Shown piece after piece: positions 1 through 33,022 of a stretch of DNA of 33,022 bases. Position 1 is the stretch's first letter. Every line of letters starts with the position of its first letter. Source of the DNA: Chryseobacterium sp. 39-10 (GTDB taxonomy: Bacteria > Bacteroidota > Bacteroidia > Flavobacteriales > Weeksellaceae). The position numbers and the translations under genes are program-made. Location of the stretch: the NCBI GenBank assembly GCA_001898255.1, contig MKTK01000034.1:89163-122184 (forward strand), written 5' to 3'. Under the pieces are notes generated by a model. That model had not been told where the DNA came from. It did not search any database and was given only the letters and a program-made list of their open reading frames with translations.

Positions 1-2256
1 ATAGGTAAGCGGAAAATAGGTATTATTCATCGACATCATTGAATTGAGTACCAATGTCTTAAAGAAATCCGAATTTCGGTAAAGTTGCTTTACTTCATCA
101 AAACGGCCTTCATCTTTTAACGCTTTCAGCGCATAACCAAAACCGAAAAACCCGGGAACATTCTGCTTCAGCTGAGACCAAGAACCTACGAACGGTATTG
201 CGCGTAAATCCTCAAATTTAAGTTCATTGCCTGCACCTCTCTTGCTGGGTCTGCTTCCAATGTTGGTTCTTCCGTAATATTCTAATGTGCTCATTTCCTG
301 CAGATAAGGCACAAACATCGGATGCGCCTTCAGTGCTGAATATTTTAGATAACTTATTTCTGCCAGTTCCGACATCAAATCGCGTTCTTTTGCATTCAGC
401 TCTTTTTTAGGATTGTTGAAAATATCATTCTCCAAGCCAGCAGTCAGCAACTGCTCGAAGTTGAATTTTGCCTGATCTTTGTTCCCGAAAACACTGGTAA
501 TCGTTTGTCCCTGAATAGTGAGCTCGATCTGGTTATTGGCAATGGTTTTTCCCTGAGACGCATAGAAATCATGGGTTTTGCCACCACCTCTTGCCGGTGG
601 CCCGCCTCGTCCGTCGAAGAAGATCACTTTAATATCATTCTCTTCAGACACTTGAGTAAGGTGTTCTTTGGAGGTATGGATTTGCCAGTTGGCTTTCAGA
701 TAGCCGCCGTCTTTAGTACCATCGGAAAAACCGAGCATTATAATTTGCCGATTCTGTCTTCTTTGCAGATGTTTCTGGTAAACGGGATGCGTGTAAAGTT
801 TGCGCATTACTTCTTCGGATCTGTCTAGTCCTTCCATGGTTTCAAAGAGGGGAACAATATCAATTTTCATGTCCTCATCGCTGTAGCCGCAAAGTTTCAT
901 CATGGCAAAAACATTCAGCACATCTTTAATCTCATCCGAATTGGAGATGATATAGCGATGCATTCCCCTTTCGCCATTTCGTGCCTGTATTTGGCGAATG
1001 TTGTAAATACTTTTCAGGGTTTCGCGGGTTATTTCATTGTCAAAATCATCCGGATCGAGGACTTTTTCTGATCTCAGTAAATAATCAATTTTTTCTTCTG
1101 CCGTTTTTCCGTCAGCGTTTTCACCGCTAATTTTAGCAAATATATCATCAATGACGCTTTGGTGAATTCTGCTATCCTGCCGTATGTCTAAAGTGGCAAA
1201 ATGGGTTCCGAAAATCTTGACCCGATCCCGGTAATCATCCAAAACATCACGGAAAAGACCGTTGTGTTCTTCCACCAATATTTTTTCTGCCACATTAATT
1301 TGAGCAATAATTTCATCAGCAGAAAGTTGAATGTCTTTTTGAAAAATAGCAGCGTAAAGATTTTTGCTTAGCTGTTCCAATGCCTGTGATACGCCACGGA
1401 AACTAAGTCGTCGTCTAATGAGCTTCAAATGGCCATAATAATCTTTAAGGATTGAAATTCGAAGTTCTTCAGCTACTTTCAGCGTAATGTCTGCGGTTAC
1501 AAACGGATTTCCGTCTCGGTCGCCTCCTGGCCAGAAACCAAGTTGGATGAGATCTGTATTGGGTTTGAAATGCTCGGTGCCAAAAACCTGTTTTATTTTT
1601 TTATAGAGATCTCCAATACTTTGGTAATATACGTATCGCAGGTAGTAGATAATGCTCATAGCTTCATCTAACGGTGTTGGCCGCTCCTTGTTCACAAACG
1701 GGGTTTTGCCGAGCTGTTGCAAAAGCATATCAATTTGTGTGACAGAGTCGCTGATGATGGCATCTCTAAGATCATGAATTATTCTTTGTACCGCGTTGGG
1801 ATAAAACTGTGTAGGGTGCGCCGTAAACACAATTTTAATTGCAAAATCATCCATTTTTTTTCGAATTGAAGTAAGATGATGCTCATCGGATGCCTTTTCG
1901 TAAAGATTGAGGATGGTGCCCGAATCGTTTTCGGAGTGCAATTGCTGGAAAGCCGCATCCTCAATACTATCAAAAAGCACAACCTGCCGTTCGATGTACT
2001 GAATGATCTTGAATAGCAACTCGGTTTTTTGCTTTTCATTGGTCAGCGTAGTATGGTTCCGGAAAAATTCTTCCACAATTTCTTCTGGCGATTTACCTTT
2101 TTCGTAACCCTCCTTGCTTTCTTCGTATAGAAAGGGGAGAAGCATCCCGATATTGGTCATTTTATCGTAAGGCAAACTCATAAAGAGTGAGTTGTAGATT
2201 TGGAACTTGTTTTCTACAATTTGCCGGAATTTTTCAATTTTCTGATCGTTTAGCAT
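1..2256 (-). CDS. ppc: Phosphoenolpyruvate carboxylase, 3' end cut by window edge
   Basis: Carboxylates phosphoenolpyruvate with bicarbonate to oxaloacetate, refilling the TCA cycle in the cytoplasm. The frame is open from the ATG at 2256 to the window edge (752 codons), so roughly the last 100 residues are missing. In one frame I read VFTAHPTQ (near 1815-1840, catalytic His region), WPGGDRDGNP (near 1503-1531), LGFSDGTKDGGY (near 690-725) and GRGGPPARGGGKT (near 565-605). The last two are the Bacteroidota variants of the phosphate-binding and mobile-loop motifs. The start gives the expected N-terminus, ending its conserved block in SLPYDKMTNIGMLLPF. No frameshift was seen at five checkpoints. 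A good promoter lies immediately upstream, so the mRNA may be almost leaderless. Confidence 0.97.
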   Translation of the reverse strand, partial: MLNDQKIEKFRQIVENKFQIYNSLFMSLPYDKMTNIGMLLPFLYEESKEGYEKGKSPEEIVEEFFRNHTTLTNEKQKTELLFKIIQYIERQVVLFDSIEDAAFQQLHSENDSGTILNLYEKASDEHHLTSIRKKMDDFAIKIVFTAHPTQFYPNAVQRIIHDLRDAIISDSVTQIDMLLQQLGKTPFVNKERPTPLDEAMSIIYYLRYVYYQSIGDLYKKIKQVFGTEHFKPNTDLIQLGFWPGGDRDGNPFVTADITLKVAEELRISILKDYYGHLKLIRRRLSFRGVSQALEQLSKNLYAAIFQKDIQLSADEIIAQINVAEKILVEEHNGLFRDVLDDYRDRVKIFGTHFATLDIRQDSRIHQSVIDDIFAKISGENADGKTAEEKIDYLLRSEKVLDPDDFDNEITRETLKSIYNIRQIQARNGERGMHRYIISNSDEIKDVLNVFAMMKLCGYSDEDMKIDIVPLFETMEGLDRSEEVMRKLYTHPVYQKHLQRRQNRQIIMLGFSDGTKDGGYLKANWQIHTSKEHLTQVSEENDIKVIFFDGRGGPPARGGGKTHDFYASQGKTIANNQIELTIQGQTITSVFGNKDQAKFNFEQLLTAGLENDIFNNPKKELNAKERDLMSELAEISYLKYSALKAHPMFVPYLQEMSTLEYYGRTNIGSRPSKRGAGNELKFEDLRAIPFVGSWSQLKQNVPGFFGFGYALKALKDEGRFDEVKQLYRNSDFFKTLVLNSMMSMNNTYFPLTY

Positions 2257-2260
2257 ACTG

Positions 2261-2289
2261 CAAATGTAATGGAATATGTGGCATGCAAA
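2261..2289 (-). promoter_or_regulatory. ppc promoter (TTTG-N17-TACATTTG)
   Basis: On the minus strand, TTTG (2289-2286) is followed after 17 bases by TACATTTG (2268-2261), matching both halves of the Bacteroidota housekeeping consensus TTTG/TAnnTTTG. The predicted transcription start, about 5 bases past the -7 element, falls at or within a base or two of the ppc ATG at 2256. Confidence 0.7.
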
Positions 2290-2371
2290 GGACGAACCTG
2301 TTTAAAATTTTTATTAAAAGATTCGTGCTGCATTTTTTGGTTAGTCGATTTTGAATATTTTAGCATTAAAC

Positions 2372-2398
2372 AAAAAAATACGCTCAGCGGGCGTATTT
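2372..2398 (-). terminator. Rho-independent terminator of the DUF3108 gene
   Basis: Perfect 8-bp stem (AAATACGC at 2376-2383 with GCGTATTT at 2391-2398) and 7-base loop. Read on the minus strand it is followed by a run of Ts (complement of 2372-2378). It sits just past the stop codon at 2406. Confidence 0.8.
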
Positions 2399-2405
2399 CT
2401 TATTA

Positions 2406-3170
2406 TTAATTAAACTTCAGGGGATATTTTACATTGCTGTAAGAATCTATACTGGCTTTCAGGGAACCTACCGCCAGCTGCGCCTGCACAAGAACGGGAA
2501 CGTAATTTCTGTCGTTGGTTACCCATAGCGTTACACCTTCTTTGTCTTTAAAAACACGGCCGCTCATGACCTGTGGTACAATTTTAAGACAATTGATGGT
2601 GCCGAATTTTGTTTTCACATTTTCGGTTCCTGCAATTCTTAGCTGAAAAGGAAACATTTCATCATCAATCCAGACATTGAGTTTTTTTACGGTGCCCACT
2701 TTCAGGTCAAGACTGTCCAAACTCCGCAGATAGTAGAATGCTGAGAGCATATCCTGCACGCCTTTCACCGAGTTCATCACTTTGGAGATATTGGTTTCCT
2801 TGTCGGTAAGTATCAATGTTTGGTTATTATGGTTAAAGGCCGTTTCCAAGTGTTGGGTATAGCTTCCTTCTCTCACATTTCTTACGTAGTAACTGGGCAA
2901 TCCCGTATCGATATTGATAAAACTTTCATAAACATCCTCAACTTTGAAAAATGCCCGCACAGCACCGGTCGTTTTGCCATAACCTTTCACATAAAAGTGG
3001 GGTTGACCCTTATAAACTGTTTGTAAAGTCGTTAAAGTAGCGGTTCCTGCATTCAGAATTCCATAGTGAATCCGGTAATTGAGTTGTTCACCGGATTGTA
3101 TATTAGCGAGTTTCTGAGAAAACCCAATGGCGAAAATCATGATCGCCAAAATGCTTAAAATCTTTTTCAT
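2406..3170 (-). CDS. DUF3108 domain protein, exported
   Basis: A 254-residue protein whose function I cannot name. The start at 3170 is chosen because it begins a typical signal peptide (MKKILSILAIMIFAIGFSQ, cleavage probably after the FSQ). A frame extension to 3200 would put charged and aromatic residues ahead of it and overlaps the promoter. The mature part reads like the DUF3108 family: an early SGEQLNYRIHYG, a central FFKVEDVYESFI, and DDEMFPFQLRI near residue 180. It is predicted to be a beta-rich periplasmic or outer-membrane-facing protein. It is monocistronic, with its own -7 element and terminator, and diverges from the ferredoxin reductase gene. Confidence 0.75.
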   Translation of the reverse strand: MKKILSILAIMIFAIGFSQKLANIQSGEQLNYRIHYGILNAGTATLTTLQTVYKGQPHFYVKGYGKTTGAVRAFFKVEDVYESFINIDTGLPSYYVRNVREGSYTQHLETAFNHNNQTLILTDKETNISKVMNSVKGVQDMLSAFYYLRSLDSLDLKVGTVKKLNVWIDDEMFPFQLRIAGTENVKTKFGTINCLKIVPQVMSGRVFKDKEGVTLWVTNDRNYVPVLVQAQLAVGSLKASIDSYSNVKYPLKFN

Positions 3171-3197
3171 GGAAAGGGGTTTGCAAAAAATTTGCCA

Positions 3198-3205
3198 CAA
3201 ATATA
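3198..3205 (-). promoter_or_regulatory. -7 promoter element (TATATTTG) of the DUF3108 gene
   Basis: TATATTTG on the minus strand, 27 bases before the chosen ATG at 3170. No clear TTTG was found 17-23 bases upstream, so only the -7 half is supported. Confidence 0.5.
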
Positions 3206-3275
3206 ATTAATCGATTTCAGTGCTGCATTAATTGATTCTTGTTAATAGTCAGCGCCGTCGTTCTTTTATTTTTCT

Positions 3276-3283
3276 TAAATTTG
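3276..3283 (+). promoter_or_regulatory. -7 promoter element (TAAATTTG) of the ferredoxin reductase gene
   Basis: TAAATTTG, 32 bases before the ATG at 3316. It lies inside the longer open frame that begins at 3232 and so argues for the downstream ATG. The -33 half is not obvious. Confidence 0.5.
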
Positions 3284-3315
3284 CACCATTATATTTTTCG
3301 ACAAAAATTTACGAA

Positions 3316-4368
3316 ATGATTTCTACAGATATATTGATTATTGGAGCAGGACCAACGGGTCTTTTTGCTGTATTTGAAGCAGGTTTGCTCAAGATGAAAT
3401 GCCATTTGATTGATGCACTGCCACAACCCGGCGGTCAGTTGACTGAATTGTATCCTAAAAAGCCAATTTTTGATATTCCTGGTTTTCCATCGGTGAATGC
3501 GGGCGACCTCGTTGATAATTTAATGGAGCAGATCAAACAGTTTCAACCGGGATTTACATTAGCCGAAACTGCGCAAACATTAACCAAGCTGGAGGATGGA
3601 ACTTTTGAGGTCATCACGAATAAAGGAACTGTTCACCACGCAAAAGTAGTGGCCATTGCAGGCGGATTGGGTACATTCGAACCCCGAAAGCCCACAATCG
3701 AAAACATTGCAGATTATGAAGAAAAGGGCGTTGAATATTTCATTAAAGACCCTGAACATTTTCGTGGTAAAAAAGTGGTCATTGCCGGTGGTGGCGATTC
3801 TGCTTTAGACTGGAGTATCTTCTTGGCGAATGTTGCCGCGGAAGTGACGTTGGTACACCGCCGAAACGAATTTCGTGGTGCTTTGGATTCAGTAGAAAAA
3901 GTGCAAGCATTGAAAAATGAGGGCAAAATCAATCTTATTACGCCAGCAGAAGTGATAGGTGTGAAAGGTGATGGTAAAATTTCGGCCATTACAATAGAGA
4001 AAGAAGGAGAGACCTTTGATGTTGAAACAGATTTCTTTGTTCCTCTTTTTGGGCTAACTCCAAAGTTGGGAGAATTGGCCAATTGGGGGCTCGAAATTGA
4101 GAAAAATGCAATTGTAGTGAACAATGCACTAGATTACCAAACCAATATTCCTGGCGTATTTGCCATTGGCGACATCAATACCTATCCCGGAAAGCTCAAA
4201 CTTATTTTGTGCGGTTTTCACGAAGCAACACTGATGTGCCAAAGTGCGTATAATATCCTGAATCCGGGTAAAAAGTATGTACTAAAATATACCACAGTGA
4301 GTGGCGTTGACGGTTTTGATGGCAGTAGGAAAGAGGCCGAGAAGGCAGTGGTAATGAAAATTGACTAA
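3316..4368 (+). CDS. Ferredoxin--NADP(+) reductase, thioredoxin-reductase-like type
   Basis: A 350-residue cytoplasmic FAD enzyme that passes electrons between NADPH and ferredoxin. The start at 3316 places the FAD-binding GAGPTG at residues 10-15; the frame stays open upstream to 3232 but that part looks non-coding. Other motifs are QPGGQL (37-42), the NADP-binding GGGDSALDW (158-166), HRRNEFR (181-187) and a late GDINTYPGKLKLI. The redox CxxC of true thioredoxin reductase is absent, which separates this FNR class from TrxB. The next gene, three bases downstream, is a [2Fe-2S] ferredoxin, so the two are almost certainly one operon and functional partners. Confidence 0.92.
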   Translation: MISTDILIIGAGPTGLFAVFEAGLLKMKCHLIDALPQPGGQLTELYPKKPIFDIPGFPSVNAGDLVDNLMEQIKQFQPGFTLAETAQTLTKLEDGTFEVITNKGTVHHAKVVAIAGGLGTFEPRKPTIENIADYEEKGVEYFIKDPEHFRGKKVVIAGGGDSALDWSIFLANVAAEVTLVHRRNEFRGALDSVEKVQALKNEGKINLITPAEVIGVKGDGKISAITIEKEGETFDVETDFFVPLFGLTPKLGELANWGLEIEKNAIVVNNALDYQTNIPGVFAIGDINTYPGKLKLILCGFHEATLMCQSAYNILNPGKKYVLKYTTVSGVDGFDGSRKEAEKAVVMKID

Positions 4369-4371
4369 GCA

Positions 4372-4707
4372 ATGCCGTTGGATGTAAATTTAAAAATAAC
4401 CGACCGAGATGGGACTCTTCACGAGGTAATTGCGCCCACCGATATGTCGATGAATTTGATGGAAGTGATTCGTTCTTACGAATTGGTGGAAGAAGGAACA
4501 ATAGGGGTTTGCGGAGGAATGGCAATGTGCGCTTCATGTCAGGTTTATGTTTTGAATGGTGCTGAAAAACTGAATCCAATGGAAGCTGAGGAAGATGCAA
4601 TGTTGGCAGAAGCTTTTCATGTGGAAGACAACTCGAGGTTAGGATGTCAAATCCCAATTACTCCTGAAATTGATGGACTTGAGGTAGAGTTAGCGCCCTA
4701 TCCTTAG
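4372..4707 (+). CDS. [2Fe-2S] ferredoxin, adrenodoxin type
   Basis: A 111-residue soluble electron carrier. Cluster ligands are visible as C-x5-C-x2-C (GVCGGMAMCASCQ) plus a fourth Cys in RLGCQIP about 36 residues later, the adrenodoxin/Isc-type spacing. It starts three bases after the reductase stop codon, so it is co-transcribed and is the likely partner of that enzyme. The acidic central stretch (MEAEEDAMLAEA) is typical of the surface that docks reductases. No Isc or hydroxylase genes lie nearby, so the final electron acceptor cannot be told. Confidence 0.92.
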   Translation: MPLDVNLKITDRDGTLHEVIAPTDMSMNLMEVIRSYELVEEGTIGVCGGMAMCASCQVYVLNGAEKLNPMEAEEDAMLAEAFHVEDNSRLGCQIPITPEIDGLEVELAPYP

Positions 4708-4723
4708 GTAATAAATTAGAAAT

Positions 4724-4760
4724 AAAAATATCCCGAAATTTTTCTTCGGGATATTTTTTT
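4724..4760. terminator. Bidirectional Rho-independent terminator between ferredoxin and pepD
   Basis: ATATCCCGAA (4728-4737) pairs perfectly with TTCGGGATAT (4745-4754) around a 7-base loop. T7 follows on the plus strand and A-rich sequence precedes, giving a T-run on the minus strand. It serves the ferredoxin operon (stop at 4707) and, on the minus strand, pepD (stop at 4819). Confidence 0.85.
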
Positions 4761-4818
4761 GAAATGATTTCGTGTACAGCACACTTTAAAAATCATGCTG
4801 TCGCTCATCATGTGGTCT

Positions 4819-6264
4819 TTATTTTTTCTCTGGAATTGCTGCCAAGATCTGTTTGAGAAATTTCCAATACTTCTGCACCGAAGGAATATTTGCTTTCTCT
4901 TCCGGTGAGTGTGCACCACGAATCGTCGGCCCAAAACTTACCATTTCCATTGTCGGGTAGTTTGCTCCAATAATTCCGCATTCTAAACCGGCATGGCAAG
5001 CCACGACTTGAGGTTCGGTACCGAAATCTTCTTTGTAGATTTTCTCCATGAGTTGCACAATTTCAGAACCGGGTTTCGGTTTCCAACCGGGATAGGAACC
5101 GCTCAGCTCAAAGTTCATTCCTGCCAATTCGAATACCGAAGTTAACTGTTCTGCAACAGATGCTTTCGATGATTCTACTGAAGAACGCGACAGGTTGAGG
5201 ATCTTGAGATCACCATTCAGTAGCTCTACTCGTGCAACGTTATTTGATGATTCTACTAAATCGGGTACGTCGGGAGACATTCTGTAAACTCCGTTGTGAA
5301 CCGCCTTTAGAGCTAAAATAATCTTTTGGGAATCGCCTGCTGAAAGCGCTTTATTAGCTGACGAAGAAAGATCAATCGTAATATTCAGATCTTTTTCGAT
5401 AGCTGCAAATTCTTCTTCTATCTCCTTTTTAAGTGCATTGGCATTTTCGATGAAACCAGCGCTGTCTTTTACAGTAAATATGGCCGTTGCCTCTCTGGGA
5501 ATAGCATTTCGCAAACCACCTCCATCAATGGAAATGAGTTGCAAATTCTGTTCGCCGATACCGATGAAAAGCAAGCGGGCAAGCAAAATATTAGCGTTCC
5601 CGAAGCCCTTATGGATGTCCATTCCGGAGTGGCCGCCTTGTAATCCTTTAATTTCAATTTTTACGACACTTCCGTCCGCATTTTGTAGCGGATAGTTTTG
5701 GGTGGCCGTCACATCAACACCGCCCGCACAACCTATGTCGATTTCGTCGTCTTCCTCGGTATCAAGATTCAGTAAAATTTCTCCGTTCAGTTCGCCAGGT
5801 TTTAAACCAATGGCGCCAGTCATTCCTGTTTCTTCATCAATGGTGAAAAGTGCCTCCAATGAGGGATGAGGAATGTCGTTGCTCTCCAAAACCGACATAA
5901 TTGAGGCGACGCCTAAACCGTTGTCGGCACCCAAAGTAGTCCCTTTTGCTTTTACCCAATCTCCATCTACCACCATATTGATGCCTTGGGTTTCAAAATC
6001 GAAATCAACATCATTATTTTTTTGGCAAACCATGTCTAAGTGAGATTGTAAAACGATGGGTTTTCTATTTTCCATTCCCGGAGTGGCAGGTTTCTTAATA
6101 ATTACATTGCCAACTTCGTCCACTCTCGTTTCGAGCCCAAGTTTTTCTCCGAAATTTTTGATGAAAGCAATAACCCTCTCTTCTTTTTTGGAAGGGCGCG
6201 GAACAGCATTGAGTAAGCTGAAATTTTTCCAGATCATTTGAGGATCTAATTGAGTAATCTCCAT
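4819..6264 (-). CDS. pepD: Aminoacyl-histidine dipeptidase, M20 family (PepD)
   Basis: A 481-residue cytosolic zinc dipeptidase (carnosinase-like Xaa-His dipeptidase) of normal length for PepD. Metal-site motifs appear in order: SHLDMVC (His75, Asp77), GADNGLGVA (bridging Asp114), DEETGMTGA (catalytic/ligand Glu144-145), NLDTEED (Asp168), and the lid-domain GGHSGMDIHKG. A late CHAGLECG supplies the last His ligand. The start is supported by the standard PepD opening (DPQMIWKNFSLLNAVPRPS). It is monocistronic between a -7 element and a shared terminator. Confidence 0.95.
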   Translation of the reverse strand: MEITQLDPQMIWKNFSLLNAVPRPSKKEERVIAFIKNFGEKLGLETRVDEVGNVIIKKPATPGMENRKPIVLQSHLDMVCQKNNDVDFDFETQGINMVVDGDWVKAKGTTLGADNGLGVASIMSVLESNDIPHPSLEALFTIDEETGMTGAIGLKPGELNGEILLNLDTEEDDEIDIGCAGGVDVTATQNYPLQNADGSVVKIEIKGLQGGHSGMDIHKGFGNANILLARLLFIGIGEQNLQLISIDGGGLRNAIPREATAIFTVKDSAGFIENANALKKEIEEEFAAIEKDLNITIDLSSSANKALSAGDSQKIILALKAVHNGVYRMSPDVPDLVESSNNVARVELLNGDLKILNLSRSSVESSKASVAEQLTSVFELAGMNFELSGSYPGWKPKPGSEIVQLMEKIYKEDFGTEPQVVACHAGLECGIIGANYPTMEMVSFGPTIRGAHSPEEKANIPSVQKYWKFLKQILAAIPEKK

Positions 6265-6281
6265 TTTTAAAATAATTTTCT

Positions 6282-6289
6282 CAAATTTA
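6282..6289 (-). promoter_or_regulatory. -7 promoter element (TAAATTTG) of pepD
   Basis: TAAATTTG on the minus strand, 17 bases before the pepD ATG. No clear -33 TTTG was seen. Confidence 0.45.
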
Positions 6290-6433
6290 AGAAGAAAAGA
6301 TTCGGTGCCGAAAATCTACCTTGACTTTAACGGTTTTTTGGCATTAGGAAAGGGAATGATTTTTTTATCCTGCTCATTATTCTCCCTCAGTCAATGGAGA
6401 TCGTTTTTTTGGCTTTGGTTTGTTTTTGAGGGT

Positions 6434-6465
6434 AAAAAAAGCTGCTCCGTGGCGTGGAACAGCTT
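6434..6465 (-). terminator. Rho-independent terminator after gldC
   Basis: AAGCTGcTCC (6439-6448) pairs with GGAaCAGCTT (6456-6465) with one C-A mismatch. It is followed on the minus strand by a run of seven Ts (complement of 6434-6440). It lies 25 bases past the gldC stop. The rest of 6265-6433 holds only the pepD promoter and no gene that I can support. Confidence 0.8.
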
Positions 6466-6489
6466 CTATAAGAGTTTTTGCGTATGTTT

Positions 6490-6816
6490 TTACATTTTAA
6501 TGGCCGCTTTTTGGGCAAATTCTTCCGCCATATCTTCTAACCAATCGGCTACATCTTCTTCGCCAGTGGCTCTTTCATACGTATTACTAAGCGAAAGTAA
6601 AACCTGGTGGATAAACATTTTCATGTGATCCACGGGCATGTCTTTGGTCCATAGGTCGATTCGAAGGGCTTCATTTTTTTTGTCGTCCCACACCGAGATC
6701 ATGGTGGCTTTGGTTTCTTCTTTTTCTATTCCACCATCTTCGGCGTTCCAAGTCATGGTTTCAGGCACATGGTTTTCGTCGAGTTCTACATCTATCGTTA
6801 TTTGGGTTTTGCGCAT
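6490..6816 (-). CDS. gldC: Gliding motility protein GldC
   Basis: A 108-residue soluble protein without signal peptide, matching GldC in length and sequence character (opening MRKTQITIDVELDENHVPE, then TMISVWDDKKNEALRIDLWTKDMP). GldC is one of the Gld proteins of flavobacterial gliding; its loss reduces motility without abolishing it and it is thought to support GldB. It lies 42 bases downstream of gldB, the gene order seen in Flavobacterium johnsoniae, and ends at a strong terminator. Whether this organism glides cannot be read from the window, since many non-gliding relatives keep these genes. Confidence 0.9.
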   Translation of the reverse strand: MRKTQITIDVELDENHVPETMTWNAEDGGIEKEETKATMISVWDDKKNEALRIDLWTKDMPVDHMKMFIHQVLLSLSNTYERATGEEDVADWLEDMAEEFAQKAAIKM

Positions 6817-6858
6817 TCGATATGTTTTAATAAGGTTGATGAATACTGCGTAGGCAGT

Positions 6859-7839
6859 TTAATTTTTAGGTTTATAATGACTTTGGTTAAAGATGTCTTG
6901 GGCATTCATGGCTAAGAAAGTCTTCAAGTCCGTTTTGGGGTTTTCCTGAAAGAATTTTCGGCAGATTTGCCACCCACTGAAGATTCCTATTTGAGGTGAT
7001 GAATCGTTGTCGACCTCGGTATAAAATTTAGAAAATGGTGCAGGGTTGATGAATCGCTCTGCCAATCGTGTATCGTCGCTAAATACCAAATTGTTCTCCA
7101 CAAAATAGTTCCAAATATTGGCTTCATTAGCTTTTGCCCATTCGTATTGCTGTGGTGTATAATTTATTTTGAGATAATCGGGAAATTTCGGCAGGAAGGC
7201 ATCTTGTAGGGTCATCAGTTTTCCGTAATAGACCATCACATCCAGGAATTTTAAATGATCACTATTCCTGGCAACTAAATTCATAGCGAAGGCCTCGGAC
7301 GCTTTCGGAACAATATTCTGAGGATTCATCGATTTTTGAAAATACTGTTCTATGCCTTTGTAGTCCTTATTGTTTTCGCCCATAAAGCCGGTAATGTCGA
7401 TAAAAAGCATATTTTGTTCTTGCTGCCAAATAATGGGATCCATGGCGCTTTGCAAAGCAGATGAATAAAGATAGGTTTGCGGCTCCTTAAATTCTGGGTA
7501 ATAATTTTTTATTCTTCCAAATAAATCGGTCAGCTCAATGCTGAGTTTACTGATGTCGATTTTGGAAATCGCATTTCGATAAATTCTAATTTCAGCCGTA
7601 TCTTTACGTCTCGTCTCCAATACATCATCGGGGATATTTCCCTGAAACCAAGGGTATTTTTGTTTAAATGCTTCCAAACTTACCGCCGGATCATACAATG
7701 TTTTAGAAATATCAACAACGTTGACTTTCTGAACGGGCGATTTAATCTCGGTATTCCATCGGTTTCCACTGTCTTTTTTGCAAGAAATAATTACGGAGCA
7801 GATCGTTATGAAAAAGATAAAATTTCGAAAAAACTTCAT
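6859..7839 (-). CDS. gldB: Gliding motility lipoprotein GldB
   Basis: A 326-residue lipoprotein. The start at 7839 gives a short signal with lipobox VIISC, Cys20 being the lipidation site; the frame runs on to 7926, but that extension overlaps the divergent acetyltransferase gene. The mature protein contains the GldB-like YNPAVSLEAF-type N-terminal segment (here LYDPAVSLEAFKQKYPWF) and a peptidase-like fold region ending in SGWQICRKFFQENP. In F. johnsoniae GldB is essential for gliding and linked to the GldKLMN/T9SS machinery. A T9SS client is encoded at 17562-19928, which fits. It forms an operon with gldC. Confidence 0.9.
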   Translation of the reverse strand: MKFFRNFIFFITICSVIISCKKDSGNRWNTEIKSPVQKVNVVDISKTLYDPAVSLEAFKQKYPWFQGNIPDDVLETRRKDTAEIRIYRNAISKIDISKLSIELTDLFGRIKNYYPEFKEPQTYLYSSALQSAMDPIIWQQEQNMLFIDITGFMGENNKDYKGIEQYFQKSMNPQNIVPKASEAFAMNLVARNSDHLKFLDVMVYYGKLMTLQDAFLPKFPDYLKINYTPQQYEWAKANEANIWNYFVENNLVFSDDTRLAERFINPAPFSKFYTEVDNDSSPQIGIFSGWQICRKFFQENPKTDLKTFLAMNAQDIFNQSHYKPKN

Positions 7840-7850
7840 TATTTTTACAT

Positions 7851-7858
7851 CAAATTTA
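7851..7858 (-). promoter_or_regulatory. -7 promoter element (TAAATTTG) of gldBC
   Basis: TAAATTTG on the minus strand, 11 bases before the GldB ATG at 7839, in the 41-base gap to the divergent acetyltransferase gene. No -33 element was recognised. Confidence 0.4.
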
Positions 7859-7880
7859 AAACGCAAAAGTAAGGATTTTA

Positions 7881-8438
7881 ATGATGCTGAAACCACTTGA
7901 AACAGAAAGATTAGTGTTGCGCCCACTTGAGAAAAGCGATGGAGAACGGATGTTTCTTTTGGACAGTGCTCCGGAAGTGATGCGTTACATTGGGATGCCG
8001 GTACTCACTGAAAGGTCTCAATCCGATGAGGTTATCCGCATGATTCAGCAACAGTATAAGGATAACGGCATAGGTCGGTTTGCTGTCGTTGAAAAAAAGA
8101 GCAACCTGCTTATTGGCTGGAGTGGACTTAAGTTGAATAGGGAAGAGGTAAATCATCACCAGAATTTTTATGAAGTGGGTTATCGGTTTTTACCTGAGTT
8201 TTGGGGGAAAGGTTATGCCACCGAATCGGTAGAAGCATCTTTGGAATTGGCATTCAATCTCTTAAAATTGGATGAGGTTTATGCTTACGCACATTCTGAA
8301 AACGATGCTTCCATCAGGGTATTGAAGAAAACAGGGTTTTTGCAAAATGGTACTTTTGATGAAGATGATGGGATCTGCGTTTGGTTCAAAATGCCTAAAG
8401 AAATTTACTTGAAGAAAATAAATAATAGAAATAAATAG
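7881..8438 (+). CDS. GNAT family N-acetyltransferase (RimJ/RimL-like)
   Basis: A 185-residue acetyl-CoA-dependent acetyltransferase of unknown substrate. The opening LETERLVLRPL is characteristic of the RimJ/RimL branch. The acetyl-CoA-binding motif appears as FWGKGYATESVEASLELAF near residues 112-130, followed by SENDASIRVLKKTGF, the usual C-terminal signature. Two adjacent ATGs (7881, 7884) are possible. It diverges from gldB and is followed five bases later by nadE, so the two are probably co-transcribed, though a functional link is not evident. Confidence 0.9.
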   Translation: MMLKPLETERLVLRPLEKSDGERMFLLDSAPEVMRYIGMPVLTERSQSDEVIRMIQQQYKDNGIGRFAVVEKKSNLLIGWSGLKLNREEVNHHQNFYEVGYRFLPEFWGKGYATESVEASLELAFNLLKLDEVYAYAHSENDASIRVLKKTGFLQNGTFDEDDGICVWFKMPKEIYLKKINNRNK

Positions 8439-8443
8439 TAGCA

Positions 8444-9235
8444 ATGCAAACTCAAAAAATAATAGACAGAATTGTCACTTGGCTGAAAGATTATGCCGAA
8501 AAGGCCGGGGTAAAAGGATATGTGATAGGTGTTTCTGGCGGTGTGGATTCTGCTGTGGTTTCTACTTTGTGCGCGATGACAGGGCTTGAGGTTTTGATGC
8601 TCGAGATGCCCATTCGGCAAAAAGCTGACCAAATCGATCGAGCTTGGGAACACATGAACGATGTATGTAAACGGTTCTCCAATGCAAAAGCAATGCGAGT
8701 TGATCTTACCCCAGCTTTCGAAGAACTTTATAAGACTTTTGATGTAGATGAAGAAAAGTATCCTGCGGAGAAACTGGCATTTGCCAACTCAAGAAGTAGA
8801 TTGAGGATGCTTACTCTTTATTATTACGGCCAAATTAACTCAATGCTCGTATGTGGTACTGGCAACAAAGTAGAAGATTTTGGGATCGGTTTCTACACCA
8901 AATATGGCGATGGTGGCGTTGATGTTTCGCCTATCGCCGATCTTTATAAAACAGAAGTTTACGAACTTTCCCGTGCGCTTAATCTCGTAAATTCTGTGCA
9001 AAATGCTATTCCAACTGACGGATTGTGGGATGCGGAAAGAACCGATGAACAGCAAATTGGAGCCACCTACCCAGAACTCGAGAAAATTCAGAAAGAGTGG
9101 GGAGCAAAAACTGAAAAAGATTATTCAGGTCGGGATCTGGAAGTGTTCAAAATATTCAGCAGAATGAATCGCGCGGCTCAGCATAAAATTCAGCCCATTC
9201 CCATTTGTGACATCCCGGAAGAATGGCGGTCGTGA
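8444..9235 (+). CDS. nadE: NH3-dependent NAD+ synthetase
   Basis: A 263-residue enzyme that amidates deamido-NAD to NAD+ using ATP, the last step of NAD biosynthesis. The ATP-pyrophosphatase P-loop SGGVDS is at residues 31-36. Downstream are SRLRMLTLYYYGQ, the GTGNKVEDFGIGFYTKYGDGG substrate segment and the DLYKTEVYEL stretch. There is no N-terminal nitrilase/glutaminase domain, so this is the ammonia-using form (about 260-275 residues is usual). It lies between the acetyltransferase and the barnase-like gene on the plus strand. Confidence 0.95.
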   Translation: MQTQKIIDRIVTWLKDYAEKAGVKGYVIGVSGGVDSAVVSTLCAMTGLEVLMLEMPIRQKADQIDRAWEHMNDVCKRFSNAKAMRVDLTPAFEELYKTFDVDEEKYPAEKLAFANSRSRLRMLTLYYYGQINSMLVCGTGNKVEDFGIGFYTKYGDGGVDVSPIADLYKTEVYELSRALNLVNSVQNAIPTDGLWDAERTDEQQIGATYPELEKIQKEWGAKTEKDYSGRDLEVFKIFSRMNRAAQHKIQPIPICDIPEEWRS

Positions 9236-9285
9236 CCTGTACACCATGAAAGAATTTTATACTGAATTTTTAATGCATCATCTTT

Positions 9286-9825
9286 ATGAATAATCCAAAG
9301 GTTAAACTGTTTCTTTACTTCGTCATTGGCGCGCTATCGGCATTTCTGGTGATGTATTTTGTCAATAATTATACGATTGAGAAGAAGGATTCCGCAACTT
9401 CGGTGGCTTCATCTTCTCATGAATCAAAGGAAAATACTAAGCGAGAAAATCGAAATTCAGAATCTCCTGTTAAATCTTCGGAACCTCGCACCAACTCGTC
9501 AATTGATCAGCTAACAGATGAACGCACTGTAATTAATTATGTAAAACAGAACCATCGCTTGCCCGATTGTTACATAACGAAAAACCAAGCACGAAACCAA
9601 GGATGGATTGCATCTCAAGGTAATTTATGCGATGTTTTGCCGGGTCGTGCCATTGGAGGAGATCATTTTTCGAACCGAGAAAAAACCCTTCCAAAAGGGG
9701 AGCAATACTACGAAGCAGACGTAAATTATCGCTGCGGCCGTAGAAATGCAGACCGAATTATCTTTACAAAAAATGGCGATGTTTGGCTCACCAAAAATCA
9801 TTACAAAAGTTTCGAGAAGCAATAA
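9286..9825 (+). CDS. Membrane-anchored barnase-type ribonuclease
   Basis: A 179-residue guanyl-specific RNase of the barnase (N1/T1) family. Residues about 8-27 form one hydrophobic segment after Lys5/Lys7, so the catalytic part should lie outside the cytoplasmic membrane on a Ser-rich linker (36-75). Residues 80-179 align with mature barnase almost throughout. The catalytic set is complete: Lys99 (YITK), Glu143 (YEADVNY), Arg153 and Arg157 (GRRNADR), His172 (NHYKSF). These match barnase K27, E73, R83, R87 and H102. Three Cys (95, 115, 150) replace non-Cys positions of barnase and may form a disulfide. The next gene is a barstar homologue. It may share the nadE transcript (50-base gap). Confidence 0.93.
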   Translation: MNNPKVKLFLYFVIGALSAFLVMYFVNNYTIEKKDSATSVASSSHESKENTKRENRNSESPVKSSEPRTNSSIDQLTDERTVINYVKQNHRLPDCYITKNQARNQGWIASQGNLCDVLPGRAIGGDHFSNREKTLPKGEQYYEADVNYRCGRRNADRIIFTKNGDVWLTKNHYKSFEKQ

Positions 9826-9870
9826 TTAATTATTTTGGATTTTGTTCCAAGTAATCTTAAAAATAGAATA

Positions 9871-10155
9871 ATGAACGTTTACATAGACTTTGCCAATATA
9901 GGCGATGATGAAGATTTCTACGAGCAGTTAAAAGAAAAATTGCCGCTTCCGGAATATTTTGGAGACAATTTGAATGCACTGTACGACAGTATTACCGGCG
10001 ATTTGGAAATGCCGCTTCATATCGAATTTGTCAACATGAGTGTAGATCAGCTCGATATTTTTGAGGATTTAATCACCACCTTAGAAGATGCCGAAGAAGA
10101 AATCGACGGCTTCACTTTCAGCTATTATTTGGAACAATATGAGGATGAAGAATAA
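9871..10155 (+). CDS. Barstar-family ribonuclease inhibitor
   Basis: A 94-residue acidic cytoplasmic protein. The signature KLPLPEYFGDNLNALYDSITG (residues 23-43) aligns with barstar without gaps. Asp39, the main barnase-contacting residue of barstar, is kept, while barstar Asp35 is Asn35 here and Trp38 is Tyr38. The ATG at 9871 is preferred; an in-frame TTG at 9835 would add 12 residues of non-barstar sequence. It follows the RNase gene by 45 bases, so it is the cognate inhibitor protecting the cytoplasm before export. The C-terminus is very acidic (YEDEE). It converges on purE with a gap of only two bases and no visible terminator. Confidence 0.92.
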   Translation: MNVYIDFANIGDDEDFYEQLKEKLPLPEYFGDNLNALYDSITGDLEMPLHIEFVNMSVDQLDIFEDLITTLEDAEEEIDGFTFSYYLEQYEDEE

Positions 10156-10157
10156 TA

Positions 10158-10658
10158 CTATCCGTAATGATTAGGATGAATCTTCTTAATTTCATCAACC
10201 GTTGAAAGAACTTTTGCCTCTAATGAATTTTGGTAAATCTCTAATTTTTGGGCAATGGAATCATTAGTACTTCCAATGATTTTGGCGGCGAGAATTCCTG
10301 CATTAGTGGCGCCATTTAGGGCAACAGTAGCAACGGGGATTCCTGATGGCATTTGCAAAATGGATAGAACCGAATCCCAACCATCAATAGAGTTAGATGA
10401 TAGAATAGGGACGCCAATAACGGGCAATGTGGTGCAGCTTGCAACCATGCCCGGCAAATGTGCTGCACCTCCTGCACCAGCAATAATCACTTGTAAACCA
10501 CGATCCTTGGCTGTCTTCGCATAGTCTAGCATTCTTTCTGGCGTGCGATGTGCTGAAACCACCGTCAATTCATAAGGAATATCCAGCGATTGTAGAAATT
10601 GAGCTGCCTGCTCCATAATTGCCAAATCGCTTTGGCTTCCCATAATGATTCCGACCAT
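10158..10658 (-). CDS. purE: N5-carboxyaminoimidazole ribonucleotide mutase
   Basis: A 166-residue class I PurE that converts N5-CAIR to CAIR in de novo purine synthesis. Motifs are GSQSDL (residues 7-12), SAHRTPERM (catalytic His), AGAGGAAHLPGMVAS and SIDGWDSVLSILQMP, all classic. It is the last gene of a minus-strand run in which PurK, which makes its substrate, lies two genes upstream. The CBS-pair gene separates them. Confidence 0.97.
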   Translation of the reverse strand: MVGIIMGSQSDLAIMEQAAQFLQSLDIPYELTVVSAHRTPERMLDYAKTAKDRGLQVIIAGAGGAAHLPGMVASCTTLPVIGVPILSSNSIDGWDSVLSILQMPSGIPVATVALNGATNAGILAAKIIGSTNDSIAQKLEIYQNSLEAKVLSTVDEIKKIHPNHYG

Positions 10659-10716
10659 TGTACTTTTTTGTTTGATGGCTTAAAGATAAGCAAAAACACA
10701 GGAGCGGTAATGAAAT

Positions 10717-11148
10717 TTAACCCTGAATATAATTTTGGAGGTGATTCACCAATTCCTTCTGCTGATGAACTTGTTCACGAATGAGATCTTTAATGGAAAT
10801 AACGCCGATCATTTGGCCGTCATCAATGACAGGCAGATATTGCATATTATAATCGGACATCATCTGCATGCAGTGTTCCAGCGAATCCAGCATTTTGAGT
10901 TGAGGCAAATTCACCGTCATCACCTCTTTCACTTGTGTGTCGGACGAATGCCGGTTTTTCAGGATGACATTTCTGGAGTAATTTCTTTCGGTAAAAATAC
11001 CATAGTATCGGTCCGCATCATGCACCACAATGGAACCCACATTATGGTTGGCCATCATTTGAAGCGCTTCCAAAACCGTACTTTCAGGATCAATAGTCAG
11101 GTGATTGAAACCACCTTTACGGGCGAAGATTGTTGCAACGTTACTCAT
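10717..11148 (-). CDS. CBS-domain-pair protein
   Basis: A 143-residue stand-alone Bateman module of two CBS domains (about 8-65 and 75-135). Recognisable pieces are STVLEALQMMANHNVGSIVV, YYGIFTERNYSRNVI, and MSDYNMQYLPVIDDGQMIGVISIKDLI. Such modules usually bind adenosine nucleotides and report energy or nucleotide state. No catalytic domain is attached. It is placed between purK and purE, 58 bases before purE, which makes an adenine-nucleotide-sensing role in purine synthesis tempting; that is inference only. An inverted repeat overlaps its start codon. Confidence 0.9.
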   Translation of the reverse strand: MSNVATIFARKGGFNHLTIDPESTVLEALQMMANHNVGSIVVHDADRYYGIFTERNYSRNVILKNRHSSDTQVKEVMTVNLPQLKMLDSLEHCMQMMSDYNMQYLPVIDDGQMIGVISIKDLIREQVHQQKELVNHLQNYIQG

Positions 11149-11169
11149 AGTACTATTTTTTAAGTACTA
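11148..11169. repeat. Inverted repeat overlapping the CBS gene start
   Basis: TAGTACT (11148-11154) and AGTACTA (11163-11169) form perfect 7-bp arms around an 8-base A/T loop. The left arm touches the first base of the CBS start codon. It could be an operator or a leader hairpin. The remainder of the 11170-11292 gap to purK shows no gene and only a weak -7-like TAACTTTA. Confidence 0.55.
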
Positions 11170-11292
11170 AAGTTAGTATTATTTTTTAAATTTGATAATG
11201 ATACATTTATTTTAATGTGAAAATCTCATCAATAAAGCGATTGCGGCGTTTTTGGTGCAATGTCATTACGCCCTCCACGCCGTTTAATTTTG

Positions 11293-12399
11293 TTATGCAA
11301 TGACCCGAATTAATGATTTGATGAATACCAATTTCTTCATCAGTTCTTCTCTGGAATTTGCCAATACATTGATGTGTCCCATTTTTCTACCGGGTTTGGT
11401 TTCTGTTTTTCCGTAAAGGTGAACATAGGTTTTGGGCAGTTTCAGCACCTCTTCCAAACCTTCGTATTTTACTTTTCCCTGATAACCTTCTTCACCAACC
11501 AAATTCAGCATTCCGGAAAAACCGATGGCGTCGGTATCTGCAAGGGGAAGATTTTTGAGGACGCGGTAAAACTGTTCAAACTGAGAATTAGCGTTGCCTT
11601 CCTGGGTTTGGTGGCCAGAGTTGTGCAGGCGAGGTGCAGTTTCATTGACCCAAACCTTTTGATTTTTATCTAACAACAACTCGATTGCAAAAAGACCAGG
11701 CGAATCTGCAGCATTGATAAATTGTTTGGTGATCAGGTCAATTTGAAGTTGAACTTCGGCAGAAATATCGGCGGGGCAAATATTAAAATCCAATAAGTTC
11801 AATTGTGGATCGGCAACCATCTCGGTTACCGGAAAAACTTGGGTATCGCCATCTTCATTTTTGGCCACGATAACGGAAAGTTCTTTTTCGATATCAACCA
11901 AGGTTTCCAAAACCGACGGCACATCCCATAAATTCTTCAAATCTTCTTCTGTGCGAATCACTTGCACGCCCTTTCCGTCGTAGCCGCCCGTATTCATTTT
12001 TTGAACAAAAGGAAGTGGAAAATGCATCTCAGATTTTTGCTGAATTGTCTGAAATGCAGGACTGGGAATTTGATGATGTGAGTAAAATTCTTTCTGCAAA
12101 ATCTTTTGCTGAATGATGCGGATGATCTCAGGGCTTGGAATAATTTTAATCCCTGAATCGCGCAGTTCAAAAAGCGCATCCACATTCACATGCTCGATCT
12201 CGATCGAGAGAACATCTTTGCCTTTTCCAAAATCAAAAACGGTGTCGAAATCATTAAAGTTACCAATGGTAATCGCTGAAATTGTAGCGCATGGAGCATC
12301 TTCGGCCGGATCGAGCGTGAACCATTGATCATCGTATTTTAACGCGTTCTGAATGAGCATTCGACCGAGCTGTCCGCCGCCGAGGATTCCTATTTTCAT
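11293..12399 (-). CDS. purK: 5-(carboxyamino)imidazole ribonucleotide synthase
   Basis: A 368-residue ATP-grasp enzyme that makes N5-CAIR from AIR, bicarbonate and ATP. The N-terminal GILGGGQLGRML (4-15) is the PurK signature. It is followed by SIEIEHVNVDAL, the ATP-grasp loop FVQKMNTGGYDGKGVQV, a central FAIELLLDK and the metal-binding VNETAPRLHNSGHQT. Length is normal. VOC and menF genes precede it closely (29-base gap to VOC), so it belongs to the same minus-strand run. Confidence 0.97.
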   Translation of the reverse strand: MKIGILGGGQLGRMLIQNALKYDDQWFTLDPAEDAPCATISAITIGNFNDFDTVFDFGKGKDVLSIEIEHVNVDALFELRDSGIKIIPSPEIIRIIQQKILQKEFYSHHQIPSPAFQTIQQKSEMHFPLPFVQKMNTGGYDGKGVQVIRTEEDLKNLWDVPSVLETLVDIEKELSVIVAKNEDGDTQVFPVTEMVADPQLNLLDFNICPADISAEVQLQIDLITKQFINAADSPGLFAIELLLDKNQKVWVNETAPRLHNSGHQTQEGNANSQFEQFYRVLKNLPLADTDAIGFSGMLNLVGEEGYQGKVKYEGLEEVLKLPKTYVHLYGKTETKPGRKMGHINVLANSREELMKKLVFIKSLIRVIA

Positions 12400-12428
12400 G
12401 GGTTTGTATTTAATGATTATTGATGGTT

Positions 12429-12806
12429 TTACTCTTCATAAAATTCCAGCGGAAGCTGATCCGGATCTTGGGTGAAGAAGAATTTTTTACTTGTATATTC
12501 GTCAGTTCTTATGGATTCGCACTCTAAGCCATGATTCATCATTTCCTGTCTTTTTTGCTCCACATTTTCCACCGCAAAAGCCAAATGCCGCAAGCCACAA
12601 CTTTCCGGTTGTGATGGTCTTTTGGGAGGTTCGGGAAAAGAAAAAAGCTCGATGATATAATGATCTCCAATGCCGAGGTCGAGCTTCCACGAATTTCTTT
12701 CTTCTCTGTAGATTTCGCGAAGAATGGTTAAGCCCAAAACCTCCGTATAAAACTTTTTCGATACGTTGTAATTCGAACAGATGATGGCAATGTGGTGAAT
12801 TTTCAT
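12429..12806 (-). CDS. VOC-fold protein, glyoxalase I-like (YaeR/GloA2 type)
   Basis: A 125-residue vicinal-oxygen-chelate protein of the small glyoxalase-like group. All four expected metal ligands are visible: His5 (KIHHIAI), Glu53 (IIELFSF), His74 (LRHLAFAV) and Glu121 (LPLEFYEE). The substrate is not known for this subgroup. It follows isochorismate synthase by seven bases and precedes purK by 29, so it is co-transcribed with both. Confidence 0.9.
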   Translation of the reverse strand: MKIHHIAIICSNYNVSKKFYTEVLGLTILREIYREERNSWKLDLGIGDHYIIELFSFPEPPKRPSQPESCGLRHLAFAVENVEQKRQEMMNHGLECESIRTDEYTSKKFFFTQDPDQLPLEFYEE

Positions 12807-12813
12807 CTTTTCA

Positions 12814-13788
12814 TCAATTTAAAAAATCTAAATTTTTCATGATTGCTTCAGCTTTAAGCTCCGTTTCTCTCCATTCGTTTTCTGGCGAGCTGTCGGCTGT
12901 TATTCCGCCACCCACATAAAGCAATGCAGCGTTCGAGAACAATTCAGCACAGCGTAAATTAACGAAATACTGCACAGTTTCGTCATCTTCATATCGAATA
13001 TAACCAGCGTAGAAATTTCGGGGGTATTTTTCAAATTTTTGAATGGCTTCCTCGCAAAACTGCTTCGGGATGCCACAGACAGCGGGAGTAGGGTGAAGTG
13101 CCGAAATAATTTGTTCGAGATCGTTTTTGTCGATGACGGTTTTAAAATCGGTTCGCAAATGTTTAATATTCCCCGATTCATGGCTGTAGGTTTCCGATTG
13201 TTGTACTTCAGTGGAAAAATGAGCCAGGACTTTTGCTATATAGTCGGTAACTGGTTTTTGTTCCTCGATTTCCTTCGATGTCCATTCTTCGTGCAAAGGA
13301 AGTGTTCCTGCTAAACTCATGGTTTCAAATTCGGAGGTTTTCTTGTTGAATTTTCCCAACACTTCAGAAAAAGCGCCGATCCATGATTTTCCGTCTTTCA
13401 AAAACAAATAGGAAAATGCGTTGGGATAAGATTGGCAAAGGTTAAGAAAAGATTCCGTAAGATTCAACTTTTCAAAAGGAACTTTTTTTCTTCTGGAAAT
13501 AACCAATTTAGCCAGATGATTTGCGTTGATCAATGCAATGACCTGCTTTAGTTTTTGCAAATAATCTTGCTTACTTTCTTCTTCGAAATTGATGGGCGGT
13601 ATTGATAATTGGTCTGATAATAGCGGTTCCGCAATGAGTTCTTCTTTTTTTACCGTTGAAATATTACCGAAGAAATTTAAAGTTTCTTTACCATTGAAGG
13701 AGATAAAGTTCACAGCATTCCTGTCAGAATTTTCCCCAGTAGTCAGGATTTGATCGGAAAAAGGCAACTTAAAATACAGCATATCCAT
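12814..13788 (-). CDS. menF: Isochorismate synthase / chorismate-binding enzyme
   Basis: A 324-residue Mg2+-dependent enzyme converting chorismate to isochorismate. In this context that is most likely the first committed step of menaquinone synthesis. Motifs are HLAKLVISRR (catalytic-base Lys94 region), MSLAGTLPL, SALHPTPAVCG, FYAGYIRYED, LYVGGGITADSSPENEWRETELKAEAI. It is shorter than E. coli MenF/EntC because the N-terminal region is reduced. A hotdog thioesterase gene lies 49 bases upstream. A siderophore (EntC) role is possible in principle, but no siderophore genes are present. A second ATG exists two codons downstream. Confidence 0.9.
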   Translation of the reverse strand: MDMLYFKLPFSDQILTTGENSDRNAVNFISFNGKETLNFFGNISTVKKEELIAEPLLSDQLSIPPINFEEESKQDYLQKLKQVIALINANHLAKLVISRRKKVPFEKLNLTESFLNLCQSYPNAFSYLFLKDGKSWIGAFSEVLGKFNKKTSEFETMSLAGTLPLHEEWTSKEIEEQKPVTDYIAKVLAHFSTEVQQSETYSHESGNIKHLRTDFKTVIDKNDLEQIISALHPTPAVCGIPKQFCEEAIQKFEKYPRNFYAGYIRYEDDETVQYFVNLRCAELFSNAALLYVGGGITADSSPENEWRETELKAEAIMKNLDFLN

Positions 13789-13837
13789 TGAGGCAAAAGA
13801 GCATTGAAGGCATCAAAAATTCAATAATGCTTTATCG

Positions 13838-14266
13838 CTATTGAGGGCGGGGAATAATATTATTGGTCATGGTGGTGTGGTTGATCAGGTGACCTTTCTC
13901 GTCACGGATTTCAATTTCGGAAACGTGCATCGTATTGCCTTTGCGGATAAAACGTGCAGTTCCGGTAACGATGCCATCTTTTTTACTTCGCAAATGATTA
14001 GAGTTGATATTGGTGCCCACTGGTACCACCACATTGGTATCTACATGAAGAACTGAGAGGCAAGAACCCAGAGTTTCTGCCAAAACGCAATTTGCACCGC
14101 CATGTAAAATTCCGTAGGGTTGATGCACCTTAGGCGTAACAGGCATGGTGGCGGTTAACGAGTTTTCGGAAACATCGGTAAATATTATATCGAGGTTTTT
14201 GGCTAAATTTTCTCCACCCCAATGGTTGAGTCGGTTCAGTATTTCTTCTTTGTGATCGAAATTCAT
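13838..14266 (-). CDS. Hotdog-fold acyl-CoA thioesterase, likely DHNA-CoA thioesterase
   Basis: A 142-residue PaaI/YdiI-type thioesterase. The active-site helix QPYGILHGGANCVLAETLGS matches the YdiI/MenI group, including the catalytic Glu of LAE. The position directly before isochorismate synthase suggests hydrolysis of 1,4-dihydroxy-2-naphthoyl-CoA in menaquinone synthesis (MenI role). The family has broad substrates, so the specific role is inferred from context. It follows the acyltransferase gene by 11 bases. Confidence 0.88.
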   Translation of the reverse strand: MNFDHKEEILNRLNHWGGENLAKNLDIIFTDVSENSLTATMPVTPKVHQPYGILHGGANCVLAETLGSCLSVLHVDTNVVVPVGTNINSNHLRSKKDGIVTGTARFIRKGNTMHVSEIEIRDEKGHLINHTTMTNNIIPRPQ

Positions 14267-14277
14267 AGCGTTTTGTT

Positions 14278-14850
14278 TTAGTAAATCTGTGGATTCCAGT
14301 TTTGCGGCACTTTTGGCGTAATTTTGTAATTGACATAATACTCCTGAATTTCCTTCATGATTTCTTCGTAGGATGAACTGGCAATTTTTTCGTACGGAAT
14401 TTTATACCCCAAATACATGGTTTTCGTTTTGAAATCGCCTGCTGCAAGCACAATAGGAACTTTTGCAGCCAGTGCCATGTGGTAAAAACCTTTGCGCCAT
14501 TTCGGTACCCAACTTCGGGTTCCTTCTGGTGTGATGACCAAGCTGAAATCCTCTTTTGCGAACTGCCTTGCAACGAAATTTACAAGGTCATTTTTCTGTG
14601 ACCGGTCGATGCCGATGCCGCCTAACGCTTTTACGATGCCGCCGTACCAAGCTTTCGTATGGGTATCTTTAATGATGATTTTCAGAGGTTTTCCTAATGA
14701 CCAATAGGCGAGATTGCCGAGCAGGTATTCGCTGTTATGGGTATGTGGCGCAACGGCGAGGATGCAGCGGTCAAGATTATTAACATCGCCTTGCAGAACG
14801 ACCTTCCAGCCGATGATTTTCAGGATGAGTTTGCCGATGAATTTTTTCAT
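14278..14850 (-). CDS. PlsC-like acyltransferase with HX4E in place of HX4D
   Basis: A 190-residue relative of 1-acylglycerol-3-phosphate acyltransferases. The start at 14850 (MKKFIGKLILKIIGW) is preferred over the frame extension to 14901, which runs into a terminator hairpin. The PEGTR box is intact at 108-112, followed by KWRKGFYHMA. The catalytic box reads APHTHNSE (34-41), with His36 kept but Glu41 where the canonical Asp should be. LAYWSLGKPLKIIIK and GGIGIDRS are typical of the Bacteroidota short form. Substrate is unknown. It may start the run that includes the thioesterase and menF. Confidence 0.85.
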   Translation of the reverse strand: MKKFIGKLILKIIGWKVVLQGDVNNLDRCILAVAPHTHNSEYLLGNLAYWSLGKPLKIIIKDTHTKAWYGGIVKALGGIGIDRSQKNDLVNFVARQFAKEDFSLVITPEGTRSWVPKWRKGFYHMALAAKVPIVLAAGDFKTKTMYLGYKIPYEKIASSSYEEIMKEIQEYYVNYKITPKVPQNWNPQIY

Positions 14851-14880
14851 GTGAAACCGAAAACTTATTGTGGATGATTG

Positions 14881-14918
14881 AAATAAAAAAGTATAACCCA
14901 ACTTAATCGGTTATACTT
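14881..14918 (-). terminator. Rho-independent terminator downstream of the small ORF
   Basis: AAGTATAACC (14889-14898) and GGTTATACTT (14909-14918) form a perfect 10-bp stem with a 10-base loop. On the minus strand the stem runs directly into TTTTTTATTT. It sits 28 bases past the 20-codon ORF and 31 bases before the acyltransferase start. An alternative reading is a 5' leader hairpin of the acyltransferase mRNA, because TATATTTG lies immediately upstream. Confidence 0.75.
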
Positions 14919-14920
14919 GA

Positions 14921-14928
14921 CAAATATA
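14921..14928 (-). promoter_or_regulatory. -7 promoter element (TATATTTG) before the acyltransferase gene
   Basis: TATATTTG on the minus strand with a T-rich, non-consensus -33 region. A transcript from it would begin near the left edge of the adjacent hairpin. Confidence 0.35.
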
Positions 14929-14946
14929 CTGAATTTAAAATTCTGA

Positions 14947-15009
14947 CTAAAAAAATTGGCTGACGAAATCCATAATCTTAATGGCGATTTCAATAACAAA
15001 CTGTACCAT
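14947..15009 (-). CDS. Possible 20-residue amphipathic membrane peptide
   Basis: An ATG-TAG frame coding MVQFVIEIAIKIMDFVSQFF. Polar residues fall at 3, 7, 11, 14, 17 and 18, so a helix would carry one narrow polar stripe on an otherwise hydrophobic surface. That pattern resembles TisB-like type I toxins and phenol-soluble modulins by design, not by homology. The frame is bracketed by a plausible promoter (TTG-N19-TATCTTCG, predicted start near 15051) and a strong terminator (14881-14918). This gives a compact transcript of about 170 bases that contains nothing else. I do not recognise the peptide; coding is a hypothesis. Confidence 0.4.
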   Translation of the reverse strand: MVQFVIEIAIKIMDFVSQFF

Positions 15010-15055
15010 GGCGGGTCTATATTTGAGGTTATGTTTTTTTAAACATTTAACAGTA

Positions 15056-15085
15056 CGAAGATAGTTTTTATTTTAATCTGTACAA
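15056..15085 (-). promoter_or_regulatory. Promoter of the small-ORF transcript
   Basis: On the minus strand, TTG (15085-15083), 19 bases, then TATCTTCG (15063-15056), one mismatch from TAnnTTTG. The leader to the ATG at 15009 would be about 42 bases and contains a 6-bp hairpin (ATGTTT/AAACAT). A perfect TATATTTG on the opposite strand at 15018-15025 could drive an antisense transcript across this leader. Confidence 0.4.
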
Positions 15086-15123
15086 CGCATTGCTCTGTTA
15101 ATTTTTATTTAAATTTTCAGTCG

Positions 15124-15182
15124 GATGAACAAGCGAAAAGCGAAAAAACTGTTGATGTTCAGGATTCCGCTTTTGCTCATCC
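15124..15182. repeat. Imperfect inverted repeat after the PspC gene
   Basis: GGATGA...GCGAAAAGCG on the left and CGCTTTTGCTCATCC on the right pair with a bulge around a 25-base loop, beginning just past the PspC-protein stop at 15190. It lacks a clean T-tract, so termination is possible but unproven. Confidence 0.35.
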
Positions 15183-15189
15183 ACTCTCA

Positions 15190-16860
15190 TTATTTTGTTT
15201 TAATGATGATTTCTTTTTTGCCGTCTTTCACGGTGATGTCGATGTCTTTAAGGTCCTTCTTATCGATTTTTTTCAGAATAAGATCGCCGTCTTCCTTACT
15301 CACTTTTTTACCATTGACAATAATAGAGTCTTTGTCGGTGGATGATACTACAATTGAATTTTTAGAACTGTTGACTGTTGTGCTGTCTGCATCATCATGT
15401 TCATCGTCTTTAGCCGAATCGTCATTTAAATAGAATCCATTTTCATTGTTTAATGCAATTACTTTCATCCTTTTGGGCACCACCAGTTGATAATCTACCC
15501 GATAATCTCGAAAACGGTAATCATACGGATAAGAGAAGTAATTGGGAAGCATAATTTTATTGTCTACAATTTCAACCGGAACTTGCATTTTTAAGGGGAT
15601 GTTATACCCATCGGCTCCTTTTTTAATTTCTAGATATGGCGCTTTCACATCCATTCTTTTTACTTCAATATTAGGATAATCTTTTTTGAAGATCGTTTTT
15701 TTATCGGAGTAAACATCATCCCAATAAGAATCGAAATTTTGAGGGATATTGACTTTTTTAATATCGACATAAATAGAATCTGAGGTGGTATTGATTGCCA
15801 CATTTTCACTTTCATCATTGTTTCCGCTGTATTGGGTCTTCAGTTTTATAGCACTTAAACCTGTAGCTGTAGCCAAAACGATCCACAAAATCACCAATCC
15901 ACCAAAAACATATCCAGTGTTATTGAGTCTTGTTTTGGGCGAGAACAGCTTCATCGCGAGATAGCAGAAGATGAGTGCGGGAATAAAGATCGTGAGGAAA
16001 CCCACTGCGATGGCAAGAAAACCAAGGTTATTATCCTGAAGGTAAAAGCCAAGATTATCAAAGAAATGGACATTATTGCTCCCAGCAAAACCAAATATGG
16101 CAAAAGAGGAAAGCAATAGAGAACCACCGGTTAGCGCAAATATAGCACCGAGAATATACCGGATTGCATTCCAAAGACCGCTTCCTGCCTTATTGATATA
16201 GGGTTTGTTTTCAGTATAGATTTCTCCCACACGTTGCGTAGATTCGTTGGCAAACTGAACGATTTTATTTGATTCTTCTTTAATGTTATCAAAGTTGATA
16301 GGTTTACCCTTCATCTTTAGGAAATCGGCGGCCGATTCTGCTTTGGGCATCACCAGCCAAAGAATGATGTATAGGAAAACGATAAGCATCGGTGAGCCAG
16401 GAAGGGGGATGAGCAGTAAAAATAATCCCACCCAAATGGCACGCATTGCAGCAATGTCCATCCCCACATAATGGGCTAAACCAGCGCAAACTCCTGCAAT
16501 TTTTTGTTTCTCAGGATCGCGGAAGAGTTGTTTCTGCTTGGTGGAATTTCCTGATCTTTTCTGTTCGCTTTTTTGGGTTTTCTCAGAAAAATATACTTCT
16601 TCCTGTTCTTCGATGAGTTCGGGTTTACCAATTTGCGCAATCACTTTTTCTACGTCGGTATCATTAATCACTTCACGTTTTCCTAGTGTATCTTTGAAAA
16701 TTTCTACCATTCTGATTTCGATGTCGTGCATTACTTCATCTGCTTCGCTGGCGTCCAAAGAATTTCGTAGCGCTGCAAGATAATCGTTGAGCTTGATGTA
16801 TGCGTGTTCCTCAATGGTGAAAGAGAAACCGGCTAATCCTATTGAGAGTGTCTTGTTCAT
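15190..16860 (-). CDS. PspC-domain membrane protein, long Bacteroidota form
   Basis: A 556-residue inner-membrane protein. Residues 1-90 are soluble and helical. A PspC domain follows at about 111-175 (QLFRDPEKQKIAGVCAGLAHY, then one long hydrophobic hairpin). Three more membrane segments lie at about 232-252, 278-303 and 318-338, and a beta-rich tail of about 200 residues (from 345) is rich in Asp/Lys. PspC proteins belong to envelope-stress (phage-shock) responses. The PadR gene five bases upstream makes a regulator-effector operon common in this phylum. The tail has no named domain that I can identify. Confidence 0.88.
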   Translation of the reverse strand: MNKTLSIGLAGFSFTIEEHAYIKLNDYLAALRNSLDASEADEVMHDIEIRMVEIFKDTLGKREVINDTDVEKVIAQIGKPELIEEQEEVYFSEKTQKSEQKRSGNSTKQKQLFRDPEKQKIAGVCAGLAHYVGMDIAAMRAIWVGLFLLLIPLPGSPMLIVFLYIILWLVMPKAESAADFLKMKGKPINFDNIKEESNKIVQFANESTQRVGEIYTENKPYINKAGSGLWNAIRYILGAIFALTGGSLLLSSFAIFGFAGSNNVHFFDNLGFYLQDNNLGFLAIAVGFLTIFIPALIFCYLAMKLFSPKTRLNNTGYVFGGLVILWIVLATATGLSAIKLKTQYSGNNDESENVAINTTSDSIYVDIKKVNIPQNFDSYWDDVYSDKKTIFKKDYPNIEVKRMDVKAPYLEIKKGADGYNIPLKMQVPVEIVDNKIMLPNYFSYPYDYRFRDYRVDYQLVVPKRMKVIALNNENGFYLNDDSAKDDEHDDADSTTVNSSKNSIVVSSTDKDSIIVNGKKVSKEDGDLILKKIDKKDLKDIDITVKDGKKEIIIKTK

Positions 16861-16865
16861 GTTGG

Positions 16866-17201
16866 TTAGTTTATCGTTTTTTGAGTGATTTGATTGACGG
16901 AATCGGTAAGTTCATTCCATGTATTGGTAAGTTCAGCAAGAAAGAGCTTTCCTTTTTCAGTGATCTGGTAGTATTTTCTTGGCGGCCCACCGGTAGATTC
17001 TTCCCAGCGGTAGGTGAGGAACTCGCTGTTTTTAAGTCTTGTGAGCAAGGGATAAAGGGTTCCTTCCACCACATCTAGTTTTCCTTTCTTAAGCTCGTCA
17101 ATCAGGTCAGAAACATACATTTCTTTCTGGTCGATTAAACTCAGGATACAGAATTCCAGAATTCCCTTTCGCATTTGCGCTTTGGTGTTTTCTGCGTTCA
17201 T
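16866..17201 (-). CDS. PadR-family transcriptional regulator
   Basis: A 111-residue winged-helix regulator. The family pattern is clear: MRKGILEFCILSLI, MYVSDLIDELKKG, VVEGTLYPLLTRLKNSEFLTY, then the wing GGPPRKYYQITEKGKLFL. It is first in the operon with the PspC-domain gene, so it most likely controls that operon and itself. A consensus promoter and an inverted repeat lie upstream. The inducing signal is unknown. Confidence 0.95.
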   Translation of the reverse strand: MNAENTKAQMRKGILEFCILSLIDQKEMYVSDLIDELKKGKLDVVEGTLYPLLTRLKNSEFLTYRWEESTGGPPRKYYQITEKGKLFLAELTNTWNELTDSVNQITQKTIN

Positions 17202-17286
17202 TATTATGAGGTTATTAATTGGTTTAACACGGTTGAAGAGTCAGGCGATCGCTTGTATTAAAATCTGCTTCTTCAACTTTACAAAG

Positions 17287-17318
17287 CAAAGATATGTAAT
17301 AAAGATAGTATTATGCAA
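17287..17318 (-). promoter_or_regulatory. padR-pspC promoter (TTG-N21-TATCTTTG)
   Basis: On the minus strand TTG (17318-17316) is followed after 21 bases by TATCTTTG (17294-17287), a full match to TAnnTTTG. The leader to the PadR ATG is about 80 bases. Confidence 0.6.
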
Positions 17319-17321
17319 TAC
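17308..17321. promoter_or_regulatory. Candidate PadR operator
   Basis: GTATT-ATGC-AATAC is a perfect 5-bp-arm inverted repeat that overlaps the -33 element of the padR promoter, the expected place for an autorepressor site. PadR operators are typically short AT-rich palindromes; assignment is by position only. Confidence 0.35.
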
Positions 17322-17432
17322 AAAGTAGTAAAAATGTTTTAATTTAATCTTAATGTATTGATTATCAACACGAAAATTTTAATGCAAAATTACTTATGGT
17401 ATATTACAATGTTTTAGAAACCTTATTGACTT

Positions 17433-17487
17433 TTGAAATGGATAATTTTTTCCTCAAGAAAATTTTCTAAGAACGATGCCATTTCAA
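17433..17487. repeat. Inverted repeat with 9-bp arms
   Basis: TTGAAATGG (17433-17441) and CCATTTCAA (17479-17487) are exact reverse complements separated by 37 bases that contain a smaller GAAAATTTTC palindrome. No flanking T-tract. Function unknown. Confidence 0.4.
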
Positions 17488-17510
17488 GACAGAGCTAATT
17501 TTTCGGAATA

Positions 17511-17538
17511 AAAAAACCGCCCCAATTTGGAGCGGTTT
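17511..17538 (-). terminator. Rho-independent terminator of the T9SS protein gene
   Basis: AAACCGC and CCAA pair with TTGG and GCGGTTT (17514-17538) with one C-A mismatch, followed on the minus strand by TTTTTTT. It lies 24 bases past the stop at 17562. Confidence 0.85.
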
Positions 17539-17561
17539 AATGATGTTTTTATTAAGAATGT

Positions 17562-19928
17562 TTATTTCTTAACAGCTTTCACTGATTTTACAGAGCCATC
17601 TTCCATTTGGAAAGTTACGATGTAAAGACCAGCACTTAGCGATGAAAGATTAAGTTCATTGCTTGGTTTCACTGTTTTCACAGCTCTTCCAGAGATATCA
17701 CTTACGGTAATAGATTTAACACCTTTTACGTCAGAGATTTTCAACACATCATGGAATGGGTTAGGATAAACAGCAACTTTGTCTTTGTCAACATTAGAAA
17801 CTGCCATGCCCGGAGCCACCACTTTTACAGTATAGTCTTCTGCTTGCCCGTAGGGTTGACCAACTGCACAAGGATTACTGAAATCACTTGAAGCTGCAGG
17901 TACAGAGCTGAAATACTCTTTCTTCACTCTCATTCTGGTTTCACCTAATTTCGCGTTGGCAGGTACAGAGATTGATCCTGTTACTGGAGCACCTGTTCCG
18001 TCTGATCCTGTTAAGAAAATAGATCCATCACCGAAGTAAACCTCACCTGGATCGTTTAACGTACCATTTTGGTTCCAGTCGATAAATACAACGTAGTAGT
18101 TGGTGTAGCCACCATCCGAGTTACCATTCAATTTGATAGGTAGATTGGTTTGTCCTTGTTCTACTAAACCTTTTACAGCAGTAAAATCCTCATGAGAAGT
18201 ACCACCTGTAGCTGCAGAACTTGGGTTATTAATTCCTGCGAAAGTAACATTGGTAATAGGTTCAACGTTAGCGTATGCAAGCGGACCGCAATAAGCAATT
18301 TGTCCTGCGGTGAAAGAGATTTCACTACATCCTGTAGCATCACCAGCTGCGTTGTAAGGCACTACTTTAAGGTAATAAACAACACCAGCAGTTAATGAAG
18401 GAGAATACGTATTGGTAGTAACCACAGTACCATTCAATACTTGAGTTCCTCCTGAAGTTGTTCCTAAATACAATTTGTAACCTTCAGCACCACTTATTGC
18501 ATCCCACTTAAGTGCCACGTTGGCTGGAACGTTAGTTGCTCCATTGGTAGGAACGGTAATTGTGGTACAAGTTGGCGGTGTAGACGGTGCAGGTACATTA
18601 ATCGTGTAGTCCTCAACCTGTCCGTTGATCATATCTTCACATCCTGCAGTAAGAGGGGTATTAAGTGTAGTACCAGAGTAGTTGTATTTTACTCTCATGG
18701 TTTTGTTTCCAGGTGCTGCATTGCTTGGAACAGCAATAATTCCATCCAACTGAATAGGGTTATCAGTAACACCTGCCTTTCTAACCATAGTAGCAGTTGT
18801 GTTAAAATAAGATTCTCCGGCATCTTTAAAATCACCGTCGTTATTCCAGTCGATAAATACAGACATAGCCCATCCATTAGCAGAGTTACCATTAGTTGTT
18901 CCTAAAACGGTAATAGGATTGGAAGAACCTGGCTGTACTACTGGAACAGTAATTCCGGTAGTGAAATCCTGATGTACAGGGAATACACCGATTGTTGTTG
19001 CTGATGCATCCGAAGTATTAGTCATACCTCCGAAACTTACCGATTTAATTGGTGCAATTGCGTTAGGCGCACTTGAACTAAGTGGACCACAATGTCCAAT
19101 AGCGGTATTGGTATTGAATGTAATTTCAGAGCATCCTGCGGCATCACCCACATTGTTGGTTGGTGTCACCTTTAGGTAATAGGTGCTGTTTGGAGCCACT
19201 ACAATATCCACAAAATTGGAACCATAAACCGTGCTGTTGTAAATATCTGAACCGCCCGATGTTGTACCAAGATTAACTTTGTAGCCAGCTGCCTGAGCAA
19301 CAGAATTCCATTTTACACGCACGCTACCTCCTGCAACAGTTGCTGCATTGATTGGTGAAACTAAAGTAGTACACTGTGGTGCTGCTGTAGGAATTTCTTG
19401 TACAAATTTGATATCATCAACATAGAAATTTCCTGTTGTGGAAGCACTTTTTGTTACCCAAACACCAAAGCCATACACTTTATTAGGATTCAATACTCCA
19501 GCAGGAATAGTAGCGGTAACAAAGTCTGCACAAGTGGTGGCAGTTCCTGCAGTAAGCGTAACAGGAGTACCAATTTGGGTAATGCTCCAGCTGTTCGCTT
19601 CAGCACTAAATTCAAAGTAGGCTAAACTTGCAGTACCTCCCAGAGCTGCTGCTTTTTTCCATTTAGCAGTAAGGGTTAATTTTTGCCCGTTGCTGCTTTG
19701 AGAAATTTTGTCAGACATGACCATGAAACCGGTTTGAGAATAGAGGGCAGACATAGCAAGTTGTCCACCATATGATCCGTTACATGCTGCTGTGCCATTC
19801 ATTGTGCCACCGCCAAACTGACCATACGCTCCGTTTGCTCCCTGATCTTCAAAGTCACCCGTGAAGTTGAGCTGTGCATGTGCGCCTATTCCTAAGGCGA
19901 CAAAACACGAGAGTAAAAGTTTTTTCAT
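17562..19928 (-). CDS. T9SS-secreted protein with tandem FN3-GEVED units
   Basis: A 788-residue secreted protein. Order: signal peptide 1-19 (ends AHAQ); an N-terminal beta-sandwich-like region to about 180; FN3-like 185-275; GEVED 280-445 (FIDWNNDGDF at 358, QVEDYTINV at 437); a second FN3-like 453-540; a second GEVED 545-705 (FIDWNQNGTL at 615, QAEDYTVKV at 695); and a type A sorting domain from about 718 (VYPNPFHDVL, ISGRAVKTV, LSSLSAGLYIVTF, ending VKAVKK). The sorting domain sends it through the type IX system to the surface or medium. No protease or other catalytic domain is visible, so an adhesive or structural role is more likely than an enzymatic one. Monocistronic. Confidence 0.93.
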   Translation of the reverse strand: MKKLLLSCFVALGIGAHAQLNFTGDFEDQGANGAYGQFGGGTMNGTAACNGSYGGQLAMSALYSQTGFMVMSDKISQSSNGQKLTLTAKWKKAAALGGTASLAYFEFSAEANSWSITQIGTPVTLTAGTATTCADFVTATIPAGVLNPNKVYGFGVWVTKSASTTGNFYVDDIKFVQEIPTAAPQCTTLVSPINAATVAGGSVRVKWNSVAQAAGYKVNLGTTSGGSDIYNSTVYGSNFVDIVVAPNSTYYLKVTPTNNVGDAAGCSEITFNTNTAIGHCGPLSSSAPNAIAPIKSVSFGGMTNTSDASATTIGVFPVHQDFTTGITVPVVQPGSSNPITVLGTTNGNSANGWAMSVFIDWNNDGDFKDAGESYFNTTATMVRKAGVTDNPIQLDGIIAVPSNAAPGNKTMRVKYNYSGTTLNTPLTAGCEDMINGQVEDYTINVPAPSTPPTCTTITVPTNGATNVPANVALKWDAISGAEGYKLYLGTTSGGTQVLNGTVVTTNTYSPSLTAGVVYYLKVVPYNAAGDATGCSEISFTAGQIAYCGPLAYANVEPITNVTFAGINNPSSAATGGTSHEDFTAVKGLVEQGQTNLPIKLNGNSDGGYTNYYVVFIDWNQNGTLNDPGEVYFGDGSIFLTGSDGTGAPVTGSISVPANAKLGETRMRVKKEYFSSVPAASSDFSNPCAVGQPYGQAEDYTVKVVAPGMAVSNVDKDKVAVYPNPFHDVLKISDVKGVKSITVSDISGRAVKTVKPSNELNLSSLSAGLYIVTFQMEDGSVKSVKAVKK

Positions 19929-19953
19929 AATGATTTTGTTTTGTTAAACTTTC

Positions 19954-19961
19954 CAAAAGTA
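19954..19961 (-). promoter_or_regulatory. -7 promoter element (TACTTTTG) of the T9SS protein gene
   Basis: TACTTTTG on the minus strand, 25 bases before the ATG at 19928. The -33 half is not recognisable. Nothing else was recognised in 19962-20085. Confidence 0.45.
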
Positions 19962-20085
19962 ATAAAAAAAATGATAATGCGAGGCATAATAGCGCTAATC
20001 GTCATGGAATTATTTTTTAATCCTCCAAAAATCAATGATTTCCGAATGATTTTAAACCAAAACATTAAAATTTGATAATTGAGGA

Positions 20086-20388
20086 TTATTGTACATCCCA
20101 ATCCTCATCTGGAAAGTAAGAAAAACTACGCAGTCTTCTGTTGTCTTCTCTTAGCTTTTCCATTTTTTGGAGCAGGTTATGAATAATCTCCAAACCGGGA
20201 AGATTTACCTCCAGGTCGTAATGCCAGTTCGTCAATCTTTCAAAAGTTGGCAATTCATCATAAAGCAGATACTTCACATTGTTTTCGGTCTCGGTTTTCA
20301 CCAGTCCCGACTCATCCAGTGAGTCAAAAAATGTGATTTCTATATTGTAGATTTTTACGAGTTCTTCTCTTGAAATTCTGTCGCTCAT
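20086..20388 (-). CDS. cbpM: Chaperone modulator CbpM
   Basis: A 100-residue MerR-like small protein that binds the J-domain of CbpA and restrains its action with DnaK. The N-terminal helix-turn-helix-like part ([20 protein letters not shown]) and the C-terminal [25 protein letters not shown] helix are typical. Its ATG overlaps the stop of the upstream DnaJ-like gene by four bases, so translation is probably coupled. Confidence 0.9.
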
Positions 20389-21308
20389 TGCTTTAATTTT
20401 TTAAGTTCACCGAAAAGTTCTTTTTCTTTTTCGCTCAGTTGGGTAGGTAGTTTTACGGTATAGGTTACAAACAGGTCACCAAATTCGCCCTCTCTTTTGT
20501 AAACGGGGAATCCCTTTCCTTTCAGCCGAACCTTCGTTCCAGATTGCGTTTCTGGCTTTACCTTCAAATTCACCGATCCTTCTAAGGTATTCACCGTGAC
20601 CTCACCTCCCAACATGGCAGTGTAAAGATCAATTTCAACATCGGTGTAAAGGTTATTGCCATTTCTTTTAAAATGAGGATCTTCGGGAATTGTGAATGTG
20701 ATATACAAATCTCCGTTGGGACCGCCGTTGTGGCCGGGGTTTCCGTGACCTTTCAGCTTAATTTTCTGCCCGTCGGCAATGCCGGCAGGAATGGTAATGC
20801 GAACTTTTTTGCCGTTAATTTCGAAGGTTTGCTGATGTGTTTTTGAGGCCTCTCGCAAACTCAGGTTCAGCTCGGCCGAAACATCTTGTCCTTTGAATTT
20901 GTTAGACGCGCTTCCTCGTGAGCTCCTGCCAAATCCACCACCAGCACCGCTGCCGCCGAACATGCTTTGGAAGAAATCGGAGAAATCTTCACCGCCATAA
21001 TCACCCCCCGAGAAACCACCAAAGTTTCCCCCTTGTTGATATTGACGTTGTTGCTGTTGCTGGGCTTTTTCGTATTCTTCACCATGTTTCCAATGTTCGC
21101 CGTATTTATCGTATTTTTCTCGGTTTTCGGCATTGCTCAATACCTCATTGGCTTCGTTGATTTCTTTGAACTTTTTTTCAGCTTCTTTATCACCGGGATT
21201 CACGTCGGGATGGTATTTACGTGCAAGTTTTCGGTATGCTTTTTTTATTTCGTCGGCAGTTGCTTTTTTGTCGACACCTAATGTGTTGTAATAATCGATA
21301 TAGGCCAT
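20385..21308 (-). CDS. cbpA: CbpA-type DnaJ co-chaperone
   Basis: A 307-residue J-domain protein stimulating DnaK ATPase. J-domain 3-70 with HPD at 33-35 ([10 protein letters not shown]), a Gln-rich and Gly/Phe-rich linker (about 82-135, including [12 protein letters not shown]), then the two C-terminal substrate-binding beta domains ([38 protein letters not shown]). The DnaJ zinc-finger CxxCxGxG repeats are missing, which marks the CbpA class, and cbpM follows directly. A TAAATTTG -7 element precedes it. Confidence 0.94.
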
Positions 21309-21324
21309 TAATATAAGATTTATT

Positions 21325-21332
21325 CAAATTTA
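21325..21332 (-). promoter_or_regulatory. -7 promoter element (TAAATTTG) of cbpA-cbpM
   Basis: TAAATTTG on the minus strand, 16 bases before the ATG at 21308. No -33 TTTG was recognised. Confidence 0.45.
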
Positions 21333-21415
21333 ATGTTTTTTTGTGAATGATTTTAAATTTTTAAAGAACAATGGGAGATGGGTGGAAACTGGGGTGCGAG
21401 AAGGAATGAGTTAAC

Positions 21416-21453
21416 AATAAAAAATAATGCCTCGCAAGGTGCGAGACATTATT
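21416..21453 (-). terminator. Rho-independent terminator of the TonB-receptor/lipoprotein operon
   Basis: AATAATGcCTCGC (21423-21435) pairs with GCGAGaCATTATT (21441-21453) with one mismatch and a 5-base loop, then TTTTTTATTGTT on the minus strand. It lies 40 bases past the lipoprotein stop at 21494. Confidence 0.85.
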
Positions 21454-21493
21454 ATTGTAGTAAAAGTGATATGATTGTTAGTCGTAGGTAAAA

Positions 21494-22696
21494 TTAGTTT
21501 CCTGCGTCAGCAACGTCGAAGCTGTTCACGCCGCTCCATCCTTTTGCCCAAGATGGTAATCCAGTACCATTTCCTGCGCCCTGATTTTCTTTCTCCACAA
21601 AAGCAGTAAGTATTGCATCTGGGAATGGGCTTTTTGCTTTAGATTTAGTTGCCACATTTACAAATTGAATATTGGTGATTCTATTGGCTCCAGTAAACCA
21701 ATCGTAGGTTCTTTGGGTTTCAAAATCAACACCTACATTAAAGTTAGCAATCACAATGTTTTCAAATACACCGTTTGATCCTGCTCTGATCTTCATTCCT
21801 TGAGATTCTGATCCTTTGGAGTTTCCGATTAGAGTAAAATTCTTGATGGTTGGGTTAGACGCACCATTGCCGTTGGTTGTATTAGGGTCGGTATCTTGTG
21901 TATCTGCTTCAATACCTCTGTTTCCAGGTTCTACAGCGTTAACATATTCTTTTTTTCTTGCTGCATATACGTTGGTTACGGTTCCTTGCCATCCTTCGGT
22001 CCAGTCGAATGAATCATCACCACATCCTAAGATCAGTAGGTTAGATGCATTTACATTTCCACCAAAAAATTCAATTCCGTCGTCAGCTCCATCCATAATT
22101 GCGATATTGGAAACAGTGGTACCACTACCTACGCCGAAAAGGGAAAGGCCGTTGAATTCTTTCTCAGGGTTGTATTTGAAACCACTGTCTTTAATGATAA
22201 CGTAAGTCATTATTCCGGAGTTGTCTGTTTTATTTGTTCCTCCGTACACCATATCTCCAAGTTCAGAGGTTGAGGTGCCGCTCGCACTTCTGTTTGTAGG
22301 TGCATTACCTAAGATAACAACTCCTCCCCAAAAACCTTGTCCTGCTTGTGCCCCTTGAAAAACCACTGGTTTCTCCGCAGTACCGTTCATGAATATTTTT
22401 CCTCCTCGGTCAACGATTAAATAAGTAGCACCTTGAGCTCCCTTTATTACTGTTCCTGCAGGAATAATTAGCGTAGCTCCGTTTTCCACCAAAAGTTTTC
22501 CTGTAAGGTTATATACCTTAGATGGGTCTAGTGTTACTGTAGTTCCTGCCTTAATTTCTCCCTTGAAGTTTGCAGGATCTACTGTTGAGGTATTGTTTTC
22601 AGTGTTGTCGTCGCTTCTACTGCACGAAACGATTGCTGTGGTTGCAGTAGCCATCAATGTCAGGCAAAAAACTGCTCTAAAAATGTTCTTTTTCAT
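21494..22696 (-). CDS. Lipoprotein with predicted right-handed beta-helix
   Basis: A 400-residue lipoprotein of unnamed function. Signal peptide with lipobox AIVSC, Cys25 lipidated, followed by an acidic SRSDDNTENN linker. The mature protein has short repeating strands with Gly/Asn turns (KLLVENGATLIIPAGTVIKG, GGKIFMNGTAEKPVVF, FWGGVVILG, NGLSLFGVGSGTTVSNIAIM, DDGIEFFGG, NLLILGCGDDSFDWTEG), the look of a parallel beta-helix similar to carbohydrate-binding or pectate-lyase-like folds, but I see no clear catalytic site. It lies 35 bases downstream of a TonB-dependent receptor and shares its terminator, so it is probably the surface or periplasmic partner of that receptor. It is not a SusD protein. 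Confidence 0.82.
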   Translation of the reverse strand: MKKNIFRAVFCLTLMATATTAIVSCSRSDDNTENNTSTVDPANFKGEIKAGTTVTLDPSKVYNLTGKLLVENGATLIIPAGTVIKGAQGATYLIVDRGGKIFMNGTAEKPVVFQGAQAGQGFWGGVVILGNAPTNRSASGTSTSELGDMVYGGTNKTDNSGIMTYVIIKDSGFKYNPEKEFNGLSLFGVGSGTTVSNIAIMDGADDGIEFFGGNVNASNLLILGCGDDSFDWTEGWQGTVTNVYAARKKEYVNAVEPGNRGIEADTQDTDPNTTNGNGASNPTIKNFTLIGNSKGSESQGMKIRAGSNGVFENIVIANFNVGVDFETQRTYDWFTGANRITNIQFVNVATKSKAKSPFPDAILTAFVEKENQGAGNGTGLPSWAKGWSGVNSFDVADAGN

Positions 22697-22731
22697 AATA
22701 ATATTAAATTTGTTTTTTTTGAAGTTTATTT

Positions 22732-25200
22732 TTAAAATTCATAAGAAAGATTAATGCCTACTTGGCGCCCTTTAGAATAAGCTTTGTGCGCGTATCCTGC
22801 ATTATTAACGACTTGCTCAATTTTGTTTTCGGAATTAATAAGGTTTTTGGCACTAATGCCTATGCCGATTTGGTTGAATTTGAATTGAAGATTGGCATCT
22901 AACAAATGGATAGGATTCTCGTAAAAATTACCCACCGCATTGGTTCCTAATGCAAATAAACTTTTGCCCACATAAGAATAGGAAATTACAAAATCAACAT
23001 TAGAATTGGATCCCAATTTCTTGTTGTAACCCAAGTTTGCATTGGCCAACAAATCGGCAACTCCTTGTATTCTGTCTTTGGATTGCCCACTGAACTGTAT
23101 AGTCTTGCCATTGTTTTCCTTAGCAAATTCGGTTTCGGATTTTAATTGCTGCTCACTGTGCATATAGGTGGCGTTCAGGAAGGTATAAAGTTTAGAATCT
23201 TTCCAGCTCAACAGATCTTTTCTTATTTCCACTTCTGCTCCTACAACGTATCCAGAATTGCCGATATTGAAGTAAGTCATATCGCTGGATGCAGCCGTAG
23301 AATAGGTAGTTCTGGAAATTGGGTTTTGGAGGTATTTTGCAAAGGCAGTTACTGATAAAACTTCACCGGACTTTGGAAACATTTCCCATTTCAAATCTAC
23401 ATTATAAATGTCGGCAGGATATAGATCCGGGTTTCCATAAACGTTTACCGTTACGTCATAGTATGCAATCGGAATCAGTTCTTTTGCCTGTGGCAAACTG
23501 TACGTTTTCGATGCGGAGAGACGTAAGTTTTGAGAATCCGAAACGCTGTACTTTGCGTTGAATGCTGGCAGAAATTTTTTATAGGTTTTGTTGTTTTTTC
23601 CTAAACGAAAAATAACATCATCCCAGTCACTCTTGATATCGATATAATCGAATCTACCGCCTAACTGCACGGTGAATCGATCGCTGAACTTATAATCAAC
23701 ATTCACAAATCCGGATTGTATATTCTGTGTAATATTAGAATAAAAGGGCACGAATCGCTCATTATCCGGGCGGAAAGTGTTGTACACAAAAATTCCACTG
23801 TTATACGAATTAATAAATGAATCTAAGTCGTTTGGATTAACAGGTGTATTCAGCTTAAAGTTCATCCCAATCGTCGTGTAGTCGAATTTTCTGTCTTTAT
23901 AACTTCCGTTGTAGCCGAAGTTTACTTTTAACTTTTCGAATTCTTTAGTTAAATTGACAAAACCGGTAAAGGTATTGTCATTAAGATTATCAAAATAACG
24001 ATGGTTGTCTATCGCGCTACCTGCAATAATTTCGCTGGTGCTGGCGTTGACAGTGTTTTGAAGACGATCTGGTCTTTTACTATTCAGGTAATTGTAGCCC
24101 ACTGCCCAATCTGCAGTCCAACTGCTGGTCAGTTTATGATTTCCGTAAAGTTGGTTGATGAGGGTGGAAGTGATTTTATTGTCACCACGATTAATGATGA
24201 TATCCGATCCAATTTCCCTGCTGTATCCTTTAAAGAATCTTGCATCCTGCTCCGATGCATGGATGAAATTTGAGGTGAAATTGATTCTATTTTTAGCATC
24301 CAGTTTGTAGCCGATATTCACAACACCTGTGGTATTGGTTCCGTAGGTATACCGATCAACATCCATGTCTTTTATAGGATTACCCGTGGAATCAAACCAA
24401 CCTTCTTTTCCTTTACTATATCGATAATCATTCTCGAATCCTCCATACAAAAAGAATGAAAATTTGCCTGCTCGAAATCCGGCTTCAAAGTCCATATTGG
24501 AATTGTAAGGATTACTTTGGCTATCGAAATTCCATTTGCTGCTAAAAGGATATTGTTCGTAGGGGTTTCCTTTTCTGAAGGTAGTTTCCTTAAAACCAAA
24601 AAATCCAGGTGCGCCGTTTTGCATACGGAAGTTCTTCACATCCACTGTTTGTAAATTTACACTACTTCCTATGCCTACTTTAAAATATGGTTTTCCAGAA
24701 TGCTCCTTGGAAACGATATTAATAGTGGCTCCTCCAAAATCCCCTGCCAGTTTAGGGTTATATACTTTGTCGAGCGAGATGTAATCAATGATTGAGGTTT
24801 TAAATATCTCAAGATTGATGTTTTTGTTTTCTGGATTCTCCGATGGGATGGGAAGTCCGTTGAGTGTAGTTGCATTATATCGATCTCCTAAACCACGAAC
24901 AACAATTTGGCCACTTCCTTCTTGTTTTTGTGTTCCCGTCGCCTTCGTTACCGCTGTTGCGGCATCACCAACGCCTTGTTTGGAAAGTTGTGCTGCACCT
25001 ACTCGTTCAATAACCTCGACCGATTTTCGCTGGATACTGATGATATTGGCCTCCGTGCTTTTCTTCGTGGTTCCTTGAATCGTAACTCCTTCTATCTTCT
25101 TTTCTTTCTGAATGGTGTCACTTTTCTTTTGCTGTGCATAGATTCCTGATGCAGAAGCAGTTAAGAAAAACACCGCAATGGTCAATTGATTAATTTTCAT
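22732..25200 (-). CDS. TonB-dependent outer-membrane receptor
   Basis: An 822-residue receptor. The start at 25200 gives a signal peptide ending in GIYAQ (23 residues); an 18-residue frame extension to 25254 is not needed. Plug domain about 45-165: IEGVTIQG, VERVGAAQLSKQGVGDAATAVT-like segment, IVVRGLGDRYNATTLNGLPIP, LAGDFGGATINIVSKE. A beta-barrel follows and ends in the expected terminal aromatic (GINLSYEF). It lacks the N-terminal carboxypeptidase-like domain common in SusC proteins and has no SusD partner, so it is not a classic polysaccharide-utilisation pair. Substrate unknown. It is divergent from a response-regulator gene 190 bases away. Confidence 0.95.
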   Translation of the reverse strand: MKINQLTIAVFFLTASASGIYAQQKKSDTIQKEKKIEGVTIQGTTKKSTEANIISIQRKSVEVIERVGAAQLSKQGVGDAATAVTKATGTQKQEGSGQIVVRGLGDRYNATTLNGLPIPSENPENKNINLEIFKTSIIDYISLDKVYNPKLAGDFGGATINIVSKEHSGKPYFKVGIGSSVNLQTVDVKNFRMQNGAPGFFGFKETTFRKGNPYEQYPFSSKWNFDSQSNPYNSNMDFEAGFRAGKFSFFLYGGFENDYRYSKGKEGWFDSTGNPIKDMDVDRYTYGTNTTGVVNIGYKLDAKNRINFTSNFIHASEQDARFFKGYSREIGSDIIINRGDNKITSTLINQLYGNHKLTSSWTADWAVGYNYLNSKRPDRLQNTVNASTSEIIAGSAIDNHRYFDNLNDNTFTGFVNLTKEFEKLKVNFGYNGSYKDRKFDYTTIGMNFKLNTPVNPNDLDSFINSYNSGIFVYNTFRPDNERFVPFYSNITQNIQSGFVNVDYKFSDRFTVQLGGRFDYIDIKSDWDDVIFRLGKNNKTYKKFLPAFNAKYSVSDSQNLRLSASKTYSLPQAKELIPIAYYDVTVNVYGNPDLYPADIYNVDLKWEMFPKSGEVLSVTAFAKYLQNPISRTTYSTAASSDMTYFNIGNSGYVVGAEVEIRKDLLSWKDSKLYTFLNATYMHSEQQLKSETEFAKENNGKTIQFSGQSKDRIQGVADLLANANLGYNKKLGSNSNVDFVISYSYVGKSLFALGTNAVGNFYENPIHLLDANLQFKFNQIGIGISAKNLINSENKIEQVVNNAGYAHKAYSKGRQVGINLSYEF

Positions 25201-25311
25201 GCCTAATTTCACTTTACTTTTTACTTTTGCAAAGAAATACAGAATGGTCGGCAAGCATGTTTTCTTAATTTTAAATCTTCATTACGAAATTTTTAACGTC
25301 CGACGAATTAT

Positions 25312-25333
25312 GTTAATTTTATGTGAATTTTAA
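25312..25333. promoter_or_regulatory. Tandem 11-bp direct repeat, candidate response-regulator site
   Basis: GTTAATTTTAT (25312-25322) followed directly by GTGAATTTTAA (25323-25333), 9 of 11 positions identical. OmpR/PhoB-type regulators bind such head-to-tail repeats with 11-bp (one helical turn) period. It sits just upstream of the promoter of the adjacent OmpR-type regulator and in the shared divergent region with the TonB receptor gene. AT-richness makes chance similarity possible. Confidence 0.35.
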
Positions 25334-25364
25334 ACAGCCCCGGATTTACCATGTTAAATATGCA

Positions 25365-25372
25365 TAACTTTG
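25365..25372 (+). promoter_or_regulatory. -7 promoter element (TAACTTTG) of the two-component operon
   Basis: TAACTTTG, 18 bases before the ATG at 25391. The -33 region reads TTTA rather than TTTG, at short spacing, so the promoter may depend on an activator. Otherwise 25201-25364 holds only the repeat above and no gene. Confidence 0.5.
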
Positions 25373-25390
25373 AAAGGTTAAAACGTAGAA

Positions 25391-26068
25391 ATGAATCAGA
25401 AAAAAATTCTTTTAATTGATGATGAAATGGACATTTTAGAACTCCTTTCATACAATCTCGAAAAAGAAGGATACATGGTGTACACGGCAAATAATGGAGC
25501 CGAAGGCATCGAAAAAGCAAAGGAAATTATTCCTGATCTTATCCTGTTAGATGTGATGATGCCCGAAAAAGACGGCATTGAAACCTGTCAGGATCTTCGC
25601 AAAATTAAAGAACTCGGTAAAACGCTCATCGTTTTTCTGTCGGCCAGAAGTGAAGAATTTTCGCAATTGGCGGGCTTTCAGGCAGGAGCCAACGATTATA
25701 TCGTAAAACTTATTAAACCTAAAGTGCTGATCTCCAAGGTTAATGCACTGTTGCAACTCACCTCGCAGGTCTCAGATTCCACCAAAACAATTAACCTTGG
25801 CGACCTTTCTATTGATAAGGACAACTTTAAAGTTACCAAAGCCGGCCAACAGTTTTTACTGCCCAAAAAGGAATTCGATTTGTTGTATCTGCTCGCCTCC
25901 AATACTGAAAAAGTATTTAAGAGGGAAGAAATTCTAGAAAAAGTTTGGGGTAATGATGTCATCGTGGGCGAAAGAACCATTGATGTACACATTCGTCGGC
26001 TTCGTGAGAAACTGGGCATTCAGTCCATCCAGACTCTTAAAGGAATAGGATACAAATTGGTGGTCTAA
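25391..26068 (+). CDS. OmpR/PhoB-family response regulator
   Basis: A 225-residue DNA-binding response regulator. Receiver 4-120: acidic pair Asp10-Asp11 (LIDDE), phosphoacceptor Asp54 (LLDVMMP), Ser84 (VFLSAR) and Lys106. The residue after Lys106, almost always Pro in receivers, is Leu here (YIVKLIKPK). Winged helix 133-225 with LLPKKEFDLLYLLASN, the recognition region VGERTIDVHIRRLREKLG and the wing IGYKLVV. It is in one operon with the following histidine kinase. The kinase-regulator architecture resembles PhoB-PhoR of this phylum, but no phosphate genes are next to it. Confidence 0.95.
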   Translation: MNQKKILLIDDEMDILELLSYNLEKEGYMVYTANNGAEGIEKAKEIIPDLILLDVMMPEKDGIETCQDLRKIKELGKTLIVFLSARSEEFSQLAGFQAGANDYIVKLIKPKVLISKVNALLQLTSQVSDSTKTINLGDLSIDKDNFKVTKAGQQFLLPKKEFDLLYLLASNTEKVFKREEILEKVWGNDVIVGERTIDVHIRRLREKLGIQSIQTLKGIGYKLVV

Positions 26069-26113
26069 TTTCTATATTCTTTCTCCTATAAATAAAAGGA
26101 GTATCTTTAGAAC

Positions 26114-27148
26114 ATGAACTTCCAGCGACTTACCTTTATCACCTCTTTGCTCATGACGGCGGTTATGCTGTTGGTGGTATACATCTTTGATGCCTTGAAG
26201 GAAGGTTTTTCAAACACCGATCAAAAGTTTTACCTTACGATGGGGATCAGTGCATTAGTTTTTTTGGTCATAAATTATTTTGTGATCGAGTTTCTTCTTA
26301 ATTTTTATGCAAAGAAGCAGATTCGAAAGATTTCCACCATACTTCCGGAAGAACTTATCCATAATGATGAGAATGATTTGAACTTTCGCGAGTTGGGAGA
26401 AAGAGTATCGGAAATGACCCAAAAGAATGCCACCGAAATCGATACCATGAAAGAGATGGAAACCTATCGTAAAGAGTACATTGGCAACGTATCACACGAA
26501 ATGAAAACACCGCTTTTTTCCATTCAGGGCTACGTGGAAACTTTGATGGATGGAGGCGTTGAAAACCTTGCTATTCGGGATAAATATCTTGATAGAATCG
26601 ATAAATCGGTAGAGCGGCTGCTAAATATTGTAAAAGATCTTGACATGATCAACCAGTTCGAAAGCGGTGAAATAAAACTCAATGTCACCCGATTCGATCT
26701 CAATATTCTGATACGAGAAATTATCGATCTGCTGGATCTGGAAATTCAAAGAAGAAATTTTAAGGTAGTGCTGCAAACATCCAGCAGTCAGATTTTTGTG
26801 AATGCGGATAAGCAAAAAATTTCGCAGGTACTCATCAATCTTCTCTCCAATGCTATTCATTATGCCAACCGGGAAGATGCCAAAATTTTAGTGCGAACCG
26901 CCACTCTTAAAAATAAGGCGCTGGTGCAGGTAGAAGACAATGGAATGGGCATAAAACCGGAAGCACTGCCGCGTATTTTCGAACGATTTTATCGTGTGGA
27001 AGCAAGCCGAAATCGTAAAGATGGCGGGTCCGGGCTGGGCTTGGCTATTGTAAAACATATTTTGGAAGCTCACAATGAGAATATTACGGTAGAAAGCACT
27101 TATCTGGAAGGTACCACCTTCAGCTTTATGCTCGAAAAAAGTGTGTAG
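26114..27148 (+). CDS. Membrane sensor histidine kinase
   Basis: A 344-residue kinase. Two membrane segments (about 7-27 and 41-64) enclose only about 14 residues, so there is little extracytoplasmic sensor domain. No PAS domain is seen; a short helical linker leads to the H-box GNVSHEMKTPL with phospho-acceptor His128. The ATPase domain shows the N-box QVLINLLSNAIHYA, G1 VEDNGMGI, F-box RIFERFYRV and G2 GGSGLGLAIV. It starts 45 bases after the regulator gene and is its partner. With such a small loop, the signal may be sensed within the membrane or through another protein. Confidence 0.95.
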   Translation: MNFQRLTFITSLLMTAVMLLVVYIFDALKEGFSNTDQKFYLTMGISALVFLVINYFVIEFLLNFYAKKQIRKISTILPEELIHNDENDLNFRELGERVSEMTQKNATEIDTMKEMETYRKEYIGNVSHEMKTPLFSIQGYVETLMDGGVENLAIRDKYLDRIDKSVERLLNIVKDLDMINQFESGEIKLNVTRFDLNILIREIIDLLDLEIQRRNFKVVLQTSSSQIFVNADKQKISQVLINLLSNAIHYANREDAKILVRTATLKNKALVQVEDNGMGIKPEALPRIFERFYRVEASRNRKDGGSGLGLAIVKHILEAHNENITVESTYLEGTTFSFMLEKSV

Positions 27149-27200
27149 AGAGTCGGTATTTAAGAAAAACTTTTCAAAAAAAAACCATCAAAATTATTTT

Positions 27201-27229
27201 TTTGTCCTATTGCAATTGTTTTATATTTG
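27201..27229 (+). promoter_or_regulatory. Promoter (TTTG-N17-TATATTTG) of the pRiA4b-ORF3-like gene
   Basis: TTTG (27201-27204), 17 bases, TATATTTG (27222-27229): a full Bacteroidota consensus. An in-frame TTG at 27227 lies inside the -7 element, which rules it out as the start and supports the ATG at 27281. Confidence 0.7.
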
Positions 27230-27280
27230 TACCCGAAAAATAAATCTACCAACAAAACAATCAATTTTTTTACTGCATCA

Positions 27281-27862
27281 ATGGTTTATAAAATCCGCAT
27301 TATTTTAGATACCAAAGAAGACATCTTTCGAGATGTTGAAATTAAATCAAAACAAACCTTGTGGAATCTCCACATGGGTATTAAAAGCGCGTTTTCTCTT
27401 TTGGGCGAGGATCTATCAGTCTTCAATATTCTTGATGAAGATGGAGTAGTGGTAAAAAACGTACCGCTGGAGGATATGAGTGATGATGGTGATGGCGAAA
27501 TTATGAGTGATGTTTATATTGATGAAGCATTTCAAAAAGTGGGCGACAAAATTCATTTCCAGTACGGGTTTATGGATTTATGGGAATTTTTCTGCGAATT
27601 GGTAGAGATTATCGATGAAAAACCTTCTGTTAATTATCCTATCACTGTTTTCCGCTTCGGAAAAATGCCACTGCATGCCCCTAGTAAAAACGGTGGTAAA
27701 AAAGGTGGAAAAGCAGCGCAAGTGTCATTAATGGATGATGACTTTGGTAATTTTGAAGAAGACTTCAGTGGAAGCAGTTTCGAGAACGAAGATGATGAAT
27801 CGTATGATGAAGAAGATGATTATGCAGACGAAAATTTTGACGATACATTGGACGACGAATAA
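27281..27862 (+). CDS. Plasmid pRiA4b ORF-3-like family protein
   Basis: A 193-residue protein of the family often labelled IS1096 passenger TnpR or pRiA4b ORF-3, whose function is unknown; no transposon features are present here. Recognisable parts are the N-terminal YKIRIILDTKEDIFRDVEI, WNLHMGIKSAFSL, GDKIHFQYGFMDLWEFFCEL near 90-110, and YPITVFRFGKMP. A Gly/Lys-rich hinge (NGGKKGGKAA) is followed by a tail of about 45 residues that is mostly Asp/Glu, likely disordered. Monocistronic, with its own promoter and terminator. Confidence 0.82.
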   Translation: MVYKIRIILDTKEDIFRDVEIKSKQTLWNLHMGIKSAFSLLGEDLSVFNILDEDGVVVKNVPLEDMSDDGDGEIMSDVYIDEAFQKVGDKIHFQYGFMDLWEFFCELVEIIDEKPSVNYPITVFRFGKMPLHAPSKNGGKKGGKAAQVSLMDDDFGNFEEDFSGSSFENEDDESYDEEDDYADENFDDTLDDE

Positions 27863-27888
27863 AACGCAACCCGAAAAAGTATAGAATT

Positions 27889-27913
27889 GCCCGAAATATT
27901 TCGGGCTTTTTTT
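27889..27913 (+). terminator. Rho-independent terminator of the pRiA4b-ORF3-like gene
   Basis: GCCCGAAAT directly abuts its reverse complement ATTTCGGGC (27889-27906; the innermost bases form the loop), followed by seven Ts (27907-27913). It is 26 bases past the stop. Confidence 0.88.
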
Positions 27914-27931
27914 GTGCTTGAAAGGACATTA

Positions 27932-27966
27932 TTTGTGGGTTCTTTTATTTAAAAACAGTAAATTTG
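27932..27966 (+). promoter_or_regulatory. Promoter (TTTG-N23-TAAATTTG) of the alpha-amylase gene
   Basis: TTTG (27932-27935) and TAAATTTG (27959-27966) with 23-base spacing, at the long end of the accepted range, 15 bases before the ATG at 27982. Confidence 0.55.
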
Positions 27967-27981
27967 TGAGAAATCATCACA

Positions 27982-29328
27982 ATGAAAAAGTGTATTCTTT
28001 TAGCAATAATAGGTTTAGGAATTATTTCTTGTGCTACCCCAAAAAATACCAACAATATGGAGTTACCAAAGCAGTGGAAGCACCACACCAACATTTATGA
28101 AGTCAATGTACGTCAATATACCCAAGAAGGAACCTTTCGTGCCTTCGAAAAAGAATTGCCGCGGCTAAGGGCAATGGGTGTAGAAACCCTTTGGTTCATG
28201 CCTATTACTCCCATCGCAACACAAAAAATGAAGGGAACTTTAGGCAGTCCTTATGCAGCGTCCGATTACACGTCCATTAATCCGGAATTCGGAACATTGG
28301 AAGATTTTAAACATTTGGTGAATAGTGCCCATGCCCAAGGTTTTAAAGTAATTATCGATTGGGTAGCCAATCATACGGGCTGGAATCATGTGTGGACCAA
28401 AACGCATCCTGAATATTATCTGCACGATGCTGATGGCAGTTTTCACATTGCATCTGGGATGGACGATATTATTGAGTTAGATTACAGCAAACCTGAACTG
28501 AGAAATGCCATGATCGATGCCATGAAGTTCTGGGTGCGAGAAACCAATATTGACGGATTCCGTTGCGATTTGGCAAGTTGGGTAGAGGTGGATTTCTGGG
28601 AGCAGGCAAGACCTGCAGTAGAAACTGTAAAACCCCTTTTTTGGCTTGGAGAATTTGACGAATTGGAACAACCAGAGTATGGCAAAGTTTTCGACGCAAG
28701 TTATAGCTGGACTTGGATGCATAAAACAAAAGATTATTACGAGAAGAATTTACCATTACAGGAACTTAAAGATGTACTGATGAAATACTCGGCGATCGGT
28801 GATCAATCTATGCGGGCGTGGTTCACCACCAATCATGACGAAAACTCTTGGAACGGTACGGAATATGAAAAATATGGTGTTATTGCAAAACCCTTAGCTG
28901 TTTTTTCTGCCACATGGAATGGGGTTCCGTTGATGTATTCAGGTCAGGAATTGCCCAACCACAAAAGGTTAGAATTTTTTGAGAAAGATGTAATACAATG
29001 GATGGGTCAGTACGAACTCACCGATTTTTATAAAACTTTATTTCACCTGAAATCGACTAATCCGGCATTGCGTGGTGGTGATCCTGCCGTAACGACTTAT
29101 TTTATCAATACCACCGAAAATGGTAAAATCCTTGCCTACTTGCGCAAGAATGGTCAAGATGAGGTATTAGTGGTTCTAAATTTATCAAAAGAATCAGTTA
29201 ATTTTAGTATTCAGGATACAATGGTGCAGGGTTCATTTAAAAACCTCTTCGAAAAAACCGATCGCAATTGGTCCGACAATCCCTCATTGTCGATGAAGCC
29301 GGGCGATTATGCGGTTTTCGTGAAGTAA
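27982..29328 (+). CDS. GH13 alpha-amylase-family lipoprotein
   Basis: A 448-residue alpha-glucan-acting enzyme. The signal has lipobox GIISC with Cys17, so it is anchored in the envelope. The (beta/alpha)8 motifs are in order: region I DWVANHT (126-132), region II GFRCDLASW with nucleophile Asp196, region III WLGEFDE with acid/base Glu224, region IV FTTNHDEN with Asp286. A small beta domain follows (from about 375) with ILAYLRKNGQDEVLVVLNLS. Exact specificity (amylase, glucosidase, transferase) cannot be read. No SusCD or other starch genes flank it, so it acts outside a typical utilisation cluster. Confidence 0.92.
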   Translation: MKKCILLAIIGLGIISCATPKNTNNMELPKQWKHHTNIYEVNVRQYTQEGTFRAFEKELPRLRAMGVETLWFMPITPIATQKMKGTLGSPYAASDYTSINPEFGTLEDFKHLVNSAHAQGFKVIIDWVANHTGWNHVWTKTHPEYYLHDADGSFHIASGMDDIIELDYSKPELRNAMIDAMKFWVRETNIDGFRCDLASWVEVDFWEQARPAVETVKPLFWLGEFDELEQPEYGKVFDASYSWTWMHKTKDYYEKNLPLQELKDVLMKYSAIGDQSMRAWFTTNHDENSWNGTEYEKYGVIAKPLAVFSATWNGVPLMYSGQELPNHKRLEFFEKDVIQWMGQYELTDFYKTLFHLKSTNPALRGGDPAVTTYFINTTENGKILAYLRKNGQDEVLVVLNLSKESVNFSIQDTMVQGSFKNLFEKTDRNWSDNPSLSMKPGDYAVFVK

Positions 29329-29418
29329 AATAGCGGTTTACACTTTATTCATATAAGAACAGACTGAAAGCGCTTGTTGTGTTTTGCTACTTAATAGATC
29401 TCCATTCTTCATCCTGCT

Positions 29419-29859
29419 ATGGAAAAATCCGAATTGCTGAAAGTTCTGCATCTAAAAATAGACGACAAAATTAGTCAGTTGCAAAAGCTGATCGACGAAA
29501 CACGGGCTTCCAACAACGACACCAAATCTTCAATGGGCGATAAATACGAAACAGGTCGAGAAATGCTGCAACAGGAAATCAATAATTTGCAAGTGCAACT
29601 CAATGAAGTGTTGAAACAAAAAACCTGTCTGCAAACATTGGTCATCAAAAAAAATAATAAGGTAGAAAAAGGAGCTTTGATAACCACAGAAAAAGGAATG
29701 TTTTTTATCGCTGTTTCCGTGGGCGAGGTTTTATTGAGTAAGCAGAAAATTATCTGCATCTCTACAGAATCTCCGTTGGCGAAAGCGATGGCTGGCCTAT
29801 CGAAAAATGAAGTCTTCACTTTGAACGGAACTGTACAAACTATTGTAGATGTCTGTTAA
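29419..29859 (+). CDS. GreA/GreB-like transcription factor
   Basis: A 146-residue protein with the two-part Gre layout: an N-terminal antiparallel coiled coil (about 5-72) and a C-terminal FKBP-like domain (about 80-146) with the Gre-like STESPLAKAMAGLSKNEVFTLNG. Asp41 and Glu44 in SSMGDKYETG fall at the same positions as the two catalytic acidic residues at the GreA coiled-coil tip. It could therefore enter the RNA polymerase secondary channel and stimulate transcript cleavage, or act on the polymerase in another way. It is slightly shorter than GreA (about 158) and likely an additional paralogue. Similar proteins are sometimes mislabelled 3-oxoacyl-ACP synthase; nothing here supports that. 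Confidence 0.75.
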   Translation: MEKSELLKVLHLKIDDKISQLQKLIDETRASNNDTKSSMGDKYETGREMLQQEINNLQVQLNEVLKQKTCLQTLVIKKNNKVEKGALITTEKGMFFIAVSVGEVLLSKQKIICISTESPLAKAMAGLSKNEVFTLNGTVQTIVDVC

Positions 29860-29908
29860 GAATTTACTCTGTTGAATTTTTAGTTCAGTCATGCGTGGAT
29901 TAGGGTTG

Positions 29909-29945
29909 TTTTTTACGGCGGCGGCGAAGCCGCCGCCGTAAAAAA
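29909..29945. repeat. GC-rich perfect palindrome with 17-bp stem
   Basis: T6-ACGGCGGCGGC (29909-29925), loop GAA, then GCCGCCGCCGT-A6 (29929-29945). The core contains GCGAAGC, a sequence known to form an unusually stable DNA mini-hairpin. The Ts come before the stem and As after it on either strand, so this is not a standard terminator. It is strikingly GC-rich against its AT-rich surroundings. No second copy exists in the window. Confidence 0.85.
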
Positions 29946-30028
29946 GTTCTCATTTAACGCTTTTTTAATATTCCACACCTTTAACTTTAAAGATCAGCCC
30001 AAATCAAACCCTTGTTATTTTTAAGAAA

Positions 30029-31402
30029 ATGGTTGATCAGCTTCACAAAAACAAACACCTGCTCTGGCGAGCCGGTTTTGGTCCTTCGCTTTCGCAATTG
30101 ATAAATCTGGAAAAGATTCCAACCCGGGATGTGCTCAGAGATTTATTTTCGAAGAAATCTTTTTCAGATATTCACTTCGATACGCCGGCGGCTAATATTG
30201 ATTATCAAACATTGAGTAAAACAGATGCTGAAACCAGAAAACAAATTCAGCAGCTCAACCGAAAGCAAACTTTAGAAATTAATCTCAATTTTTTCGATCA
30301 GATGGTTGCAGCTGATGATCAGCTGAGAGAAAAAATGGCTTTTTTCTGGCACGGACATTTTGCAACAAGAGTGGTTAATGCGGCTTTCAATCAGCAAATG
30401 CTAGGTGTTATTCGTAAAAATGCATTGGGGAATTTTAGAGATTTGTTATTTGAGGTGTCACGATCTCCTGCTATGCTCCAGTTTTTGAACAACCAGCAGA
30501 ACGTGAAGAATCATCCCAACGAAAATTTTGCCAGAGAAGTCATGGAGTTGTTCACGATGGGAAGAGGAAATTATACCGAAAAGGATATTCGTGAAGCGGC
30601 AAGGGCTTTTACCGGTTGGGCGTACCAGAAAGATGGTACTTTTATTTTTAAAGAAAAGCAACACGACCAAGGCGATAAAACATTTCTTGGTAAAACAGGT
30701 AATTTTAAGGGTGACGATATTCTGAATATCATTTTGGAGCAAAAAGCAACTTCTCGGTTTATTGTTGCGAAGCTTTATCGTTTTTTTGTTAATGAATCGC
30801 TGGATGAAAAAATTGTAGATCAGCTGAGCAGTAAGTTTGTAAATTCAAATTATGACATCACTGCATTGCTTCACGAAATTTTCAGTGCCGATTGGTTTTA
30901 TGATCAGAAGAACATTGGCTCAAAAATAAAATCTCCTATCGAGTTGATGGTGGGTATAAGAAGAGTATTACCCATGAATATTGGTGACAGGCAGAATTTA
31001 ATTCAGTACCAACAACTTTTAGGACAAATGTTGCTCTATCCTCCTAATGTCGCTGGCTGGCCCAGCGGAAAAGCGTGGATCGACAGCTCGTCGCTATTGC
31101 TCCGGATGCAACTTCCACAAATTTGGAGCGGGCTGAGACCGATGGATTATAAAGCGAAAGAAAATGATGATCTGGATATGGGACAAAAAAATAGGTCAGC
31201 ACTGGAAAAGGTATATAAAAATCCTAAAATCGACATCAACTGGAAGCAAATAGAAGAAGTTTTCGCCGGAAAAAATATTCCTGATTATCTGCTGCAAATA
31301 CAGAACCGACAGAACGATAAAACCATTTCATCATTCAGTGATCAGTCTGTGAAAATAAATATAATTGACTGGATGAGCACCCCCGAATATCAACTCTGCT
31401 GA
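30029..31402 (+). CDS. DUF1800 family protein
   Basis: A 457-residue protein of unknown biochemical role. Family marks are HLLWRAGFGPS (residues 10-20), the MAFFWHGHFATR block near 105-116, HPNENFAREVMELFTMG near 162-178, and AARAFTGWAY, followed by the late LLYPPNVAGWPSGKAWIDS. I see no convincing N-terminal signal peptide; the protein begins directly with the family sequence. It precedes a DUF1501 gene by 35 bases, a pairing that recurs across bacteria and implies a shared envelope-related job. Confidence 0.92.
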   Translation: MVDQLHKNKHLLWRAGFGPSLSQLINLEKIPTRDVLRDLFSKKSFSDIHFDTPAANIDYQTLSKTDAETRKQIQQLNRKQTLEINLNFFDQMVAADDQLREKMAFFWHGHFATRVVNAAFNQQMLGVIRKNALGNFRDLLFEVSRSPAMLQFLNNQQNVKNHPNENFAREVMELFTMGRGNYTEKDIREAARAFTGWAYQKDGTFIFKEKQHDQGDKTFLGKTGNFKGDDILNIILEQKATSRFIVAKLYRFFVNESLDEKIVDQLSSKFVNSNYDITALLHEIFSADWFYDQKNIGSKIKSPIELMVGIRRVLPMNIGDRQNLIQYQQLLGQMLLYPPNVAGWPSGKAWIDSSSLLLRMQLPQIWSGLRPMDYKAKENDDLDMGQKNRSALEKVYKNPKIDINWKQIEEVFAGKNIPDYLLQIQNRQNDKTISSFSDQSVKINIIDWMSTPEYQLC

Positions 31403-31437
31403 TTGTCTTCCATTTTTTCATTCCAAAATGTATTATT

Positions 31438-32625
31438 ATGCAAATTAAAAGAAGAGATTTTTTGAAAATTGGTTCCTTAGCCATGGGATCTTTTTTTGTT
31501 CCTAATTTTTTGACTGCGATGTCGCTGCCCGAAGCTTTAGAAGCCCAAGATAAAATACTCGTAGTTTTGCAATTAAGTGGAGGAAATGACGGGTTGAATA
31601 CAGTGATACCCGTTCGAAACGATATTTATTTTAGGAACCGGAGTGAAATCAGTATAAAAGATGCCCTTCGTTTGGATGATGATTCCGGGATTAATCCTGC
31701 TCTGCCTTATTTTAAAACTCTTTTTGATGCCGGCGAAATGGCCATCATGAATAATGTAGGATATCCACACCCTGATAAATCCCATTTTAGGAGCATGGAC
31801 ATTTGGCAAAGTGCCAGCAGAAGTGACGAATATTTGGAAACCGGCTGGCTCGGAAGATACTTGGACGAAGCGTGTTATGCCTGCAAAAACCCTACACAGG
31901 CACTTGAAGTGGATGATATGTTGAGTTTGGCACTGAAAGGAAATAATAACAAGGCGATTGCATTTCGCGATCCGAATAAATTGTACCAAACCAGTCGCGA
32001 AAAGTTCTTCAAATCTTTGTACGATAACCATCATCACGACAATGAAACTGTTGATTATCTGTATCAAACTTTAGGATCTACCATTCAGAATGCAGGTTAT
32101 ATTTTCGAACAAAGTAAAGCCAAGCCAACTGATCAGTCTTACCCCGATTCCAAATTGGGCAAAGATTTTAAAACCGTGGCGTCACTCATTAAATCAGATA
32201 TTAACACGAAGGTGTATTACTTGGAAATTGGTAGTTTCGATACGCACATCAACCAAAATGAAAGACAAAGCAAACTTTTTGCAGAAATCAATAACGCCGT
32301 GGAATCCTTTGTGGCAGATATGAAGACAAATGGTTTATTCGACAAAGTGATGCTCATGACTTTTTCTGAATTTGGGCGTCGCGTTTCGCAGAATGCCAGC
32401 AAAGGAACGGATCACGGCACGGCCAATCAAATGTTTTTTATTTCTGGCGGACTCAGGAAAAAAGGACACCTGAATTCTCTACCTGATTTGGCAAACCTTA
32501 ATGAAGGCGATCTCATCTACACCGAAGATTTTCGGAAGGTCTATGCCACTGTTTTAAAGAACTGGCTCCAGGCGGATTCCTCAAAAATATTGGGTTGGAA
32601 AAACGGCGTTTACGATTTTGTCTGA
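31438..32625 (+). CDS. DUF1501 family protein with Tat signal
   Basis: A 395-residue exported protein, related to the alkaline-phosphatase-like superfamily. The N-terminus KRRDFLKIGSLAMGSFF is a twin-arginine (Tat) signal, implying export of a folded and perhaps cofactor-containing protein. Family motifs are LQLSGGNDGLNTVIP (43-57), GYPHPDKSHFRSMDIWQSA, EIGSFDTHINQ and FSEFGRRVSQN...GTDHGTANQMFFISGG, with His/Asp residues that look like metal ligands. It is co-transcribed with the DUF1800 gene. Substrate unknown. Confidence 0.93.
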   Translation: MQIKRRDFLKIGSLAMGSFFVPNFLTAMSLPEALEAQDKILVVLQLSGGNDGLNTVIPVRNDIYFRNRSEISIKDALRLDDDSGINPALPYFKTLFDAGEMAIMNNVGYPHPDKSHFRSMDIWQSASRSDEYLETGWLGRYLDEACYACKNPTQALEVDDMLSLALKGNNNKAIAFRDPNKLYQTSREKFFKSLYDNHHHDNETVDYLYQTLGSTIQNAGYIFEQSKAKPTDQSYPDSKLGKDFKTVASLIKSDINTKVYYLEIGSFDTHINQNERQSKLFAEINNAVESFVADMKTNGLFDKVMLMTFSEFGRRVSQNASKGTDHGTANQMFFISGGLRKKGHLNSLPDLANLNEGDLIYTEDFRKVYATVLKNWLQADSSKILGWKNGVYDFV

Positions 32626-32803
32626 GTTACAACTATTGGTCTTATTTTCTTAGCAAGCGATGAGGCAGGTGATTTTCATTCGGGCTACAGTGGAAATATG
32701 TCGTGCTGAGCGCAATGAAAACTGTTATCAATAGTCAAAAACTCGAGATTCTCTTCAGCAGTGCATTCTCAATACTTTTTCAAAGCAACGTAAATCGTAA
32801 ATA

Positions 32804-32824
32804 GGGTGAAAACACCCGTTTTTT
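32804..32824 (+). terminator. Possible Rho-independent terminator
   Basis: GGGTG (32804-32808), loop AAAA, CACCC (32813-32817), then G and six Ts. The stem is short, and it lies 178 bases past the DUF1501 stop. The rest of 32626-32803 shows no gene that I can support. Confidence 0.5.
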
Positions 32825-32840
32825 ACCGGTTTCAGATTTC

Positions 32841-32848
32841 TATATTTG
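32841..32848 (+). promoter_or_regulatory. -7 promoter element (TATATTTG) of the last gene
   Basis: TATATTTG, 32 bases before the ATG at 32881; the -33 region is T-rich without an exact TTTG. Confidence 0.45.
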
Positions 32849-32880
32849 TGACTGAACTTAAATTTCAAGCACAAATAAAG

Positions 32881-33022
32881 ATGAAACTATTCTCCATTTT
32901 AGCATTCTTGTTTTTTACGCAGTTGCAATGTCAACAAAAACTATTTTCCCTTTTCTCGGACTCGGTTCTTCTGAAGAAACAAGCAGAAATGGTGGTAAAA
33001 GAGTTCAGTACAGCTATTGAGA
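32881..33022 (+). CDS. Start of an exported protein, cut by window edge
   Basis: 47 codons are visible. The first 17 residues (MKLFSILAFLFFTQLQC) form a signal peptide; Cys17 follows LQ, a poor lipobox, so lipidation is uncertain. The remainder (residues 18-47) is hydrophilic and helical-looking. Too little is present to name a family. Confidence 0.6.
   Translation, partial: MKLFSILAFLFFTQLQCQQKLFSLFSDSVLLKKQAEMVVKEFSTAIE

Follow-up and report, generated by a model that had tools for sequence, protein, structure and literature searches.

The Psp system of enterobacteria has small membrane partners (PspB, PspD, and PspG), each several times longer than a 20-residue peptide, and the amphipathic helix of PspA is thought to partition onto stressed or curved inner membrane. 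Phenol-soluble modulins have a short amphipathic helix and no signal peptide, and SpoVM is an amphipathic helix of 26 residues. SpoVM of Bacillus is described as a small curvature-sensing protein in passages of PMC4307972, and modules of the PSP/Lia type include PspC, LiaI–LiaF-TM, Toastrack, and HAAS-PadR in passages of PMC11237479. Here, we describe a locus in the window (the whole stretch of 33,022 nt of Chryseobacterium sp. 39-10 DNA that was analyzed), where a 20-residue peptide is encoded beside genes of the latter type.

The peptide, MVQFVIEIAIKIMDFVSQFF, is the product of the minus-strand ORF 15009–14947, which consists of 20 codons plus a stop. The features around it are listed in Table 1. 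A gene for a thioesterase-family protein comes after the acyltransferase gene. The domains of the PspC and PadR proteins were assigned with Pfam, which returned no match to a HAAS domain for the PspC protein of the window. An earlier note on this DNA had listed the 20-codon ORF, a promoter, a terminator, and a promoter-like box on the opposite strand; all these elements are found in the sequence as described. It had compared the layout with type I toxin–antitoxin loci or small membrane-active peptides, with a non-coding small RNA (sRNA) as the alternative.

Table 1. Positions of the peptide gene, its neighbors, and the predicted signals in the window.
Feature	Position	Strand	Basis
PadR-family regulator gene, upstream of pspC	16866..17201	-	Pfam
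PspC + LiaI-LiaF-TM + Toastrack protein gene, 556 aa, upstream gene	15190..16860	-	Pfam
TTAACA box, putative, 38 nt upstream of the -7 box	15096..15101	-	Conserved spacing
TTG, proposed -33	15083..15085	-	Spacer of 19 to TATCTTCG; not conserved
-7-like box TATCTTCG (TAnnTTYG), predicted mRNA start near 15051	15056..15063	-	Sequence, relatives, position rule (PMC9723704)
Antisense TATATTTG, proposed antitoxin promoter	15018-15025	+	Not conserved
Leader of the predicted peptide mRNA, without Shine-Dalgarno-like sequence	15010..15051	-	Sequence
Gene for 20-codon peptide MVQFVIEIAIKIMDFVSQFF, with stop	14947..15009	-	ORF translation; conserved coding
Perfect -7 box TATATTTG, probable acyltransferase promoter, predicted start 14916	14921..14928	-	Position rule (passages of PMC9723704)
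10-bp hairpin + T-run, peptide mRNA terminator and predicted acyltransferase mRNA 5' end	14885..14918	-	
Acyltransferase gene (PF01553), 190 aa, downstream gene	14278..14850	-	Pfam

The genus was taken as Kaistella, which is placed in Weeksellaceae, and 35 other sampled genomes of the same genus served as congeners. A query with the 20-residue peptide shows that it is encoded in all 35 congeners, in one place each; these are among the 47 of 100 genomes that match at an E-value of 1 or better. One match (G074) without flanking synteny is probably a chance match and was dropped. A DNA query of 291 bases matches 47 of 100 genomes (own included) at 0.001 or better, all 35 congeners among them. Some of the weakest of these 47 matches are short stretches, and many of the strong alignments run from the ATG to the hairpin. 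Similarity gathered 161 loci, 113 of them unique. Six of the 113 scored below 40 and were dropped as non-members, and the remaining 107 members are 104 orthologues and three paralogues.

The pattern of substitutions is that of a coding sequence. For the 36 unique Kaistella ORFs, the in-frame pN/pS is 0.184, compared with 0.937 and 2.584 in the shifted frames; for all 104 orthologues, the corresponding values are 0.315 versus 0.747 and 1.750. Third codon positions vary across the alignment. No stop codon interrupts any of the 104 orthologous ORFs, though this absence is partly by construction because similarity was the criterion for collecting the members. None of 300 shuffles of the alignment columns attains the mean BLOSUM score seen for the actual changes, and as few changed residues as in the observed alignment are found in 22 of the 300. 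The peptide has 20 residues in 96 of the 107 members, 21 in 10, and 22 in one. Among the 104 orthologues, Q3 is kept in 104, E7 in 95, K11 in 94, D14 in 98, L19 in 97, and F20 in 93. Judging from these patterns, the ORF is a real gene under selection on its peptide, and it is almost certainly translated. Conserved coding in relatives, which the earlier note had proposed as a check, is borne out by the congeners and the in-frame ratio.

These observations bear on the sRNA alternative, in which the ORF would be fortuitous. The similarity at the DNA level indeed spans the 3′ UTR and the hairpin as well as the ORF. However, the in-frame pN/pS (0.18), the third-position variation, and the constant length argue against this alternative, and no Rfam match is found for the window at the gathering threshold or for five loci at E 0.1. 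Of the 22 conserved pairs predicted for 19 Kaistella sequences, only one, in the terminator, is altered on both sides; apart from the terminator, no convincing conserved RNA structure is found there. Because selection acts at the codon level, an sRNA is very unlikely, with a probability close to nil. Over its full length of 174 nt, the predicted RNA shows no unusual degree of structure (z −1.15), and a tRNA scan gave none. A pairing of CAAATATA in the leader with the 3′ TATATTTG, suggested by the RNA fold, occurs in one of the 36 Kaistella sequences and was rejected as not conserved.

The periodicity of the peptide should be noted. The mean hydrophobicity and the hydrophobic moment of the window peptide are 0.52 and 0.50, respectively, and this moment is reached by 0.11% of 20,000 shuffles. 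For each of the 107 members, 1% or fewer of its own 500 shuffles reach its moment, and the mean moment over the members has its maximum at 100°. The net charge is −1 in 97 of the 107. Among 28 divergent or paralogous peptides, with S, T, and G scored as polar, position 3 is polar in 26, position 7 in 27, position 11 in 19, position 14 in 27, and position 18 in 26; one of these peptides (L212) fits the stripe solely when read from the Met one codon upstream. The polar stripe at 3, 7, 11, 14, and 18 of a hydrophobic helix, which had been pointed out for the window peptide, is thus largely kept in divergent members even where the residues change. The single amphipathic helix under selection is what characterizes a standalone membrane micropeptide with a SpoVM-like mode, and its pattern suggests that the peptide very probably lies in the plane of a membrane. 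Congener conservation, pN/pS, and the moment against shuffles together support the earlier reading of the locus as an unannotated short unit for a genuine small amphipathic peptide.

A peptide that is short and amphipathic and lacks a leader could also be an exported or membrane-lytic one that acts on other cells in the manner of phenol-soluble modulins, and one of 20 members scanned gives a weak match to PSMdelta of Pfam (E 0.0077). The other 19, the window peptide included, have no Pfam match at E 1. The presence of one gene per genome in the congeners, the mostly fixed synteny, the strong purifying selection, and the predominant net charge of −1 also argue against such a role, and the adjacent genes are not those of exporters. 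We regard a modulin-type function as distinctly unlikely.

Within the family, profile A1 of the peptide matches 229 of 246 Weeksellaceae genomes at E 10 or better and 189 of them (hand count) at 1e-4 or better. In the six genera where A1 is weak or silent, a second profile, A2, matches 25 of the 39 genomes, and these belong to four of the genera. Reading of the 330 nt before the acyltransferase gene in 24 family loci gives the peptide ORF in 14 and none in 10. The genera with the peptide amount to approximately 26 of the 33 sampled: A1 below 1e-6 accounts for 17 and A2 for four, and another five (g2, g15, g26, g57, and g3, the last without synteny) are counted from synteny or weak matches. Those with named members include Kaistella, Epilithonimonas, Elizabethkingia, Cloacibacterium, Cruoricaptor, and Chryseobacterium. 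The peptide was not found in g6, g8, g16, g18, g19, g55, and g59, each represented by a few genomes, with those of g6 and g8 being 79% and 83% complete. Among 246 genomes of the order, the best match outside the family has an E-value of only 0.031. Three matches from other families among 295 genomes of the class (E 0.017–0.026) were rejected, as they lie inside reading frames with 263, 349, and 442 codons. Neither the regions downstream of PspC in 20 other-family genomes nor the stretch ahead of the acyltransferase homologue in 16 loci of other families yields a convincing peptide. Judging from these matches, the peptide appears to be kept across much of Weeksellaceae, with no convincing match outside it in the sampled genomes of the order and class. 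In one genome (G245), contig C2 is a 27.8-kb palindromic, near-identical duplicate of the chromosomal locus that inflates copy counts; the extra copies on it (L157 and L158) were excluded as an assembly artefact.

The signals upstream of the gene are conserved in part. The motif TAnnTTYG begins 39–58 nt before the ATG in all 36 Kaistella sequences and occurs in 63 of the 68 other orthologues. TTG is found 17–23 nt upstream of this motif in four of the 36 and nine of the 68. The promoter proposed for the window, TTG followed by a 19-nt spacer and the box, has both parts in place, but only its −7 box is conserved. In 31 of the 36 Kaistella sequences and 20 of the 68 other orthologues, a TTAAC box begins 36–38 nt upstream of the −7 box. 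An ECF promoter may be considered, although the conserved TTAAC box seems to lie further upstream than the usual spacing of an ECF −35. What brings such a promoter to mind is the CGT of the −7 region, and the flavobacterial promoter box occupies positions −12 to −5 (both in passages of PMC9723704). In the genome of the window, the box arrangement occurs here and in one other place, and the reversed control gives one match. A scan of 13500–17500 for promoters and terminators of the Escherichia coli type listed neither the promoter nor the terminator; its sigma-70 hexamers and its loop limit of ≤8 do not cover either.

Some further repeats are observed around these signals. GTTA stands just after the −7 box in 26 of the 36 Kaistella sequences, and a second TTAAC or TTATC is present in the leader in 29. 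Between the pspC stop and the TTAACA box, an imperfect inverted repeat, GGATGAGCAAAAGCGG.../...CGCTTTTCGCTTGTTCATCC, spans 15110–15189 on the minus strand, and part of it recurs by eye in several Kaistella loci.

As for the start context, GGAG, AGGA, and GAGG are absent from the 17 nt before position −3 in all 36 Kaistella leaders. The residue is A at −3 in 29, at −11 in 36, at −12 in 32, and at −13 in 28 of these leaders, positions that are close to those named for F. johnsoniae (−3, −6, −12, and −13) in passages of PMC6847099. The start context of the window itself is weaker than that of its relatives, with G at −3 and T at −12.

The short transcription unit for nothing but a small hydrophobic peptide, together with the perfect box TATATTTG on the plus strand at 15018–15025, had suggested a type I toxin–antitoxin locus, in which a membrane toxin is repressed by an antisense RNA started from that box. 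The box is present; however, it is found in one of the 36 Kaistella sequences, namely the window's own. Any antisense TAnnTTTG occurs in two of the 36 and in 13 of the 104 orthologues, at scattered positions. By this promoter-box test, an overlapping antisense RNA gene is not conserved, and of the features of type I loci the locus shares the short hydrophobic or amphipathic peptide. The gene is also widespread, mostly syntenic, and single-copy. The type I reading is not supported, as the antisense box is found in the window's sequence alone among the 36 and each of the 35 congeners has one copy, and we give it very little probability.

Downstream of the ORF, the perfect 10-bp stem and T-run described earlier are present at their site: 14918–14909 pairs with 14898–14889, and the T-run reaches 14885. 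The hairpin sets in 28 nt past the stop of the ORF. TAnnTTTG lies within 140 nt after the ORF in all 36 Kaistella sequences and 66 of the 68 other orthologues, and it stands close before a hairpin with a T-run in 98 of the 103 orthologous loci scored. A hairpin is found in all 103, one more locus being too short to score. The median hairpin score is 16.0 versus 9.7 in 309 mononucleotide shuffles, and 96 of the 103 exceed the 95th percentile of the shuffles. The hairpin of the window scores 14.4, whereas the score after any other TAnnTTTG in the window is at most 12.5. The stem sequence is wholly different in g2 (AGATAGCC/GGCTATCT). The start predicted from the second box, 14916, coincides with the base of the stem, so that one hairpin would terminate the peptide mRNA and form the 5′ end of the acyltransferase mRNA; TAnnTTTG before the hairpin probably starts the latter. 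In two genomes (G052 and G107), the TAnnTTTG-hairpin is present between pspC and the acyltransferase gene, and no peptide ORF is found there. The hairpin is therefore, at least in part, an element of the acyltransferase gene and is no marker of the peptide. These two genomes also bear on a refutation proposed earlier, namely relatives in which the hairpin and promoter are kept and the ORF is broken: none of the 104 orthologous ORFs, gathered by similarity, is broken, but the element does occur without the ORF.

The order of a short ORF, a hairpin with a T-run (in 103 of 103 scored orthologues), and the acyltransferase gene might also be that of a leader peptide whose own translation controls the hairpin and hence acyltransferase expression, and its high content of Ile, Val, and Phe resembles that of some biosynthetic leaders. 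The position of the hairpin, 28 nt past the stop and behind its own −7 box (98 of 103), does not favor such attenuation. The ORF and the terminator do not always go together as in an attenuator: the hairpin is alone in G052 and G107, and by eye the ORF is alone, without the TAnnTTTG-hairpin element, in the three paralogue loci. In addition, it is the hydrophobic residues that swap freely, and Q3, E7, K11, and D14 that are kept. A leader peptide is therefore given little probability.

The linkage of the gene to its neighbors was counted in 138 entries, which include the three paralogues and count one genome (G155) twice. In Kaistella, the peptide gene is mostly between the PspC-domain gene and the acyltransferase gene. 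The end of PspC is within 400 nt in 113 of the 138 entries, the acyltransferase gene is within 300 nt in 129 and is the more faithful neighbor, and both are so placed in 109. Exceptions are found on the PspC side: two Kaistella loci (L045 and L057) have no PspC within 1.5 kb, and PspC is 1–2 kb off in many Epilithonimonas loci, in one of which (L131) two other ORFs lie between. Among the 24 family loci, PspC is without a peptide-like ORF in six (G052, G107, G050, G106, G102, and G136). Neither neighbor is near in the paralogue loci and L182.

In all 22 loci of g10, g22, and g54 (L301–L317 and L319–L323), the ORF overlaps the 3′ end of pspC. The overlap with the PspC-like frame is 41 nt in seven loci and 53 nt in 15, one base out of frame. 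The survey of 25 loci also covered three of g17, where the overlap is 20 nt in one and absent in two. The conservation of the overlapping ORFs is weaker evidence because their first part is also constrained by pspC. The arrangement in the three genera points to possible translational coupling. The linkage (113 of 138) and the overlap in 22 loci are what would be found for a component of a PSP/Lia-type module.

The paralogues, which start with MVT or MIT, are found in three genomes, two of Epilithonimonas (G126 and G148) and one of g58 (G123), at loci L160, L161, and L279. Their upstream neighbors are lspA-like and DUF218-like genes, assigned by Pfam for L160 and by eye for the other loci, and a histidine kinase gene lies downstream. 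In G123, two small ORFs lie between the peptide and the histidine kinase gene.

The closer linkage to the acyltransferase gene (129 versus 113 of 138) raises the possibility that the peptide is a factor on the membrane surface, linked to phospholipid metabolism, that assists or targets the adjacent acyltransferase instead of PspC. At one locus (L206), the ORF stops 7 nt before the ATG of the acyltransferase gene, with no PspC found in 1.4 kb. Against this possibility, the conserved −7 box and hairpin stand between the two genes in 98 of the 103 scored orthologues, the overlap in three genera is with pspC, the paralogues are not beside an acyltransferase gene, and the peptide is missing before the acyltransferase gene in 10 of the 24 family loci. 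On balance, a partnership with the acyltransferase is unlikely.

We tentatively favor, at somewhat below even probability, an accessory or regulatory role for the 20-residue helix as a subunit of the PspC/LiaF-TM/Toastrack-PadR envelope-stress module. The locus would be a translated micro-gene whose product folds as a single amphipathic α-helix and lies in-plane at the surface of the cytoplasmic membrane, where Q3, E7, K11, D14, and S/N18 point outward and the hydrophobic face is in the lipid. There, the peptide would report or stabilize the membrane state for the neighboring module. The link to PspC and PadR is supported by the linkage and the pspC overlap, whereas it is weakened because the acyltransferase is the more faithful neighbor, PspC loci without the peptide exist, and the paralogues are elsewhere. 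A more specific proposal, which we consider rather doubtful, is that the peptide is the sensor or effector of a PspA-free envelope-stress system, partitioning onto stressed or curved inner membrane and signaling to PspC/Toastrack and then to PadR. The peptide would in that case rank among the smallest conserved signaling subunits, and during evolution its ORF would have changed between overlap and translational coupling with pspC on the one hand and a promoter of its own on the other.

Because it is kept across much of the family, usually beside an envelope-stress gene, the peptide looks real and overlooked rather than part of a toxin–antitoxin pair. Pfam, NCBIfam, and PADLOC give no family match for the window peptide, and solved structures searched with profile A1 give one chance-level match (E 0.28). 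Among the papers listed on Weeksellaceae small proteins and small RNAs, PSP and PspC-PadR systems, and Bacteroidetes type I toxins, in a literature that is largely open-access and without preprints, none describes the peptide, and its sequence strings are not found there. On the comparative evidence, the locus looks like a previously overlooked, unannotated working gene. With 20 codons it is below the length usually annotated, and it is kept across much of a family with measurable selection on helix geometry. A missing part of PspA-free PspC-PadR stress modules has a concrete candidate in this peptide, and the locus provides a comparative signature for finding further such micropeptides as well as a case where a real small gene is told apart from a toxin–antitoxin look-alike.

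Comparison with the known systems places the peptide as follows. It resembles type I toxin peptides in being a short hydrophobic peptide from a short transcription unit, but differs from them in having no conserved antisense promoter and one copy in all the sampled congeners. It shares its length class, the amphipathic helix, and the lack of a signal peptide with phenol-soluble modulins (Pfam PF19693), from which the matchless 19 of 20 members, the mostly syntenic position, the purifying selection, and the usual charge of −1 set it apart. The neighboring PspC and PadR genes match the domains of PSP/Lia-type modules, HAAS apart, in passages of PMC11237479; a standalone short peptide is absent from these passages, and the term "small protein" does not occur in the main text. 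As a small membrane partner of a Psp system, the peptide would be comparable by description to PspB, PspD, and PspG, though the enterobacterial proteins are far longer. SpoVM belongs to Bacillus, another phylum and setting, and the likeness to it is one of description: both are tiny, conserved, chromosomally encoded peptides, and the one described here is likewise expected on the membrane surface.
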